Assembly: GCF_005222915.1 (NCBI RefSeq)
Contig: NZ_STFX01000054.1
Coordinates: 107,166 to 171,165 of the forward strand
Origin: Rhizobium sp. FKL33
Lineage (GTDB): Bacteria; Pseudomonadota; Alphaproteobacteria; Rhizobiales; Rhizobiaceae
Length of the DNA: 64,000 bases
Direction: 5' to 3'
The translations under genes were made by a program, and so were the position numbers. Shown in pieces: positions 1-64,000 of this stretch; the first letter of the stretch is position 1, and the number at the start of each line of letters is the position of its first letter. Below the pieces are notes generated by a model. The model saw only the letters and a program-made list of their open reading frames with translations, did not search any database and was not told the DNA's origin.

Positions 1-644
1 TGAAGATGACGCCGTCCGAGACGACCGCGATCATCCAGGGCTTCGGCAATGTCGGCTCCTATGCGGCGATCGAACTTGCGCGCCAGGGCGTGAAGATCAT
101 CGGCGTCTCCGACCACACCGCCTGCTATCTCGACCGCAAGGGCCTCGACGTCGACGCGCTGATCGCGCATACCGCGCAGCACGGATCGCTGAAGGGCTAT
201 TCGAGCGAAGCCCTGTTCGATCCGAACCAGTTGCTCGTCCAGCCCTGCGACATTCTCGTGCCGGCGGCGATCGAACGGGTGATCGACGCAGACGTCGCGG
301 CCAAGCTGAAGTGCCGCATTCTCGCCGAGGCCGCCAACGGCCCGACGACGCCGGAAGCCGACGCCGTGCTCGACCAGCGTCGCGACGAAATCTTCGTCAT
401 ACCGGACATTCTGTGCAATTCCGGCGGCGTCATCGTCAGCTATTTCGAATGGGTGCAGGATCTGCAGCAGCTGTTCTGGAAGCGGCACGAAGTCCTCGAC
501 CGCCTGCGCGGCCTGCTCGACGACGCCTTCCAGCGGGTCATCGCGCGCGTGGAGAAGGACAGCATCTCCCATCGCGTCGCGGCCATGGCGATCGGCGTCG
601 ACAAGGTCGCTCAGGCCAAGGAGACTCGCGGCCTGTTCCCCTGA
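1..644 (+). CDS. Glu/Leu/Phe/Val dehydrogenase, C-terminal part (cut by left edge)
   Basis: This is the NAD(P)-binding half of an amino-acid dehydrogenase of the glutamate dehydrogenase family, which interconverts glutamate and 2-oxoglutarate plus ammonia. The frame is open to the left edge, so the gene starts outside the window; the first internal ATG is at 6. The Rossmann motif GFGNVG lies near the start, followed by NGPTTPEAD and ILCNSGGVIVSYFEW, which are typical of the C-terminal domain. A strong terminator follows at once. The family call is firm. Glutamate rather than leucine or phenylalanine specificity is inferred, because the substrate-binding N-terminal domain is not in view. Confidence 0.9.
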   Translation, partial: KMTPSETTAIIQGFGNVGSYAAIELARQGVKIIGVSDHTACYLDRKGLDVDALIAHTAQHGSLKGYSSEALFDPNQLLVQPCDILVPAAIERVIDADVAAKLKCRILAEAANGPTTPEADAVLDQRRDEIFVIPDILCNSGGVIVSYFEWVQDLQQLFWKRHEVLDRLRGLLDDAFQRVIARVEKDSISHRVAAMAIGVDKVAQAKETRGLFP

Positions 645-665
645 GAAACAACGCCATTTCACGCG

Positions 666-701
666 AAAGGCCGCGACGGTTCGCCCGTCGCGGCCTTTTT
701 C
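666..701 (+). terminator. Rho-independent terminator after the dehydrogenase
   Basis: A 13-bp perfect stem (666-678 with 686-698, sequence AAAGGCCGCGACG and its complement) with a 7-nt loop ends in a run of T. The stem begins with AAA, so it may also stop the convergent phosphoesterase gene. Confidence 0.85.
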
Positions 702-717
702 ATTCGGGGTCAGTCGA

Positions 718-1572
718 TCAGAAAGCCGCCCGCGCTGCGACTTCCATCTTGGGCTTGGGCGCGGTCAGGAGCTTGATCGGCACGAGCGGGCTAGCCTCGG
801 AATTCGGCTTCTCCACCTTGTTCCAGCGCACCAGCTCCATCGTGCCGTCGTAATTCTCGATGATGGCGGTGCAGCTTTCGACCCAGTCGCCGGTGTTGAT
901 GTATTTGACGCCGCCGATATCCTCGATCACCGCGTGGTGGATATGGCCGCAGATGACGCCGTCGACCTGGTGGCGGCGGGCCTCCTCGGCGACGACATTC
1001 TGGAATTCGCCGATGAAATTGACGGCGCGCTTGACCTGAAGCTTCGCCCAGGCGGAAAACGACCAGTAAGGCAGGCCGAGGCGACGGCGGACCTTGGCGA
1101 TCAGCACATTGAGCGCGATCGCCATGTCATAGGCCCAGTCGCCGAGATGGGCGATGAACTTGGCGTTGCGCACCACCACGTCGAATTCGTCGCCATGCAG
1201 CACGAGATAGCGCTTGCCGTCGGCGGCCTCGTGAATGATGCTCTTCTCGACCTCGATGCCGCCGAAATGGATGCCGGGATAATCGCGCATGAAGGCGTCG
1301 TGATTGCCGGGGATATAGATGATGCGGGCGCCCTTGCGCGCCTTGCGCAGCAGCTTCTGGACCACGTCGTTACAATTCTGCGGCCAATGCCAGTTGCGCT
1401 TCAGCCGCCAGCCGTCGACGATGTCGCCGACCAGCACGATGGTCTGGGCTTCGTGAACGCGGAGGAAATCGAGCAGGAAATCCGCTTTCGCCGCCTTGGA
1501 GCCGAGATGGATGTCGGAGAGAAACAGGGTGCGCACGCGGCGGGTATTGAGAGTATCTGTATCTTGGGACAT
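718..1572 (-). CDS. LpxH-like UDP-2,3-diacylglucosamine diphosphatase / metallophosphoesterase
   Basis: A 284-residue calcineurin-like metallophosphoesterase with the full set of metal-binding blocks: LSDIHLGSK (D and H ligands), GDIVDGW, GNHD, LHGDEFD and CGHIHHA. Members annotated as UDP-2,3-diacylglucosamine diphosphatase remove UMP in lipid A synthesis. Alphaproteobacteria generally use the unrelated LpxI within the lpxD-fabZ-lpxA-lpxB cluster, so this stand-alone copy may have another phosphoester substrate. The start at 1572 has a GAGG ribosome site 7 bases upstream. No lpx gene lies nearby. The fold is certain and the substrate uncertain. Confidence 0.8.
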   Translation of the reverse strand: MSQDTDTLNTRRVRTLFLSDIHLGSKAAKADFLLDFLRVHEAQTIVLVGDIVDGWRLKRNWHWPQNCNDVVQKLLRKARKGARIIYIPGNHDAFMRDYPGIHFGGIEVEKSIIHEAADGKRYLVLHGDEFDVVVRNAKFIAHLGDWAYDMAIALNVLIAKVRRRLGLPYWSFSAWAKLQVKRAVNFIGEFQNVVAEEARRHQVDGVICGHIHHAVIEDIGGVKYINTGDWVESCTAIIENYDGTMELVRWNKVEKPNSEASPLVPIKLLTAPKPKMEVAARAAF

Positions 1573-1703
1573 GACATCGCCTCACGATTTTTCCGTGCCT
1601 CTCGAAAAGCAGAGTCCTGTTTCACCATTATGACAGGAGGGCCGGCAGCCGGATCGTTAAGCCCGCATTCATGTTTTTCGGCGAATGATCGCGGGTCTGG
1701 GAC

Positions 1704-2819
1704 ATGAAATCCACAAACAAGGTGCGTCGCGCGGTCATGACATCACGCCTGATCCTGACTGTCGTGCTGGCGAGCCTCGCCCTGCCCGGCGCGGCGTTCG
1801 CCTCGGATATCTGCGATCGGCTGAGCTTCGATCTCGCCACGCTTTCGGGACGCCAGAACCCGGTCGCCGAGAGCCTCAAATACGCCCGCGCCATCAATGA
1901 CCAGAAAACGTCGCTGCGCGCGCTCGCGGTCGCGCTCCGGGAGAAAGGCTGTTCCTCCGGCAGCATCCTGACCGTGGGCGGCGAAACGGACGCAGCCTGT
2001 TCCGAGCTTGAGGACAAGCAGGCGCGAATGCGCCGCAACCTGTCCATCCTGGAAAGCAAGCGCATCTCGCTTCTGTCCGACGCCGAGGATCGGGCGCGGG
2101 ATCGACGCCGGATCGAGGACGAACTCGACGCCTATGACTGCAACAGCGCGCCGCAACTGGTCAGCACCCCCGGCGAGACGGACGAGCCCCTGGTGCAGGA
2201 CGCGCCCGGCGGCATGGAGATCATCCGCGCGCCGCAAAGCGAACCAGACCCCGCCAGCAACGGCTTCGTCGATCTCGGCGGCGCCGGCGACAATGGCGGG
2301 CTGGTGACGCTCTGCGTGCGCACCTGCGACGGCGCCTATTTCCCGATTTCGTCGCGCGCCTCGAGCTTCAATTTCCAGCGCGACGCGCAGGTCTGCTCGA
2401 TGATGTGCCCGGGCCGAGAAACGGAACTGTTCTACCACAGCATCGCCAGCGAGAGCACGGAGATGCGCTCGGCGGTGTCGGGTGAAGACTATGCGGGCCA
2501 ATCCTATGCCTGGCGCTTCCGCACCCAACCGAAGACAGCCGAATGCGGCTGCAATTTCTCGCTCTACTACAAGGAAATGCTGCGGCGGGAGGCGATCGTT
2601 TCAGGCAAGGCGCTGCCGAAAAAGCCGGCCGACTCCATCGTCTGGGTCAAGCCGCAATTGCGGGGCGGGCTCGCGCAGGTGGATGCGAAGAGCGCGCCGG
2701 CCGTCGAACGGCCCTACACGCCCGATCCGAAAATCCGTCTGATCGGCCCTGCCTTCCTGCCCGACGATCGCGCCATCGATTTCCGCAATCCCGCACAAGC
2801 GGAAAAAGACGCCGGATAA
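1704..2819 (+). CDS. DUF2865 domain secreted protein
   Basis: A 371-residue exported protein. The N-terminus has a basic segment, a hydrophobic stretch and an AFA-like cleavage site (about residues 1-33), which looks like a Sec signal peptide. Residues about 75-150 are charged and probably helical. The centre carries the cysteine-containing DUF2865 core, with LCVRTCDGAYFPIS followed by QVCSMMCPG, ending in a CGCNFSLYY segment. The paired cysteines suggest disulfides in the periplasm. An internal ATG at 1737 would shorten the signal peptide and is a possible alternative start. The function of DUF2865 is unknown to me. Confidence 0.75.
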   Translation: MKSTNKVRRAVMTSRLILTVVLASLALPGAAFASDICDRLSFDLATLSGRQNPVAESLKYARAINDQKTSLRALAVALREKGCSSGSILTVGGETDAACSELEDKQARMRRNLSILESKRISLLSDAEDRARDRRRIEDELDAYDCNSAPQLVSTPGETDEPLVQDAPGGMEIIRAPQSEPDPASNGFVDLGGAGDNGGLVTLCVRTCDGAYFPISSRASSFNFQRDAQVCSMMCPGRETELFYHSIASESTEMRSAVSGEDYAGQSYAWRFRTQPKTAECGCNFSLYYKEMLRREAIVSGKALPKKPADSIVWVKPQLRGGLAQVDAKSAPAVERPYTPDPKIRLIGPAFLPDDRAIDFRNPAQAEKDAG

Positions 2820-2893
2820 AACCTGCGGTCAAGGTTCTATCCAGCTTGCTCCTCCACTACAGTCGCGACAGAGAATCGCTGGGGCGGACGGGC

Positions 2894-4087
2894 ATGAATC
2901 AACAGGTCATCATTCATTGGGGAATTTCGAGCTTCTTCGGCTGGGGCGTCTATGGCCTGAACCTCGCGCTCAACTGGGCGGGGGATTCCGGCATCGAAGC
3001 CCGCACCTCCTTCCCTTACAATCCCGATCAGGTGGTGGTCGATCCGCTGCGCCGGCTGGCGCTGCGCGGTTTCGAATATAATTCCCGTCAGTTCGTGTCG
3101 CAGCTCAAGCCGTTCGAAGGCAAAGCGGCCAATGTCGAGGCGACGCTGCTCGCGGCGCTCGGCAATGACTTCTCGATGAGCAAGGGGCCGCACAACACAG
3201 AAATCCACGGCAAACCGACCATCGGCGTGGTGTTCTTCGAAATCCCGCAGCTGTCGGCCGAGACGCTGGCGCGGGCCAAACGCTTCCCGCTGATCGTCTG
3301 CGGCTCGACCTGGAATGAGGACATCCTGCGCGCCTACGGACTGACCAATGTCACCACGGTGATCCAGGGCATCGATCCGACCCTGTTCCATCCCGCCCAG
3401 CGGCAGGGCGTGCTGTCGGATCGCTTCATGGTGTTTTCCGGCGGCAAGCTGGAATTGCGCAAGGGTCAGGATCTGGTGATGGCCGGCTTCGCGCGCTTCG
3501 CCAAGCGCCATCCCGAGGCGCTGCTCGTCACCGCCTGGCATAGCCCCTGGCCGCAATTCGCCCGCACGCTCGACCGTTCCGGCAAAGCCGCGCCCCTGCC
3601 CTTCGGCGCTGACAACAAGCCCGACCTCGCCGCCTGGGCCCGCGCCAACGGGCTTGCGGAAACACAGTTCCTCGATCTCGGCGCGGTGCCGAATGCGCTG
3701 ATGCCTCCGATCCTGCGGGAGATGGACGTGGCGCTGTTCCCCAACCGCTCCGAAGGCGGCACCAATCTGGTGGCCATGGAAGCCATGGCCTGCGGCGTGC
3801 CGACCATTCTTTCGGCCAATACAGGCCATCTCGACCTGATCGATGGCAAGAACTGCTATGCGCTGGAAACGCAAGCCAGCGTGTCGGGCGAAGGCGCCGG
3901 CGTCGGCTCGGTTTCCGGCTGGGGCGAAAGCAGCGTCGACGAAATCGAGGATTCGCTCGAGCGCGCCTGGCGCGACCGCAATGACGCCCGCCGTCGCGGC
4001 GAACGCGGCGCGGCCAAGCTCGGCGGCTATTCCTGGTCGCGCACGGCCGAGCAGATGCGCAAGATCGTCCTGACAAACCGGGCCTGA
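2894..4087 (+). CDS. Glycosyltransferase, GT4-like (GT-B fold)
   Basis: A 397-residue glycosyltransferase. The N-terminal segment IIHWGISSFFGWGVYGLNLAL resembles the acceptor domain of GT-B enzymes. The C-terminal half has the donor-site pattern FSGGKLELRKGQD, then FPNRSEGGTNLVAMEAMACGVPTI, which is the usual E-x7-E type motif of GT4 enzymes. The open frame extends upstream, but ATG 2894 begins the recognisable domain. It sits 15 bp upstream of the YqaA-type gene in the same direction and faces the TPR/GT9 genes. It is likely to act in cytoplasmic synthesis of a surface glycan or on a protein; donor and acceptor are unknown. Confidence 0.8.
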   Translation: MNQQVIIHWGISSFFGWGVYGLNLALNWAGDSGIEARTSFPYNPDQVVVDPLRRLALRGFEYNSRQFVSQLKPFEGKAANVEATLLAALGNDFSMSKGPHNTEIHGKPTIGVVFFEIPQLSAETLARAKRFPLIVCGSTWNEDILRAYGLTNVTTVIQGIDPTLFHPAQRQGVLSDRFMVFSGGKLELRKGQDLVMAGFARFAKRHPEALLVTAWHSPWPQFARTLDRSGKAAPLPFGADNKPDLAAWARANGLAETQFLDLGAVPNALMPPILREMDVALFPNRSEGGTNLVAMEAMACGVPTILSANTGHLDLIDGKNCYALETQASVSGEGAGVGSVSGWGESSVDEIEDSLERAWRDRNDARRRGERGAAKLGGYSWSRTAEQMRKIVLTNRA

Positions 4088-4101
4088 GGCGGACATCGCC
4101 G

Positions 4102-4536
4102 ATGGATATCGCGGTCTATGGCGGCCTGTTTCTCGCCGCCTTCGGGGCCGCGACCCTTCTGCCGATGCAATCGGAGGCGCTGCTGGCGGGACTGCTGATC
4201 GCCGGGGGCCATCATACCCTTATGCTGATTGCGGCGGCGAGCCTCGGCAATATTCTCGGATCTCTCGTCAATTGGGCGCTCGGCCGCGGCATTGAGCGCT
4301 TCGGCGGCCGGCGCTGGTTTCCGGCAAGCCAGGCGCAGCTCGACCGCGCCGCGCTCTGGTACCGCAAATACGGCCGCTACAGCCTGCTTCTGAGCTGGGT
4401 TCCCATCATCGGCGATCCCATTACGCTGATCGCCGGCGTGTTGCGCGAACCGTTCCTGCCGTTCCTGATCCTGGTGTCGATCGCCAAGATCGGGCGTTAT
4501 CTCGTTGTCGCGGCCATCGCGCTCAACTGGGCCTGA
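4102..4536 (+). CDS. YqaA-type small DedA/VTT-family membrane protein
   Basis: A 144-residue inner-membrane protein with several hydrophobic segments. The signature region GNILGSLVNWALGRG and RYSLLLSWVPIIGDPITLIAGVLREPF match the YqaA branch of the DedA/SNARE-associated (VTT) superfamily. DedA relatives are linked to lipid-carrier flipping and membrane homeostasis, but the role of the YqaA branch is not settled. It follows the glycosyltransferase by 15 bp and probably shares its transcript. Its 3' end overlaps the convergent TPR gene by 14 bp. Confidence 0.75.
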   Translation: MDIAVYGGLFLAAFGAATLLPMQSEALLAGLLIAGGHHTLMLIAAASLGNILGSLVNWALGRGIERFGGRRWFPASQAQLDRAALWYRKYGRYSLLLSWVPIIGDPITLIAGVLREPFLPFLILVSIAKIGRYLVVAAIALNWA

Positions 4537-6049
4537 GCATCGCTTCCGCGCGCGCGGCGGCGCGGGCGATCACCGGCGCATAATTTTCTCCAGCGCTTTG
4601 ACGCTCGAGCCGCATTGCCGGATACCAGGGCGTCGTCTCGCCCGCCACCTGCCATCGCCAATCCGGAACGGCCCGCAGGAGCGCAATGGCGGGACGGCCG
4701 AGCGCGCCGGCGAGATGCAAGGGCGCGGTGCAGACGGAGACGACGAGGTCGAGATTGGCCATGATCGCGGCGGTGTCGACAAAGGCGTCAGGGCCGGAAT
4801 CCGCATCGGGACCGGGATGCTCCAGAAGATAGCTCACGCCCCGGACGCGCCAGCCGGTTCCGAAATCGGTCGGCTCGAGGTCTTCGCGGTCGAGCTTCTG
4901 CAGCGCGATCAGGCGCGCATCAGTGATGGAGGCGAAAGGAGTGAGGTCCTCGGGCGACGACAGGCTCCTGCCCTTCTCCGCCGGCGAATTGGGATTGCCC
5001 TTCCAGACGAGACCGATCATGGGACGACCATCGGCCTTCGAACGCGCCCTCCATGCGGCTGTCGCTTCGGCCGGCGCGGTCAAATGCGCTGCCATCCGGG
5101 GCACGGCGCCGAGGGTCAGCTTCAACCTGTGCGGCAGACTGAGGAGCGCCGTGTGATAATCGCCGTCGGACGCGCCGTGAGTTCCCGTCACCTTGATCGG
5201 AAAGGGCAGCGACTTCATCAGCACTGCAAGCTTTTCGGGAACGTGAAACACGACGTCACCGCCCAGTGACGCAACAAGTCCGAGAAGCCGGGCGAACTGG
5301 ATCGTATCCCCGAGCCCCTGCTCGCCATGCACGATGATGCGCTTGCCCGAAAGCGGCTCGCCCTGCCATTCGGGAATGTTGCGATAGCTCGGGCGATCCT
5401 TGAAATCGGCGGTCTTCCACCGCCATTCATACTCACGGAAACCATTGGCGAAATCGCCGAGCCGCATCAATGCGAGGCCGAGATTGTAATGGCCTTCCGG
5501 TGACTGAGGCCACAGCGCGGTCGCGCTGCGGAGCAATCCGATCCCTTCGAGCGAGCGACCTGTGTCGACGAGCAGATTGCCGAGATTGTGCATGGCGATC
5601 TTATAGCTCGGCTCCACGGCCAGAGACTGCCGATAGCACTGTTCGGCCTCCACGAGATCGCCGGTCTTTGCGAGCGCAATCGCCAGATTGCAAAGAGTTT
5701 GCGCAGAAACCGGCCCAAGTTCATGCGCCTTGCGATAGGATGAAATGGCGTCCTCGAAACGCTCCGCATCGGTCAGCGCATTGCCGCGATTGAACCAGAA
5801 ATCCGACCGCGCCGGCTGCATTTCGGCGAGCTCGTCAAAAATCTGCAATGCTTGGTCCAGCCGCCCGGACTGCCTCAACGCGGAGGCCATCAACGCCTGC
5901 GCATCGAAATGGCCGCGATTCCAAGCGAGGACTTCGCGATAGATCGCGATGGCGCCCGCATAATCATGACGCCTGTGTAGATCCACGGCGCTGGTAAGCC
6001 GCGCCTGCACATCCTGTTCGCTCATCATCTGTCGGGGTTGCGCCGTCAT
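4523..6049 (-). CDS. TPR protein with C-terminal GT9-like (heptosyltransferase-type) domain
   Basis: A 508-residue protein: TPR units in about residues 15-220, then a GT9-like domain starting at GEQGLGDTIQFARLLG (about residue 236) with IGLVWKGNPNS and LDLVVSVCTAPLHLAGALGRP (about residue 437), ending in WYPAMRLERQ. The architecture equals one module of the neighbouring 1677-residue protein. At the position where GT9 enzymes usually have (S/V)DT, this protein has CT, so an aspartate seen in two sister modules is a cysteine here. The start at 6049 has a perfect GAGGAGG ribosome site 5 bases upstream; the gene begins 11 bp after the upstream stop, so the two are surely co-transcribed. It could glycosylate a protein or glycan; no substrate is known. 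Confidence 0.8.
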   Translation of the reverse strand: MTAQPRQMMSEQDVQARLTSAVDLHRRHDYAGAIAIYREVLAWNRGHFDAQALMASALRQSGRLDQALQIFDELAEMQPARSDFWFNRGNALTDAERFEDAISSYRKAHELGPVSAQTLCNLAIALAKTGDLVEAEQCYRQSLAVEPSYKIAMHNLGNLLVDTGRSLEGIGLLRSATALWPQSPEGHYNLGLALMRLGDFANGFREYEWRWKTADFKDRPSYRNIPEWQGEPLSGKRIIVHGEQGLGDTIQFARLLGLVASLGGDVVFHVPEKLAVLMKSLPFPIKVTGTHGASDGDYHTALLSLPHRLKLTLGAVPRMAAHLTAPAEATAAWRARSKADGRPMIGLVWKGNPNSPAEKGRSLSSPEDLTPFASITDARLIALQKLDREDLEPTDFGTGWRVRGVSYLLEHPGPDADSGPDAFVDTAAIMANLDLVVSVCTAPLHLAGALGRPAIALLRAVPDWRWQVAGETTPWYPAMRLERQSAGENYAPVIARAAARAEAMLRPS

Positions 6050-6059
6050 CGATCCCTCC

Positions 6060-9000
6060 TCAACGCTCCGCCACCACCGCGGCAAGCCGTTCGGCCGCAG
6101 GGAGAACGGCGCTTGCCCAATCCCCGACGCTCTTTTGCCGGAACAATGTCAGAGACGGATACCACGGACTATCGGATCGCTCGTTCAGCCAGCGCCAGTC
6201 AGCATGATATTTCAACAGGCCGAAGGTCGGCACGCCCAGGCTGGCGGCCAGATGCAGGGTGGCCGTGCAGGAGGAGACGACAAGATCGAGCGCCAATATG
6301 GCGGCGGCCGTCTCGGCGAAATCGCCGAGATCCTGCCCCGGAACCAGCATCGAGCGGGCGAAGTCGCAGGACGCGATCTGATCCAGCCCATCGGTTTTCT
6401 GCAGGCTCACGAAACGGACGCCGGGCGCTGCGAAAAGCGGTTCAAGAGACGACAATGGCGGAGAGCGGCCGGCGTCGGCTCTGGCCTTGGGATTGCCCTG
6501 CCAGATCAGGCCGATATTCATGGCATCGCCGGCGAAGCGGCTCTTCCAGGCCGCCACACGGGCCGGATCGATGTTGAAGACCGGCGGCGGCGGCACAGTG
6601 TCGACCGTTGTTCCGAACACCAGCGGCAAGCTCAGGATCGGCACTTCCAGATCCATCTGCGGACGCTGACGGCCCTGCTCGATGATCACCACATTGGGAC
6701 CGAAATCGATGGTCCGGAACAGAGTGAGAAGCGGCCCCCTCATTTCCAGCACCAGCTTGCCCACCCGGCGCGCCGCTTCCGAGACGAAGCGGATAAACTG
6801 GATATTGTCGCCGAAGCCCTGCTCGCCATGCACCAGCAGCACTTTTTCGGGCGCCGGCGAACCGTCCCACCGGGGAACGCTGAAATCGCGCTTGCGCATC
6901 TCCTTGCTGCCCCAGCGCGCCTCGTAATCGAGGAAGCCGCCGGGAAAATCGCCGGCGAACAATTTGGCGTGGGCGTGATCGAGAATCAGATCGAGATCCT
7001 CGCCGTCGAGCGAACGAGCGATTTCGAAGGCCGCGAGCGACTCAGCAGGCCGATGCAGATCCCGCATCGCATTGCCGATGCCGCGATGGGCCTTGGACAG
7101 TTTCGGCTTGAGTTTGATCGCGGCGCGATACTGTTCAACGGCCTCCTCAAAGCGGGTCTCGTCGCGGAGAATATTGCCGTAGGACAGATAGGCTTCCGCC
7201 GTCGGCTTGATGGCGATGGCGCGCGACAAGAGGGTCATGGCCTGCTGCGGCCGGTTCAAGCGACGAAGCGCGATGGAGTAGTTGGTCAGAAATTCCGGCG
7301 AATTCTCGCCTTCGCGCTCCGCCTCGCGGAAGAGCACCGCAGCCTGGGCGTTGCGGTCCTGATGGAGCGCGCTGACGCCGAGCATATGCAGGGCGCTCGG
7401 GCGCAGCTTCTTATAGCCCAGCACGCTGGCGAACCCCTTCTGCGCGCCGGTGAAATCGTTTCTGCGCTGCGCCTCATGGGCGGCGTTGTAAGCCGCGAGC
7501 GGATCGAACGGCTTGATCTCCCCGGGCGTCGACGGCGCGGAGACGCGGCGTTGCGAGAGATCGCCGGAGACGAGCCTCTGAAGCGCTTCGGTCACGCGTC
7601 CCATCACGGCGGCGAAAGGCTTGGGCTCAACCTCCCCCGCATAACGGCGGAAAAGACGGGTTTCCGGATACCAGGGGCTATCGGAACGCTCTCTCAGCCA
7701 GCGCCATTCGGGATGCGCTTTCAAGATCACCCAGCAAGGACGGCCAAGCGCGCCCGCAAGATGGGCGACGGCAGTGTCCGAGGTGACGATGAGATCGAGA
7801 TTCATCATCATGGCGGCTGTGTCGGCGAACGCTTCCTTGCCGGAATCGTAGTCCGGGCCGGGGCGCTCCACCTCAAACAACCCGTCGAGCGCATCGATCT
7901 GTTCTTCACCCTTGCCCTTCTGCAAAGCGATCAGGCGAACGCCGGGGACCTTCGCCAGCGGCTCAAGCGCCGTCAACGGATAAGAACGGCCCTTGTCGAC
8001 CTTGGGGTCGGGATTGCCCTGCCAGACGATGCCGACGCGGAAGCCGGGCTTCTCGGCAAGCCATTCGGCCCATTTCGTCACCCGTTCGGGATCGGCGGTG
8101 AAATAGCTGTCGCGCGACGGAATCGTTTCGAGCCGCATGCCGGTCAGTCCGGGCATGCTCATCATATAGGCCATGGCGTCGGTCTTGGGCAGTTTGTCGC
8201 CATCGCCGAACACGCCGTCGACGCCCGGCACGGTTTTCAGAAGATGTCCGATCACCGAGCGGCAGGCGATGTAGACCTTTGCGGCGCCGCGTTCCTTGAA
8301 CCAGGTCGCATAGCGGCAGAACTGGAAGGCGTCGCCGAAGCCCTGCTCGGCCATCATCAGAATTTTAAGGCCCTTGGGATCGCCGCCGGTCCAGAGCGGC
8401 ACGCGCGGGCGATTGGCCATCAGCCCGAGCTTTTCGGACTTCAGCCGCCATTCGTAATGCTGCAGACCGCGTTCGTAATCGCCCTCGTTCAGGAGCGCCA
8501 TGCCGAGCGCCAGATGCGCATCGGCGTAACCCGGACGCACATTGATGGCGGTCATGAAGGCGCGCTTGGCCGCTTCGTCGTCGTCGCCTTCCATTTCGGC
8601 GATGCCGAGATTGTTCCAGCCTTCGGCATGTTTGGGATCAATGGCGACGGCGCGGCGCTGATAATAAAGCGAGAGGCCGAGTTCGCCATGGTTGCGCTCG
8701 TAGACGCCGAGATTGGACAGCGCATCGGTGTTTTTGGGATCGAGGAAGGACGCCTGCTCCCAGGCCTCCGCCGCCGCCCGGAATTTTTCCGCCGTATTCA
8801 GCGTGGCGCCGAGCTGCACCCAGAGCTTGGCGTTTTCCGGTTCGAGATCGACCGCCCGGCGCATGGCGCGTTCGGCTTCGACATGATTGCCCATGTCGGC
8901 ATAGACCGAAGACAGCGCCGTGAGCACCGTCGTCGACTTGGGCTCGCGTTTGGCCACAGCCTCCAGCCTAGCCAGCGCTTCGGCATGTTTCCCCTCCCCG

Positions 9001-11093
9001 GATTCGCGCTTGGCAAGCGAGACCTGCGACGGGGAATGGGAAGGATTGACCGCAAGCGCAAAATTCAGCGCGCGACGGGCGTCGCCCCGTTGACCGAGAC
9101 TGTCGAAGAGAACGGCGAGATTGCTCCAGTAATCGGCGGAGCCGGGCGAGATCGCTACGGATTGCATGGCGAAAGCGAGCGCTTTCCGCGCCGCTTCCGG
9201 GCTCCGGCGACCGCTTTCCAGAACAGCCATGGCGTAGAGGTTCATCAGATGCGCGTCGTCGCGGCGGTAGGCGATAGCTTTGCCGTAAATCGCGATCGCA
9301 TTCTGGAACTGACCTATCGTGTGAAGCTTGACCCCGTCCTGAACAGGTTTGTCGCCGTGATCATGACCGAGTTCGCCGAACAACGCCGCAAGGTCGGATG
9401 CAGCCTCCTCGAACAGCGAACGCCAGTCGCCCGCCTCTTTCTTGCGGAACAGGCGCATGCTGGGATACCAGGGCGCCACCGCCCCCTCGGCGCCCCAGCG
9501 CCAATCCGGAGCCTTCTTGAGAAAGAGCCAGACCGGCCTCCCCAGAATGCCCGCGAGATGGGCGATCACCGTATCGGAGGTGATGACGAGATCCAGCGAC
9601 AGGATCATCGCCGCAGTATCGACAAAGGCGTCGTCGCCGGCATCGAAGTCACTTCCCGGAGACAGGAGGCGCAGACCAGGAGGCGCGGCTTGATCGAGAC
9701 CGAAATGGCGTTGCAACGAAATGAAATTCGCCCGATCCGCAAGCGACGCGAGCGGCGCCATGGCCGACAGCGGAATGGAGCGGCCGATATCGACCGCCGT
9801 CTTCGGATTGCCCTGCCAGCACAAGCCGATGCGCCAGGTGGTTTTGGATTCGCCCCGGAGCCCGAAACGGCGCCACTTCTCGGCGCGTTCGGCTTCGACG
9901 CGGAAGCGGCTGACGCCGATCGGAACATTGCCCGGTTCGAGACGGGCCAGCCGCGGCAGCGACATCAACGGCAACCAGGCGTCATGATCCGGAAGCGGCT
10001 CCAGATCGGAGCGCAGCTGAATATCCGTCTTCGTGAACAGATCAAGCCGCGAGAGAACATTGAACATCCGCCGATGGCAGACAAAGATCAGTTCCTTCAC
10101 GCGCTTTCGCGCCGGCGCCAAAAGCCGAAGGAACTGGAAAACGTCGCCGAAGCCCTGCTCGTGGACGACAACGAGACGGCCGTCCGGCATTTCCTGCCCG
10201 ACCCAGAGCGGTTGCTGTGACAACGGGCTTTTTTCAAGCGCCGCCGACACCCGCATCCTGAGTTCATAATCGTCCCAGGCCGCGAGCCAATCGCCGCGAT
10301 AAAGACGGTTGACCGAGAGATTGTAGCGAAGCAGCTCCCAATCCGGCCAACGCTTGAGACCTTCGACATAGTGACTGATCGCGGCGTCGACCAGACCGAG
10401 ATTTCGAAGCGACGCGCCGCCATTGATGAAGGCGACTTTATGCTCCGGATTGCGCTGCAACACCCATTCGAATTCCGCCAGCGCCTCGCGGTCGCGACCA
10501 ACCGCCTGATAGGCCGCGCCAAGCGCCAGATGCGCCTCGATGCTCTCCGGCGCCGCCTTTAGAGCCGAGGCAGCCAGATTATACGCCCTCTCCTTTTCGC
10601 GCAGATCGAGCGAAAGTTGCGACGCCTGAACCAGTAGCGCGACATTGGCGGGCTCCAGCGCAAGCGCCTTGCCCACAGCCTCATAAGCTTCAGCGAAACG
10701 CCCTGCCCGGGCCAGGGCGACGCCCAGATTGGCGTAACCACCCACGACGCGGGGCCTGAGCGTGATCGCCTGCTGCGCGGCGGAAACTGCGTCTTCCGTA
10801 TGGCCAGCAGCAAGCAAGGCGGTCGAATAGTTCTGCCATATGCTTGCCTGCTTGTCGTCGAGCTCGATTGCGCGCTGGAAATAATCCAGAGCGTCGGCAG
10901 AGCGCTCCGACATGTGCAGGGCGACGCCCATATAGTGCAGAACAGAGGGATCGCCGGGAGAGAGACGCGAAAGATCCTCGAGCGCAGCAAGACTTTCCGC
11001 CACTTTCCCGTCGCCGAGCATACGGCGGCAATCATCCACGGAATAGCGTTCGACTCCGGTCATCTCTCCGCCCATGCCTTCTTCGCTCCTCAT
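6060..11093 (-). CDS. Giant protein with three fused TPR + GT9-like modules
   Basis: A 1677-residue protein made of three repeats of the same architecture. Each has a TPR array followed by a GT9-like domain opening with an EQGFGD(V/A/N)xQF motif, at about residues 310, 914 and 1421. A GLxWQGNP segment and a donor-site-like motif follow: ITSDTVIAHLAG at about 508, VTSDTAVAHLAG at about 1105 and SSCTATLHLAA at about 1608. Modules 1 and 2 keep the Asp; module 3 has Cys, like the separate 508-residue neighbour. Known GT9 enzymes transfer heptose, and some modify proteins. No signal peptide is seen, so it should be cytoplasmic. Starts at 11075 and 11063 are also possible. It is very large for this family. 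Confidence 0.8.
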   Translation of the reverse strand: MRSEEGMGGEMTGVERYSVDDCRRMLGDGKVAESLAALEDLSRLSPGDPSVLHYMGVALHMSERSADALDYFQRAIELDDKQASIWQNYSTALLAAGHTEDAVSAAQQAITLRPRVVGGYANLGVALARAGRFAEAYEAVGKALALEPANVALLVQASQLSLDLREKERAYNLAASALKAAPESIEAHLALGAAYQAVGRDREALAEFEWVLQRNPEHKVAFINGGASLRNLGLVDAAISHYVEGLKRWPDWELLRYNLSVNRLYRGDWLAAWDDYELRMRVSAALEKSPLSQQPLWVGQEMPDGRLVVVHEQGFGDVFQFLRLLAPARKRVKELIFVCHRRMFNVLSRLDLFTKTDIQLRSDLEPLPDHDAWLPLMSLPRLARLEPGNVPIGVSRFRVEAERAEKWRRFGLRGESKTTWRIGLCWQGNPKTAVDIGRSIPLSAMAPLASLADRANFISLQRHFGLDQAAPPGLRLLSPGSDFDAGDDAFVDTAAMILSLDLVITSDTVIAHLAGILGRPVWLFLKKAPDWRWGAEGAVAPWYPSMRLFRKKEAGDWRSLFEEAASDLAALFGELGHDHGDKPVQDGVKLHTIGQFQNAIAIYGKAIAYRRDDAHLMNLYAMAVLESGRRSPEAARKALAFAMQSVAISPGSADYWSNLAVLFDSLGQRGDARRALNFALAVNPSHSPSQVSLAKRESGEGKHAEALARLEAVAKREPKSTTVLTALSSVYADMGNHVEAERAMRRAVDLEPENAKLWVQLGATLNTAEKFRAAAEAWEQASFLDPKNTDALSNLGVYERNHGELGLSLYYQRRAVAIDPKHAEGWNNLGIAEMEGDDDEAAKRAFMTAINVRPGYADAHLALGMALLNEGDYERGLQHYEWRLKSEKLGLMANRPRVPLWTGGDPKGLKILMMAEQGFGDAFQFCRYATWFKERGAAKVYIACRSVIGHLLKTVPGVDGVFGDGDKLPKTDAMAYMMSMPGLTGMRLETIPSRDSYFTADPERVTKWAEWLAEKPGFRVGIVWQGNPDPKVDKGRSYPLTALEPLAKVPGVRLIALQKGKGEEQIDALDGLFEVERPGPDYDSGKEAFADTAAMMMNLDLIVTSDTAVAHLAGALGRPCWVILKAHPEWRWLRERSDSPWYPETRLFRRYAGEVEPKPFAAVMGRVTEALQRLVSGDLSQRRVSAPSTPGEIKPFDPLAAYNAAHEAQRRNDFTGAQKGFASVLGYKKLRPSALHMLGVSALHQDRNAQAAVLFREAEREGENSPEFLTNYSIALRRLNRPQQAMTLLSRAIAIKPTAEAYLSYGNILRDETRFEEAVEQYRAAIKLKPKLSKAHRGIGNAMRDLHRPAESLAAFEIARSLDGEDLDLILDHAHAKLFAGDFPGGFLDYEARWGSKEMRKRDFSVPRWDGSPAPEKVLLVHGEQGFGDNIQFIRFVSEAARRVGKLVLEMRGPLLTLFRTIDFGPNVVIIEQGRQRPQMDLEVPILSLPLVFGTTVDTVPPPPVFNIDPARVAAWKSRFAGDAMNIGLIWQGNPKARADAGRSPPLSSLEPLFAAPGVRFVSLQKTDGLDQIASCDFARSMLVPGQDLGDFAETAAAILALDLVVSSCTATLHLAASLGVPTFGLLKYHADWRWLNERSDSPWYPSLTLFRQKSVGDWASAVLPAAERLAAVVAER

Positions 11094-11112
11094 TTCCCGG
11101 CGGCAACCCGCC

Positions 11113-11502
11113 TTATTGGACCTTGTACTTCTGGTAGGATTTCTCCTCCATAAGCCCCGACCCTAGCGCGAAGTTGACCTCGCGCTTCAATTCGGCGCGT
11201 TTGTCGTTGGTGATGTAGACGGAACGGGCGAGCTGGACGAATTTGTCGCTGAAATCGGCGGCGTTCTCACAATCGCGGATATCGTCCTCGATGTCCCAAA
11301 GCGCGGCGTTTACATCGTAAAGCGCCTTGGTCAGCCGGGCGACATCCGGATTTTGAGCATGAGCGCCCAGTTTTTCGGTGAGCAGCGCCAGTTCCTTACG
11401 GACATTGGCGAGCTTCCCCTCGTCCGTCATGCGGTCGGATTTGATCTGCAGAATGGTGATTTTGTCGACCAGTTCCCCCCAGGACACAGGCGCTTCGATC
11501 AT
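11113..11502 (-). CDS. DUF6165 family protein
   Basis: A 129-residue, highly charged and mainly helical protein beginning MIEAPVSWGELVDKITILQIKSD, which I recognise as DUF6165. Function is unknown. The start at 11502 is chosen because GAGG lies 8 bases upstream; a longer form from 11523 adds seven residues. It is 19 bp upstream of the giant TPR/GT9 gene in the same direction, so it probably heads that operon. The co-directional arrangement with glycosyltransferase-like proteins suggests a helper role, which is inference. Confidence 0.75.
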   Translation of the reverse strand: MIEAPVSWGELVDKITILQIKSDRMTDEGKLANVRKELALLTEKLGAHAQNPDVARLTKALYDVNAALWDIEDDIRDCENAADFSDKFVQLARSVYITNDKRAELKREVNFALGSGLMEEKSYQKYKVQ

Positions 11503-11569
11503 CGGCGTTTCCTCGCTTATCAAGAATCATAATCGTTGGACGATCAGATTACGGGAGCACGCAGAAAAC

Positions 11570-11603
11570 CGAAAACGAAAAGGGCGCGGATCACTCCGCG
11601 CCC
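11570..11603 (-). terminator. Rho-independent terminator of the giant repeat protein gene
   Basis: Read on the minus strand, a 9-bp GC stem (GGGCGCGGA and complement, 11595-11603 with 11582-11590, loop of 4) is followed by a T-rich tail TTTTCGTTTTC. It lies 24 bp past the stop codon of the repeat protein and separates it from the DUF6165/TPR operon. Confidence 0.85.
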
Positions 11604-11626
11604 TCCCCTTATTCAAACCTTGAAGC

Positions 11627-14600
11627 TTAGACCGACCAGGTGATGTCCGTCTCGCTGAGCTTTCCGGCGGTGATGTTGGTCAGCTTGATGCTGAGATCCG
11701 CCGATCCATCGCCGTTGGTGTCGACTTCCAGCAGGTTCGTCGAGGTGACGAACCGCGCTTCCGCAGAGCCGCTCGAGGTCCAACCGCTGTCGTCGCCGAG
11801 ATAAGTCAGCGAACCGCTGCCGCCTTCGAGGTAGATCATGTCGGTGTCGACAGCGAAGTCGGTGATGACATCGGTGTTGCCGGCATTGGTGGTGATGTTG
11901 AAGTGGAACTCGTCCAGACCGCCGCCGCCGGTCACGGTGTCGTTCGCCGCGCCCGAGGTGAAGATGTCGGCGTTCGAACCGAGGTTGATCACTGCGCCTT
12001 GCGAGCCAGTCGTGACGATTTCATCGATGCGGGTCGAACCGGTGATCGTCTCGACATTGGTGAAGGTCACGTCCGTGGTGTCGCCGGAGAGCGTCACGGT
12101 ATCGTTGCCTGCACCGCCGTTGACCGTCGAGTTCGAGTAGCTCGACGTCAGCGTGAAGCTGTCGTTGGAACCACTGCCGGTGATCAACTCGACCGCCGTG
12201 AACGTACCGGTCGTAGCGCTGTCGAAGCTGATCGTGTCGGTGCCCGTACCCAGAGAGACACGACCCGTAAACGTGCCGGTCACGCTGATATTGTCGGCGC
12301 TGGTGTTGCCTGTGACCGTTTCGACACCGGAGATGGTGACGGTATTGTCATAGGCGCCCATGATGATCGAGTCGCTGCCGGAGCCGAGGTTGAAGATCCC
12401 GCCCGTTCCGCCGGCAAGCGTCACCACATCCGAACCCGCGCCGCCCGTCACTGTATCGACGTTGGACACGGTGAAGACCGAGCCGCTGCCATTGGCGATC
12501 AGCGTGTCGCCGCCCGAGACGAAGTCGAACCAACCCGCATAAGCCGAGCCGTCGCCGATCGTCACGGTGTCGTCGCCGGTGCCGCCGGTGACGCTCTCGA
12601 TGCTGAGGATCGTCAAGGCGTTGGTCTGATCATCGAGGAACAACTGGTCCGTGCCGGTGCCGAAGTCGGCATAAGCAATGGCCGCAGCGCCGGAGATCGT
12701 CACAACGTCAGCACCCGAGCCGCCGACCATGCTTTCGACATTCGCCACCGTGCCGGTGAAGCCATCGTCGAGCCAGGACAGCTTGTCGCTCGCGCCTGCG
12801 TCGAGGTCGATCAACTCGGCCCCACCTGTCGACACCGTCACGACTTCATTGCCGGATCCGCCGAGCACCGTTTCCGCGTTCGACACCGTGACCGTGCCGC
12901 CAAGCGCCGCGTCGAGCGTAAGCTTGTCGGACCCGGCTCCGAGGTCGACCGTCAGAGCCGTCACCGCCTGAGCGAAGGTCACGAGATCTGCGCCCGTGCC
13001 GCCGGTGATGGTTTCGACATTCGCCACGGTGATGTCGTTCGAGAAGTCACCGAGCACGATCTTGTCGCGTCCGGCGGCCAGATCGAAGTCGTCGCCGACG
13101 ACGGCTGCGCCGAAGGTGATGACATCCTTGTTGGCCGAACCGACGATGCTTTCGATGTCGGTCACCGTGACGGTTGCGCCGGCTGCGGAGATGTCCAGTT
13201 CGTCTGTGCCGCCCTTGCCATCGATAGAGCCTGCGGTGAAGGCTGTGGCCACCACGATCACATCTGCGCCGGTGCCGCCGTTGATCGTCTCGATGTTGGA
13301 GGCTGTCAGAGTGTTGCCGCCAGCCGCGAGCGTCAGGCTATCCTTGCCCCCCGACAGGTCGATCGTCGCATCGATCTGGTACTCCAGGGTCAGCGCCTGG
13401 ATGCTGGCGCCACCGACAATCGCGTCGACATTGTTCAATGTCGCAGTCACTGCCGCTCCGGAGAAATCGACGGTATCGGCCGCGCCGGTATCGAGGTCGA
13501 TGTACATGCCCGTGTGGGTGCCCGCCACCACGATGAGATCGGTATCCGCGGATCCGTAGACAGTATCGACATCCTTGACCGTGACCGTCCAACCATTCTC
13601 GAGAACGACGAACTCTTGCATGGAGCCGCCGACGACGCTTTCGACCTCATCGATGCGATAGATCATGTTCATCGTCGTGCTCAGCGTGAGCTTGTCATTG
13701 CCGCCGCCGAGGTAGAACCGATCATGATCGGTGCCCTCAGTGACCGTAATGATGTCGCTGCCCGCATCGCCAGTCACCGTTTCGAACCAGGAAACCGTCA
13801 GCGTCGCGCCGGCAGAGTTCAGGGTCAGACTATCGGTGCCACCATCATCCGTGTAGACACCACCCGTATAGGCCGCGCCGAGAGTGACCGCCTCGTTTGC
13901 AGAACCACCAGTGAAGGTTTCTACACCTGTCACGGTCAGCGTATTATTGACGTCGGCAAGAGTGAGCGAGTCATTCGAGGCGCCGAGGTCGATGACCTGA
14001 TCGGTGATGCCCGAAAGCATGGTGATGACTTCCATGCTCGCGCCGCCGACGAAGCTTTCGACGCCATCCAGGGTCGCGGTGACATTGAACGCCCCGAAGG
14101 ACACATTGTCCCCGGCATCGCCGCCGAGATCGATCGTCAGACCCGTCGAGGCGCTGTTGACGTGCACCTCATCCACTTCGCTCGACGCGCCGGTGACGGT
14201 TTCGACCGAAGCCACCGTGATCGTCTGGGCTCCGACCAGGACGACCGTATCGGTGCCCGTGCCGCCGGTGATGACATCGACATCGGTCACATTCACGGAG
14301 TTCGTGAAGTTGCCGAGCGTCACCGAGTTGTTGCCTGCATCGAGATCAATTTCAGTGCCGGATTCAGCAGCGCTGAAGGTAATGACATCGTTGCCAGCGG
14401 CGCCGGTCACCGTTTCGAACTGGCTGAGCGTCAGGGTCGCGCCCGCCGCATCGGCGGTCAAGGAGTCCAGACCGCCCTGACCATCGAACTGGCCGCCGGC
14501 GTATGCCGCACCGAGGGTGATCAGGTCGACGCCTGCGCCACCGGTAAAGGTTTCGACATTGCTCACCGTCAGCGTATTGCCGCTTGCGGACAGAGTCAGC

Positions 14601-17600
14601 GCGTCATTGCCAGCCAGAAGGTCGATCGCCATATCCACCGAATTGGTGATGGTGATGGCCTGCGTGCTCACGCCGCCGGTCACGGCTTCCACATCGGTCA
14701 GCGTCGCGGTGACAGCCGCATTCGTGAAGTCCACGCTGTCGCCGGCGCCGGCGTCGAGATCAATCGTCGTGCCCTGGGACAGACCCGTGAACGTGACGAC
14801 ATCGTCACCCGCGTTGCCGGTCACGGTTTCCACATTCGAAACCGTGAAGGTGCCGGCAGACGAACCGACCAGGGTTACGGTATCGACACCCGCGCCGAGA
14901 TCGATGATCGAACCCGTCACGCCGTCGAGGAACGAGATCAATTCGATGCCCGTGCCGCCCGTAATGGTTTCGACAGCATCCACAGTCACCGTGGCGCCCG
15001 AATTGCTGGTTGTCAGCGAGTCCGCGCCGCCGTCGAAGTAGTAGGTTCCGGACGCTTCCGCGCCGCTGAGGACAACGAGGTCGACATTCGTGCCGGAGGC
15101 GACGGTGAAGGTGTCGACGCCGCTGATGGTGGCATTGCCGCCATCGTTCAGCACCAGGGTGTTGTCGCCCGCGCCGAGCGAGAACGTGCCGTTGGCAGCC
15201 CCATCGACGAAGATGTAGTCGTCGCCGCTGTCGCCGATAACCGTTTCCACATTGGAAACAGAGAAGCTGTTGTTGACAGCCGCAAGCGTCAGCTTGTCGT
15301 TCGCGCCAGCGAGATCCACCAGCTGGTCCGTCATGCCGGAGCCAAGCGTGATGACTTCGATGCTCGCGCCGCCCTCGATGGTTTCGACAGACGTCAGGGT
15401 CGCCGTAGTGTGGCCCGTGCCGTCGAAGATCACCCTATCGTCGCCGTCGTCGCCGTCGATCGACATGCCGGTATGGCCTGCCGAAACAGTGATCTTGTCG
15501 TTGTTTGTGCCGTCACCGGTAATCGTTTCGACGTTGGAGACGGTGATCGTCATGCCGCCAGAAGCGCCGGAATTGGCGGTGATCGTGTCATCGCCCGAGG
15601 CGAGATCAATGACCGCCCCCGCTTCATCATCGATCAGCGTGAGCACTTCGGAAAGCGCGCCGCCGGTGATGGTCTCGACGTCGTCAAGCGTCAATGTCGC
15701 TCCGAGCGCCGAGGTGACCACCGTGTCGGAACCGTCGCCGCCATAGATCGTCATGGCGGTTTCTGCACCCGACAGGACGATGTTGTCGTTGTTGGAGCCG
15801 GAGACGGTGATCAATTCGATACCGGACACGGTGACAGTGCCGCCATCTTCCATCGTCAGCGTGTCGGTGCCGGCGCCGAGCGTCAGAACCATGTCGGCGA
15901 CTTCAGAGGTGTAAACTTCGTCATTACCGGCGGCGCCGACGACTGTTTCGATATTTGCAACCGAAACAGTGTTTGCAGCGTTGGCGAGCGTCAGCTTGTC
16001 CGCAGACGTACCGCCCAGGTCGATTTCACCGCCCGTGAACTGCGTCAGGAGGGTCACATTTTCGGCAGAAGCGCCGCCGACGATGGTTTCGACATTCGAC
16101 AGCGTCACGGTCACATCGCCTGTGCCATCGAAGGTGATCTGGTCTTCATCGCCATCGAGGTCGACCGTCATGCCGGTCACCGCTCCGACGACATAAACAT
16201 CGTCCTTGCCGGTCGAACCGGTGATCGTTTCGATCAGCGTGACGGTGATCTGGTCCGCAGTAGTCAGCGTGATCGCATCGATCCCCGAAGAGCCGATGAC
16301 CGATTCGATGTTCGTGACGCTGAAGTTGTTGCCGCCAACCGCGAGAGTGAGGCTGTCGTTGCCGGCGTCGAGATCGATTTCCAACGCGCTGATCGCGGTG
16401 GCCGAGGTGATGACGTCGTTGCCAGCGGCATCCGCAATGCTTTCGATATTGGCAATCGTCAGCGTTGCGCCGTTGGTGTCGAAGTCGAGAACGTCGCTAT
16501 CGGCGCCGCCGTCGATATAGCCGCCGGTATAGGTGCCGCCGAGCGTCAGCAGATCGACGCCAGAGGAGCCGGTGACGGTCTCAACGCTGGTGATGGTCAG
16601 GGTGTTGCCGGCCGAAGCGAGCGTGATCGCATCGTCGCCGAGCTCGAGATCAACCGCCATGTCGACCGAGTTGGCGAATGTCAGCACTTCCACGCTGTCG
16701 CTGGCATGGATGGTTTCGACATCCGTCAGCGTCGCGGTGACGTCGGCGTTGTCGAAATAGACGACGTCCGTACCGTCGTCCAGGTCGATGGTCATGCCAT
16801 CCGAAGACCCGGTGACATGAACCTCGTCGGCAGCCGTGCCGACGCCGGTGATCGCTTCGACATTCGCAACGGTGATCAAGAGATATTCACCGCTTGCGAT
16901 CGTCACGCTGTCGGCGCCGTCGCCCAGGTCCAACACCGCGCCGTCTACGAGGTCGGTGCTGAAGGTGATCTTGTCCTTGCCGTCGCCGCCGGTGATGGTG
17001 TCGACGGTGTCGACAGTGATCGTCGCGCCGGAGTCGGAGGTCGTGAGAACGTCGGTTCCGCTGTTGAAATACATCGTCACGCCCGTCGCCGCGGCAGTCA
17101 GGGTGACGTCATCGTTGAACGAACCGGTCGAGGTGAAGGTTTCGATGCCCGAAACAGACACCGTACCGCCATCGAGAAGCTCGAGCGTATCGCTGCCCTG
17201 ACCGAGGGACGCCGTCAGGGTCACTGCGCCGTCGACCACAACATAATCGTCATCGCGACCACCGGTGATGGTTTCGACATTGACGATGGTCAGCGAGTTC
17301 GTCGTGTTGGCCAAAGTGATGGCGTCGTTGCCGGCCTTCAGATCGATGTAGTCGCCTTCGAGGTCGTCAGCGAAGGTGATCACTTCGATGCCGGAGCCGC
17401 CGACCACCGATTCCACGCCGGTCAGGGTTACGGTTGCGGTTGTCGAGCTGAATTCGACAAGGTCGTCGCCATTGCCGAGATCGATGGACAAACCGGTCGC
17501 ATCGCCGGTCACCATGATGTCGTCATCGCCTTCATTGCCGCTGATGACTTCGACATTCGCGACAGTCAGGGTGACTCCGCCAGGTCCGTCAGCCGAAATC

Positions 17601-20600
17601 GTGTCCGCGCCAGCGCCCAGATCGATCGTCGCGCCGGTCTCGGTGTCAAGAAGCGTGACGTTGTCGACGCTCGCGCCGCCGGTGATCGTTTCGACCGCAT
17701 CGACCGTCACTGTGCCGCCAGCAGCAGCCAGGGTCAGTTTGTCGGTGCCGTCGCCGAAATACAGGGTCATTCCGGTTTCAGCGCCGGAAAGCGTGACGAT
17801 GTCGGACGAAGTGCCGCCGGTCACCGTGTAGGTTTCCACGCCCGAGATGGTGAACGTGCCGCCAGCCGCGACTTCCAGCGTATCGGAACCAGCCGCCAGG
17901 TTGATTGTGGAGCCCGAAGCGGAGCTTGCAACGATGACATAATCGTCATCGGCGTTGCCGGTCAGGGTTTCGACGTCGGTCACGGTCAGGGAGTTCGCGG
18001 CATTCGCCAGCGTCAGCGAGTCGTTACCGCCCGCTAGGTCGATATCGGAGCCGTCGGCCGCCGTAGCGAGCACCACGACATCGGTCGACGCGCCGCCTTC
18101 GACAGTTTCGACATTGCTGAGCGTTGCGGTGCCGCCTGCGCTCAAGGTCACGGTGTCCGCGCCGTCATCGAGATCGATGGAAAGGGCAGACTGCGCCGTC
18201 AGGACCGTGACGTCGTCGGCATTTTCGGAACCGACAACGGTTTCGACATTGCTCAGGCTGATGGTCGCCGCCGCGCTTGCGCCGGACAGGTCGACAAGGT
18301 CGTTGCCGAGGCCGAGATCGTAAGATCCGCCGGTCATTTCGCCCGTGACATAGGCCAGGTCGACGCTCTTGCCGCCGATTACGGTTTCGACACCCTCGAC
18401 GGAGATGGTGTTGAGGAAGTTGCCGAGCGTGATCTTGTCGTCGCCATCGCCGAGATCGATGAGGCGGTTATCGACGATCGTCGCGAAGACAACCTGATCG
18501 TCGCCGGCGTCGCCGGTGACAGTCTCGACGTTGCTGACGGTGATGGTGCCGCCGTTTGCGCCGAACGTGACGGTGTCATCGCCGGTGCCGAGATTGATCG
18601 AGACGCCGGTCGCCGCGGTGGAGCCAAGCGTAATCGCCTCGTCGCCAGCGCCGGCGACGACGGTTTCAACATTGTTGACAGTCGCGGTCGCGCCGTTCGA
18701 TCCGCTGAAGGTCAGCGAGTCCGAGCCGTTGCCCAGATCGATCGAGCCGCCGGTCATGTCGGTGGAGACGATGACCACCTGCGCCGTCACCGAAGAACCG
18801 CCCGTCACGGTTTCGACGTTCATCAGCGAGAAGGTGCCGCTCGCATTGTCGAGCATCACAGTGTCTGCGCCGCCAGCGAGATCGATCTGCGTGGTGGTTT
18901 TCAGCGCGCCGTAAACTGCGACGATGTCGTCGTTCGAGCCACCTATCACCGATTCGACATTGGTGATGCTGAAGGTGCCAGAAGACAGGGTGGAAACGAT
19001 GTCGAGCTTGTCGGTGCCGATACCGAGGTCGATCACCATCGTGTCGTCGATGTCGGATGCGACGACCACGTCATTCGTCTTACCGCCGACGATCGTTTCG
19101 ATATTCGCCACGGTAACGGTGTTGATGAATGCGCCAAGCGTCAACTTGTCCGCGCCGTCGCCGAGATCGACGATGCCGCCGGTAATCTGCGAATTCAGCG
19201 TCACGACGTCGACATTGGAGCCCGCGCCGGATGTAATCGTTTCGACGTTGGAAATGGTAAACGTGCCGCCCGCATCACTGATGTCGAGAGTGTCGTCGCC
19301 GGCCTTCAGATCGACGATCACCCCAGTCGCGGCGCCTTCAATATAGACCTTGTCGTCGCCGGTGCCGCCGTTGATTGTTTCAACATTTTCGATCGTCAGC
19401 GTGTTGGTGGCGTTTGCGAGGGTGATCTGATCCTTGCCGCCGGCAAGATTGACCGAAATACCTTCGGCGACCGCGCCGAGGACGATGCTTTCGGTCTTTG
19501 AGCCGCCAGTGATGGTTTCGGCGTTCGAAACAGTCAAGCTCACGGCGCCGGAGGAAATCACGAGGGTGTCGTCGCCGCCGCCCATATTATATGTCGCGCC
19601 GGTGATGCCCGTCGAAAGCGCGACATATTCATTCTGGTTCGAACCGGTGAGGGTTTCGATATCACCCACGGTCAGCGAGTTCTGGAAGTTGCCGAGGGTC
19701 AGCGAGTCATTGCCCTTGCCGAGCTTGATCGAGGCGTCCGTCAAAATCGTCGAAGCGACGACCACATCGCTGGACACGCCGCCAACCACCGTCTCGACAT
19801 TGGAAATGGTGAGAGTGTTGTTGACCTTGGAAAGGGTGATCGTGTCGTTGCCGCCAGCAAGATTGATCGAGAGATCGGCCGAACCGGTGAAGGTGATCGC
19901 GTCATTGCCGGCCTTGCCGACGATGCTTTCAATGTCAGAAACGGAGAGTGTCGCGCCCGCAGCGTTGAGCGTCAGGGTGTCGTCGCCTGCGCCGAGCTTG
20001 ATCACGCCGGTAACCGCGCCACCGAGAGTGACCTCGTCATCCTTGCTGCCGCCATCGATCGATTCGACGTTGCTGACAGTAATATCATTCGCATAAGCGC
20101 CGAGAGTGACCTTGTCCTTACCGCCGGCGAGGTCGAGCTCAACGCCATTGGCGCGACCATCAAAGGTGACAGCATCGATGCCGGTGTTGCCGAGAACACT
20201 TTCGACACCCTTGATGCTGATGGCGTTCGCGCCCTTGGCCAGAACGACGGTGTCATCGCCCGCGCCGAGCGAAAGATTGATTTTCTTGACGGCGTCGTTG
20301 AGCGTGATTTTGTCATCAGCTTCGTCGCCAACAACAGTCTCGATGTTCGAGACCGTAACGGTGGCGCCATCCTCATCAAGGATAAGCTTGTCGTTGCCGC
20401 CCGCGAGATCGATCTTGCCCGAAGCATAGGCGCCATCGAGATAGACCGTGTCAGCCGAAGCGGCGCCGACGATCGTCTCGGTGTTGTCGATGTAAATCGT
20501 ATTGGCGAACTTGCCGAGCGTCACCTTGTCGTTGCCGCCGCGCATGTCGACCTCGACACCCTGGGCCGCCCCCGTGAACACCACGGTGTCAGCGCTCGTG

Positions 20601-20917
20601 CTGCCCGTCAGCGTCTCCAGCCCGGCGACACTGACAGTCGACGCGTCGGACAAGGTCAGCTCGTCATCACCCGTCCCCAGAGAAAGGACCGCCTTCTGCG
20701 AAGCCGCAAGCGTAATCGCGTCGTCACCAGAGCCCCCGCTGATGGTTTCGACATTGGTCAGCGTCAGGTTGTTGCTGGATCCAGCCAGCGTGAGGCTGTC
20801 ATTGCCGGCCAACAGATTCAGAGATCCCGACACCGACGAGTCGATTAGAATGGTATCGACTTTCGTGGTCGCAGTGATAGCGTTCAGGCTACTCACAGTC
20901 ACGGTTACATTTGCCAT
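11627..20917 (-). CDS. Giant type-I-secreted RTX-like repeat protein (putative adhesin or surface protein)
   Basis: A 3096-residue acidic protein rich in Gly, Asp, Ser, Thr and Val, in which I see no cysteine and hardly any proline. After a 54-residue leader without a Sec signal it consists of about 65 tandem units, typically 46 residues. Each unit has the form NVETVTGGxGDDxVTL then IDLGxGxDxLTL then NTLTVS, so it carries two degenerate RTX-like Gly/Asp turns. The last 100 residues (GGGGLDEFHF, DVITDFAVDTDMIYL, short hydrophobic C-end) look like the C-terminal region of type I secretion substrates. It is presumably exported by an ABC/MFP/OMF system encoded elsewhere and may bind calcium. The start has AAGGGG 7 bases upstream. 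Adhesin, S-layer-like or biofilm matrix roles are all possible. Confidence 0.8.
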   Translation of the reverse strand: MANVTVTVSSLNAITATTKVDTILIDSSVSGSLNLLAGNDSLTLAGSSNNLTLTNVETISGGSGDDAITLAASQKAVLSLGTGDDELTLSDASTVSVAGLETLTGSTSADTVVFTGAAQGVEVDMRGGNDKVTLGKFANTIYIDNTETIVGAASADTVYLDGAYASGKIDLAGGNDKLILDEDGATVTVSNIETVVGDEADDKITLNDAVKKINLSLGAGDDTVVLAKGANAISIKGVESVLGNTGIDAVTFDGRANGVELDLAGGKDKVTLGAYANDITVSNVESIDGGSKDDEVTLGGAVTGVIKLGAGDDTLTLNAAGATLSVSDIESIVGKAGNDAITFTGSADLSINLAGGNDTITLSKVNNTLTISNVETVVGGVSSDVVVASTILTDASIKLGKGNDSLTLGNFQNSLTVGDIETLTGSNQNEYVALSTGITGATYNMGGGDDTLVISSGAVSLTVSNAETITGGSKTESIVLGAVAEGISVNLAGGKDQITLANATNTLTIENVETINGGTGDDKVYIEGAATGVIVDLKAGDDTLDISDAGGTFTISNVETITSGAGSNVDVVTLNSQITGGIVDLGDGADKLTLGAFINTVTVANIETIVGGKTNDVVVASDIDDTMVIDLGIGTDKLDIVSTLSSGTFSITNVESVIGGSNDDIVAVYGALKTTTQIDLAGGADTVMLDNASGTFSLMNVETVTGGSSVTAQVVIVSTDMTGGSIDLGNGSDSLTFSGSNGATATVNNVETVVAGAGDEAITLGSTAATGVSINLGTGDDTVTFGANGGTITVSNVETVTGDAGDDQVVFATIVDNRLIDLGDGDDKITLGNFLNTISVEGVETVIGGKSVDLAYVTGEMTGGSYDLGLGNDLVDLSGASAAATISLSNVETVVGSENADDVTVLTAQSALSIDLDDGADTVTLSAGGTATLSNVETVEGGASTDVVVLATAADGSDIDLAGGNDSLTLANAANSLTVTDVETLTGNADDDYVIVASSASGSTINLAAGSDTLEVAAGGTFTISGVETYTVTGGTSSDIVTLSGAETGMTLYFGDGTDKLTLAAAGGTVTVDAVETITGGASVDNVTLLDTETGATIDLGAGADTISADGPGGVTLTVANVEVISGNEGDDDIMVTGDATGLSIDLGNGDDLVEFSSTTATVTLTGVESVVGGSGIEVITFADDLEGDYIDLKAGNDAITLANTTNSLTIVNVETITGGRDDDYVVVDGAVTLTASLGQGSDTLELLDGGTVSVSGIETFTSTGSFNDDVTLTAAATGVTMYFNSGTDVLTTSDSGATITVDTVDTITGGDGKDKITFSTDLVDGAVLDLGDGADSVTIASGEYLLITVANVEAITGVGTAADEVHVTGSSDGMTIDLDDGTDVVYFDNADVTATLTDVETIHASDSVEVLTFANSVDMAVDLELGDDAITLASAGNTLTITSVETVTGSSGVDLLTLGGTYTGGYIDGGADSDVLDFDTNGATLTIANIESIADAAGNDVITSATAISALEIDLDAGNDSLTLAVGGNNFSVTNIESVIGSSGIDAITLTTADQITVTLIETITGSTGKDDVYVVGAVTGMTVDLDGDEDQITFDGTGDVTVTLSNVETIVGGASAENVTLLTQFTGGEIDLGGTSADKLTLANAANTVSVANIETVVGAAGNDEVYTSEVADMVLTLGAGTDTLTMEDGGTVTVSGIELITVSGSNNDNIVLSGAETAMTIYGGDGSDTVVTSALGATLTLDDVETITGGALSEVLTLIDDEAGAVIDLASGDDTITANSGASGGMTITVSNVETITGDGTNNDKITVSAGHTGMSIDGDDGDDRVIFDGTGHTTATLTSVETIEGGASIEVITLGSGMTDQLVDLAGANDKLTLAAVNNSFSVSNVETVIGDSGDDYIFVDGAANGTFSLGAGDNTLVLNDGGNATISGVDTFTVASGTNVDLVVLSGAEASGTYYFDGGADSLTTSNSGATVTVDAVETITGGTGIELISFLDGVTGSIIDLGAGVDTVTLVGSSAGTFTVSNVETVTGNAGDDVVTFTGLSQGTTIDLDAGAGDSVDFTNAAVTATLTDVEAVTGGVSTQAITITNSVDMAIDLLAGNDALTLSASGNTLTVSNVETFTGGAGVDLITLGAAYAGGQFDGQGGLDSLTADAAGATLTLSQFETVTGAAGNDVITFSAAESGTEIDLDAGNNSVTLGNFTNSVNVTDVDVITGGTGTDTVVLVGAQTITVASVETVTGASSEVDEVHVNSASTGLTIDLGGDAGDNVSFGAFNVTATLDGVESFVGGASMEVITMLSGITDQVIDLGASNDSLTLADVNNTLTVTGVETFTGGSANEAVTLGAAYTGGVYTDDGGTDSLTLNSAGATLTVSWFETVTGDAGSDIITVTEGTDHDRFYLGGGNDKLTLSTTMNMIYRIDEVESVVGGSMQEFVVLENGWTVTVKDVDTVYGSADTDLIVVAGTHTGMYIDLDTGAADTVDFSGAAVTATLNNVDAIVGGASIQALTLEYQIDATIDLSGGKDSLTLAAGGNTLTASNIETINGGTGADVIVVATAFTAGSIDGKGGTDELDISAAGATVTVTDIESIVGSANKDVITFGAAVVGDDFDLAAGRDKIVLGDFSNDITVANVETITGGTGADLVTFAQAVTALTVDLGAGSDKLTLDAALGGTVTVSNAETVLGGSGNEVVTVSTGGAELIDLDAGASDKLSWLDDGFTGTVANVESMVGGSGADVVTISGAAAIAYADFGTGTDQLFLDDQTNALTILSIESVTGGTGDDTVTIGDGSAYAGWFDFVSGGDTLIANGSGSVFTVSNVDTVTGGAGSDVVTLAGGTGGIFNLGSGSDSIIMGAYDNTVTISGVETVTGNTSADNISVTGTFTGRVSLGTGTDTISFDSATTGTFTAVELITGSGSNDSFTLTSSYSNSTVNGGAGNDTVTLSGDTTDVTFTNVETITGSTRIDEIVTTGSQGAVINLGSNADIFTSGAANDTVTGGGGLDEFHFNITTNAGNTDVITDFAVDTDMIYLEGGSGSLTYLGDDSGWTSSGSAEARFVTSTNLLEVDTNGDGSADLSIKLTNITAGKLSETDITWSV
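11930..20755 (-). repeat. Tandem array of about 65 units of 138 bp (46 residues)
   Basis: Counted by eye from the Glu-Thr or Glu-Ser anchor of each unit, 65 units run from residue 55 to about residue 2996 of the giant protein. Most are 44-48 residues long. Three are half-units of about 25 residues that lack the IDLGxGxD half. Because 138 is a multiple of three, long spurious frames run on the other strand. Confidence 0.9.
12660..20065 (-). repeat. Higher-order repeat: period of five 46-residue units (about 690 bp)
   Basis: Units five apart resemble each other more than their neighbours. Units 24, 29, 34, 39, 44, 49 and 54 mostly share a TG(M/L)xIDLD pattern followed by VTATL or a close variant. 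Units 20, 25, 35, 40, 50 and 55 share GGxSxE or GGASxx after the anchor. Units 6, 11 and 16 share a TGVI or TGVS block. The alignment is by eye, and boundaries are approximate. Confidence 0.65.
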
Positions 20918-20923
20918 AATACA

Positions 20924-20945
20924 GCCCCTTTTGCGTATTTGGGGC
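20924..20945 (-). promoter_or_regulatory. 5'-leader hairpin overlapping the ribosome site of the giant protein
   Basis: On the minus strand GCCCC (20945-20941) can pair with GGGGC (20928-20924) around a 12-nt loop. The second arm is part of the AAGGGG ribosome-binding site, which lies 7 bases before the ATG. The stem is only 5 bp, so its effect is uncertain. Confidence 0.35.
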
Positions 20946-21337
20946 CATCCTATGCGGGAATGATTACTTAAAACTTACCGTCGAGGTATTAGAAAACGAG
21001 TTTCAAGGAAATTTATCGAATGATTTCAATGGGCATAGAATCCAGCCAGCCGTCATAAGTCGATAGAATTTTAATGCTAAATTTTTCACGACGCTTAAGG
21101 CCCTTTTAGAACATGCTTTAAGAAACTCCGCACTCGTATCTCGGCGTACTGGTATCCTCTGTTTGTGAGTTTCTTCAGAAACTGTTCTTTAGATCCGGAG
21201 TAGACAGTTGCTTATGCGCAACCAGACGCTTGTTTTACGGTTTTCAGGAGGTTCTCGACAACCAATTGCGTCCACGCGGCGGGGCGCGTTCCAATGCTTC
21301 TTTCTGGCTGCAATGGCGCGCCCTCATATTCGTCGTG

Positions 21338-21366
21338 TTGACGATTCCTAAAATACTCTTCTAGAA
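21338..21366 (+). promoter_or_regulatory. Candidate sigma-70 promoter of the metalloprotease gene
   Basis: TTGACG (21338-21343) is followed after exactly 17 bases by CTAGAA (21361-21366). A start near 21373 would leave a leader of about 38 bases before ATG 21411. Confidence 0.45.
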
Positions 21367-21410
21367 ATAACGTCAAAAGTGAGCGGCAATAAAGACAGGG
21401 GCTTTCGAGA

Positions 21411-22766
21411 ATGAGCGCAAGCGACAATGCGACCGGTAGCGGCATCGGAATCAAATCCGTGTCGGTGACCGGCGAAAACCTAATCGACGGCGTGCTGGAA
21501 GGCCATCGCTGGAACAGCAGCGTGCTTACCTTTGCGTTTCCGGACCAGAAGTCCGACTACAGTTACGCCGGGGAAAAAAATCACGGCTTTGGCGAAGTCG
21601 AGACAAATATAAAGGCGGCTGTTCGTTACACTCTCGATCAAAGTTTTGGCGGCGCGGCCAATGACGGTTTCTCGGTAGAAGGCTTCACCAAATTGAAGAT
21701 CGCCGAGGGATCGGATACTGGGGCCGTCCTGCGTTACGCCAATTCGACATCCGCCAATCCAACAGCTTATGCGTACTATCCCTCCACGCATGAGCGCGGC
21801 GGGGATGTCTGGTTCGGCAACAAATACCCTTATGAAAACGCGAAGATGGGCAACTATTATTTCGCGACGATCATTCATGAGACCGGACACGCGCTCGGCC
21901 TGAAGCATGGCCACGAAACGTCGGGAGACTTCGACGCCCTGGAATCGAGATATGATTCTCTCGAATACACCGTCATGAGCTATCGCAGCTATAAGGGGGC
22001 CTCGACCACCGACGGCTACACCAACGGCACATGGGATTTCCCCCAAAGCTTCATGATGGCGGACATTGCCGCCCTTCAGCATATGTATGGAGCGGATTAC
22101 AGCACCAATAGCGGCAACACCGTCTATAGCTGGAATCCGGATAGCGGCATCACCTATGTCAACGATGCGGCCGCGCTGACGCCTGGCGGCAAAAAGATCT
22201 TTGCGACGATCTGGGACGGCGGCGGCGTCGATACTTATGATCTGAGCGCCTACAAGAACAATCTTTCTCTCGATCTTCGCCCTGGCGAGGAGTCGCGCTT
22301 CAGCCGGTGGCAAAGCGCCAATCTCGACAGCAGCGATCCGAGCAATCTGGCCAGCGGCAATATCTACAACGCCCTTCTGCACGACGGCAACACGGCGTCG
22401 CTGATCGAGAACGCCATTGGCGGCTCAGGCAACGACACCATCCGGGGCAACCAGGGGGAAAACCGACTCTCCGGCTCGTCAGGCAATGACAAACTGCTGG
22501 GCGGCGATGCGCATGACGTCCTGATTGGCGGCAAAGGCGCAGACACATTTGTCTTCGCGGACGGCTGGGGTCGGGACCGGGTTGCCGATTTCAGCGGCAA
22601 TGACCGCATCGACCTCAGCGACTTCGACCTGTCCAATTTTGCCGCCGTCAAAGCGCTGCTGGATCAATCCGGAGGAGATGTTCAAATCAAGCTGGGGGAT
22701 GGCGACGTGCTGGTGATCGCCGACGTCAAGATCAGCGATCTCGAACGGAACGACTTCATATTGTAA
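21411..22766 (+). CDS. Serralysin-type M10 metalloprotease with RTX repeats
   Basis: A 451-residue secreted zinc protease. The zinc site HETGHALGLKH occupies residues 156-166 (HExxHxxGxxH) and the Met-turn VMSY has Met189 and Tyr191, exactly as in serralysins. A C-terminal RTX block of about five nonapeptides (GGSGNDTIRG to GGKGADTFVF, about residues 337-385) binds calcium in this family. The end is a type I secretion signal-like tail (DLERNDFIL). There is no Sec signal peptide, as expected. It is divergent from the giant repeat protein, which has the same expected export route, so it may share an exporter with it or process it. No inhibitor or exporter gene is adjacent. Confidence 0.92.
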   Translation: MSASDNATGSGIGIKSVSVTGENLIDGVLEGHRWNSSVLTFAFPDQKSDYSYAGEKNHGFGEVETNIKAAVRYTLDQSFGGAANDGFSVEGFTKLKIAEGSDTGAVLRYANSTSANPTAYAYYPSTHERGGDVWFGNKYPYENAKMGNYYFATIIHETGHALGLKHGHETSGDFDALESRYDSLEYTVMSYRSYKGASTTDGYTNGTWDFPQSFMMADIAALQHMYGADYSTNSGNTVYSWNPDSGITYVNDAAALTPGGKKIFATIWDGGGVDTYDLSAYKNNLSLDLRPGEESRFSRWQSANLDSSDPSNLASGNIYNALLHDGNTASLIENAIGGSGNDTIRGNQGENRLSGSSGNDKLLGGDAHDVLIGGKGADTFVFADGWGRDRVADFSGNDRIDLSDFDLSNFAAVKALLDQSGGDVQIKLGDGDVLVIADVKISDLERNDFIL

Positions 22767-22791
22767 CCGCAGCCATTGTTCTGATACGGCA

Positions 22792-22826
22792 AGAGCCGCC
22801 CGGACATCCGGGCGGCTCTCTTTATT
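22792..22826 (+). terminator. Rho-independent terminator of the metalloprotease gene
   Basis: A perfect 12-bp stem (AGAGCCGCCCGG, 22792-22803, with 22808-22819) with a 4-nt ACAT loop is followed by CTTTATT. It lies between the convergent protease and trigger factor genes. Confidence 0.85.
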
Positions 22827-22846
22827 CATAGGATATCAACTGACCC

Positions 22847-24334
22847 TTATTCGCCGGCGTCTTCGGCAGCGGCCTTCTTCTTCGGCGCAGCCTTCTTCTT
22901 CGGCGCAGCGTCAGCAGCGTCTTCGCCGGCCTCAGCCTTGGCTTCGGACTTCGCAGCCTTCTTCTTCGGCTTGTCGGCCTTTTCAGCAGAGTCCTCCGAA
23001 TCGTCGTCGGCCAGGAGCTCTTCCTTGGTCACGGTCTTGTCCGTCACCGAGATCTGCGTCAGCAGGTGATCGACGACCTTCTCTTCGAAGATCGGCGCGC
23101 GCAGGCCGGCGATCGCGCCGGGCGTTTCGCGGAAATACTTGATGATTTCCTTTTCCTGGCCCGGGAACTGCTGCATCTGGGCGTAAAGAGCCTTGTTCAG
23201 CTCGTCTTCGCTGACTTCGACGCCAGCCTTTTCGCCGATTTCAGACAGAACGAGGCCGAGCTTGACGCGGCGTTCGGCCAGCTTGCGATATTCTTCGCGG
23301 GCCTTTTCTTCCGTCGTGTCTTCGTCTTCGAAGGTCTTGCCGGACTGGGCGAGATCGGAAGCGATCTGGCGCCAAATCTGTTCGAACTCGGCGTCGACGA
23401 GACGGGCCGGGGTGTCGAAGGCGTAGAGCGCGTCCATCTGGTCGAGCAGCTGACGCTTCAGCTTCTGGCGCGTCACGTTGCCGAACTGGCTTTCCAGCTG
23501 GCCGCGAACGATTTCCTTGAGGCGATCAACGGATTCGATGCCGAGCTTGGACGCGAGTTCGTCATTGACTTCGAGCGGCTCGGCGGCGGCGACAGCCTTC
23601 ACCTTGATGTCGAAGGTGGCGTCCTTGCCGGCGAGGTTGGCCGCCGGATATTCGGCCGGGAAGGAGACGTTGATGACCTTCTCGTCGCCGGCCTTGACGC
23701 CGACCAGCTGCTCCTCGAAGCCGGGGATGAAGCGGTTGGAGCCGAGCACAAGTTCGGCGCCCTCGTCCTTGCCGCCATCGAACGGCACGCCGTCGAGCTT
23801 GCCTTCGTAATCCATGGTCACGCGGTCGCCGTTTTCAGCCGCGCCGTCCTTGTCGGCATAGCTGCGGGCGCTCTCGGCGATGCGGAGGATCTGCTCTTCG
23901 ACTTCGGAATCGGGGATTTCGACGATTTCGCGGGTCACGGCGATGGAGCTCATGTCCTTGAGCTCGATCGGCGGGATCACTTCGTAGGAGAGCGTGAATT
24001 CGAAATCCGCCTCGGCGTTGAGGATCTTGTCGGCTTCCGACTGGTCCTCGGTCATGGCGATTTCCGGCTGGGTGGCGGACTTTTCGCCGCGGCCGGTGAG
24101 GATTTCGGTCGGCCGGTCGCGAATGATCTCGTTGACCAGCTCGGCCATCACCGACTTGCCATACAGTTTCTTCATATGGGCGAAGGGCACCTTGCCGGGA
24201 CGAAAGCCGTTGATACGGACGCGGCCCTTCACTTCCTCAAGCCGCTCGTTCATCCGAGCTTCCATGTCCTTGGCCGGGATGACGACCTTGAGTTCGCGCT
24301 TCAGCCCTTCCGCGAGCGTTTCGATAACCTGCAT
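22847..24334 (-). CDS. tig: Trigger factor
   Basis: A 495-residue ribosome-associated chaperone and peptidyl-prolyl isomerase that meets nascent chains at the exit tunnel. The ribosome-docking signature GFRPGK is at residues 43-48. The FKBP-like domain spans about residues 165-245 ([30 protein letters not shown]). The helical chaperone domain follows to about 435. The last 60 residues are a Lys/Ala/Glu-rich tail longer than in E. coli, as often seen in this order. It is a single gene between a convergent protease and a tRNA. Confidence 0.97.
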
Positions 24335-24556
24335 GTTCCTACCTTCATAATCGCGGCGGCGCAGCAGAACGCGCCAGCCTCTCGTTATAGATGAACTCCA
24401 CCGCTCATCCGCCGGAAAAGCGCTTTATGCAAATTCGGAGTCCTTTTGCAAGCAAAATGGGCCGGGAGAGCCGGAGTTCCCGTCTTTTCCCTCGCCTTTG
24501 CCTGTGTATGCCGATTGCGCGAGCGAACGCTCGCCGTCTCATCACTGAATGGAGCC

Positions 24557-24640
24557 TGGTGCGGGTGGAGGGACTCGAACCCCCACGCTTTTGGCGCGAG
24601 AACCTAAATCTCGTGCGTCTACCAGTTCCGCCACACCCGC
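24557..24640 (-). tRNA. tRNA-Leu (anticodon UAG)
   Basis: The reverse complement folds into a class II tRNA. The acceptor strand begins GCGGGTG, the D-loop has GGTAGACGC, and the anticodon stem CGAGA/TCTCG holds the loop TTTAGGT with TAG. A long variable arm follows, then the T arm GGGGGTTCGAGTCCC, discriminator A and an encoded CCA (24557-24559). Confidence 0.95.
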
Positions 24641-24944
24641 ATCGCCGACGCCCTTCAAGCGGCGTCTTGGCGCGTCCTTAGCACTCGATTCCGAGCATGA
24701 AAAGAAAAAAGAGCGTTTGCCTCCCAGGCTTTTACACAATGTAAATCCGAACTTACTATATTGGGTTCGATCGCCAGACAGGCGAGAGACATGCAGACTG
24801 CGCATAGCGCCCCTGAGTTTTTTGCGCTGCAAAAGAGAAATTTATCATACTATTCTCTTTTTCAACGACAGGGCGGACCTGACGAGACGGAGATGGCGAA
24901 CCGTCGGCGCGCAAGCGACAATGCCCTCCCAAAAGGGTGATATG
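24641..24944. other. Intergenic region upstream of the small RNA
   Basis: About 300 bases with no supported gene. It contains a promoter-like element (24731-24759) and an AT-rich stretch near 24830-24870 with a short inverted repeat GAGAA/TTCTC. Open frames that cross it (24549-25130 on plus, 24845-25183 on minus) also cross the small RNA hairpins and are not supported. Confidence 0.5.
24731..24759 (+). promoter_or_regulatory. Candidate promoter with inverted repeat, upstream of the small RNA
   Basis: TTTACA (24731-24736), a 17-base spacer and TACTAT (24754-24759) resemble a sigma-70 promoter. The -35 lies inside a perfect inverted repeat TTTAC-N5-GTAAA (24731-24745), which could be an operator. 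A transcript from here to the terminator at 25064 would be about 300 nt; a closer promoter is equally possible. Confidence 0.3.
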
Positions 24945-25064
24945 AATTCGGGGTCGCGATCTCCTCCTCCCACGCGCCCCGATGTGACTGACGACACTCC
25001 TCCTCCCAGTCGTCGGTCAAACTCAACGACGCCCACCGGACCTCCTCCCCCGGTGGGCGTTTTG
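24945..25064 (+). ncRNA. Small RNA with three CCUCC-loop hairpins (cuckoo/CcsR-like)
   Basis: Three consecutive hairpins each expose a CTCCTCCC anti-Shine-Dalgarno loop. Hairpin 1 is 24948-24982 (stem about 10 bp with one bulge). Hairpin 2 is 24985-25019 (11-bp stem with one G-U pair). Hairpin 3 is 25030-25059 (10-bp perfect stem) followed by TTTTGATT, which makes it the terminator. I recall this layout from the cuckoo RNA family of Rhizobiales and from the CcsR RNAs of Rhodobacter. In Rhodobacter these are processed from transcripts encoding a DUF1127 protein. Here two DUF1127 genes lie 0.4-0.9 kb downstream. The 5' end is not defined; CCTCCC also occurs at about 24925. Confidence 0.75.
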
Positions 25065-25067
25065 ATT
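25030..25067 (+). terminator. Terminator hairpin of the small RNA
   Basis: CGCCCACCGG (25030-25039) pairs with CCGGTGGGCG (25050-25059) and is followed by TTTTGATT. The 10-nt loop is itself a CCTCCTCCC motif, so the terminator probably doubles as a functional loop of the small RNA. Confidence 0.8.
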
Positions 25068-25498
25068 CCGAGATTTCCAGCATGTTCAGCCCGTGGCGAC
25101 CGGTTGGGCCGCAGAGCTTTTCCCATATGACCCTGCGCCGGCATTGACGGCTGGCGCTTTACCCGGATGGGCATCCCCCACACTCCGCCCGACCTCCCAT
25201 ACTCTCTCCAATGGATCCGTCACGGTCTTGTCATGATTGTGGGGCTCCAAGCCGATGCTCGGGTGATAAAAATGTGTTATCGCCTTAAAAACAGGCGCCG
25301 TGACCACAAATGCGCCGTTGAAACGACATAGTCATTAACAAAACCCAAATATTGTGAGTGACTTAGGTTAATGAGATGCACTTTTTGCATAGGTGCACTG
25401 CCAGATTGGCGCTGGTTTCCTGTGCGCCGCAACATTATCTTCTGATCATGAAATTCAGGGCGGCAAACGGACCGCTCCACACAAAAAGGATCAGGATC
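25065..25498. other. Leader region of the first DUF1127 gene
   Basis: A 434-base gap between the small RNA terminator and the first DUF1127 gene. It becomes AT-rich after about 25260. It holds the palindromic motif at 25376-25398 shared with the second DUF1127 gene. No open frame in it is supported. Confidence 0.5.
25376..25398 (+). promoter_or_regulatory. Candidate regulator-binding motif shared by both DUF1127 genes (copy 1)
   Basis: ATGCA-N5-TGCAT (25376-25390) runs on as TTTGCATAG (25384-25392) and then GTGCAC (25393-25398). The copy ends 100 bases before the ATG of the first DUF1127 gene. A closely similar element sits at nearly the same distance before the second gene. I recall LysR-type regulators (VtlR/LsrB) controlling small DUF1127 genes in Rhizobiales, but not their exact box. 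Confidence 0.5.
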
Positions 25499-25642
25499 AT
25501 GAACATCGCTCGCGCTTACAACAACTGGGTCAAGTATCGCCAGACCGTCACCGAACTCGGCCGCATGACCAACCGCGAACTGAGCGATCTCGGCATCGCT
25601 CGCGAAGACATCCGCAAGGTTGCTCGCCAGGCCGTCCGCTAA
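25499..25642 (+). CDS. Small DUF1127 protein, copy 1
   Basis: A 47-residue basic protein, MNIARAYNNWVKYRQT then TVTELGRMTNRELSDLGIARED, which is the DUF1127 pattern: an Arg/Tyr-rich first helix and an L-x-x-(M/L)(S/T)xxEL-x-D-I/L-G-I core. DUF1127 proteins are small RNA-linked or phosphate-linked regulators; CcaF1 of Rhodobacter binds RNA and helps mature CCUCC-motif small RNAs. The ATG at 25499 has AGGATCAGGATC just upstream. Together with copy 2 and the small RNA it forms a likely regulatory locus. Confidence 0.9.
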   Translation: MNIARAYNNWVKYRQTVTELGRMTNRELSDLGIAREDIRKVARQAVR

Positions 25643-25662
25643 GCCAGACGACAGATTTTCAA

Positions 25663-25697
25663 CGAAAGCCGCCGGAGCGATCCGGCGGCTTTCGTGC
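25663..25697 (+). terminator. Terminator after the first DUF1127 gene
   Basis: A perfect 14-bp stem (CGAAAGCCGCCGGA, 25663-25676, with 25681-25694) and GCGA loop lie 21 bp past the stop codon. The T-tract is poor (TGCGTCT), but the stem is very strong. Confidence 0.7.
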
Positions 25698-26000
25698 GTC
25701 TGGGCGCAGCCTTCGGCGATGCAACATTCTGCGCGGGTTCATCTCCCCTCGGCATCCTCATTCTTCAAACAGCCTGAAATTCAACCTTTGTTAACGCCGC
25801 AATCCTCTGCGGGCGACCTGTTAACCAGTGGCGAAACTTTGCGCCGCGCCTCGTATTTGTGCAATGCATGCTTATTTGCATAGCAGCTGCACACAAATCG
25901 CACTCCACCTTATTATTATTCGCATGTATAAAGAGCACATCAAGTTTCGAGCCGGGCAGAAAGTCAGGCCGCCAGAGAAAAGTCTAAAGAGGAAACGTCC
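25698..26000. other. Promoter region of the second DUF1127 gene
   Basis: About 300 bases without a gene, AT-rich after 25780. It holds the second copy of the shared motif (25864-25892) inside a larger inverted repeat, TTTGTGCA (25857-25864) against TGCACACAAA (25888-25897). No other feature was recognised. Confidence 0.5.
25864..25892 (+). promoter_or_regulatory. Candidate regulator-binding motif shared by both DUF1127 genes (copy 2)
   Basis: ATGCA-N8-TGCAT (25864-25881) includes TTTGCATAG (25875-25883) and is followed by TGCAC (25888-25892). It ends about 109 bases before the second DUF1127 ATG, close to the spacing of copy 1. The flanks add an outer inverted repeat (TTTGTGCA to TGCACACAAA). 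Confidence 0.5.
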
Positions 26001-26144
26001 ATGAACCCGCTTCGCATCGCCATCAATTGGGTCAACTATCGCCGCACCATCTCCGAGCTGTCCAACCTGTCCAACGACACGCTCCAGGACATCGGCGTGA
26101 ACCGCTACCAGATCCGCAACATCGCGGCCCGCTCTTTCCGCTAA
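26001..26144 (+). CDS. Small DUF1127 protein, copy 2
   Basis: A 47-residue protein beginning MNPLRIAINWVNYRRTISEL, with LSNDTLQDIGVNRYQIR in the second half. It has the same length and layout as the copy 500 bp upstream, but only moderate identity, so the duplication is not recent. The start is supported by GAGGAAA about 6 bases upstream. It is followed by its own terminator. Role as for copy 1: probably a small RNA-binding or stress-response regulator, by family inference. Confidence 0.88.
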   Translation: MNPLRIAINWVNYRRTISELSNLSNDTLQDIGVNRYQIRNIAARSFR

Positions 26145-26175
26145 TCGCGCGAGAGCAAAATTTCTGAACATGTCG

Positions 26176-26204
26176 ACGGCGCCCAATCGGGCGCCGTTTG
26201 CATT
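26176..26204 (+). terminator. Terminator after the second DUF1127 gene
   Basis: A perfect 9-bp GC stem (ACGGCGCCC, 26176-26184, with 26189-26197) and 4-nt loop are followed by TTGCATTT, 31 bp past the stop codon. Confidence 0.75.
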
Positions 26205-26255
26205 TGGGGCTATTTCCTTTGAAAAGGGCGGCGGGCAAGCCGCCGCCCCTGGGCG

Positions 26256-27371
26256 TCACACGAGCTCGCCGAGCGCCGCCGGGCTGAAGTCCTTGAGAGC
26301 GTCCAGCTGGCCGTGGCGCACCTTGGTGACCCATTGCGGATCGTTGAGCAGGGCGCGGCCCACGGCGATCAGGTCGAATTCGTCGCGCTCCAGACGCTCG
26401 ATCAGATTGTCGAGGCTGGCCGGCGTGGAGGTTTCGCCGCCGAAGGCCGCGATAAACTCGCCGCTCAAGCCGACGGAGCCGACGCTGATCGTCGTGGCGC
26501 CCGTAAGCTTCTTGGCCCAGCCGGCGAAGTTCAGGCCCTTCTCGCCATCGATCTCCGGGAATTCCGGCTCCCAGAAGCGGCGCTGCGAGGCGTGGATGAC
26601 GTCGACGCCGGCATCGACCAGCGGCTGCAGCCAGCTCGCCAATTCGTCGGGCGTCGTCGCCAGACGGACCGAGAAATCCTGCTGCTTCCATTGGCTGGCT
26701 CGAAAAATGATCGGGAATTCAGCACCGACGGCGGCGCGGACAGCCTTTGTGACCTCGACCGCAAAGCGGCTACGCTCGGCGATCGTCGCGCCGCCCCACT
26801 TGTCCTGGCGTTCATTGGTGCCGGCCCAGAAGAATTCGTCGATCAGGTAGCCATGCGCGCCATGAATCTCGACAGTGTCGAAGCCGAGGCGCTTGGCGTC
26901 GGCAGCGGCCTGCGCGAAAGCGGCGATGGTGTCGGCGATATCGGCGTCGGTCATCGCCTTGCCGCGCGGCTTGCCCGGCGCGAGCAGGCCCGAGGGGCTT
27001 TCGATGCCGTCGGGATTGTAGTCCTTGTCGGCGATGGTGCTGCCGGTATGCCAGATCTGCGGCGCCATGCGGCCGCCGGCGGCGTGCACGGCGTCGATGA
27101 CGTTCTTCCAGCCGACCAGGGCCGAGTCACCATAGAAATTTGGGATGTTGGGATGATTCTTGGACGCCGGACGCGCCACCACGGTGCCCTCCGACAGGAT
27201 CAGGCCGACATCGGCTTCGGCGCGGCGGCGATAATAGTCGGCGACGTTCTGGCCCGGCAAGCCCTGAGGCGAGAAGGTGCGCGTCATCGGCGCCATCACG
27301 ATGCGGTTCTTGAGCGTCAGGCCCTTGATGGTCAGCGGCCGAAACAGCGTGTCTACGGTTTTCTCGGTCAT
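26256..27371 (-). CDS. NADH:flavin oxidoreductase / Old Yellow Enzyme family
   Basis: A 371-residue FMN-dependent ene-reductase-type TIM-barrel enzyme that uses NAD(P)H to reduce activated alkenes or quinone-like electrophiles. The N-terminus LFRPLTIKGLTLKNRIVMAPMTR, the EIHGAHGYLIDEFF segment with catalytic-site histidine pair, NERQDKWGG, and the phosphate-binding VGRALLNDP near the end are diagnostic. The start at 27371 is preferred over the longer frame because GAGGA lies 4 bases upstream and the domain begins there. It is divergent from an HxlR regulator, the usual arrangement for electrophile detoxification genes. Confidence 0.92.
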   Translation of the reverse strand: MTEKTVDTLFRPLTIKGLTLKNRIVMAPMTRTFSPQGLPGQNVADYYRRRAEADVGLILSEGTVVARPASKNHPNIPNFYGDSALVGWKNVIDAVHAAGGRMAPQIWHTGSTIADKDYNPDGIESPSGLLAPGKPRGKAMTDADIADTIAAFAQAAADAKRLGFDTVEIHGAHGYLIDEFFWAGTNERQDKWGGATIAERSRFAVEVTKAVRAAVGAEFPIIFRASQWKQQDFSVRLATTPDELASWLQPLVDAGVDVIHASQRRFWEPEFPEIDGEKGLNFAGWAKKLTGATTISVGSVGLSGEFIAAFGGETSTPASLDNLIERLERDEFDLIAVGRALLNDPQWVTKVRHGQLDALKDFSPAALGELV

Positions 27372-27415
27372 GTAGTCCTCTTTGATATCAGCACCTCGGG
27401 AGGTGGACTCCCTAT

Positions 27416-27430
27416 GTATAAATTGTATAC
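27416..27430. promoter_or_regulatory. Candidate HxlR operator
   Basis: GTATA-AATTG-TATAC, a 15-bp perfect inverted repeat with a 5-bp centre, lies in the 110-bp gap between the divergent oxidoreductase and HxlR genes. HxlR-family dimers bind such short palindromes over promoters; assignment to this regulator is inferred from position. Confidence 0.5.
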
Positions 27431-27481
27431 CAAGTGGCAAGAACGCACTCTGAAGCTACCAGATATATTCGAGGAAACCGC

Positions 27482-27871
27482 ATGCCGGGAGACGCCTGCT
27501 TTCCGATCCGAACCGGGGCCACCAACCGGCTGATTCTCGACCAGATCGCCGACAAATGGTCGATCCTCATCCTTGCCGTGCTCTGCCAGCAGCCGCGCCG
27601 GTTCAACGACATCCGCCGCGCGCTTGACAGCGTCACCCAGAAGGCCCTGACGCAATGCCTGAGACGATTGGAGCGCAATGGGCTCGTGTCGCGTCGGATT
27701 ATCGCCGGCTCGCCCATCGGCGTCGAATACGCCATCACGCCGCTCGGCTCATCCTTGAAGGAGCCGATCCGCGCGCTGCATGCCTGGACGCTCGATCACG
27801 AGGAGGAAATCCTCACGGCGCAGCGCAGCTACGACGCGGCGCAGGGCATATTCAGTCAAGCGGCCGAGTGA
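27482..27871 (+). CDS. HxlR-family winged-helix regulator
   Basis: A 129-residue DNA-binding protein with the HxlR core: [18 protein letters not shown], then [20 protein letters not shown] (recognition helix) and the wing GLVSRR to YAITPLG. The start at 27482 is chosen because GAGG lies 7 bases upstream, and this puts a cysteine at position 6 (MPGDAC). YodB and related quinone sensors of the family use an N-terminal Cys6 as the redox switch. It probably represses the divergent Old Yellow Enzyme and itself. A longer frame from 27434 is possible. Confidence 0.88.
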
Positions 27872-27911
27872 CGCGGCTGAACCGGCTTGGTCTTTTGCAG
27901 ATCGTCATGTT

Positions 27912-29342
27912 ATGAGCCGCGCCATGAGCACACATCCCTCCCCCATTCATGTCATCGGCGGCGGTCTGGCCGGCTCGGAAGCCGCCTGGCAGATCGCCAA
28001 CCGCGGCGTTCCCGTCATCCTGCACGAGATGCGCGGCGTCCGCAAAACAGACGCGCACCAGACCGACAGCCTCGCTGAACTGGTCTGCTCCAATTCCTTC
28101 CGCTCCGACGATTCCACCTCCAACGCCGTCGGCGTCCTGCATGCCGAAATGCGCATGGCGGGATCGCTGATCATGGCGGCGGCGGACGCCAACCAGGTTC
28201 CCGCAGGCGGCGCGCTCGCCGTGGACCGCGAAGGCTTCGCAGAAGCCGTGACGAAAAAGATCGCCCAGCATCCGCTGATCACCGTCATCCGCGAGGAAAT
28301 CACCGCACTGCCGCCCGAAGATTGGGACAATGTCGTGGTGTCGACCGGACCGCTGACAGCGCCTGACCTCGCCGAATCCATCCGCGAAGCAACGGGCGCC
28401 GATTCGCTGTCCTTCTTCGACGCCATCGCGCCGATCGTGCATCGCGACACGATCAACATGGATATCGCCTGGCACCAGTCGCGTTACGACAAGGTCGGAC
28501 CGGGCGGCACGGGCAAGGACTACATCAACTGCCCGATGACCCGTGAACAATACGAGGCGTTCGTGGCGGCGCTGATCGCCGGCGAGAAGACCGAGTTCAA
28601 GCAATGGGAAAACGTGCCCTATTTCGACGGCTGCCTGCCGATCGAGGTGATGGCCGAGCGCGGACCCGAAACGCTGCGTCACGGCCCGATGAAGCCGATG
28701 GGCCTGACCAATGCGCATAACCCGACGGTGAAGGCCTATGCGGTGGTGCAATTGCGCCAGGACAATGCGCTCGGCACGCTGTTCAACATGGTCGGCTTCC
28801 AGACCAAGCTGAAATATGGCGCGCAGACCGAGATCTTCCGCATGATTCCCGGCCTGGAAAATGCGGAATTCGCCCGTCTCGGCGGCCTGCATCGCAACAC
28901 CTACATCAACTCGCCGGTGCTGCTCGACCATTCGCTGATGCTGAAGAGCCGAAAGGGCCTGCGCTTCGCCGGCCAGATCACCGGCTGCGAGGGCTATGTG
29001 GAAAGCGCGAGCATCGGGCTGCTCGCCGGCCGTTTTGCCGCCGCCGAACGGCTGGGCGAGACGCCGTCCCTGCCGCCCGCCACCACCGCCTTCGGCGCAC
29101 TGCTCGGCCACATCACCGGCGGGCATCTGGCGACCGACGAGGAGCCCGGCAAACGCTCCTTCCAGCCGATGAACATCAATTTCGGCCTGTTCCCTGAGCC
29201 GGAGCCCGGCAGCGTCGCGACGACGTCCGAGGGCAAGCGCCTGCGGGGCAAGGACAAGACTGTCGCCAAACGCCGGGCGATTGCCGCCCGCGCGCTCTCG
29301 CATTGCCGCGAATGGCTCGGCGGTGAAGCCACCGCCAACTGA
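27912..29342 (+). CDS. trmFO: Methylenetetrahydrofolate-tRNA-(uracil-5-)-methyltransferase TrmFO
   Basis: An FAD- and folate-dependent enzyme that makes 5-methyluridine at position 54 of tRNA. The 476-residue product has the FAD motif [15 protein letters not shown] at its start, then [39 protein letters not shown] and [20 protein letters not shown], all typical of TrmFO. ATG 27924 ([10 protein letters not shown]) is an equally plausible start and neither has a clear ribosome site. It follows the HxlR gene by 40 bp in the same direction, probably without functional linkage. Confidence 0.96.
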
Positions 29343-29386
29343 CGGATAAGCTAAGACACGCTAATATTCGGAAAATTACCGGGCGC

Positions 29387-29839
29387 TCAGATGGTGGCGC
29401 TCGGTTCGGCATCCCGGTCGATGCGGGTCGCGACGGATCCCAGAAGCCAGAGCGAGACTTCCGCAGCATCCTTCTCGTTTCTGAAGGAAAAGGACCCGGT
29501 CAACGCCGGGTGATCGTGAAAATCGATCGAGATCGTCTTTGGATCCTGGGTTGGCGACAGGGTGACGCGTTCGGCATCGATCAGCGTGCAGAGATAGCGG
29601 TTGGAAACACGGCGCATGCAGCCTGCGCCGCCGGTCCACAATCTCAAAAACACCATATCGCCATCGGAACTCATCACCAGATTTCGGATGGCTTCATTGG
29701 GATAGGCGCGCGCGAATTCCAGGACAGCAAGACCTGCGTCGAACCGTTCGTCCGCTTCGCTTTTGCGTACGAAGCCCGTTGCCCAATAGAAGAAACTCAA
29801 GGCGGCTCCGAGAATAACCACCCAAATCGCCAAAACCAT
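29387..29839 (-). CDS. Hypothetical membrane-anchored protein
   Basis: A 150-residue protein that I do not recognise. Residues 1-20 form one hydrophobic segment (MVLAIWVVILGAALSFFYWA), and the rest is soluble with two cysteines (GAGCMRRV and RYLCTL). Coding is supported by a full-length frame, a good hydrophobic anchor and lack of a competing gene; it sits alone between trmFO and the OmpA gene. A periplasmic-facing domain anchored in the inner membrane is the likely layout. Confidence 0.6.
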   Translation of the reverse strand: MVLAIWVVILGAALSFFYWATGFVRKSEADERFDAGLAVLEFARAYPNEAIRNLVMSSDGDMVFLRLWTGGAGCMRRVSNRYLCTLIDAERVTLSPTQDPKTISIDFHDHPALTGSFSFRNEKDAAEVSLWLLGSVATRIDRDAEPSATI

Positions 29840-29924
29840 CGGCCCACTCCAGCATCATCGCTCTCACGGCTAGCGGATCAAGCTTGCGTGAATGTGGCTC
29901 GCGTCGCAATTGCCTTTGCATGCA

Positions 29925-29952
29925 AAAACGCCGGAGCCTGGGGCCCCGGCGC
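29925..29952 (-). terminator. Terminator of the OmpA-family gene
   Basis: On the minus strand CGCCGG (29952-29947) pairs with CCGGCG (29935-29930) around an 11-nt GC-rich loop, and a TTTTTGC tail follows. It lies 24 bp past the stop codon of the OmpA-family gene. Confidence 0.7.
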
Positions 29953-29975
29953 AGTTTTTCACAACAACCGCAGGA

Positions 29976-31817
29976 TTATTCCGCCTGGGCGACCGGACGC
30001 ACCAGCGGCGTGATGCGGCGGATGGTGACGCGGCGGTTTTCACGCTCGGCTTCTTCGGTGTTGATCTTGAGATAACGTTCGCCATAGCCTTGGGTGACCA
30101 GGTTTTCCGCCGGAATATCGAACATGTCCGACAGCACCTCGGCTACCGATTCCGCGCGACGGTCGGAAAGGACGAGGTTGGATTCGTCCGAGCCTACGGC
30201 ATCCGTATGACCTTCGATCAGGAAGGTTTCACCCGGATCCTTGTCGAGAATTTCCCGGATCGCAGCGCCGACGCGCTTCAGCGACGAGGCCTGATTCATC
30301 GAAATGTCCCAGCTGCCGGTGTCGAAGGTAATCGTATCCAGATCGATGCGGCGAACCTTGTCGCGGATACGCGCCGAATACTTCACTTCGTCGACTGAAT
30401 AGACGCGTTCGACCGGCTCCACCGGCGGCTCTTCCAGAAACTCGACGTAATTCCGGTTCGGTTCCTTCGACACATCGATGATGTAATCCTCGACCGGAAT
30501 GGTCAGGCGCATCGGCGGCAAACGGACGCCCGGGTCGCGCAGATACAGTCTATCGGCGCGGCCGAGATCAAGAACCGGAGAGTAGAAGATCACCACTTCG
30601 CGCCCAGCCCTTTCGATGCGCGTGCGCTTGATGATTTCGCCATAGCGGTTGCGGATTGTCACGATCCGGGTTCCGTCGGGGCGCACCACCACTTCACGAA
30701 CGCGATTGTTGGCCAGTCGTTCATAGCGGGTGTCGCCGCGGCGGCCCAGGCGATCGCGATCGTCATCGCGGACGATGACGCGATCGCCCAGCTTGATGAT
30801 CACGCGACTGTCGCGATCATTCAACCTGCGGCCTTCGCCGAGGTCGTAACCCTGGAAGCCGGTGATCCGGTCGCCCTTTTCCTCTAGCGCCGGGCGCACG
30901 CGGATGGGTTTGCCGTCAGCATCCTTGAAGCCAGCCTGCGCTTCGCGATCCGAGCGAGGCGCACGCACCGGTTCGGCCTCCTGGCGCTCACGACGACGAC
31001 GCTCGCGGGCGGTTTCGTCGCCGTTGTCGGCGTCCTTTTCACTGTCCAGCACCGCGGCGCCGTTCTTCACCGGCAGGCGCTTGGGCTCGCCGCGATTTTC
31101 GCCGTCGTTATTGGCGTCGCGCGGCTTCTCGGTCTGGATCTCCTCGATCGAACCGTTGTTCCGCTTCCGCGGCTTTTCAGCCTCATTCGACTGCGAACCG
31201 TTTTCTTCTGTCTGGTTGTTGCGCTTGCGAGGCTTGTCCTGCCCCTGATCCTCGATCACGGGTTTGACCTCGCCCTGGCCTTCGGCGTTGTTGCGCTTGC
31301 GATTGTCGCGGTTCTCGTCCTGCTGCTGGCCCTGCTGTTCTTCCTGCTGCTGACGCTTGCGCTCCTGACGGCGCTGCTCCTTCTGGCGCTGGGCGTCGTC
31401 ATTTTGTTGCTGCTGCTCTTCCTGCTGCTGGCGCTGACGCTCCTGGCGCTGTTTCTGACGCTCCTGCTGGCGCTGCTGATCTTCCTGATCCTGCTGCTGG
31501 CGCTCCTGTTGACGCTGCTTCTTTTCCTGCTGCCGTTGTTCGCGCTGCTGCTGCTGATCCTGATCCTGATCCTGCTGGTTTTTCTGGCGCTCCTGCTGAC
31601 GCTGTTGCTTTTCCTGTTGCCGTTGCTGACGCTCCTGGCGACGCTGCTCCTTCTGCTGTTGCAACAGTTCCTCTTCCGACTGCACCTGCGTCGCGTCCGT
31701 TGTCTGCGGCGCAGACAACACCGATTGCGGGATCGGCGCAGCCTGAACGGGAGAAAGTCCGGTCAAGGCGATCAGCGGAATCGCCGCCGTGGCCAAAAGC
31801 TTGTGTCGTAACGCCAT
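29976..31817 (-). CDS. OmpA-family envelope protein with long Gln/Arg/Glu-rich helix
   Basis: A 613-residue exported protein. Residues 1-26 are a Sec signal peptide ending in VQAAP. Residues about 46-185 are almost only Gln, Arg, Glu and Lys and should form a long single helix or coiled coil. A charged linker with RKRNN repeats follows. After a basic middle domain (about 330-470) comes the OmpA C-terminal peptidoglycan-binding domain, with ITFDTGSWDIS, IEGHTDAVGSDESNLVLSDRRA and VTQGYGERYL, including the conserved TDxxGxxxxNxxLSxxRA pattern. The likely role is tethering the outer envelope to the cell wall across the periplasm. GAGGAAA precedes the start. Confidence 0.85.
   Translation of the reverse strand: MALRHKLLATAAIPLIALTGLSPVQAAPIPQSVLSAPQTTDATQVQSEEELLQQQKEQRRQERQQRQQEKQQRQQERQKNQQDQDQDQQQQREQRQQEKKQRQQERQQQDQEDQQRQQERQKQRQERQRQQQEEQQQQNDDAQRQKEQRRQERKRQQQEEQQGQQQDENRDNRKRNNAEGQGEVKPVIEDQGQDKPRKRNNQTEENGSQSNEAEKPRKRNNGSIEEIQTEKPRDANNDGENRGEPKRLPVKNGAAVLDSEKDADNGDETARERRRRERQEAEPVRAPRSDREAQAGFKDADGKPIRVRPALEEKGDRITGFQGYDLGEGRRLNDRDSRVIIKLGDRVIVRDDDRDRLGRRGDTRYERLANNRVREVVVRPDGTRIVTIRNRYGEIIKRTRIERAGREVVIFYSPVLDLGRADRLYLRDPGVRLPPMRLTIPVEDYIIDVSKEPNRNYVEFLEEPPVEPVERVYSVDEVKYSARIRDKVRRIDLDTITFDTGSWDISMNQASSLKRVGAAIREILDKDPGETFLIEGHTDAVGSDESNLVLSDRRAESVAEVLSDMFDIPAENLVTQGYGERYLKINTEEAERENRRVTIRRITPLVRPVAQAE
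31265..31682 (-). repeat. Low-complexity Gln/Arg/Glu-coding tract
   Basis: About 420 bp built from imperfect CTG/CTC-rich triplets (plus strand) encode a run of QQ, RQ, QE and KQ dipeptides within the OmpA-family gene. The tract has imperfect repeats of QERQQRQQ type. Such tracts can change length by slippage; the reading frame is intact here. Confidence 0.8.
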
Positions 31818-32117
31818 TAGACTGTTTCCTCGCGCTTCGTGTTGTTGTGTTTTCCGAATCGCATTCGATTCGAGGCCATTTTATGTTTCCATCCCGGCCT
31901 TGCCGCCAGACTTACGAAATCTGCCCTTTATCAACACTGAACCGACGGTTCAGTTCCCATTCATAAATACGGCCGGCAACATTCATCTGGATGAGCTTAT
32001 GTTTGGGTGTTGCAATTCGCTGCGGAAAAGGACCATTATTTCAAGGCGAGGCGCTATGAAAAAGCGTCCACGAACAACCGTCGGGCGCAACGCCCGCATC
32101 GCATACAGGGGAAACTC

Positions 32118-32897
32118 ATGAAAATCGCTCGTCGCCTGACCCTAGCCGCGGCCGTTTCGGTCGTCGCCGCTTTCTCCGGCGCAAGCTTCGCCGCCGACAA
32201 GATCGTGATCGGCACGGAGGGCGCGTATCCTCCCTTCAACAATCTCGAAGCCGACGGCACGCTGACCGGTTTCGACATCGATATCGGCAAAGCGCTCTGC
32301 GAAGAGCTGAAGGCCGAATGCACCTTCGTGACCAATGACTGGGACGGCATCATCCCGGCGCTCCAGGCCAAGAAGTTCGACGCCATCCTCGCTTCCATGT
32401 CGATCACGCCCGAGCGCAAGGAAAAGGTCGACTTCACCGTCAAATACTACAACACGCCGCCGGCCATCGCCGTGCCGAAGGATTCGCCGATCACGGAAGC
32501 CAGCGAAGCCGGCCTCGACGGCAAGGTGCTCGGCGCGCAGTCCTCGACCACCCATTCCAACTATGCCGAAGCGCATATGAAGAAGTCCGAGCTCAAGCTC
32601 TATCCGACCGCGGACGAGTATAAGCTCGACCTCGCCAACGGCCGCATCGACGCCGTGATCGACGACGTCGTGGTTCTCTCGGAATGGCTGAAGACCGAAG
32701 ACGGCGCATGCTGCAAGATCCTCGGCACGTTGCCGGTCGATCCGCAGATCAACGGCGAAGGCGCCGGCATCGCCGTCCGCAAGGGCGACGACGCGCTGCG
32801 CGAAAAGCTGAACGGCGCCATCGCCGCCATCCGCGCCAACGGCAAGTACAAGGAAATCAACGCCAAGTACTTCCCCTTCGACGTCTACGGCGAATAA
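32118..32897 (+). CDS. Polar amino acid ABC transporter, substrate-binding protein
   Basis: A 259-residue periplasmic binding protein of the HisJ/ArgT type, probably for lysine, arginine, ornithine or histidine. Residues 1-22 are a signal peptide ending in ASFA. The family motifs GTEGAYPPFNN, GFDIDIGKALC, DWDGIIPALQAKKFDAILASMSITPERK and GAQSSTTHSNY are present. The start at 32118 has AGGGGA upstream. It heads an operon with two permeases; a hairpin after the gene probably raises its level over theirs. Confidence 0.93.
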   Translation: MKIARRLTLAAAVSVVAAFSGASFAADKIVIGTEGAYPPFNNLEADGTLTGFDIDIGKALCEELKAECTFVTNDWDGIIPALQAKKFDAILASMSITPERKEKVDFTVKYYNTPPAIAVPKDSPITEASEAGLDGKVLGAQSSTTHSNYAEAHMKKSELKLYPTADEYKLDLANGRIDAVIDDVVVLSEWLKTEDGACCKILGTLPVDPQINGEGAGIAVRKGDDALREKLNGAIAAIRANGKYKEINAKYFPFDVYGE

Positions 32898-32920
32898 TCA
32901 CAGGCAAAATGCTGAAACGC

Positions 32921-32951
32921 GGCGGGAGACTTGCTCTCCCGCCCGTTTTGT
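32921..32951 (+). terminator. Hairpin between binding-protein and permease genes (attenuator)
   Basis: GGCGGGAGA (32921-32929) pairs perfectly with TCTCCCGCC (32935-32943) around a 5-nt loop, followed by CGTTTTGTCTG. Such elements commonly stop part of the transcription after the binding-protein gene or protect its mRNA 3' end. Confidence 0.65.
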
Positions 32952-32999
32952 CTGACAAGAAGAGCGAGAAATCCCGAAAAGGGAACAAAGGGGAAAAGA

Positions 33000-33869
33000 A
33001 TGCAGGGAGAAGCCGTCTCGACGGCGGAGAGCAGCGTGTCTCTCCTCGCTTCCATTTCGGCTGGCATCGATGCGTTGTTCGGCGCCATCTGGGCGTTGCT
33101 GCATCCGGTGTTGGCGACGGTGGATCCGCTGTGCGGCCCCGTCGGCGTGTTCAATCTGTTTCTGTCGAAATCGCTGCTCGCCTGCGGCGCGACCGGATGG
33201 GGCGACGAGATCGCTTTCGGCTTCTATGTCACGGCGTCGCTGTCGGTCTGCACCCTGCCCTTCGGCCTGTTGCTCGGCTTCTTTCTGGCGCTCGCCAAGC
33301 AGTCGCAGGAACCCTATCTGCGCCGCGCCGCCGATATCTACATCACACTGTTTCGCGGCCTGCCCGAGCTGCTGACCCTGTTCATCATCTATTACGGCCT
33401 GCAGCAGGCGCTGCAATCGGCGCTGGCCGGCATGGGCTATGAAGGGCCGGTGGAAATCAACGCCTTCGCAGCCGGCATGATGGCGCTCAGCGTGGTGTTC
33501 TCCTCCTATTGCGCCGAAGTGCTGCAATCGGCCTTCAAGGCCATTCCACGCGGCCAGTATGAAGGCGGCTATGCCGTCGGCCTGTCGCGCGGCAAGACCA
33601 TGCGGCTGGTGGTGCTGCCGCAACTCATCCGCATCGCCCTGCCCGGCCTCGGCAATCTCTGGATGACGCTGCTCAAGGACACGGCGCTTGTCTCGATCGT
33701 CGGTCTCTCCGACATCATGCGCCAGACGCAGATCGCCGCCCGGGTCAGCAAGCAGGCCTTCTTCTTCTACGGCAATGCCTGCATCCTCTATCTGTTTCTC
33801 GCCATTCTCTCCTCGATTGTCTTTTCCTGGATCGAACGGAAGGCCAAGCAGGCGGAGGTCCGGACATGA
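33000..33869 (+). CDS. Polar amino acid ABC transporter, permease (HisQ-like)
   Basis: A 289-residue inner-membrane permease with about five or six hydrophobic segments. The HAAT-family pattern TLFRGLPELLTLFIIYYG and the EAA loop, EGGYAVGLSRGKTMRLVVLPQLIRIALPGLGN, which contacts the ATPase, are clear. The start at 33000 has AAGGGGAA upstream. A 65-residue amphipathic N-terminus before the first transport segment is longer than in E. coli HisQ. It overlaps the next permease by 4 bp (ATGA). Confidence 0.92.
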   Translation: MQGEAVSTAESSVSLLASISAGIDALFGAIWALLHPVLATVDPLCGPVGVFNLFLSKSLLACGATGWGDEIAFGFYVTASLSVCTLPFGLLLGFFLALAKQSQEPYLRRAADIYITLFRGLPELLTLFIIYYGLQQALQSALAGMGYEGPVEINAFAAGMMALSVVFSSYCAEVLQSAFKAIPRGQYEGGYAVGLSRGKTMRLVVLPQLIRIALPGLGNLWMTLLKDTALVSIVGLSDIMRQTQIAARVSKQAFFFYGNACILYLFLAILSSIVFSWIERKAKQAEVRT

Positions 33870-34696
33870 GCATCGCGCACGACTTGATCCCGCCGCAGCC
33901 CGCCCCGCCCGCCCCGCCGCGCGCCTTCACGCTGGAGCGGCTGGCCGGCATCGTGTTCATGGGCGTCTGGCTGGCGGCCATCATCGCCGCCGGCTTTTCG
34001 ATGGTGGAAGGGTTCAGCGGCGACAAATTCGCCCGCTACGCGCCCAAGCTGCTGTCCGGCCTGATGATCACGCTGGAACTGGTCGCCGTGTCGATCATCC
34101 TCGGCGCCATCCTGTCGCTGCCGATCGCGTTTGCCCGCATGAGCAGCAACAGGCTGCTGTCGACGCTGTCCTACGGCTATGTCTATCTGTTCCGCGGCAC
34201 GCCGCTGATCGCCCAGCTCTTCCTGGTCTATTACGGCTTCGGCAGCTTCAAGAGCTTCTGGGAAGGCCTCGGACTCTGGTGGTTCTTCCGGGAAGCCTAT
34301 TACTGCGCGATCCTGTCCTTCGCGCTGAACACCGCCGCCTATCAGGCGGAAATCCTGCGCGGCGCGATCGAAAGCGTGGCGCGCGGACAGGTGGAGGCCT
34401 GCCATGCCCTCGGCCTCAATCGCTTCCACGCCTATCGCAAGGTGATCCTGCCGCAGGCGATCATCGTGGCGCTCAGGCCCTATGGCAACGAGATCATCCT
34501 GATGATCAAGGCATCGGCGATCGTCTCCATCGTCACCGTGCTGGACGTGATGGGCGAAACGCGACGCGCCTTTTCCCGCACCTTCGACTACCAGATCTAT
34601 ATCTGGGCGGCGGTCATCTATCTGGTGATCGTGGAAGCGCTCCGGAACCTCTGGAACTGGCTGGAAGCGCGGCTGACGCGCCATCTCAAGCGATAG
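33866..34696 (+). CDS. Polar amino acid ABC transporter, permease (HisM-like)
   Basis: A 276-residue partner permease. It has a hydrophobic segment near residues 25-50, the HAAT motif YLFRGTPLIAQLFLVYYGFG and the EAA loop VEACHALGLNRFHAYRKVILPQAI. Translation is coupled to the upstream permease through ATGA. A terminator follows, so no ATPase gene is in the operon; the complex must borrow or find its HisP-like ATPase elsewhere. Confidence 0.92.
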   Translation: MSIAHDLIPPQPAPPAPPRAFTLERLAGIVFMGVWLAAIIAAGFSMVEGFSGDKFARYAPKLLSGLMITLELVAVSIILGAILSLPIAFARMSSNRLLSTLSYGYVYLFRGTPLIAQLFLVYYGFGSFKSFWEGLGLWWFFREAYYCAILSFALNTAAYQAEILRGAIESVARGQVEACHALGLNRFHAYRKVILPQAIIVALRPYGNEIILMIKASAIVSIVTVLDVMGETRRAFSRTFDYQIYIWAAVIYLVIVEALRNLWNWLEARLTRHLKR

Positions 34697-34701
34697 GAAG
34701 T

Positions 34702-34746
34702 GTTGGCAGCACTCGGGGAGATATGCTGCCAACCCTCTGATTTTTC
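34702..34746 (+). terminator. Terminator of the amino acid transporter operon
   Basis: A perfect 10-bp stem (GTTGGCAGCA, 34702-34711, with 34724-34733) with a 12-nt loop is followed by CCTCTGATTTTTC. Confidence 0.8.
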
Positions 34747-34847
34747 ACAGAAATGTCATAAACCACGCAATTTCTTAAGCTTTGGTCAACCATGCAGGCG
34801 TTCAATGGAACGGCAAGCTCAGGGAACTCAAACATTAAGAGGTTGCC

Positions 34848-35114
34848 ATGCACAAAGAACTCGACATGCGGCTCAAGGGCTACGGCCTCACCACAGCCGA
34901 AATCATCTATCGCATGCCCGATCATCCCAGCCTGCTGCAGAGCTATATCTGGCAGCATTACGATCTCGCGCCGGACTTTCCCGAGATGATGAATTTTCTC
35001 GCTTTCTGGCGGACAAAGCTCGACGGCGCGCTGCATTCCGTCCGCTATGTCCATAACAAGCTGATCACGCCGACGGAATGGCGGGCGCTGAAGGGCGAGA
35101 TGATCCTGCATTGA
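34848..35114 (+). CDS. Usg family protein
   Basis: An 88-residue soluble protein with YGLTTAEIIYRMPDHPSLLQ and WQHYDLAPDFPEMMNFLAFW, which match the Usg proteins of alphaproteobacteria. They are named from an open frame near tryptophan genes, and their role is unknown. Coding is supported by strong family resemblance and a usual length. AAGAGG lies upstream of the ATG. The methyltransferase gene follows after about 56 bp. Confidence 0.85.
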   Translation: MHKELDMRLKGYGLTTAEIIYRMPDHPSLLQSYIWQHYDLAPDFPEMMNFLAFWRTKLDGALHSVRYVHNKLITPTEWRALKGEMILH

Positions 35115-35170
35115 TTTTGGAGGCCATCAGCCGTATGAGCCCCTCAAACACGGGCGAAGGACGGCGAGTG

Positions 35171-35998
35171 ATGGCCAAGAAAAAGAAGATCGACGAACAG
35201 GCGCTCGCGGACGCCTATAACAAGGCTTTGGCGCTCGAAAAATCGGGCCAGTTCCCTGAAGCGGCCGAAGCCTATAAAAAGGTTCTGGCGCTCGACCCGG
35301 ACGATCACGGCGGCGCGGCCGTCCGTCTCGCCTCGATGGGGCTTGGAGACACGCCGCCGAAGGCGCCCGACGCCTATGTCGCCACGCTGTTCGACCAGCA
35401 TGCCGAAGCCTTCGAGAGCATTCTCGTCGACCAGCTCGAATATTGCGTGCCGATGCTGACGCGCCAGCGCATCCAGGCGCTCGGCCTCGGCCCGTTCAAG
35501 AAGATGCTCGACCTCGGCTGCGGCACGGGCCTGACCGGCGGCGCGCTGCGCGATATCGTCGAGGACATCACCGGCCTCGACATTTCCGAAAACATGGTCG
35601 AGATCGCCCATGAGAAGGATCTCTACGAGACGCTTTATGTCTCGGAGGCCGCCGACTATCTAGAAGACAACGAGGACGGCCCCTTCGATCTCGTGACCGC
35701 CACCGACGTGCTGCCCTATCTCGGCTTTCTCGAAGAACTGTTCTTCGGCGTCGCCGACAATATGACCTCAGGCGGCCATTTCATCTTCTCCTCCGAAACG
35801 CTGCCCGAGGACACGCTGCAGGGCCGCGACTTCATGGTCGGTCCCCACCAGCGCTTCGCCCATGCCAGCGGCTATGTCGCCCGCGCGCTCGACGGAGCCG
35901 GCTTCGACGTGGTGGAGATGGTCGACATCACCGTGCGGCTGGAAGACGGCGCGCCGATCGCGGGGCATCTGGTGACGGCGAAGAAGCGCGCCGACTGA
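35171..35998 (+). CDS. TPR-containing SAM-dependent methyltransferase
   Basis: A 275-residue cytoplasmic protein. Residues 1-50 hold one or two TPR helices (ALADAYNKALALEKSGQFPEAAEAY). A class I methyltransferase domain follows, with motif I LDLGCGTGLTGGALRD, acidic motif GLDISENMV and a motif IV-like FDLVTATDVLPYLG. The end is a substrate-like cap and the usual last strands. The start at 35171 is preferred as AAGGA lies upstream and the domain begins there; ATG 35135 is an alternative. Protein, lipid or small-molecule substrates are all possible. Confidence 0.82.
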   Translation: MAKKKKIDEQALADAYNKALALEKSGQFPEAAEAYKKVLALDPDDHGGAAVRLASMGLGDTPPKAPDAYVATLFDQHAEAFESILVDQLEYCVPMLTRQRIQALGLGPFKKMLDLGCGTGLTGGALRDIVEDITGLDISENMVEIAHEKDLYETLYVSEAADYLEDNEDGPFDLVTATDVLPYLGFLEELFFGVADNMTSGGHFIFSSETLPEDTLQGRDFMVGPHQRFAHASGYVARALDGAGFDVVEMVDITVRLEDGAPIAGHLVTAKKRAD

Positions 35999-36062
35999 TT
36001 GTTCTCAAACTGCCTGATCGGGTGCAATCCGCCCTTTCCCAACCTCTTCCAATCCTCTAAAC

Positions 36063-36097
36063 CTCCCGCAGTTCATCTGAAATGCGGGAGTTTTTTC
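36063..36097 (+). terminator. Terminator whose stem contains the next gene's ribosome site
   Basis: CTCCCGCA (36063-36070) pairs with TGCGGGAG (36083-36090) around a 12-nt loop, followed by TTTTTTC (36091-36097) and then directly ATG (36098). The GGGAG of the 3' arm is also the best Shine-Dalgarno for the downstream gene, 7 bases before its ATG. Confidence 0.75.
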
Positions 36098-36967
36098 ATG
36101 GCGAAGGCGGCGTTTATAGGGCTTGGGGTAATGGGCTATCCCATGGCGGGCCATCTCAAGGTCAAGGGCGGCCATGAGGTGACAGTCTATAACCGCACCA
36201 CGGCAAAAGCGGAGAAATGGGCGGCTCAGTTCAGCGGCGCATTCGCGCCGACCCCGGCGGAGGCTGCCAGGGACGCGGATTTCGTCTTCACCTGCGTCGG
36301 CAATGACGACGACCTTCGTTCGGTCACCACGGCCCCCGACGGCTGCCTGTCGTCGATGAAGCCCGGCGCGATCCTGATCGACAACACCACCGCGAGCGCT
36401 GAAGTCGCCCGTGAGCTGGAAGCGGCGGCGGAAGCGCGCGGCGCCTTCTTCATCGATGCGCCCGTCTCCGGCGGCCAGGCCGGCGCAGAAAACGGCGTGC
36501 TGACGGTGATGTGCGGCGGCAGGCCCGACGTGTTCGAGCGCGCCAAGCCCGTCATCGACGCCTATGCCCGCATGGTCGGCCTGATGGGCCCCGCCGGTTC
36601 CGGCCAGCTCGCCAAGATGGTCAACCAGATCTGCATCGCCGGGCTCGTTCAGGGCCTCGCTGAGGGCATCCATTTCGCCAAGAAGGCCGGGCTGGACGTG
36701 GAAAACCTGGTGAGCGTCATTTCCAAGGGCGCCGCCGGCTCCTGGCAGATGGAAAACCGCCACAAGACCATGAACGAAGGCAAATTCGATTTCGGCTTCG
36801 CCATCGACTGGATGCGCAAGGATCTCGGCATCTGCCTCAACGAAGCCCGTCGCAACGGCGCGAAGCTGCCGGTGACGGCGCTGGTTGACCAGTTCTACGG
36901 CGATGTGCAGGCCATGGGCGGCAATCGCTGGGACACCTCGTCGCTGCTCGCCCGTCTGGAGAAATGA
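36098..36967 (+). CDS. 3-hydroxyisobutyrate dehydrogenase-family NAD(P)-dependent oxidoreductase
   Basis: A 289-residue beta-hydroxyacid dehydrogenase. The Rossmann motif AFIGLGVMGYPMAGHL starts at residue 4, followed by NRTTAKAEKW, substrate motif FIDAPVSGGQAGAENG and the catalytic lysine region GSGQLAKMVNQI. The substrate could be 3-hydroxyisobutyrate, tartronate semialdehyde or a similar acid. The start at 36098 is fixed by the dinucleotide-binding fold. It overlaps the AlkD-like gene by 4 bp (ATGA), an unusual pairing. Confidence 0.9.
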   Translation: MAKAAFIGLGVMGYPMAGHLKVKGGHEVTVYNRTTAKAEKWAAQFSGAFAPTPAEAARDADFVFTCVGNDDDLRSVTTAPDGCLSSMKPGAILIDNTTASAEVARELEAAAEARGAFFIDAPVSGGQAGAENGVLTVMCGGRPDVFERAKPVIDAYARMVGLMGPAGSGQLAKMVNQICIAGLVQGLAEGIHFAKKAGLDVENLVSVISKGAAGSWQMENRHKTMNEGKFDFGFAIDWMRKDLGICLNEARRNGAKLPVTALVDQFYGDVQAMGGNRWDTSSLLARLEK

Positions 36968-37665
36968 GCGGGCTCGCCAAAACATCCGATGCGAACGAGG
37001 TCATCGCCGCGCTCAAGGCGATGGCCAATCCCGACACGGCCGCCGGCATGGCCCGGTTCGGCATCGTCACGGAGACGGCGCTGGGCGTCTCCAACACCGA
37101 TCTCCGGACGCTTGGCCGGAAGATCGGCCGCAATCACGAGCGTGCGCTGGCCCTTTGGGAAAGCAATATCCGCGAAGCGCGGCTGCTGGCCGCCTTCACT
37201 GAAGAACCTGTTCGCATGAATGTCGATCAGGCGCGGGCCTGGACGGCGGACTGCAATTCCTGGGAACTGGTCGACGCTGTCAACGAGCCGATCATGCTGG
37301 CGGGCCACGGGCCGCTGCTCATTCCGGAATTTGCCGCGGACGATCGCGAATTTACGCGCCGCATGGCCTTTTCGATGATCTGCTGGGGCGCCGTGCACCA
37401 GAAGACATTGCCTGATGAAGACGTGATCGGCTGGCTCGCTTTTGTCCAGGCGCATGCCCGCGATCCGCGCAACTTCGTGCGCAAGGCCGTCAACTGGGCG
37501 CTCCGGCAAATCGGCAAGCGCAACCGCGGCTGTCACGCGGCGGCGCGGACGCTTGCGGAAGAGCTGGCGGAGAGCGCGGACAAAACGGTGCGCTGGATCG
37601 GCAAGGACGCCCTGCGCGAACTCGAGAGCGAGGCGGTCTACAAACGCCTCGCCAGGCGCGACTGA
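36964..37665 (+). CDS. DNA alkylation repair protein (AlkD-like HEAT-repeat glycosylase family)
   Basis: A 233-residue all-helical protein of the AlkC/AlkD superfamily. Typical segments are RTLGRKIGRNHERALALWESNIREARLLAAF, SWELVDAVNEPI and NFVRKAVNWALRQIGKRN; in AlkD the last of these carries the active-site Trp and Arg. Members remove positively charged alkylated bases such as 3-methyladenine. ATG overlaps the upstream stop (ATGA), so it is translationally coupled to the dehydrogenase gene. Confidence 0.83.
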   Translation: MSGLAKTSDANEVIAALKAMANPDTAAGMARFGIVTETALGVSNTDLRTLGRKIGRNHERALALWESNIREARLLAAFTEEPVRMNVDQARAWTADCNSWELVDAVNEPIMLAGHGPLLIPEFAADDREFTRRMAFSMICWGAVHQKTLPDEDVIGWLAFVQAHARDPRNFVRKAVNWALRQIGKRNRGCHAAARTLAEELAESADKTVRWIGKDALRELESEAVYKRLARRD

Positions 37666-38154
37666 TTATTCCTCGTGGTTCTTCGGCTGTTCGAGGATCA
37701 TGTAGTCGAGCGGAAGTTCCGTCGTATATTTGATCTGCTCCATCGCAAAAGCCGAGGAGACGTCGCGGATCTCGATCTTGGAGATCATGCGCTTGTAGAA
37801 AGCGTCATAGGCGGCGATGTCGGGCACCACCACGCGCAGGAGATAGTCGACATCGCCGCTCATGCGATAGAATTCAACCACTTCCGGGAATTCGGCAATC
37901 ACTTCAGAGAAACGCTTCAGCCATTCGATCGAATGGGAGTTGGTGCGGATCGACACGAAGACGGTGACCTTGGTGTTGACCCTGCCGGGATCGAGGATCG
38001 CGACACGTCGCTTGATGACGCCGTCTTCTTCCATTTTCTGGATACGCCGCCAGCAGGGCGTGGTGGACAGGCCGACCTTCTTGGCGAGATCCGCGACGGC
38101 CAGCGTCGAGTCCTCTTGTAGAAGCCTCAAGATTTTTCTATCGAGCCGGTCCAT
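37666..38154 (-). CDS. Lrp/AsnC-family transcriptional regulator
   Basis: A 162-residue regulator. The N-terminal winged helix MDRLDRKILRLLQEDSTLAVADLAKKVGLSTTPCWRR and the C-terminal RAM domain (VTVFVSIRTN to GDVDYLLRVVV) match the family. Lrp-type octamers bind amino acids. It converges on the AlkD-like gene, their ends abutting at 37665/37666, and stands alone upstream. The ligand is unknown; no amino-acid gene lies directly beside it. Confidence 0.93.
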   Translation of the reverse strand: MDRLDRKILRLLQEDSTLAVADLAKKVGLSTTPCWRRIQKMEEDGVIKRRVAILDPGRVNTKVTVFVSIRTNSHSIEWLKRFSEVIAEFPEVVEFYRMSGDVDYLLRVVVPDIAAYDAFYKRMISKIEIRDVSSAFAMEQIKYTTELPLDYMILEQPKNHEE

Positions 38155-38219
38155 TTACGCCCCCAGAGGAATAATTTTTCACATAATTGCATGTTTTCCA
38201 TAAAATGACAGACGGTCAA

Positions 38220-38825
38220 TCAGATAATCCACCGGGAAACACGCGTGCGCAATTCCGGGAGCAGATCGGTCTCGAACCATGGATTGCGCCTCAGCCAAGC
38301 TGTGTTGCGCCAACTCGGATGCGGGAGCGGCAGCACGCCGCTTTCGAGATGACCGCGCCAGTCGCGCACCGTGTCGGTCATGGGCTGTTTGCGGCCGAGA
38401 TGCCAAGACTGCGCGTAGGCGCCGATGGCGAGCACGAGTTCGACCTGCGGCATCAAGGCGAGCGCGCGAGCCCGCCAGAGCGGCGCGCATTCGCGACGCG
38501 GCGGAAGATCGGAACCGTGTTTGTCGTAACCCGGGAAGCAGAACCCCATCGGCAGGATGGCGAAATTGTCTTCGTTGTAGAACTGCTCCCTGCCGACGCC
38601 CAGCCAGTGGCGAAGCCGGTCGCCCGAGGCGTCGTTGAACGGCAGGCCGCTGTCATGCACCCTGAGCCCCGGCGCCTGGCCGGCAATGAGGACGCGCGCC
38701 CGGCCTGAGAGAACCGCCACCGGGCGCGGCTCATGCGGCAAGCGCCGCCCCTGGCCTCCGGCGGGATCATCCCGGCAAAGACGACAGCGGGCGATGTCCG
38801 CCGCCAGCGCATCGATCGCATCCAT
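38220..38825 (-). CDS. Uracil-DNA glycosylase family protein
   Basis: A 201-residue protein of the UDG superfamily that should excise uracil or related lesions. RVLIAGQAPGLRVHDSGLPFNDASGDRL corresponds to motif 1 (GQAPG) and its G-x-PF follow-up, and HPSWRN to motif 2. An N-terminal CRLCRD pair resembles cluster-binding cysteines of UDG families 4/5, but only two cysteines are seen. The start ATG 38825 overlaps the upstream stop as TGATG, so it is coupled to the GST gene; GTG 38828 is an alternative. Confidence 0.82.
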   Translation of the reverse strand: MDAIDALAADIARCRLCRDDPAGGQGRRLPHEPRPVAVLSGRARVLIAGQAPGLRVHDSGLPFNDASGDRLRHWLGVGREQFYNEDNFAILPMGFCFPGYDKHGSDLPPRRECAPLWRARALALMPQVELVLAIGAYAQSWHLGRKQPMTDTVRDWRGHLESGVLPLPHPSWRNTAWLRRNPWFETDLLPELRTRVSRWII

Positions 38826-39439
38826 CACGCCATCGCGGCGGCGGGGCGCGCGCCGATCCGCTCGCGCCAGGCGAGAAGGGCAGCGCAGTCCTCAGGACAG
38901 GAAAGTCGGGCCGCTTTCAAAAAGTCGAACGCCACGAGCAATGTGATATCGGCTATGGAGAAATAGTCACCGACAAGCCATGGTCCGCCATCCAGATGGC
39001 GATCGAGGAAACGCAGCGCGTCGAGGGCCTTGGGGCGGTTCGCCTCTGCCCATTCCCTGACCTGCGGCTGTTCCGCCACGGCCATGCCCGGGTGTCCATG
39101 ACGAAAGGCGGCGCCGATATGGGCGAAGACGCCAAGCTCGATCCGCCTGTTCCACATCTCCACCAGCGCCCTTTCCCGCGCATCGCGACCGAAAAGCGGC
39201 GGCTCGGGATGGAGCTCCTCGACATAGCGACAGATCGCCACCGATTCCGAAATGCAGGTCCCGTCGTCCAGCTCGAGCACGGGCACCCTGTGCAGCGGAT
39301 TGAGCCGCGCGAAATCAGGATGTTTATGAGCGCCGGATTTGAGATCCACCTCCACTCGTTCGACCGTCACGCCCTTCTCGGCGAGGAAGGCTTTAACCCG
39401 GCGCGGATTGGGCGCCCAATCGGAATCATAGAGTTTCAT
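38825..39439 (-). CDS. Glutathione S-transferase family protein
   Basis: A 204-residue cytosolic transferase. The thioredoxin-like half opens MKLYDSDWAPNPRRVKAFLAEKG, then LNPLHRVPVLELDDGTCISES, with the cis-Pro and Glu-Ser glutathione-binding motif. The helical half ends with LVGDYFSIADITLLVAFDF, the N-capping motif. The longer frame upstream lacks support; the domain begins at 39439. It is the first gene of a two-gene unit with the UDG gene, suggesting a link to chemical stress. Confidence 0.9.
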   Translation of the reverse strand: MKLYDSDWAPNPRRVKAFLAEKGVTVERVEVDLKSGAHKHPDFARLNPLHRVPVLELDDGTCISESVAICRYVEELHPEPPLFGRDARERALVEMWNRRIELGVFAHIGAAFRHGHPGMAVAEQPQVREWAEANRPKALDALRFLDRHLDGGPWLVGDYFSIADITLLVAFDFLKAARLSCPEDCAALLAWRERIGARPAAAMA

Positions 39440-39482
39440 GCGTCTATCCTGCGCTGGCGTTGAGGCGATCGGCGTCTTTTGT

Positions 39483-40031
39483 TTAAGGAAGGTCGAAAAG
39501 CCGCGCAAGGAAGGAGCCGCCATGCTCCTTCTCATCGGCCATGGCGTGGCGGTGGCCCTTGCGCCAATCGGAGGGCCGTTCGAATTCGCCTGCCCAGATG
39601 CCCCTTTGCGCCTGCCGGGCCTCGCTCTCCTCCGGCTGGTAGCCGCCGAACGACACCGCCATGCCGGAGCGGACCATGGCGGCGTTCAGATCCTCGCCGG
39701 ACGCAGCGCATTCGACCAGCAGCCGACGATATTTGTCGGTGCGATCGCCCGAGCAGACAACACCCTTTCGGGTCATGAGTCGCTTCAGCGCTTCCCGCGC
39801 CTCGGCGCCGCAGGGCCAGGCGAGACCATCGCGAAAACAGGTCTGTGCGAGTTCAGGCGCATCGATCGCCCTCAGCCTGAGCTTGCGCCCATCGAGATCG
39901 AGGCTGTCGCCATCCACCACCCTGAACGCGCCGCCGAGGCGTTCGGCGTCGTCCCGCTCCAGCTTCATCGCGATGAGGCCGATTAGGGTCAGGAAGCAGA
40001 CAGTGAGAAGCAAGTCCCTGACGAGTCTCAT
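39483..40031 (-). CDS. Thermonuclease (SNase-like) family protein
   Basis: A 182-residue protein with an N-terminal hydrophobic segment (residues 1-22), which could be a signal anchor, then an SNase fold: FRVVDGDSLDLDGRKLRLRAIDAPE, DKYRRLLVECAASGEDLN and MVRSGMAVSFGGY. The Asp, Arg and Glu positions of the catalytic centre are mostly kept (DGDS, RLRAIDAPE, DKYRR). The start at 40031 has AAGGAT upstream. It is probably a membrane-anchored or exported nuclease-like protein. Confidence 0.83.
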   Translation of the reverse strand: MRLVRDLLLTVCFLTLIGLIAMKLERDDAERLGGAFRVVDGDSLDLDGRKLRLRAIDAPELAQTCFRDGLAWPCGAEAREALKRLMTRKGVVCSGDRTDKYRRLLVECAASGEDLNAAMVRSGMAVSFGGYQPEESEARQAQRGIWAGEFERPSDWRKGHRHAMADEKEHGGSFLARLFDLP

Positions 40032-40168
40032 ATTTTCATCCTTTTTGTCGCCATCGCGCGGTAGCCCGGGGGAATGCGACATGGCAAACGAAAGCTTAGC
40101 GAGGCAGCATCTTCTTAACGAATAAGAGATATTCTTCATTCCTAAATCGCATATGCCAGTTTTGGGTC

Positions 40169-41704
40169 ATGAGTCAGAAAGCCAGTTTGTCTCCAGACAA
40201 AATCATCGTGGATCGCTCCCGCGTCTCCCGTAACAAGGACGTGGCCAGGGCGGTGAAAACCACGCGTGAACGGCTGCAGACCAATTCAGGCGCGGCAGGA
40301 TCTTTCGACAAGGAGCTTCTCGCCCTCCACCTGTCCTCGATCCAGATCAGCGCCGCCGCGCTGCCACTGTTCGTGATCGTGATCAGCCTTTTCGCCAATT
40401 CGCTGTTCACCAATATCAATCTGTTCGACTGGATGTTGGCGAGCCTCGGCGTTCATTCGATCCATCTTCTCGTCACGGCCCGCGCGCGTCGCAGTAAGAT
40501 CACCACCGAAAACGTTACGCGCTGGCGTCGCGCGCTGATCGCCGCGCAGATTCCGGTGGGTTTCTGCTGGGCTTGGTTCGCGGTTCTCGGCTGCCAGACA
40601 TGCGGGGTCGATTCGTTCTTCTACTTCAAGAGCGCGGTTCTGATTCTGGCTCTGTCGGCGACGTCGATGGCGCAATCGATGCTGCGGGGCGCGACGCTCA
40701 GCACATTCCTGCCCGTGGTCGCGGCGCTGGCCTATATGTCGTTCAGCTCGCGCGCGCCGACCGATGTGGCGCTGACGGCGGTGTTCACCACGTCGCTGAT
40801 TTTTTTCGTGTTCATCACCAGCCAGCTCTATAGCTCGAACATCCGGGTCATGTCCTTCCAGTCGGAAAAGGACGACCTGATCGCCGAACTCGAAGTGGCG
40901 AAATCGATGTCGGACGAGGCGCGTCGTCGCGCCGAAGAGGCCAATCTGGCCAAATCCCGCTTCCTCGCCTCGATGTCGCATGAGCTGCGCACGCCGCTCA
41001 ACGCCATTCTCGGCTTTTCCGAGGTCATGGCCACCGAAGTGCTCGGGCCGCTGAACAACCCAACCTACAAGGAATATGTCGGCGACATCCACACGTCGGG
41101 CCAACATCTGCTCAATCTGATCAACGAGATCCTCGATCTCTCGCGCATCGAGGCCGGACGTTATCAGCTCAACGAAGAAGCCGTGCAGCTGGTCGACATC
41201 ACCGAAGACTGCATCGGCATGGTGCAACTGCGCGCGAAGTCGAAATCCATCCGGATCGTCGAGCAATACGAGCCGTCGATGCCGTCGATCTGGGCGGATG
41301 AGAAGGCGGTGCGGCAGATCGTGCTCAACATCCTTTCCAACGCCGTGAAATTCACCCCGCAGGGCGGGGAGATCGTCGTCAAGGCGGGCTGGACGGCGTC
41401 GGGCGGTCAATATGTTTCGATCAAGGACAATGGTCCCGGCATCGCCGAAGAGGAAATACCCGTGGTGCTCTCGGCCTTCGGCCAGGGCTCGATCGCCATC
41501 AAGAGCGCCGAACAGGGCACAGGTCTCGGCCTTCCGATCGTGCAGGCGCTGCTGCACAAGCATGACGGCCAGTTCTATCTGAAATCCAAGCTGCGCGAAG
41601 GCACCGAATGCATCGCCATCCTGCCCGCCAAGCGCGTTCTGCAGACGGTGCCGGCCGTGGAGGAAACCTCCGCCGTCGATCGCAAGAAGAAGAGCTTCGC
41701 CTGA
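40169..41704 (+). CDS. Membrane sensor histidine kinase
   Basis: A 511-residue kinase. About five hydrophobic segments occupy residues 55-225. A coiled linker follows to about 265. The HisKA box SMSHELRTPLNAILGFSE has the phospho-acceptor His271. The HATPase domain has the N-box NILSNAVKFT, DNGPGI and GTGLGLPI. The layout resembles DivJ/PdhS-type cell-cycle kinases, but the sensor part is not diagnostic. No response regulator is adjacent, so its partner is elsewhere. Confidence 0.87.
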   Translation: MSQKASLSPDKIIVDRSRVSRNKDVARAVKTTRERLQTNSGAAGSFDKELLALHLSSIQISAAALPLFVIVISLFANSLFTNINLFDWMLASLGVHSIHLLVTARARRSKITTENVTRWRRALIAAQIPVGFCWAWFAVLGCQTCGVDSFFYFKSAVLILALSATSMAQSMLRGATLSTFLPVVAALAYMSFSSRAPTDVALTAVFTTSLIFFVFITSQLYSSNIRVMSFQSEKDDLIAELEVAKSMSDEARRRAEEANLAKSRFLASMSHELRTPLNAILGFSEVMATEVLGPLNNPTYKEYVGDIHTSGQHLLNLINEILDLSRIEAGRYQLNEEAVQLVDITEDCIGMVQLRAKSKSIRIVEQYEPSMPSIWADEKAVRQIVLNILSNAVKFTPQGGEIVVKAGWTASGGQYVSIKDNGPGIAEEEIPVVLSAFGQGSIAIKSAEQGTGLGLPIVQALLHKHDGQFYLKSKLREGTECIAILPAKRVLQTVPAVEETSAVDRKKKSFA

Positions 41705-41729
41705 TCGGAGGCGAAGAGACCGGGCGTCT

Positions 41730-42095
41730 TCAGAGAAAGACGACCCAGGCCATATAGAGCCCCACCGCCACCAGCATGCAGAAGACGGCGAAGGATCCGA
41801 GATCCTTGGCGTGCTTGCCGGTCTTGGACACTTCCGGCGACACACGGTCGACCAGTTCCTCGACGGCAGTGTTCAGCGCTTCGAAGCCGAACAGGATCAG
41901 GAAGAGGATGACCAGGATCAGGAATTCCGAAAGCGTCGCGCCGACGAAGGCGAACAGCGCAAGCGCCGCTGCAAACATGATGATTTCGTGCCGGAAGGCG
42001 GATTCGCCCAGCGCACGGCGAAAGCCGGCCAGCGAATAGCTGGCGGCGGCGAAAAGATGCGCCAGACCCGTCTTCTTTTCTTCCGGCGCTTCCAT
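41730..42095 (-). CDS. dgkA: Diacylglycerol kinase
   Basis: A 121-residue integral membrane kinase that recycles diacylglycerol to phosphatidic acid. The three membrane helices and the motifs RALGESAFRHEI and GFEALNTAVEELVDRVS (catalytic Glu region) are diagnostic. The start at 42095 is chosen because GGGAG lies 8 bases upstream, giving the usual length; a GTG at 42113 is possible. It converges on the histidine kinase gene. Confidence 0.94.
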   Translation of the reverse strand: MEAPEEKKTGLAHLFAAASYSLAGFRRALGESAFRHEIIMFAAALALFAFVGATLSEFLILVILFLILFGFEALNTAVEELVDRVSPEVSKTGKHAKDLGSFAVFCMLVAVGLYMAWVVFL

Positions 42096-42221
42096 GCGCA
42101 TGTCTCCCGTCACAACCTCACGATCGCGCGCCTGTTCGGCGCCGTCATCCGCGGAATCACAAACATCCGAGAATGTTCTTTAGCAAGGCGATGCTGTCGC
42201 GAAGCCTGCGCCCGCGCAGGA

Positions 42222-43238
42222 TCAGGCCTTGTTGCTGACGCCCGCGCTGTCGAATGTCGCCATGCCGGCATGGCAGGCGGCGGCGGCCTTGACGATGCCT
42301 GCGGCGAGCGCCGCGCCCGAGCCCTCGCCCAGCCGCATGCCGAGCGCCAGAAGCGGCGTCTTGCCGAGCTTTTCGATCGCCTTCATATGCGCGGGCTCGG
42401 CGGAGACATGGCCGATCAGGCAGTGATCGAGCGCCGAGGGATTGGCGGCTTTCAGGATGGCGGCGGCGGCGGTCACGACATAGCCGTCGAGCAGCACCGG
42501 AATGCGCTCCATGCGGGCGGCGAGAATCGCGCCGGCGATGGCCGCGATCTCGCGTCCGCCGAGGCGGCGCAGAATTTCGAGCGGATCGGAGAGATGATCC
42601 TTGTGCAGTTCCACGGCCTTTTCGACGGCGGCGATCTTGCGCTTCAGCACCTCGCCTTCGGAACCCGTGCCGGGGCCAACCCAGTCTTCGGCCGTTCCGC
42701 CATACAGCGCGAGATTGATGGCGGCGGCGATGGTGGTGTTGCCAATGCCCATTTCGCCGAGGCAGAGCAGATCGGTGCCGCCGGCGATGGCTTCCATGCC
42801 GAAAGCCATGGTGGCGGCGCAATCGCGCTCGGAGAGCGCGGCTTCCTCGGTGATGTCGGCGGTCGGATAATCGAGCGCGAGATCGAAGACCTTCAGCCCG
42901 AGATCATAAGTGGCGCAGATCTGGTTGATCGCGGCGCCGCCGTTCGAAAAATTCGCCACCATCTGTTTGGTGACCTCAGGCGGATAGGGGGTGATCTTCT
43001 GCTTGGTGACGCCGTGATTGCCGGCGAAGATCGCAACGAGCGGGCGATTGACCGACGGCTTGCGACCGGTCCAGGCGGCGAGCCAATAGGCGATCTCCTC
43101 GAGGCGTCCGAGCGAGCCGAGCGGCTTGGTCAACTGGCTGTCGCGATCGCGGGCCGCAACGAGCGCCATGCTGTCGGGACCGGGCAGATTGGCGATCAGA
43201 TTGCGGAAATCGTCGAATGGCAGGCCGCTCACGCTCAT
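42222..43238 (-). CDS. cobT: Nicotinate-nucleotide-dimethylbenzimidazole phosphoribosyltransferase
   Basis: A 338-residue enzyme that makes alpha-ribazole phosphate for the lower ligand of cobalamin. PLGSLGRLEEIAYWLA, IFAGNHGVTKQKITPYP, CLGEMGIGNTT and GYVVTAAAAILKAANPSAL are characteristic, with the catalytic Glu near its C-terminal GEGSGAALA segment. It is divergent from cobS with a 113-bp gap; no cobalamin riboswitch is visible in so short a space. Confidence 0.97.
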   Translation of the reverse strand: MSVSGLPFDDFRNLIANLPGPDSMALVAARDRDSQLTKPLGSLGRLEEIAYWLAAWTGRKPSVNRPLVAIFAGNHGVTKQKITPYPPEVTKQMVANFSNGGAAINQICATYDLGLKVFDLALDYPTADITEEAALSERDCAATMAFGMEAIAGGTDLLCLGEMGIGNTTIAAAINLALYGGTAEDWVGPGTGSEGEVLKRKIAAVEKAVELHKDHLSDPLEILRRLGGREIAAIAGAILAARMERIPVLLDGYVVTAAAAILKAANPSALDHCLIGHVSAEPAHMKAIEKLGKTPLLALGMRLGEGSGAALAAGIVKAAAACHAGMATFDSAGVSNKA

Positions 43239-43351
43239 AAACCAGGTCTCCTGTTTTTGCTTTTCCGGCGACGGATGCGTCCCTATTATCCGCAGTCACC
43301 GCAAGCGGCAACCTTCATGACGCCGCAGCCGGTCGCAAAGGAATGAGTTTG

Positions 43352-44134
43352 ATGACTGAAGCAAATCTGGTCGTGGACACCGCGCGCGCAACGGGCTTTC
43401 TGAGCCGGCTGCCGGTGCCCGACCGCTTCTTCGAAGGCCATGACGGATCGCTTACGCAGGCGTCGCGCGCCTTCCCGCTGGCCGGGCTGGTCGTGACTGC
43501 GCCGGCGGGCGTCGTTCTTGCGCTGACGCTCGGCGTCGGTCTGGAACCGCTGGCCGCGTCTTTTCTCGCCTATGCCGTCATCGCCATGACCACGGGCGCG
43601 CTGCATGAGGACGGACTCAGCGACGCCGCCGATGGGCTGGGCGCGACGCGGGATCGCGAACGCGCGCTGACCATCATGCGCGACAGCCGGATCGGCTCGT
43701 TCGGGGCGGCGGCGTTGATACTCTCCTATGGCCTCAGGGCCAGCGCGCTTGCGGCCGTGGCCGCTGCTTTAGGGCCGCTCGCGACCCTCGCGACTTTCCT
43801 GGCTGTCGCAGCGCTCAGCAGGGCCGCAATGGTCTGGCACTGGCGCGTTCTTCCGCCGGCGCGGACGGATGGGCTGGCGGTGGCGATGGGCGGCCCGGAT
43901 GGGGCGAGCGCGCTCTTCTCCACCGTTTCCGCCGCTATCATCGCCACCCTCCTGATCGGAGCGGCGGCCGGGCCGCTCGAGGCTCTAGGAGCGATGGCGG
44001 CGGCGGCGGCGGCGGCGGCGGGCTTCAGCCGCTATGTGCGCAATCGTCTCGGCGGGCAGACCGGCGACACGATCGGGGCGACGCAGCAATTGTCTGAGAT
44101 CGCTGCGCTGCTTGCTCTTGCGCTCCTGACCTGA
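43352..44134 (+). CDS. cobS: Adenosylcobinamide-GDP ribazoletransferase
   Basis: A 260-residue membrane enzyme that joins GDP-cobinamide and alpha-ribazole to give cobalamin. The motifs FLSRLPVPDRFF, GALHEDGLSDAADGLGATRDRERALTIMRDSRIGSFGA and the C-terminal GGQTGDTIGATQQL are typical. Several hydrophobic Ala/Leu-rich segments agree with its membrane place. The second ATG (43352) has AAAGGA at better spacing than ATG 43343. It and the divergent cobT provide two nucleotide-loop assembly steps. Confidence 0.96.
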   Translation: MTEANLVVDTARATGFLSRLPVPDRFFEGHDGSLTQASRAFPLAGLVVTAPAGVVLALTLGVGLEPLAASFLAYAVIAMTTGALHEDGLSDAADGLGATRDRERALTIMRDSRIGSFGAAALILSYGLRASALAAVAAALGPLATLATFLAVAALSRAAMVWHWRVLPPARTDGLAVAMGGPDGASALFSTVSAAIIATLLIGAAAGPLEALGAMAAAAAAAAGFSRYVRNRLGGQTGDTIGATQQLSEIAALLALALLT

Positions 44135-44175
44135 CAAACACCATATCTGACGCGACGCGCATCTGAAGGCTTGCC

Positions 44176-44394
44176 ATGGAATCTCCCTGCATTCTCGTTT
44201 GTTCGATCGACGACAAGACCGGCTACTGTTTCGGCTGTGGGCGGACCCGCAACGAGATCGGCGCCTGGACGCTCTATTCGAGCGAGGAACGGCGCGCCAT
44301 CATGGCGTCGCTTCCCGCTCGGCTGGAAACCATGGAACGCAAACCGCGCCGCGAAACGCGGCGCACGCGCATGGCGCGGGAGAGCAAAGTCTGA
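44176..44394 (+). CDS. DUF1289 protein
   Basis: A 72-residue cysteine-motif protein. ESPCILVCSIDDKTGYCFGCGRTRNEIGAW has four closely spaced cysteines of the DUF1289 pattern, probably a metal or cluster site, and a basic Arg-rich tail. Function is unknown. Its TGA overlaps the ATG of the aspartic protease gene (TGATG), so they are coupled. It is 41 bp downstream of cobS. Confidence 0.9.
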   Translation: MESPCILVCSIDDKTGYCFGCGRTRNEIGAWTLYSSEERRAIMASLPARLETMERKPRRETRRTRMARESKV

Positions 44395-45089
44395 TGCATC
44401 GTCTGTTGATCGCCATCATCATCGGCCTCGTCCTGCTGATCGGAGCCATGGCGCTCGCCCCCGACAGCTTTAACATGGATGGCGACGAGATCGCCGAACT
44501 GGTGAAATACGGCATGATCGCCGCGTTGATCGGCTCCGGCGTGCTGGCGAGCCAGCGCAATCTCGGACAGGCGGTGCGCAGCCTGGCGATCTGGTCGCTG
44601 ATCGCGCTTGCGCTGGTCACCGTCTATCTCTACCGCAACGACGCGCAGGACGTGGCGTCTCGGCTGACGGCCGGCCTCATTCCCGGCCGCGCTTCCACCT
44701 ATACGGATGCGCAGGGCTTCAACACGGTCGTGCTCTACAAAGCGAGCAACGGCCATTTCCAGGCCAATGTGTCGATCAACGGCAAGAGCGTGCCGATGAT
44801 GGTCGACACCGGCGCGAGCATGATCGCGCTGACCTATGAGGACGCCGAGCGCGCCGGCGTCGACATGGCCGGGTTGTCGTTCACTTCGCCCGTGATGACC
44901 GCCAACGGTCAGGCGATGATGGCCCCGGTGACCATTCCCTCGCTCAGCATCGGCGGAATCGAACGCACCAATATCCGCGCAGGCGTGGCCGAACGGGGCC
45001 GCATGGACGAGAGCCTGCTCGGCATGAGCTTCTTGCAGACGCTCAGCTCCTTCTCCTTCGAAGGCGACGAGTTGAAGCTCCGCGATTGA
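44394..45089 (+). CDS. Retropepsin-like clan AA aspartic protease, TIGR02281 type
   Basis: A 231-residue membrane-anchored protein. Three hydrophobic segments fill residues about 1-85, then a single retropepsin-like domain starts, with the active-site motif MMVDTGASMIAL and the later hydrophobic pair GMSFLQTL. It should act as a homodimer in the periplasm. The start at 44394 shares its A with the DUF1289 stop; the open frame further upstream is a shadow of DUF1289. Confidence 0.88.
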   Translation: MHRLLIAIIIGLVLLIGAMALAPDSFNMDGDEIAELVKYGMIAALIGSGVLASQRNLGQAVRSLAIWSLIALALVTVYLYRNDAQDVASRLTAGLIPGRASTYTDAQGFNTVVLYKASNGHFQANVSINGKSVPMMVDTGASMIALTYEDAERAGVDMAGLSFTSPVMTANGQAMMAPVTIPSLSIGGIERTNIRAGVAERGRMDESLLGMSFLQTLSSFSFEGDELKLRD

Positions 45090-45908
45090 TCAGGCGAGGC
45101 TGACGAAGAAACGGAGCGACACGGCGGTCAGAAACAGGCCGAAGCCGATTTCGAGCTGCCGTTTGTCGAGCGCATGGGCGAGCTTCACCCCATAGGGCGC
45201 GACCAGAAGCGTCATCGGCATGACCAGCGCCACGGTGATCCAGTTGACGAATCCCGTCGAGAATGGCGGCAGGAACGGTTCGCCCCAGCCTGCCCAGACA
45301 TAGCCGATCAGGCCGGGAATGGAGATGAGCACGCCGACGCCCGAGGCGGTGGCGACCGACTGGTGCACGGAGCGCCCGAACAGCGTCATCCAGAGGTTCG
45401 ACAACACGCCGCCGCCGACGCCCATCAGGCCGGAGAACAGGCCGATGCCGAAGCCCGCCCCGGCATTCAGCGCGCCCTTCGGAAGGTCGTCGCCCAGCCG
45501 CCAGCTCTGGCGATTGAGAAACATGCGGATGGCGATGAGCATGGACAGGACCGCGAAGATGCCGCGGAGTTCGGCGCCCGAGACATAGGCCGCGATCAAC
45601 GCCGCTGCGACCGTGCCGGCCGGGACGGACAGGGCCCAGCCCTTGAGGATCTCCATGTCGACCGCGCCGCGGGCCTTGTGGGCGCGAAACGACCGGATCG
45701 AGGTTGGGACGATGATGGCCAGAGAAGTGCCGACCGCGACATGGGTTCTGACCGCATCCGCGACGCCGAGCAGACCATACACCTGATAGAAGACCGGCAC
45801 CAGTATAGCCCCGCCGCCGACGCCGAACAGGCCGGCCAGCAAACCGGACACGACGCCCGCGGCGACGAGCGCAAGGGCGAAGACGATGAGTTCGGACAAT
45901 TCGGGCAT
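45090..45908 (-). CDS. TauE/SafE-family sulfite exporter-like membrane protein
   Basis: A 272-residue protein with about eight hydrophobic segments. The paired motifs GLLAGLFGVGGGAILVP and GLFSGLMGVGGGVLSN are the two-fold repeat of the TauE/SafE family. Members export or take up sulfonates, sulfite or organic anions; substrate unknown. A perfect AGGAGG lies 6 bases before the start. It is convergent with the aspartic protease gene. Confidence 0.92.
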   Translation of the reverse strand: MPELSELIVFALALVAAGVVSGLLAGLFGVGGGAILVPVFYQVYGLLGVADAVRTHVAVGTSLAIIVPTSIRSFRAHKARGAVDMEILKGWALSVPAGTVAAALIAAYVSGAELRGIFAVLSMLIAIRMFLNRQSWRLGDDLPKGALNAGAGFGIGLFSGLMGVGGGVLSNLWMTLFGRSVHQSVATASGVGVLISIPGLIGYVWAGWGEPFLPPFSTGFVNWITVALVMPMTLLVAPYGVKLAHALDKRQLEIGFGLFLTAVSLRFFVSLA

Positions 45909-46005
45909 GGCGAGCCTCCTGCGATCAGGAGACCTGCGCTAAGCTTCAAACGTCAGCGCGACAAGCCGCAAGCAGGGCCAAACCGTCCTGCGGCTCGCTT
46001 TTCGG

Positions 46006-46260
46006 TTACTTCCACTGTCCGTCGACATCGCATCCGCGCGGCGGAATGGGCAGGTTGCCGAAGCGCTTCTTGAGCATGTCGCAGCCGTATTTGTTGATGG
46101 GGCCGGGCATCAAGGCGTTGAGGCTCGAGCCGAAATCGTCGAAGGGGCTGTCAGCATGGGCGACATAGGCATACCACTTGCCCCCGAGAAGCAGGAGAGC
46201 GGCGGCAAGGAGCGTGGGCTTGGCGATTTTGTAAAGTCTTGAAACTGATGTCTGGGTCAT
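46006..46260 (-). CDS. Small exported protein of unknown function
   Basis: An 84-residue protein. A basic start and hydrophobic stretch (KPTLLAAALLLLGGKWYAYVAHA) form a signal peptide or anchor, then a short soluble part with CDMLKKRFG and PPRGCDVDGQWK. The two cysteines could form a disulfide. I recognise no family by name. It sits between TauE and the extensin-like lipoprotein genes, same direction. Confidence 0.6.
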   Translation of the reverse strand: MTQTSVSRLYKIAKPTLLAAALLLLGGKWYAYVAHADSPFDDFGSSLNALMPGPINKYGCDMLKKRFGNLPIPPRGCDVDGQWK

Positions 46261-46351
46261 GGCGGCGAACTCTATCTGTCGCCAACATAACGCGCCGCCA
46301 TTAAGGACTGTTCATGGCGACATATAAAATCTTAACGATTGTGGCGAAGGT

Positions 46352-47545
46352 TTACAGGCTGCAGTGCCGATAGCCCTTTTTGCGGGCGCGCAGATCGAAG
46401 TGGAAGTGATCGCCGTGATAGGGATCGCCGGGTCCGAGCACGGTGGTGAAGTAGCGGCAGGAATCCTCGCGAACGGTCTTCAGCAGCCCCTTTTCGCGGA
46501 ACTGGAAGAAGCCCTTCTTGCGCACGTCGATTTCCTTACCGTTGTTCAGCACAAATTTGCCGATGTCGATGGCGTTGCCGCGCGCATGTTCGGACCAGGG
46601 ATTGTTGGAGCGGGAATTCATCTTGCGGCAGGAATAGGACGACATCTGATGGATCGTCTTGATGCCTGAGAAATAGCGATAGCGGGCGGCCGGCACGAGC
46701 TCGTTGCGCACCCATTTGGCGAAGGCGCGGGTCACGTTGCAGTTCAGCTTGGCGGCCGGCTTCAACTGCACGCCATTGGAAAAGCCGCTGACGAGGATCG
46801 GGTGAGCGATGCCGCAACTGGGGCCGTTGGAAATCGGCGGAATGTCCTCGAAGCGGACGCCGAGCTTCTGAAGATCCTGCCGGCAGGCCTTGTCCGCCTT
46901 GGTCAAGCCGCCATAGGATTCCGGGACCTGCATCGGATCCGAAAAACGCGGCACGAAGGCCACCTGCTGCTCAGGCTCCTCCCGACGGCGGCTGGGAAGC
47001 GTGATCTGGTTCGCCTCCCGCGCCTGGTCGAACGGCACCGTCTGGGGAGCCGATGGCGCCGACATGTCGACGAGCTCATCCGTGCCGAGACCGGCGACGA
47101 CCGGTTGGGACGTCGTGCCCTCGGCGATGTCTCGCGCCTGTTCTTCCGCAAGTCCGACGGGGGCGACGCCGAGGCTGTCGTCGATATTGACGCCCTGTTC
47201 GGGAATGGTCATCGCCTGCGCGTTGGAAGGCATGGGCTGGCTCGCCTCGGGGGCGGCGTCGACAAGCGGCTGGTCCGTCGATGAGGACAGATCCTGGCCC
47301 GGATCTCCCACGCCGGCCAGGTTGGGCTGATCGAGATAGGGATCGACGTTTTCGGTCGTCTGCGCTGGATTGGCTGGCGCGGCATAGGTGGCCTGGCGGG
47401 TCTGCCGGGTCACCTTAACGCTGGAGACGGTTTCCGAGCCGATATCGGCGGGCGGCGTCAGATCACCCGAACAGGATGTCAGCGCGACGGCGACGCCGAC
47501 CGTCAGAAGACGCCGGCTCCAAGTGATGCAGAACGCAATACGCAT
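46352..47545 (-). CDS. Extensin-like C-terminal domain lipoprotein
   Basis: A 397-residue envelope protein. The lipobox VALTSC at about residues 20-25 marks it as a lipoprotein. Residues about 30-210 are a disordered Gln/Pro/Val-rich linker. The C-terminal 180 residues form the extensin-like_C domain: CRQDLQKLGVRFEDIPP, SCGIAHPILV, YSCRKMNSRSNNPWSEHARGNAIDI and YHGDHFHFDL. The last two contain His and Asp arranged as in peptidoglycan LAS-type peptidases, so a cell-wall role is likely. Confidence 0.85.
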   Translation of the reverse strand: MRIAFCITWSRRLLTVGVAVALTSCSGDLTPPADIGSETVSSVKVTRQTRQATYAAPANPAQTTENVDPYLDQPNLAGVGDPGQDLSSSTDQPLVDAAPEASQPMPSNAQAMTIPEQGVNIDDSLGVAPVGLAEEQARDIAEGTTSQPVVAGLGTDELVDMSAPSAPQTVPFDQAREANQITLPSRRREEPEQQVAFVPRFSDPMQVPESYGGLTKADKACRQDLQKLGVRFEDIPPISNGPSCGIAHPILVSGFSNGVQLKPAAKLNCNVTRAFAKWVRNELVPAARYRYFSGIKTIHQMSSYSCRKMNSRSNNPWSEHARGNAIDIGKFVLNNGKEIDVRKKGFFQFREKGLLKTVREDSCRYFTTVLGPGDPYHGDHFHFDLRARKKGYRHCSL

Positions 47546-47639
47546 AGTCTCATCCGTCGGCCAAATTCCGATGCGATTGCTCAGTTTAAGGCCGAAAGGG
47601 TTAGCAGAGCGTAAAGCCGGCTATCTTCCCACAGGACAA

Positions 47640-48497
47640 TCAGAAGGCGGCGCGGCGATGGGCCCGCCACAGGCGCCACATTCTGAGCCATTGCGGCGAA
47701 ACCGGAGGCTCGGACAAGCAGGCAGGGCCGAGCTTTTCGGCCTTGTCAAACACAGACTGCGCCAGTGCGACCGGCAGATAGGCGTCGGCTGCGGGCTGGG
47801 CCAGCTTGCCTTTCGCCGCCGCGCGGGCGGAGGCGAGATGATCGCGGCCGTAGCCGATGAAGGCCTTGATAGCGTGGGCGACGGCGGGGCTCTCGCCTTC
47901 GAGGAAAGCCGGAGCGGTCAGGCCGGTGGCGGAAAGGATGTCCGCGGGCAGATAGACCTGACTGCGACGCCGATGCAGCGGCGTCAGCAGGAGAACGCCG
48001 GCGACGAGTTGGGCGATGCCCGCATGGCCGGCGGCGTCGGCCAGTTGCGGCGCGGCGTCGGGGGCCAGGATCAGGGTGGTCATCTGGATCAGCGCCGACG
48101 ATGTCTCGCCGGCATAGCCTTCGAACATGCTCCGGCTTTCCATGGGGTCGTCATAGAGATCGAAGATGCGCGCTTCCGTCATGGCCGCGAGCGCTGCCCG
48201 CGGCAGCTTGTGTTCTTCGATGGCGTGTATGAGGCCGGCGGCGAGCGGATTGGCCATGGCGTCGCCCGCGCCCTGCCCTTCTACGAGATCGCGCCACCAT
48301 TGCAGACGGATCTCACCCGGCAAGGGGTCGCGCACCACGTCGCGCACCCGCGCCAGTTCGGCGTTGAAGGCGTAGAGGGCCGCGACCGCGCCGCGCTTTT
48401 CCTCGGGCATCAGCAGGCAGGCGAGATAGCGATCGAGATCGGTCGAGCGCAGCGTGGTCAGGCACGCCTCATAGGCTTCGTCGCGGCCCGTGGCCAT
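47640..48497 (-). CDS. Squalene/phytoene synthase-like protein (NDUFAF6-like)
   Basis: A 285-residue all-helical protein of the trans-isoprenyl synthase fold. It has RYLACLLMPEEKRGAVAALYAFNAELARVRD and PLPGEIRLQWWRD, but the Asp-rich DDxxD motifs of true squalene or phytoene synthases are not seen. This resembles the branch that includes the human complex I assembly factor NDUFAF6. It starts 3 bp after the NDUFAF3-like gene stop. Carotenoid or hopanoid synthesis is less likely. Confidence 0.75.
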   Translation of the reverse strand: MATGRDEAYEACLTTLRSTDLDRYLACLLMPEEKRGAVAALYAFNAELARVRDVVRDPLPGEIRLQWWRDLVEGQGAGDAMANPLAAGLIHAIEEHKLPRAALAAMTEARIFDLYDDPMESRSMFEGYAGETSSALIQMTTLILAPDAAPQLADAAGHAGIAQLVAGVLLLTPLHRRRSQVYLPADILSATGLTAPAFLEGESPAVAHAIKAFIGYGRDHLASARAAAKGKLAQPAADAYLPVALAQSVFDKAEKLGPACLSEPPVSPQWLRMWRLWRAHRRAAF

Positions 48498-48500
48498 GGC

Positions 48501-48890
48501 TCACTCCACGGCGATCAGGGCGGCGGCTGCCGCGCGGTTTTCGGCGAGCAGGATGTTGAAGGTGCGCACCGCCGCCCCGGTCGACATGGGGTCGGCGGAA
48601 ATCTGCGCCTCCTTGAGCGCCTCCCGAAGGGGACGCTTGAGCGGCATCAGGTTCTTGCCGGTGCCGACGAGCAGCACCTCGATCTCGGCCGCCTCGGACA
48701 ACACGCGCGCAAGGCTCGCCTCGTCGATATCGGCTCCGTCCGCGACATCCCAGCCATAGATGCCCGAAGGCAGGCAGAGGATCGAGCCGCGATGGCTCAT
48801 ATCCGCGAAACGGAAGCCGCCATTGCCGTAAGCGTCGATCGGCGCCCGTCCCGGGAAATGCTGCTCGCGGATGATGATGCCTCTGGCCAC
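48501..48890 (-). CDS. Mth938-like domain protein (NDUFAF3-like)
   Basis: A 129-residue protein with the GNGGFRFADMSHRGSILCLPSGIYGW opening and EVLLVGTGKNLMPLKRPLREALKEAQI core of the Mth938/NDUFAF3 family. The human relative is a complex I assembly factor. The start codon is GTG (48888-48890). It lies 3 bp after secDF and 3 bp before the NDUFAF6-like gene, so all are in one operon. I recall this context with sec genes as widely conserved in alphaproteobacteria. Confidence 0.85.
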   Translation of the reverse strand: MARGIIIREQHFPGRAPIDAYGNGGFRFADMSHRGSILCLPSGIYGWDVADGADIDEASLARVLSEAAEIEVLLVGTGKNLMPLKRPLREALKEAQISADPMSTGAAVRTFNILLAENRAAAAALIAVE

Positions 48891-48893
48891 GCT

Positions 48894-51446
48894 TTACACC
48901 GCCTGCGCTTCGCCGGCCTTTTCATCCTTCTCGTCCTTCTTGTCGAACGCATCCGACCGAAGCTTGAAGAGGATAAGGATCGGCGCGGCGATGTAGATCG
49001 AGGAGAAGGTGCCGACGAGAACGCCGAACAGCATGGAGATGGTGAAGCCGCGGATGACCTCGCCGCCGAACAGCACCAGCGCCGCAATCGCGATCATCGT
49101 CGTGACCGAGGTCAGGATGGTGCGCGACAGCGTCGAGTTGATCGAGGTGTCGATCAGGAGCTCGAGCGGCATCTTTTTGTAGCGTCTGAGATTTTCACGC
49201 ATTCGGTCATAGACCACGACGGTGTCGTTCAGCGAGTAACCGACGATGGTCAGGATCGCCGCGATACTGGTGATGTCGAATTCCAGCCCGGTGAAGACGA
49301 AGAGGCCGATGGTCAGCAACAGGTCGTGCAGGGTCGCGACGATGGCGCCGAGCGCGAACTGCCATTCGAAGCGGAACCAGATATAGACCATGATCGCGAG
49401 CAGCGAGAGGCCGACGCCGATCGCGCCCGTCATCGCCAGTTCGCCCGACACGGACGGACCGACCACTTCGACGCGACGGAAATCGTAATCGTCGCTCAGC
49501 TCGCCGCGGATCTTGTTGACGGCGGACTGCTCGGCGTTTTCGCCGGCGTCCTGGCTCTGGACGCGCACCAGCACCGAGCTCGGATCCCCGAAGCCCTGCA
49601 CCTGCACGCCGCCGAGATTGAGTTCGCCGAGACGGTTGCGGATATCGCCGAGATTTGCGTCGCCCTGCTTGGCCTTCAGCTCGATCATCGAGCCGCCGGT
49701 GAAATCGATGCCCAGTTCCAGCCCCTTGGTCGCAAAACCTGCGACCGAGGCGATAGCCAAGACCAGAGATGCGCCGAAGGTCCATTTGCGCACGCTCATG
49801 AAACGGATCTGCGCAAAATCGAAGAAGCCGGTGCGCACACCCTTGGGCAGCGCCTTCGGACGGGTGCGGCGCAGCCAGATGGAGATCATCAGGCGCGACA
49901 CGGTGTAAGCGGTAAACACGGTGGTGATGATGCCGATCGACAGCGTGACGGCGAAGCCGCGCACCGGGCCGGACCCCATGTAGAACAGGATGATGGCGGC
50001 GATCAACGTCGTCAGGTTGGCGTCGATGATGGTGCCGAACGCCTTGTTGAAGCCGGTCTCCATGGCCTGGGTGATAGGCCTGCCGGCCTTCACCTCTTCG
50101 CGGAAGCGTTCATAGAACAGCACGTTGGAGTCGACAGCCTGACCGATGGTCAGGACGATGCCGGCGATGCCGGGCAAGGTCAGCGTCGCGCCCAGCATCG
50201 ACAGGATGGCGATGATCATCACGACGTTGATGACCATGGCGGCGGACGCGATCGCGCCCAGCGTGCCATAGAAGAACTGCATGAAGGCGATGACGGCGAT
50301 GAGGCCGATCACGCCGGCGATGAAGCCTGCGCGGATCGAGTCGGCGCCGAGGCCCGGGCCGACGGTGCGTTCTTCGACCACGGTCAGGGTCGCAGGCAGC
50401 GCGCCCGCGCGCAGCAGGACCGCGAGGTCGGAAGCGCTCTGGGCGGTGAAATTGCCGGAAATCTGTCCGGCGCCACCGAGGATCGGTTCGTTGATGACGG
50501 GCGCGGTGATCACCTGATTGTCGAGCACGATCGCGAAGGGCTCGCCGACATGCTCCTGCGTGATGCGGCCGAACTTCTGCGCGCCGGCGGAATCGAAGCG
50601 GAACGACACGATGGCGGCATTGTTCTGCTGATTGAAGCCCGGCTGCGCGTCGACAAGGTTTTCACCCGTCAGGATGGCGCGCTTCTGGAGAAGATACGGC
50701 GCCGGCGGATCGTCGTTGGAATAGACGATTTCCGAGCTGGCCGGCGGACGACCATTCATGGCTTCCTGCACCGGCATCGAATTGTCGACGAGGTGGAAGG
50801 TCAGCTTGGCGGTCTTGTTGAGGATGGACTTGAGGCGCTGCGGATCATCGAGACCCGGCACCTGCACCACGATGCGATCGGCGCCCTGACGCTGGATCAG
50901 CGGTTCGGTCGTGCCGAGTTCGTCGACGCGCCGACGCACGACTTCGATCGACTGCGACACGGCCGACTGGACGCGATAGTTCAGGCCTTCGTCGGTCAGT
51001 TCGACGGTGAAGGTCCCATCCGCCGTGTTGCTGACGCGCGCTTCCTGGATCGAGGAGCCGCCGAAACCGCCGACGCTCACCGGCAGGGTGAGATCCTTCA
51101 GCGCCTCCTTGGCGGCGTCGATCTGGCTGGCGTCGCGCAGCTTGAAGGTCACCTGCTGGCCGCGGGCGGCGAGACCGGTATAGCCGATCGAGGCCTTGCG
51201 GAGATTGCCGCGAACATCGTCGAGCACTGTGTCCATGCGCTCTTTGAGGATGTCGTTGCGGTCCAACTGCAACATGATATGCGAGCCGCCCTGGAGGTCG
51301 AGGCCCAGCGTCATCGTCGTCTTCGGGAACCAGGACGGCATGCCGGCAAGCACATCCTTGGGGATGAAGTTCGGAGCGGCGATCAGGATACTGACCAGCG
51401 TCACGAGCCAGATGGCGATGGCTTTCCAGCGCGAAAAATACAGCAT
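48894..51446 (-). CDS. secDF: Protein translocase SecDF (fused SecD and SecF)
   Basis: An 850-residue inner-membrane protein that uses the proton gradient to help Sec export. The SecD half has the N-terminal segment, a large periplasmic region and VDSNVLFYERFREE in its transmembrane part; the SecF half starts near LGIDFTGGSMIELK and ends with GYSLNDTVVVYDRMRENL. The two are fused at about residue 530, as in many alphaproteobacteria. It follows yajC by 66 bp. Confidence 0.97.
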   Translation of the reverse strand: MLYFSRWKAIAIWLVTLVSILIAAPNFIPKDVLAGMPSWFPKTTMTLGLDLQGGSHIMLQLDRNDILKERMDTVLDDVRGNLRKASIGYTGLAARGQQVTFKLRDASQIDAAKEALKDLTLPVSVGGFGGSSIQEARVSNTADGTFTVELTDEGLNYRVQSAVSQSIEVVRRRVDELGTTEPLIQRQGADRIVVQVPGLDDPQRLKSILNKTAKLTFHLVDNSMPVQEAMNGRPPASSEIVYSNDDPPAPYLLQKRAILTGENLVDAQPGFNQQNNAAIVSFRFDSAGAQKFGRITQEHVGEPFAIVLDNQVITAPVINEPILGGAGQISGNFTAQSASDLAVLLRAGALPATLTVVEERTVGPGLGADSIRAGFIAGVIGLIAVIAFMQFFYGTLGAIASAAMVINVVMIIAILSMLGATLTLPGIAGIVLTIGQAVDSNVLFYERFREEVKAGRPITQAMETGFNKAFGTIIDANLTTLIAAIILFYMGSGPVRGFAVTLSIGIITTVFTAYTVSRLMISIWLRRTRPKALPKGVRTGFFDFAQIRFMSVRKWTFGASLVLAIASVAGFATKGLELGIDFTGGSMIELKAKQGDANLGDIRNRLGELNLGGVQVQGFGDPSSVLVRVQSQDAGENAEQSAVNKIRGELSDDYDFRRVEVVGPSVSGELAMTGAIGVGLSLLAIMVYIWFRFEWQFALGAIVATLHDLLLTIGLFVFTGLEFDITSIAAILTIVGYSLNDTVVVYDRMRENLRRYKKMPLELLIDTSINSTLSRTILTSVTTMIAIAALVLFGGEVIRGFTISMLFGVLVGTFSSIYIAAPILILFKLRSDAFDKKDEKDEKAGEAQAV

Positions 51447-51484
51447 GAGCGTCTCGATATGGTTCCGTCAGGCGAAAATGCGAA

Positions 51485-51505
51485 ACGGCGCGGAGACCGC
51501 GCCGT
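51485..51505 (-). terminator. Hairpin between yajC and secDF
   Basis: ACGGCGCGG (51485-51493) pairs perfectly with CCGCGCCGT (51497-51505) around a 3-nt loop. On the minus strand TTCGCATTTTCG follows, a loose T-rich tail. It may attenuate transcription from yajC into secDF or serve as an mRNA-processing site. Confidence 0.5.
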
Positions 51506-51512
51506 CAAAATA

Positions 51513-51860
51513 TCAGGGCTTGTTCGCGGCCACGGGCTCGCCCTTGACGCGGACTTCCGCGATCATGGCGCGGACGACGCGGACCTTCACGCCTTCGGCG
51601 ATTTCGGCTTCGATCTCGTCTTGGCCTTCGGTGACCTTGGTGACCTTGGCGACGAGACCGCCGCCGAGCACAACCTGGTCGCCGCGACGGATGTTCTTCA
51701 GGATTTCCTCGCGCTTTTTGACCTGCTGGCGCTGCGGCCGGAAAATCAGGAAATAGAAGACCACCATCATCGGCACGAAGAGAAGAAGAATGTCCAATCC
51801 GCCGCCCAGCGGCGAGGACTGCGACGTTGCCGACTGCGCGAAGGCTTCCGTGAAAATCAT
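51513..51860 (-). CDS. yajC: Preprotein translocase subunit YajC
   Basis: A 115-residue SecDF partner. One membrane helix (DILLLFVPMMVVFYFLIFRPQRQQ) and the following KKREEILKNIRRGDQVVLGGGLVAKV match YajC. It heads the yajC-secDF-NDUFAF3-NDUFAF6-like operon. Confidence 0.96.
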   Translation of the reverse strand: MIFTEAFAQSATSQSSPLGGGLDILLLFVPMMVVFYFLIFRPQRQQVKKREEILKNIRRGDQVVLGGGLVAKVTKVTEGQDEIEAEIAEGVKVRVVRAMIAEVRVKGEPVAANKP

Positions 51861-52059
51861 CTGATACTCCCGACGATGAAACTTGGACGGCCTGATATGG
51901 CCGGTTTTCTGGCCGCCGGAATATAGGAAGATGGCCTGTCAATGCAACAGCGGCGTTGGAAATAACCATTCGTAAACCGACGTTTTCACCCGCTTCCGAC
52001 CTTTCGGGCCCCTGCCCCGCATGTTAGCTGCCTCCCTCACAGGAAAAAGGAGCGACACG

Positions 52060-52923
52060 ATGAACGACGAAATCCTCGCCGCGATCCTCACCGAATTGAA
52101 AAGACTGGCCGATGCGGCGGAACGAAGCGCCGGTCCCAAGGCGCCCGTGGTCGACTGGGCGGCGGCGGATTGCTTCGTCTGGGCGCCGGAGCGCCTGGCG
52201 CTGCAGGCGGTCGCCCGACCCAACCGCGTCGATCTCTCGCTCATCAAGGGCGTCGATCATGTGAAGTCGATTCTGCATGACAACACCGAGCGTTTCGGCG
52301 CGGGCTTTCCGGCCAACAATGTGCTGCTCTGGGGCGCGCGCGGCATGGGCAAGAGTTCGCTGGTCAAGGCGGTGCATGCCGCCGTCAACGACGCGCTGTC
52401 GATCCGGCTCAAACTGGTGGAGGTGCATCGCGAGGATATCGACACCCTTCCGGCGCTGATGGACATCCTCAAGACCAGCGGCGAGCGGATCATGCTGTTC
52501 TGCGACGACCTCTCCTTCGACCATGACGACACGTCCTACAAGTCTCTGAAGGCGGCGCTGGACGGCGGCGTCGAGGGGCGGCCCGACAATGTCGTCTTCT
52601 ATGCGACGTCCAACCGGCGGCATCTCCTGCCGCGCAACATGATCGAAAACGAGCAGTCCACCGCGATCAATCCGTCCGAGGCGGTCGAGGAGAAAGTGTC
52701 GCTGTCGGATCGCTTCGGCTTGTGGCTCGGCTTCCACAAATGCAGCCAGGACGACTATCTCGCGATGATCGACGGCTATGCCGACTATTTCAAGCTCACG
52801 GCCGCACGCGAGCAGATGCATGCGGAGGCGCTGGAATGGGCGACGACGCGCGGTTCGCGCTCCGGCCGCGTCGCCTGGCAGTTCATCCAGGATCTCGCGG
52901 GGCGTCTGCGGCAAACGCTTTGA
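52060..52923 (+). CDS. DUF815 family AAA-type ATPase
   Basis: A 287-residue ATPase. Walker A is WGARGMGKSSLVKA (about residues 91-104). The Walker B-like element is MLFCDDLSFDHDD, and YATSNRRHLLPR is a sensor-1-like segment. This order is the DUF815 family. Function unknown; it may act as a chaperone or loader. The start at 52060 has AAGGAG 8 bases upstream. It is divergent from yajC and converges with the M23 lipoprotein. Confidence 0.88.
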   Translation: MNDEILAAILTELKRLADAAERSAGPKAPVVDWAAADCFVWAPERLALQAVARPNRVDLSLIKGVDHVKSILHDNTERFGAGFPANNVLLWGARGMGKSSLVKAVHAAVNDALSIRLKLVEVHREDIDTLPALMDILKTSGERIMLFCDDLSFDHDDTSYKSLKAALDGGVEGRPDNVVFYATSNRRHLLPRNMIENEQSTAINPSEAVEEKVSLSDRFGLWLGFHKCSQDDYLAMIDGYADYFKLTAAREQMHAEALEWATTRGSRSGRVAWQFIQDLAGRLRQTL

Positions 52924-52941
52924 GATCTACCGGAAACGAAG

Positions 52942-52967
52942 GAAGCCCGGCTGAGGGGCCGGGCTTC
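52942..52967. terminator. Hairpin between convergent DUF815 and M23 genes
   Basis: GAAGCCCGGC (52942-52951) pairs with GCCGGGCTTC (52958-52967), 10 bp perfect, loop 6. Both flanks are weak in T, so it may act as a modest bidirectional terminator. Confidence 0.55.
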
Positions 52968-52993
52968 TCACGCGCGATCCTCCGACGCACAAC

Positions 52994-54466
52994 TTACTGG
53001 AGGAACGTCATCGGGTTGACGGCCACGGCGTTCTGCCGGACCTCGAAGTGAAGCTTGGGACGCTTGGCGCCGCCGCTCATGCCGGAATTGGCGATGACCT
53101 GGCCGCGGGTGACCTTGTCGCCGCGCTTGACGTTGAGCGCCGCGGCATTGCCGTAGACGGTGACGGTGCCGTCATCGTGACGGACGAGAACCGTGTTGCC
53201 GAGATCCTTGAGGCCGCTGCCGGAATAGATGACGACGCCGTTTTCAGCCGCCTTGACCGGCGTGCCTTCGGGCACGGAAATGTCGATGCCGGTGTTGCGG
53301 GCGCCGTCGACGTTCTGGCCGTAACCGGCGATCACCGCGCCGCGAACCGGCCAGCGGAACTTGCCGATGCCCGTGGCGTCAGGAGCGTCCTCGCCGTTGT
53401 CGGACGATTTCTGCACTTCGGCGACGCTCTTCTCGGCCGCGGGCGGCGTATAGGTCTTCGGCTTGGCGGCGGTCGCCTGCTTGACGGCCTGGCCTTCCGG
53501 AACGGCTGCGGTCTTGACCGGATCAGCGGCTACGGCGCCGGCGGCCGGGATGACCAGCTTCTGGCCGATGCGGATATCGGCGACCTGCATGCCGTTGGCT
53601 CTCTTGAGCGCCTCGATGCTCACCTTGTTGGCGCGGGCGATCTTGGCGAGCGAATCGCCCGGCTTGACGACATAGCCTGCGCCATCGGGAGCGTCGCCGG
53701 CATCGGCGAGCTTGGCGTCGACGGCCTTCTTCTTGTCCTGCAGCGAGGCGGGAAGCGCGGCCTGCTCCTGGGCCGGGGCCTTACCCGGAACCGGGACCTT
53801 CTTGGAGCCTTCGACTGCGGGCGGCATGGCCTGCGCCACGGAATCGGTGACCGGGATCACGACGGTGCGGCCATATTTCAGGTCGGCGGCGCTTTCCATA
53901 TTGTTGGCGCGCAGGATTTCCCGCTGCGGCACGCCGTATCTCGCCGAAAGGCCCGAAAGCGTCTGGCCGCTCTTGATCTCGACGCGCGGCGACCGGCTGG
54001 TGACCTTCCAGATCGACTTGGCGCTGCCGGTGCGGATCGGATCGGCGTTCCGCTGGCTGTCGAGCGTCATCACCTGGCGGGCCGGCATCGGCTGGGCGAG
54101 CGCCACGCGCTCCCCGCCCTGGCCGGGCGCGCTCAACTCAGCGCGCTGGACGCGGGACGGAGCCGCCGGAACCGTGCTGGTCCGAAGCGCGTCATAGGGC
54201 TGACCCGGATAGGGCTGGTTCGTCGCATCATTGCCATAGACATCGCCATTGGCGATGTTGGCTCTGGGCGTCGGCACCTTGCCGTTGACGGCGTTGACCC
54301 GGTGGGGAACGGATGCGGTCGTCAGCGTGTCCGTCCGCGATCGGGAAAACAGGCTGTCGAAACGCGTGACATCCGAACTGCAACCCGTCGCCGCGCCGGC
54401 GAGGAGCAACACCGTAACCAAACGGATGGAAGACATTCTGGACTTTACGACTTCATAGCTACGCAT
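52994..54466 (-). CDS. LysM/M23-domain lipoprotein (NlpD/EnvC-like amidase activator)
   Basis: A 490-residue outer-membrane lipoprotein. The lipobox is AATGC near residue 29. Two LysM domains (VEIKSGQTLSGLSARYG and YVVKPGDSLAKIARANK) bind peptidoglycan. A C-terminal LytM/M23 domain begins near FRWPVRGAVIAGYGQ. The zinc ligands are lost: NTGIDIS for HxGxD, VYGN for YxH, and KLHFEV for HxH. So it is probably an activator of cell-wall amidases, as NlpD and EnvC are. ATG 54436 is an alternative start. Confidence 0.88.
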   Translation of the reverse strand: MRSYEVVKSRMSSIRLVTVLLLAGAATGCSSDVTRFDSLFSRSRTDTLTTASVPHRVNAVNGKVPTPRANIANGDVYGNDATNQPYPGQPYDALRTSTVPAAPSRVQRAELSAPGQGGERVALAQPMPARQVMTLDSQRNADPIRTGSAKSIWKVTSRSPRVEIKSGQTLSGLSARYGVPQREILRANNMESAADLKYGRTVVIPVTDSVAQAMPPAVEGSKKVPVPGKAPAQEQAALPASLQDKKKAVDAKLADAGDAPDGAGYVVKPGDSLAKIARANKVSIEALKRANGMQVADIRIGQKLVIPAAGAVAADPVKTAAVPEGQAVKQATAAKPKTYTPPAAEKSVAEVQKSSDNGEDAPDATGIGKFRWPVRGAVIAGYGQNVDGARNTGIDISVPEGTPVKAAENGVVIYSGSGLKDLGNTVLVRHDDGTVTVYGNAAALNVKRGDKVTRGQVIANSGMSGGAKRPKLHFEVRQNAVAVNPMTFLQ

Positions 54467-54610
54467 GACTGCAACCCGTGCAACGCATTACCTTGGCTAT
54501 GATTAAAGCGCGTTAGAGTTACCGGGCGGTTAACCGCGAGGGATTCATTGAAATAAATCTAGGAAACGATAACCTTAACAATATCTTGCAACAGGGCTCA
54601 AAGCCCTGCG

Positions 54611-55264
54611 TCACAGGGTCTGCGCGACCTGTTGGACGATCGGCTGGAAGGGTGTTTCGAAAAGATCTTCCCGTTCGAAACGGCTGCCGGCCTTCACGAG
54701 ACGGATCATGCGGGCCACGCCGTCCTCTCCCAGCACAGGCGCGAGCATCACGCCGCCGGACACCAATTGCTCGGCATAGATCCGCGGAAAGGCGGAAAAG
54801 CCGGCGGTGATGAGAATGCGATCGAAGGTGCCCTCGCCCTGCAGCCCGACATTGCCGTCGGCCTGGCGGACGATGACGTTGCGCAGCGCGAGCTTGTCCA
54901 TGCGCTCCTGGGCGAGATTGACCAGGGTGCGATAGCGATCGATGGTCAGCACTCTTTCCGCGATACGCCCCATCACGGCGGCGGTGAAGCCGCTGCCGGT
55001 GCCGATTTCCAGCACGCGATGGCTGGGCTTGAGCTTGAGGAGATCGATGAGCATGGCGGCGAGATCCACGCCCTCCATCACCGCACCGCATTCGATCGGC
55101 AGGGTGCGCGCGCTCCAGGCATTGGCCATGAAATCCGAGGGCACGAAGAGATGGCGCGGCGTCTGCTCGATGGCATTGAGCAGTTCGGGACTGGTGACGC
55201 CCCGGGCGCGCAGCCTGAGGCAAAGAGCGGCAAATCCTTCCTTGCTGCTCACGCTCTGGGGCAT
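54611..55264 (-). CDS. pcm: Protein-L-isoaspartate O-methyltransferase
   Basis: A 217-residue SAM-dependent repair enzyme for damaged Asp/Asn residues. LEIGTGSGFTAAVMGRIAERVLTIDRYRTL is motif I with the acidic follow-up; the pattern TPRHLFVP and later ITAGFSAFPRIYAEQL is family-typical. It lies 1 bp after surE and is translated from the same mRNA. Confidence 0.94.
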   Translation of the reverse strand: MPQSVSSKEGFAALCLRLRARGVTSPELLNAIEQTPRHLFVPSDFMANAWSARTLPIECGAVMEGVDLAAMLIDLLKLKPSHRVLEIGTGSGFTAAVMGRIAERVLTIDRYRTLVNLAQERMDKLALRNVIVRQADGNVGLQGEGTFDRILITAGFSAFPRIYAEQLVSGGVMLAPVLGEDGVARMIRLVKAGSRFEREDLFETPFQPIVQQVAQTL

Positions 55265-55265
55265 G

Positions 55266-56030
55266 TCAGCCGTCCTTCAGCGCCTGGTCGATCCGGTCGA
55301 GCAGGCTGTAATCGGTCAGGTCGAGCTTGAGCGGCGTCACCGAAATCTTGTCGGCCTTCAGCGCATGGATATCGGTGCCCTCGCGGAAATCGCCCTGCCG
55401 ATTGTCGAATTTCAGCCAGTAATAGGGGAAACCGCGTCCGTCGATGCGCCGCTCGACATTGACGCCGAAATCGAGCTTGCCCTGCGAGGTCACCTCCACA
55501 CCCTTGACGTCCGCAGGCGCGCAATTGGGGAAGTTGAGATTCATCAGCGTCCAGGCGGGCATGTCGACGTCGATCAGCTTTTTGATCAGGTCCGGCGCAT
55601 AGAGCTCGGCGATCTCCCAGGGGGTGACGCGCTCGCCGTCGACATAGGCTGCGGCCTGGCTGAGCGCGAAAGACTTCACGCCCTGCAGCGTGCCCTCGAT
55701 TGCGCCGGCGATCGTGCCAGAATAGGTGACATCGTCGGCCATGTTGGCGCCGGCGTTGACGCCCGAAAGCACCAGATCCGGTTTGCCCGGCAGCACTTCC
55801 TTGCAGCCCATGATGACGCAATCGGTCGGCGTGCCGCGGAGCGCGAAATGCTTGTCGGAAATCTTCCGGAGCCGCAAAGGCTCCGAAAGGGTCAGCGAAT
55901 GAGCGAGCCCGCTCTGATCGGTCTCCGGCGCAATGATCCAGACGTCGTCCGACAGCGTGCGGGCGATGCGTTCCAGCACCGCGAGGCCTTCGGCATGGAC
56001 GCCATCGTCATTGGTCAAGAGGATCCGCAT
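55266..56030 (-). CDS. surE: 5'/3'-nucleotidase SurE
   Basis: A 254-residue metal-dependent nucleotidase and phosphatase. [20 protein letters not shown] contains the metal-binding DD pair; [15 protein letters not shown] and [25 protein letters not shown] are the other active-site blocks. It is 4 bp after serS and 1 bp before pcm; the serS-surE-pcm order is conserved in alphaproteobacteria. Confidence 0.97.
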
Positions 56031-56034
56031 GGGC

Positions 56035-57318
56035 TCAGCTCGCTTTCTCGATCTTCTTCAGACCGCCCATATAAGGCAGCAACACATCCGGAATTGTGAT
56101 GGAGCCGTCCTCATTGAGATAATTTTCCATCACGGCGATCAGGGCGCGACCCACGGCGGTGCCGGAGCCGTTCAGCGTATGGACGAACTTGACCGATTTG
56201 TCGTCGCGGTCGCGATAACGCGCATTCATGCGGCGCGCCTGGAAATCGCCGCAGACCGAGCAAGACGAGATCTCGCGATAGGTGTTCTGGCCCGGCAGCC
56301 AGACTTCGATGTCATAGGTCTTCTGCGAGCCGAAGCCCATATCACCGGTGCAGAGCGTCATGGTGCGGAAATGCAGGCCGAGCTTCTTGAGCACGGTTTC
56401 GGCGCATTCCGTCATCCGCTCATGCTCGGCGATCGAGGATTGGGCGTCGGTGATCGACACGAGCTCGACCTTGTTGAACTGGTGCTGGCGCAGCATGCCG
56501 CGCGTGTCGCGACCTGCCGAGCCCGCCTCCGAGCGGAAGCAAGGCGTAAGCGCGGTCAGGCGCAGAGGCAGCGCGTCGTGTTCGAGGATCTGCTCGCGAA
56601 CGAGATTGGTCAGCGGCACTTCCGCCGTCGGGATCAGCCAGCGGTCGTCGGTGGTGCGGAACAGGTCCTCAGCGAATTTCGGCAGCTGGCCGGTGCCGTA
56701 CATGGCGTCGTCGCGCACCATCAGCGGCGGCTGCACTTCGGTATAACCATGCTCCATCGTATGCGTGTCGAGCATGAACTGGCCGATAGCGCGCTCCAGC
56801 CGGGCGAGCTGGCCCTTGAGGATGGTGAAGCGGGCGCCGGCGATCTTGGCTGCGCCTTCGAAATCCATCCAGCCGAGCGCTTCGCCGATTTCGTAATGCT
56901 CTTTGGCGGGATGGTTCCAGCGCGGCTTGTCGCCGATGACGCGGGTTACGGCGTTGTCGTGCTCGTCCTTGCCGACCGGCACGTCGTCGAGCGGAATATT
57001 GGGGATTCGCGACAGCGCGTCGTTGAGCTCGGCGGTGATGCGGCGCTCTTCTTCCTCGGCGGCGGGCAGATCGAGCTTGATCGCCGCGACTTCCGCCTTC
57101 AGCTTGTCCGCCAGCTCCGTATTCTTCTGGCCCATGGCCGCGCCGATCTCCTTGGAGGCGGCGTTGCGGCGCGACTGCATGTCCTGCGCCTTCTGGACGA
57201 TGGCGCGGCGCGCCTCATCGAGCGCGATGAGGGTGGCGGACTGGGCTTCGGCTCCGCGTTTTCCGAGCGCGGCGTCGAGCGCCGCCGCATTGTCGCGAAT
57301 CCATTTGATATCGAGCAT
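56035..57318 (-). CDS. serS: Seryl-tRNA synthetase
   Basis: A 427-residue class II synthetase. The N-terminal coiled coil ([22 protein letters not shown] to about residue 100) grips the tRNA long arm. Motif 2 is the [21 protein letters not shown] region and motif 3 is [17 protein letters not shown]. The start at 57318 is the domain start; the upstream frame is not supported. It heads the serS-surE-pcm unit. Confidence 0.97.
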
Positions 57319-57406
57319 ATGAACACCGTCTCTTGGCTCAGGGGCGGAATCCCGACGCATCGTGATTCCGGGTCACCGTGGTTTTGGCGCGAGGAGAGCG
57401 GAAAGA

Positions 57407-57426
57407 CAAGCCGCAAGCGCGGCTTG
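57407..57426 (-). terminator. Weak hairpin between tatC and serS
   Basis: CAAGCCGC (57407-57414) pairs with GCGGCTTG (57419-57426), 8 bp perfect, loop 4. On the minus strand a TCTTTCC tail follows. It may end part of the tat transcript. Confidence 0.4.
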
Positions 57427-57435
57427 CCGGGCAAA

Positions 57436-58242
57436 TCAGGCGGAACCCTCTGAGCTTTCGTCGGAAAGCCGCAATTTCCTCGTCTTTTCGATCAGACGCG
57501 CCGCGTAGATGGCGATCTCATAGAGGATGATCGTCGGGATCGCGAGACCGAGCTGCGAGATCGGATCCGGCGGGGTCAACACGGCAGCGACGATGAAGGC
57601 GATCACGACCGCGTATTTGCGCTTGTCGGCGAGCGTCTTCGAGGTCAGCAGATCGACGCGCACCAGCAGCGATGTCACCACCGGAAGCTGGAACACCAGT
57701 CCGAAGGAAAAGATCAGCGTCATGATCAGGCTGAGATATTCCGAAACTTTCGGCATCAGCGAAATCGCGATCTGCCCCTCGCCGCCCGTCTGCTGCATGG
57801 ACAGGAAGAACCACATCACCATCGGGGTGAAGAGGAAATAGACCATGGCGCCGCCGAGCAGGAACAGCACCGGCGAGGCGATCAGAAACGGCATGAACGC
57901 GGCGCGTTCGTTCTTATAGAGGCCGGGCGCAACGAATTTGTAGATCTGCGTCGCGATCACCGGAAAGGCGATCACCATAGCGCCGAACATCGCCACCTTG
58001 ATCTGGGTGAAGAAGAATTCCTGCGGCGCGGTGTAGATCATCTCCGTCGTGGCAGGGTCGAGATGCGACCAATCGACGGCAATGCGATAGGGCACCACCA
58101 GCGCATTGAACAACTGCTCGGCGAAATAGAAGCAGACCAGAAAGGCCGCGAAAAACGCGACGACGGCCCAGATCAGCCTCTGGCGCAGTTCGATCAGATG
58201 CTCGATGAGCGGCTGCGGCTTGTCCTCGATCTCGTCACTCAT
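57436..58242 (-). CDS. tatC: Sec-independent protein translocase TatC
   Basis: A 268-residue inner-membrane protein with six hydrophobic segments. IEHLIELRQRLIWAVVAFFAAFLVCFYF and PQEFFFTQIKVAMFGAMVIAFPV are the family patterns for the twin-arginine signal receptor. It overlaps tatB by 4 bp. Confidence 0.97.
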   Translation of the reverse strand: MSDEIEDKPQPLIEHLIELRQRLIWAVVAFFAAFLVCFYFAEQLFNALVVPYRIAVDWSHLDPATTEMIYTAPQEFFFTQIKVAMFGAMVIAFPVIATQIYKFVAPGLYKNERAAFMPFLIASPVLFLLGGAMVYFLFTPMVMWFFLSMQQTGGEGQIAISLMPKVSEYLSLIMTLIFSFGLVFQLPVVTSLLVRVDLLTSKTLADKRKYAVVIAFIVAAVLTPPDPISQLGLAIPTIILYEIAIYAARLIEKTRKLRLSDESSEGSA

Positions 58243-58988
58243 GCGTCACCGGTCTCGTCGGTTTTCTTGGCAGCCTTTTTCCTAGGCTTCGGCGCGTCGG
58301 ATGCAACGCCTTCCGCTTTGGCGGCGGTCTTGCGCGGCGCGCGCGGCGTTTTCACCACTTCGCTTTCGCCTTCGGCTTTTTCCGCCTTGGGCTTGGAGGT
58401 CCGCTTGGCCTTTGGCTTTGCGTCCTGAACGACCGGAAGAGGGTTCGCCTCCACCACCGCCGGAACGGGCTTGGGGTCGACCACGGCCGGCGGCGAAGCC
58501 GGCTGCACGACGGCAGGCGGAGCGGCCACAGGCGCTTTGGTCTCGTCCGGCTGCGCTTCAGCGGGCGATGGCGCGAGCTTCGCCACCGGTTCAAGGACCG
58601 GATTGGATGCAGGCGCGGGGGCCTCGTCCTCGGTCTTCTCACCGGTCACGGGCGTCTCAGCAGACGAAGCAGGCTCGTCCTTGAGATCGGTCGCCTTGCG
58701 CAGGTCGGACTTGATGTCCTCGCCGAGCTTTCGGATCGGATTGATCGCGTCACGCAGGCTGTTGGCCGGATTGAGCTTGTTGACCTCGCTCAGACCTTTT
58801 CGAACATCGTCGAGTTCCGCCTCGCGCAGAGCCTCATCGAATTGTGAACGAAACTCGTTGGCCATACCGCGCACGCGCGTCGCCATGCGTCCAAATGTCC
58901 TGAGCATTCCAGGCAGGTCCTTGGGACCCACCACGATGATGAGTATGAGCGCGATGACGAGGATCTCGCTCCAGCCGACTTCCAGCAT
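58239..58988 (-). CDS. tatB: Sec-independent protein translocase TatB
   Basis: A 249-residue Tat receptor subunit. The membrane helix and hinge (VGWSEILVIALILIIVVGPKDLPGMLRTFGRM) are typical of TatB with its Pro/Gly hinge, followed by an amphipathic helix to about residue 85. The remaining 160 residues are a Pro/Ala/Lys-rich tail with no obvious domain, longer than usual. It overlaps tatC by 4 bp, with tatA upstream. Confidence 0.95.
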   Translation of the reverse strand: MLEVGWSEILVIALILIIVVGPKDLPGMLRTFGRMATRVRGMANEFRSQFDEALREAELDDVRKGLSEVNKLNPANSLRDAINPIRKLGEDIKSDLRKATDLKDEPASSAETPVTGEKTEDEAPAPASNPVLEPVAKLAPSPAEAQPDETKAPVAAPPAVVQPASPPAVVDPKPVPAVVEANPLPVVQDAKPKAKRTSKPKAEKAEGESEVVKTPRAPRKTAAKAEGVASDAPKPRKKAAKKTDETGDA

Positions 58989-59039
58989 GATGATTATCCT
59001 GCGGCTGGAGCGGCAAGGGCCGCCCCTGCCGGCGCTTTG

Positions 59040-59231
59040 TTACTTCGCTTCGTCGGCCTTGTGGTCCACGGTCGGCGTCTTCTCGGCAGTTTCTTCCTCG
59101 GCCATGCCCTTCTTGAAGTTCTTGATGCCCTTGGCGACGTCGCCCATCAATTCGGGGATCTTGCCGCGGCCGAAGAAAATCAGGATCACGGCCAGAACAA
59201 TCAGCCAGTGCCATACGCTAAAGGAACCCAT
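59040..59231 (-). CDS. tatA: Twin-arginine translocase subunit TatA
   Basis: A 63-residue pore-forming subunit. [21 protein letters not shown] is the single membrane helix, followed by [23 protein letters not shown], the amphipathic helix. The start ATG 59231 has GGGAG 8 bases upstream; a GTG at 59237 is less likely. The order tatA-tatB-tatC is standard. Confidence 0.95.
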
Positions 59232-59262
59232 GCTCACACTCCCAGTTTTGTGCCCTAAAGAC

Positions 59263-60375
59263 TTAGTCGCTCTTTATGGCTTTTTCAAACACCAATGTAT
59301 CACGTTCGCTCATCGAGACAACGACGTCCCTAAGGCCATGCGGCACTTCGTCGGCCCGGATACGCGCCCGGATCGGCTCTTCGAGGCCTTCAACGGCCAG
59401 TGTGAACATGTCGACCACGCCCAAAAACCGGCGTGACAGGATGCGGGCCTTGGCGCCGTCGCCATCGGCAGCGATTTTGAGACCCGACAGCCGCAAGGCA
59501 ACATCCACAGTTTTGTGATCGTCGACGCCGGGCGCGGCGATTGCGCCGAGCGGAGTTTCCACCTGACCGCGTAAAACCACGCCTTCGAACAGATTGACCT
59601 CGGAAAAAAACGACGCGGCGAACAGATTGGCCGGATTCCGGTAGAGGATATCGGAAGGACCGACCTGCACCAATCGGCCATCCTTAAGAAGCGCGATGCG
59701 GTCGGCCATGCGCATGGCCTCTTCCGCGTCATGGGTCACCACGATCGCGGTCACGCGCGCCTCGCGAAGAATTGAAAGCGTGTCGGCGCGGATCGCATCC
59801 TTGAGCCGGGAATCGAGACCCGAAAAGGGTTCGTCCATCAAAAGCACCGCCGGGCGCGGCGCGAGCGCGCGCGCCAGGGCGACGCGCTGCTGCTGGCCGC
59901 CCGACAGCCGGTGCGGATAATCCTCGGCGTAATCGGCGAGCCCCACCCGCTCCAGCGCGTGAAGCGCCTCGGTCCTCGCTTCCTCCTTGGGAAGCGCAGT
60001 CAGCCCATAGCGGACATTGTCGGCGATGGTCATATGCGGAAACAGTGCGAAATCCTGGAACATCAGGCCGACTCCCCGCCGCTCGGGCGGCAGGAACGTC
60101 GCCGGTCCAGCGATTTCGCGACCATTCAGAAGAACGCGCCCGGCGCTCTGGGCCTCGATGCCGGCGGCGATGCGCAAAAGCGTCGTCTTGCCGGAGCCGG
60201 AAGGCCCGAGCAGGCAGAGCACCTCGCCCGGCTCCACAGTGAGGGTCAGATCCTGCAGGATCGGCTTGCCGCCATAGCTATGGGTGATGTTCTCGAAGCT
60301 CAGGCCGGCTGCGAAGGTCACGCCAGCCGATCGGCGGGGGCTCTGCGCATCCTTCTGGCTGTTGGTCGTCGGCAA
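59263..60375 (-). CDS. ABC transporter ATP-binding protein (FbpC/PotA-like)
   Basis: A 370-residue ATPase. Walker [14 protein letters not shown]-loop [11 protein letters not shown], signature [15 protein letters not shown], Walker [13 protein letters not shown] and H-loop VTHDAEEA are all present. The C-terminal 130 residues form a TOBE-like domain. The type fits import of iron(III), polyamine or thiamine. No permease or binding protein adjoins it. The frame begins with TTG (60373-60375), and an internal GTG (Val19) is an alternative start. Confidence 0.88.
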
Positions 60376-60421
60376 TGGCGTCTGTCCCGGCGGGGACAGG
60401 CCCGCTCACTTAAAGATGACG

Positions 60422-61120
60422 CTATTCATCCGCTTCACCCCCGGGAGTCAAGAGGCCGAGCTCTTCGAGATCGAGCTGGGTGATGGGATCCTCGTCGCCC
60501 GAGAGCTCGTCGTCGCTCTTGGGGATGGGCGCGGACAGTCCGGCAGGAATGCGGCCCGTCAGCAGGCCGGCGGCCTTGAGCTCTTCAATTCCCGGAAGAT
60601 CGCGGATCTCCTCAAGGCCGAAGTGATCGAGGAAGTCGCGGGTGGTGCCGAAGGTGACGGGGCGGCCCGGCGTGCGGCGGCGGCCGCGGAACTTGACCCA
60701 ACCCGCCTCCAGCAACACATCGAGGGTGCCCTTGGACGTCTGCACGCCTCTGATGTCCTCGATCTCGGCGCGCGTCACCGGTTGGTGATAGGCGATGATC
60801 GCCAGCACTTCGAGCGCGGCGCGCGACAGCTTCTTGGGCTCCTGCCCTTCCTGTCGAACGGCGAAGGAGAGATCGGCCGCGGTGCGGAAGGCCCAGAAGC
60901 CGTCGATCTTGACGAGATTGACGCCGCGGGCGGCGTAGAAACGGCTGAGTTCTGCAAGGATGCGCGGCACGTCGGCCCCGCGCGGCAGGCGTTCGGTGAG
61001 GTAATGCTCCGACACCGGATTGGCGGAGGCGAAGATCAGGGCTTCGGCGGCCCGCGCCGCGTCCGAATTCAGGATGTCGCCGAGAAGAGCCTGGGTCTCA
61101 GGCGTGATGACGTCAGTCAC
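60422..61120 (-). CDS. scpB: Segregation and condensation protein B
   Basis: A 232-residue ScpB (kleisin-bound SMC partner). RAAEALIFASANPVSEHYLTERLP, LSRAALEVLAIIAYHQPVTRAEIEDIRGV and TPGRPVTFGTTRDFLDHFGL are typical winged-helix segments. It overlaps scpA by 8 bp. A terminal acidic tail ends at the stop. Confidence 0.95.
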   Translation of the reverse strand: MTDVITPETQALLGDILNSDAARAAEALIFASANPVSEHYLTERLPRGADVPRILAELSRFYAARGVNLVKIDGFWAFRTAADLSFAVRQEGQEPKKLSRAALEVLAIIAYHQPVTRAEIEDIRGVQTSKGTLDVLLEAGWVKFRGRRRTPGRPVTFGTTRDFLDHFGLEEIRDLPGIEELKAAGLLTGRIPAGLSAPIPKSDDELSGDEDPITQLDLEELGLLTPGGEADE

Positions 61121-61982
61121 GGCCCGCCTCCATGGCTTCGAGATCGGCGTCGGTGATGGGATTGGAGCCCGTGCGCATGAAGATCGGCTGGAAGGCGCCC
61201 TCCTGCCGCACCTCGATGCGGCGTTCGCGGATCAGTTCCAGCGTGGCGGCGAAAGAACTGGCGATGGCGGTGGCCCTTTCTTCGGGATCGGCGGCGTAGC
61301 GGATAAGAAATGTGTCGAGCGCCGTCCAGTCATCGAGCGCGCCGACGATCCGCGCCAGCATCAGCCGCGCGTCGGCGAGCGACCAGACCTTTCGTCTCTG
61401 GATGGTGACATTGGTGATCGCCTGCCTCTGCCGCAAATTTGCATAGGCCGAGAGCAGATCATAGAGCGAGGCGTCATAGGCCGACTTCCGCTCATCGGGA
61501 ATGAATTCCGGCGCGCCGCGAGCGAAGAAATCCCGGCCCAGCCGGTTTCGATTGACGAGGCGCATGGCGGCGTCGCGGATCGCCTCGAGCCGCCGGAGGC
61601 GATAAGCGAGCGTGGCCGCCAACTCCTCGCCCGAGGGACCGTCATCCTTCGGCGCCTGCGGGATCAGCAGGCGCGACTTGAGATAAGCGAGCCAGGCGGC
61701 CATCACCAGATAGTCGGCGGCCAGTTCCAGCCGGACACGGCGGGCGCTTTCGATGAAGTCGAGATATTGCTCGGCCAGCGCCAGCACCGAGATGCGGGCG
61801 AGATCGACTTTCTGATTGCGGGCGAGATGAAGCAGCAGGTCGAGCGGACCTTCGAACCCGCCGACATCGATCACCAGCGCAGGCTCGACCTCAGCCACAG
61901 GCAGGGTTTCGTCGACCCTGACCGGCCGATCCTCCCAGAGTTTTTCGAGAGGCGCTTGATCCTGCGCGTCAGCCCCCGCCAT
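61113..61982 (-). CDS. scpA: Segregation and condensation protein A
   Basis: A 289-residue kleisin that links the SMC complex heads in chromosome condensation. FEGPLDLLLHLARNQKVDLARISVLALAEQYLDF is the diagnostic N-terminal segment. It overlaps scpB by 8 bp and begins 9 bp after the nagZ stop, one transcript. Confidence 0.95.
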   Translation of the reverse strand: MAGADAQDQAPLEKLWEDRPVRVDETLPVAEVEPALVIDVGGFEGPLDLLLHLARNQKVDLARISVLALAEQYLDFIESARRVRLELAADYLVMAAWLAYLKSRLLIPQAPKDDGPSGEELAATLAYRLRRLEAIRDAAMRLVNRNRLGRDFFARGAPEFIPDERKSAYDASLYDLLSAYANLRQRQAITNVTIQRRKVWSLADARLMLARIVGALDDWTALDTFLIRYAADPEERATAIASSFAATLELIRERRIEVRQEGAFQPIFMRTGSNPITDADLEAMEAGRD

Positions 61983-61991
61983 TGCGCTGCC

Positions 61992-63008
61992 TCAAGCCGA
62001 CGGCAGAAGCGCGGCGAACTCTGCCCGCAGTTCGGCCTCATTGCTGTCGTCCGGCGCGGTGAAGGCCGCCATAGCGCGGTCGGCGCGTTCTTTCGTCTTG
62101 CCGGCGATCGGCTTGACCTGCGCGATGACGTCCAGCATCTCTTGCATCGCGCCATTGCAATGGAGGACGACATCGCAGCCGTTCGAGGCGATGGCGCGGG
62201 CTCGTTCGCCGAGCGTGCCCTTGAGCGCGTTCATGGAGCTGTCGTCGGACAGCAACAGGCCGTCGAAGCCGAATTCGCCGCGAATGATCTCCTCGATCAC
62301 CTTACGCGAGGTGGTGGCAGGGTTTTCCGGATCGATGGCGGTGAACACCACATGGGCGGACATGCCCATCACTTCGCCGGTCAGCGCCTTGAAGGGCGGG
62401 AAATCATGGGCGCGCAACTCGTCCAGCGGCGTGTCGACCACGGGTAGATCGTGATGGGAATCGGCGAAGGCGCGGCCATGACCCGGCATGTGTTTCATCA
62501 CCGGCAGCATGCCGCCGGCCTTCAGACCATCGGCGGCGGCGCGGCCCATCTGGGTGACGATCTCGGGATTCTTGCCATAAGCGCGGTTGCCGATCACGTC
62601 GTTTGCGCCTTCCACCGGCACGTCCAGCACCGGCAGGCAGTCGACATTGATGCCGAGCTTCAGAAGGTCGAAGGCGTGCAGGCGCGACATCAGCCAGGCG
62701 GCGCGGACGCCTCTGGCCGGGTCCTGCCGCCAGATATCGCCGAGGTCGCGGCCGGAAGGGTAACGCGGGCAGAGCGGTTCGCGGATGCGCTGGACGCGAC
62801 CGCCTTCCTGGTCGATCAGCACCGGAGCATTGCGGCCGACGCTGTCGCGCATATCCGCGACCAGCCGCTTGATCTGCTCGGCGTCGGCGGAGATGTTGCG
62901 CGCGAACAGGATGAAGCCCCAAGGGTTGGCGTCGCGATAGAAGGCGCGCTCGGCTTCGGTGAGTTCGAGGCCGCTCGCCCCGAAGATAACGGCGTTGACG
63001 TCGGTCAT
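61992..63008 (-). CDS. nagZ: Beta-N-acetylhexosaminidase NagZ
   Basis: A 338-residue GH3 cytoplasmic enzyme of cell-wall recycling that removes N-acetylglucosamine from muropeptides. PVLIDQEGGRVQRI, VMKHMPGHGRAFADSHHDLPVVD (His/Asp catalytic loop) and GLLLSDDSSMNAL (nucleophile Asp region) are clear. The start at 63008 is the domain start; the longer frame has no support. It precedes scpA by 9 bp. Confidence 0.95.
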   Translation of the reverse strand: MTDVNAVIFGASGLELTEAERAFYRDANPWGFILFARNISADAEQIKRLVADMRDSVGRNAPVLIDQEGGRVQRIREPLCPRYPSGRDLGDIWRQDPARGVRAAWLMSRLHAFDLLKLGINVDCLPVLDVPVEGANDVIGNRAYGKNPEIVTQMGRAAADGLKAGGMLPVMKHMPGHGRAFADSHHDLPVVDTPLDELRAHDFPPFKALTGEVMGMSAHVVFTAIDPENPATTSRKVIEEIIRGEFGFDGLLLSDDSSMNALKGTLGERARAIASNGCDVVLHCNGAMQEMLDVIAQVKPIAGKTKERADRAMAAFTAPDDSNEAELRAEFAALLPSA

Positions 63009-63080
63009 GGATGATCTCTCGTGTCGATGTTCAGATGCCGTCATCGCAAGAACCGCGTTTCAGCTCTGCGCGACATGCTG

Positions 63081-63119
63081 GAAAACACGCGCGGCCGGAA
63101 CGAAATGTCCCGGCCGCGC
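63081..63119 (-). terminator. Terminator of the SPOR-domain gene
   Basis: On the minus strand GCGCGGCCGG pairs with CCGGCCGCGC (63110-63119 with 63089-63098), 10 bp perfect, loop 11, followed by GTGTTTTCC. It lies between the SPOR gene and nagZ. Confidence 0.75.
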
Positions 63120-63137
63120 GCAGATTAATCGGAAAAC

Positions 63138-64000
63138 TTACTTGGAAACAAGGCAGGAACCGCCGGCGGCCTTGTAGCGAGCGCAGAGCTCCTGAGCCTC
63201 CTGCTTCGAGCCAGCAGGAATGCGGACGCGATAATAGGTGCCCTTGTTGGCGATCTGAGCGCGCTTGATATCCACGCCGCGGCCGCCGATCACGCCGGCA
63301 AACTTCACCGACAGACGCTTGTAGGAAGTTTCGGCGTCGGACTGGCTCGGCAGCGAGGCGATCTGGATCACATAGGAGCCGGCCGGCGTCGGCGTCTGCG
63401 CCACGGGCGCTTCAGCCTGCGGCTCGGCGCTCGCTGTCTGGGCCTCGGCAGGCTGACCGTCGGTCACGCGTCCCTGATCCGTGACGGCGCCGATGACGTT
63501 GACCGGCTGCTCCGCGGGACGGCTTGATGGAACCGGCGTGTTGGCCGGCGCGGACGCAGTTTCCACCGACTCGGCCGGCGCCGTCTGCTCAGGCGCGGTT
63601 TCTACAGGCGCGGTTTCCGGCGAGGCTGTGTCGGTCGGTTCGGTCGCGGCCGGGACATCGGCCTGCGAGGCGGCGGCGATGGCCGCCTGGTCGGCGGTGA
63701 CGCCGCCATCGGCCGGAGCCTCGGTCGTGGTCTCTGCTGCGTCGGTTTCGTTGTCGGCGGCGGGCTGAGTCTCCGCGGCTGCGGGTTCGACGGAGCGAGC
63801 CGTCTGTTCCTGACCGATGGAGGGGTCGGCGGAAGCCTGCTCGATCGTGCGCGAAATATCATCCGGCTGCAGCCGTTCGGGCACGTCCGCCGGCTGGGTG
63901 GTCGCCTCTGCCGGCGCGTCCGGCGTGGCGGCGGCGGTTTCCGCCACGATCTCCTCGCGCGGCACCAGCGAGCCGTCCGGACGGACGATCATGGTGCGCA
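63138..64000 (-). CDS. SPOR-domain protein, C-terminal part (cut by right edge)
   Basis: At least 287 residues; the frame runs open past ATG 63992 to the window edge, so the N-terminus is missing. The visible part is a long Ala/Pro/Thr/Glu-rich disordered linker (about 190 residues), then a SPOR domain of about 75 residues: YVIQIASLPSQSDAETSYKRLSVKF and YYRVRIPAGSKQEAQELCARYKAAGGSCLVSK. SPOR domains bind denuded peptidoglycan at division sites. The gene precedes nagZ and scpAB, as in related genomes. Any membrane segment lies outside this window. Confidence 0.85.
   Translation of the reverse strand, partial: RTMIVRPDGSLVPREEIVAETAAATPDAPAEATTQPADVPERLQPDDISRTIEQASADPSIGQEQTARSVEPAAAETQPAADNETDAAETTTEAPADGGVTADQAAIAAASQADVPAATEPTDTASPETAPVETAPEQTAPAESVETASAPANTPVPSSRPAEQPVNVIGAVTDQGRVTDGQPAEAQTASAEPQAEAPVAQTPTPAGSYVIQIASLPSQSDAETSYKRLSVKFAGVIGGRGVDIKRAQIANKGTYYRVRIPAGSKQEAQELCARYKAAGGSCLVSK

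Follow-up and report, generated by a model that had tools for sequence, protein, structure and literature searches.

A probable SmelC398-type alpha-r14 small RNA between tig and two DUF1127 genes of Rhizobium sp. FKL33, with a predicted pseudoknot in its 5' leader

The founding member of the alpha-r14 small RNAs (sRNAs) is NfeR1 of Sinorhizobium meliloti (SmelC397, Smr14C2), which the accessible parts of its descriptions present as three hairpins that each display CCUCCUCCC, with a TGCA-N6-GCAT box. According to the available text of PMC10746234 and PMC7143759, its three motifs work as redundant anti-Shine-Dalgarno (anti-SD) seeds against ABC-transporter mRNAs and ntrBC, which they silence; nitrogen and salt stress induce the RNA, and it is also induced during symbiosis. 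The same portion of PMC10746234 describes the silencing as Hfq-independent antisense action at ribosome-binding sites. A deep-sequencing table of 2010 (PMC2873474, excerpt) lists SmelC397, which is NfeR1, at 1667491-1667614 and, on the same strand, SmelC398 at 1667766-1667982 (217 nt), an RNA that had been predicted earlier as sm7' with 214 nt (PMC2573895, excerpt).

Loops with CCUCCUCCC are also described for CcsR1-4 of Rhodobacter sphaeroides, which go with CcaF1 and have a DUF1127 gene nearby. In the extracts available, these stress sRNAs have two hairpins and share a transcript with the DUF1127 gene, driven by an RpoHI/RpoHII promoter; the association of DUF1127 and sRNA is in print as CIN1 (PMC10253847, excerpt). 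The cuckoo family, with SmelA075 and SmelA099, likewise consists of adjacent CCUCCUCCC-loop hairpins with variable stems, in several copies per genome, and no 5' pseudoknot domain appears in those portions of its descriptions that we saw.

Here, we analyzed a stretch of 64,000 nucleotides of Rhizobium sp. FKL33 (the window), in which a preliminary description had placed a three-hairpin anti-SD sRNA at 24945..25064. We consider it very likely that this RNA acts in trans as an alpha-r14 (cuckoo-type) sRNA corresponding to SmelC398/sm7', that NfeR1 is its sister, and that it has its own promoter, redundant anti-SD loops and a pseudoknotted leader. The earlier bounds fit the core, and a predicted 5' leader of about 80 nt lies outside them. 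The features are as follows.

22847..24334, minus strand: trigger factor gene tig, the syntenic anchor
24731..24762, plus strand: alternative promoter-like sites TTTACA-17-TACTAT and TACACA-18-TATATT (consensus scan, 9/12 matches each)
24792..24805, plus strand: TGCA-N6-GCAT box, as reported for LsrB in the promoter of nfeR1
24827..24832, plus strand: -35-like CTGCAA, 17 nt before the -10 (from conservation; not picked by the consensus scan)
24850..24855, plus strand: -10-like CTATTC (from conservation; not picked by the consensus scan)
24862..24942, plus strand: predicted 5' leader, start within a few nt of 24862 (from the conserved promoter block and the SmelC398 ends)
24886..24905, plus strand: leader hairpin a, GACGG/CCGTC, whose loop GGCG (24895-24898) is the 5' strand of the pseudoknot
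24908..24917, plus strand: leader hairpin b, CGC-GCAA-GCG
24922..24925, plus strand: TGCC, 3' strand of the pseudoknot, pairing with 24895-24898 (read from the sequence)
24928..24937, plus strand: possible leader hairpin c, CCC-AAAA-GGG (by eye; stem c covaries in relatives)
24943..25065, plus strand: ar14 (alpha-r14) sRNA core of three hairpins, each loop displaying CCUCCUCCC (RF02344 match and fold)
24948..24982, plus strand: hairpin 1, 10 bp and one unpaired base, anti-SD motif at 24963-24971
24985..25019, plus strand: hairpin 2, 11 bp, anti-SD motif at 24999-25007
25023..25065, plus strand: hairpin 3, 12 bp (25028-25061), anti-SD motif at 25041-25049, probable terminator
25500..25642, plus strand: DUF1127 gene 1, 47 aa (Pfam PF06568, 55.9 bits)
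26001..26144, plus strand: DUF1127 gene 2, 47 aa (Pfam PF06568, 43.8 bits)

On both strands of the window, CCTCCTCCC occurs at three sites, all inside the element (24963, 24999 and 25041), against 0.58 expected, and three or more were reached in 4 of 100 shuffles. Every site sits in a loop of the predicted fold of the 124-nt RNA, as the preliminary description had claimed, and the fold has an MFE of -60.5 kcal/mol (z = -6.71; equally stable shuffles, 0/200). The stem lengths of 10, 11 and 10 bp given there hold for the first two hairpins, and the third is longer, with 12 bp and four added outer pairs (25023-25026/25062-25065). The covariance-model search that had been proposed as a check places the RNA in the catalogued Rfam family ar14/alpha-r14: the ar14 model (RF02344) matches over positions 1-123 of 123 with 105.9 bits (cut-off, 58.8). 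The earlier assignment to the CcsR type had to be given up, since the CcsR1 model (RF02791) reaches 27.2 bits against a cut-off of 65.3. Cuckoo RNAs as a superfamily have two to four hairpins side by side, every loop displaying the motif, and include this three-hairpin RNA. The idea of an anti-SD, cuckoo-type sRNA in an intergenic unit of its own, linked to DUF1127 genes, stands.

Among 61 distinct rows of related loci, 97.9% of the stem cells are paired, and the three stems contain 221 double-change cells compared with 65.7 in shuffles. Compensatory changes thus support the three core stems; their absence, on which the sRNA was to have been abandoned, is not what we find, because 19 of the 32 pairs change on both sides and none of 500 shuffles has as many double-change cells. 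Across relatives, the ar14 loops are constant and the stems drift, which is the picture described for alpha-r14 and cuckoo RNAs in the available sections of PMC10746234, PMC7143759 and PMC3927594. The FKL33 genome has five ar14 places including that of the window, four of them above the cut-off, and an ar14 match was found in 45 of 61 genomes (own genome counted), above the cut-off in 37. The three-loop core is already known, as a catalogued family with a mechanism worked out in a close relative.

The locus itself is widespread. With crude patterns for the motif and for DUF1127-like ORFs, and with the motif cluster sought beyond the tig start, 80 tig-anchored loci of named Rhizobiaceae gave at least two clustered CTCCTCCC motifs in 75, a DUF1127-like ORF in 74 and both, in the order tig - ar14 - DUF1127, in 71. 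In S. meliloti 4H41, two ar14 copies lie between tig and DUF1127. The copy on the DUF1127 side has TGCA-N6-GCAT at -74 and CTATAT beside its start, matching published NfeR1, and the copy on the tig side has a leader, with TTGCACTGCA and CTATAT about 100 nt further upstream. When the published SmelC398 ends, which (like those of NfeR1) come from another S. meliloti strain and are known to us from an excerpted table, are mapped onto 4H41, the 5' end falls 4-11 nt past the tig-side CTATAT and the 3' end falls at the last hairpin.

In the window, the ar14 copy is the first one beside tig, has a predicted leader and has the block TTGCRCTGCA far upstream of the first motif, all as in the SmelC398 lineage; the distance from block to motif is 141 nt, compared with 107-205 nt in 67 of the 69 loci with the block. 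We take the RNA to be the SmelC398 counterpart because the block, the spacing and the GAATTCGG start agree. A strict NfeR1 orthologue would have its promoter directly before hairpin 1 and the box at -72 to -60, and the window departs from this, its box lying about 150 nt ahead of the core rather than at -74 as in the NfeR1 copy of 4H41. By position and promoter block, the window RNA matches SmelC398 (sm7') and not NfeR1. Like SmelC398, it stands between tig and DUF1127 with (predicted) leader, promoter block and three-hairpin core; it differs in belonging to another organism and in being the single ar14 copy of its interval, whereas S. meliloti has NfeR1 adjacent. NfeR1 starts at hairpin 1, whereas in the window RNA about 80 nt of predicted, pseudoknotted leader precede that hairpin. 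Altogether, alpha-r14 has at least two syntenic sub-lineages, the NfeR1 type without leader and the SmelC398 type with it.

The number of copies in the interval varies. A single ar14 cluster lies between tig and DUF1127 in the window's genus (five further loci and the window), and the NfeR1-position copy seems to be absent from the interval there. Many Sinorhizobium and Shinella loci have two clusters, and in Rhizobium rhizolycopersici three ar14-like ones follow each other in tandem.

Upstream of the window RNA, TTGCRCTGCA recurs in 69 of the 75 relatives' loci, and a -10-like CTATAT/CTATT recurs at the matching place in the relatives listed. From this conservation, we propose a putative sigma70-type promoter of the RNA's own, CTGCAA-N17-CTATTC, from which the transcript would begin near 24862, about 80 nt ahead of hairpin 1. 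An independent transcript, suggested earlier, is no oddity, as it is the published state of alpha-r14 RNAs in the part of PMC10746234 available. The sigma70 consensus scan, which gave 5 promoter-like sites in the scanned stretch against 0.9 in shuffles, did not include the proposed hexamers among its sites, which makes us slightly less confident in the main reading; the two alternative sites overlap each other about 100 nt upstream of the proposed promoter.

At the other end, hairpin 3 is likely the terminator, as the preliminary description had it, because TTTTGATT follows it and this hairpin is also where the RNAs of S. meliloti end. A consensus scan that permits loops of 3-8 flagged no plus-strand terminator at this hairpin, whose loop is 10, and listed its reverse strand instead.

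The TGCA-N6-GCAT box carries weight by its position alone and not by rarity, since the whole window has 4 matches, of which two are a single place read on either strand, and 37 of 100 shuffles have as many. It is present in 30 of 69 first-copy promoters of relatives, and near DUF1127-like ORFs in only 7 of 81 cases, compared with none of the 81 downstream controls and a background of 0.018 per 250 nt. An exact box stands upstream both of the sRNA (24792-24805) and of DUF1127 gene 1 (25377-25390), an arrangement that suggests shared control. DUF1127 gene 2 has a similar box with other spacing, TGCATGCTTATTTGCAT, near 25865.

The leader has a structure of its own in many relatives: a hairpin of about 5 pairs, four loop bases of which pair with four bases past a second hairpin to form an H-type pseudoknot; a third small hairpin comes next, ahead of core hairpin 1. 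We aligned, by sequence alone, the leaders of 58 relatives and the window (alignment A1, 59 rows). The selection ran from 80 tig loci to 75 with the motif cluster, 69 with the block and 58 with a block-motif distance of at least 120; 17 of the 75 were left out for having no promoter block or a short leader, so that Ciceribacter-type short leaders are mostly out. A second alignment (A2) comprises 64 of the 69 block-bearing loci and the window. All four pseudoknot pairs are present in 38 of the 59 leaders of A1, at least three in 50, and fewer than three in 9. The strands are swapped among rows, with GGUC/GACC in 18, GGCC/GGCC in 8, GACC/GGUC in 6 and GAUC/GAUC in 2; GGCG/UGCC occurs in 2 rows, one of them the window, and GGCG/AGCC, with three pairs, in ten.

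Pseudoknot cells are paired in 87.0% of cases, and in at most 44.6% when the strands are slid. There are 34 double-change cells against 12.5 in shuffles and a score of 0.365 against 0.183, each reached in 0 of 500 shuffles; the number of pairs with a double change and the number of further pair types show no excess over shuffles (374 and 480 of 500 as high). Two of the pairs have 43 GC/10 AU and 33 CG/21 UA among paired cells and zero one-sided changes. On a maximum-likelihood trigger factor tree, at least 8 changes fall on one of the two central pairs and at least 6 on the other. Among independent pairs taken from supported branches, the partner base followed in the same direction in 6.2 of 7 and 3.8 of 4, with no opposite move; a sign test gives a median p of 0.03 and 0.125, limited by the few independent pairs. 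The same two pairs, at 93% paired, also come out of a scan of all column pairs, as does stem c. In the window, the MFE structure of the leader alone has another pairing at the site of hairpin c (24928-24937), and its stability does not exceed that of shuffles (z = -0.10).

Rfam searches of four leaders (those of the window, 4H41 and two further loci) gave no family at its cut-off. The other matches, with E up to 1 (sR45, Virus_CITE_6, 6C, ar7, flg-Rhizobiales, snoZ248, Ysr49 and others), lie far below their cut-offs, and those of snoZ248 and Ysr49 overlap leaders. In the openly licensed literature searched, SmelC398 is named in a single paper, and we found no description of a pseudoknot leader and none that pairs NfeR1 with a pseudoknot; within that literature, the conserved pseudoknot-bearing 5' extension appears to be undescribed.

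We rejected the leader as a stand-alone element elsewhere. A leader model (R1) matched 12 of 61 genomes at E 0.01; five matches at 1.2e-4 or better and one at 0.0019 (G006) all lie directly before ar14. The six others have E-values of 0.0016-0.0054; taken at face value, these E-values would give fewer matches in 61 genomes. The four of them inspected (L120, L122-L124) have no CTCCTCCC cluster nearby; we provisionally treat the six as noise and the E-values of the model as rough. The genome search is weak: it scored no more than 73 candidates per genome and missed G002, whose leader went into the model. On 16 sources, R1 found L040, which is not in the model, at the right place with 31.3 bits.

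Could the leader pairs be a functionless by-product of GC-rich hairpin sequence? The shuffle-like stability of the window leader would fit, as would the missing leader before NfeR1 and in S. kostiense and S. medicae, where the promoter block of the first copy abuts hairpin 1. A by-product would hardly vary by simultaneous changes only, as two pseudoknot pairs do, nor be singled out by a scan of all column pairs, and we regard this reading as distinctly unlikely. That the leader is instead a small protein gene, the ORF at 24791-24940 that ends just ahead of hairpin 1, is extremely improbable: it has an ATG, a purine-rich stretch upstream and about 50 open codons, but it is overlapped by promoter-like elements, what is conserved is RNA pairing, and we rejected it because the frame is not retained in the closest relative (L018), where the frame at that place has 18 codons. 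A start further upstream is also unlikely; from the promoter-like site 24731-24759, the RNA would reach a length of about 300 nt. The 9/12 scores of the two alternative sites and the excess of sites in the scan speak for such a start; the conserved block and -10-like element speak against it, as does SmelC398, which by the excerpted table begins just past the block and CTATAT.

A different alternative keeps the RNA and changes its company, making it a CcsR-like RNA of a CIN1 locus, produced together with a DUF1127 protein that binds it and matures it with RNase E. The printed CIN1 association and the box ahead of both sRNA and DUF1127 gene 1 favor it, and so does linkage: in the 61 genomes searched, at least 58 of 112 above-cut-off ar14 places have a same-strand DUF1127 domain no more than 2 kb away, in at least 33 of 37 genomes. 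The nearest one is upstream in at least 39 places, of which at least 15 have the CcsR order at 28-41 nt, and downstream in at least 19; these distances run to the domain and not to the gene end, and the counts are a lower bound. In the window, however, both DUF1127 genes are downstream, as originally described, and the CcsR/CIN1 order of DUF1127 gene and then sRNA is missing. The sRNA precedes the genes with a terminator-like hairpin at its end and a gap of 434 nt to gene 1, and stays under the CcsR1 cut-off; this alternative, too, is improbable. DUF1127 proteins may have a role in the life of the window RNA. Finally, the anti-SD loops might select no targets and compete with the 16S rRNA tail, lowering overall translation under stress. 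CCUCCU is the general anti-SD core, the three loops are open, and genomes have several ar14 copies, all of which would suit such competition. In the accessible text of PMC10746234, on the other hand, NfeR1 seeds act on chosen mRNAs in reporter assays, and we judge a purely competing RNA to be very unlikely. In other Rhizobiaceae genera (L015, L022, L023, L029 and L033), the DUF1127 ORF ends 0-74 nt before ar14, at about 1427-1501, which is the CcsR-like order.

Returning to the SmelC398-type sRNA, the family, structure, covariation, synteny and predicted loop accessibility were computed here, and we infer the start site, terminator, regulator, targets and leader function in Rhizobium sp. FKL33. 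The RNA, of about 200 nt, would be transcribed from its own promoter near the LsrB-type TGCA-N6-GCAT box. Each CCUCCUCCC loop would pair with GGGAGGAGG-like Shine-Dalgarno sequences and block ribosome binding, lowering translation of several mRNAs including transporter genes, and the three loops would be redundant; anti-SD action is known for NfeR1, from the sections available, and is proposed for the window RNA, where no feature that we found speaks against it. The 5' leader, its hairpin loop pairing downstream in the H-type pseudoknot, would most likely shield the 5' end or set RNA processing. More speculatively, and with only a small chance of being right, SmelC398-type alpha-r14 RNAs could be composite regulators in which the 5' pseudoknot is a platform for a protein (perhaps the neighboring DUF1127 protein) or a small ligand and decides between stabilization of the anti-SD module and its release by RNase.

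What is added here are the two alpha-r14 sub-lineages and, for the SmelC398 type, a pseudoknot in most aligned leaders. If this is confirmed, the usual drawing of the sRNA with three redundant hairpins gives way to an RNA of two domains, and the question becomes what the 5' domain binds or protects. A composite regulator would silence ribosome-binding sites in general under the control of a switch, with a 5' domain that is absent before NfeR1 and, as far as the four leaders tell, from Rfam.

In the own genome, the pattern GGGAGGAG-N4-9-ATG has 35 sites compared with 3 for a reversed control, and 24 of 30 inspected sites open an ORF of 60 aa or more. The excess is no proof of targeting, because the pattern is also that of an ordinary strong Shine-Dalgarno sequence. 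Pfam scans of 20 of the 24 ORFs (L149 and L150 are one gene, and some ORFs are cut by the locus end) gave five ABC-transporter parts (L125, L140, L142, L145 and L149), and otherwise sugar enzymes, dehydrogenases and regulators; this predicted set fits the known targets.

The loops are suited to ribosome-binding sites, as first proposed. Across 60 predicted full-length RNAs, the three motifs are unpaired with means of 0.97, 0.98 and 1.00, and the first is at least half unpaired in 59. We therefore rejected hiding of the first anti-SD loop by the leader as a general rule. The sole RNA with a mostly covered first motif is that of the window (0.39 unpaired), where the second and third are open. 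In its full-length MFE structure (24858-24972), the leader sequence GGAGATGGCGA pairs with UCGCGAUCUCC of hairpin 1 and covers the first motif.
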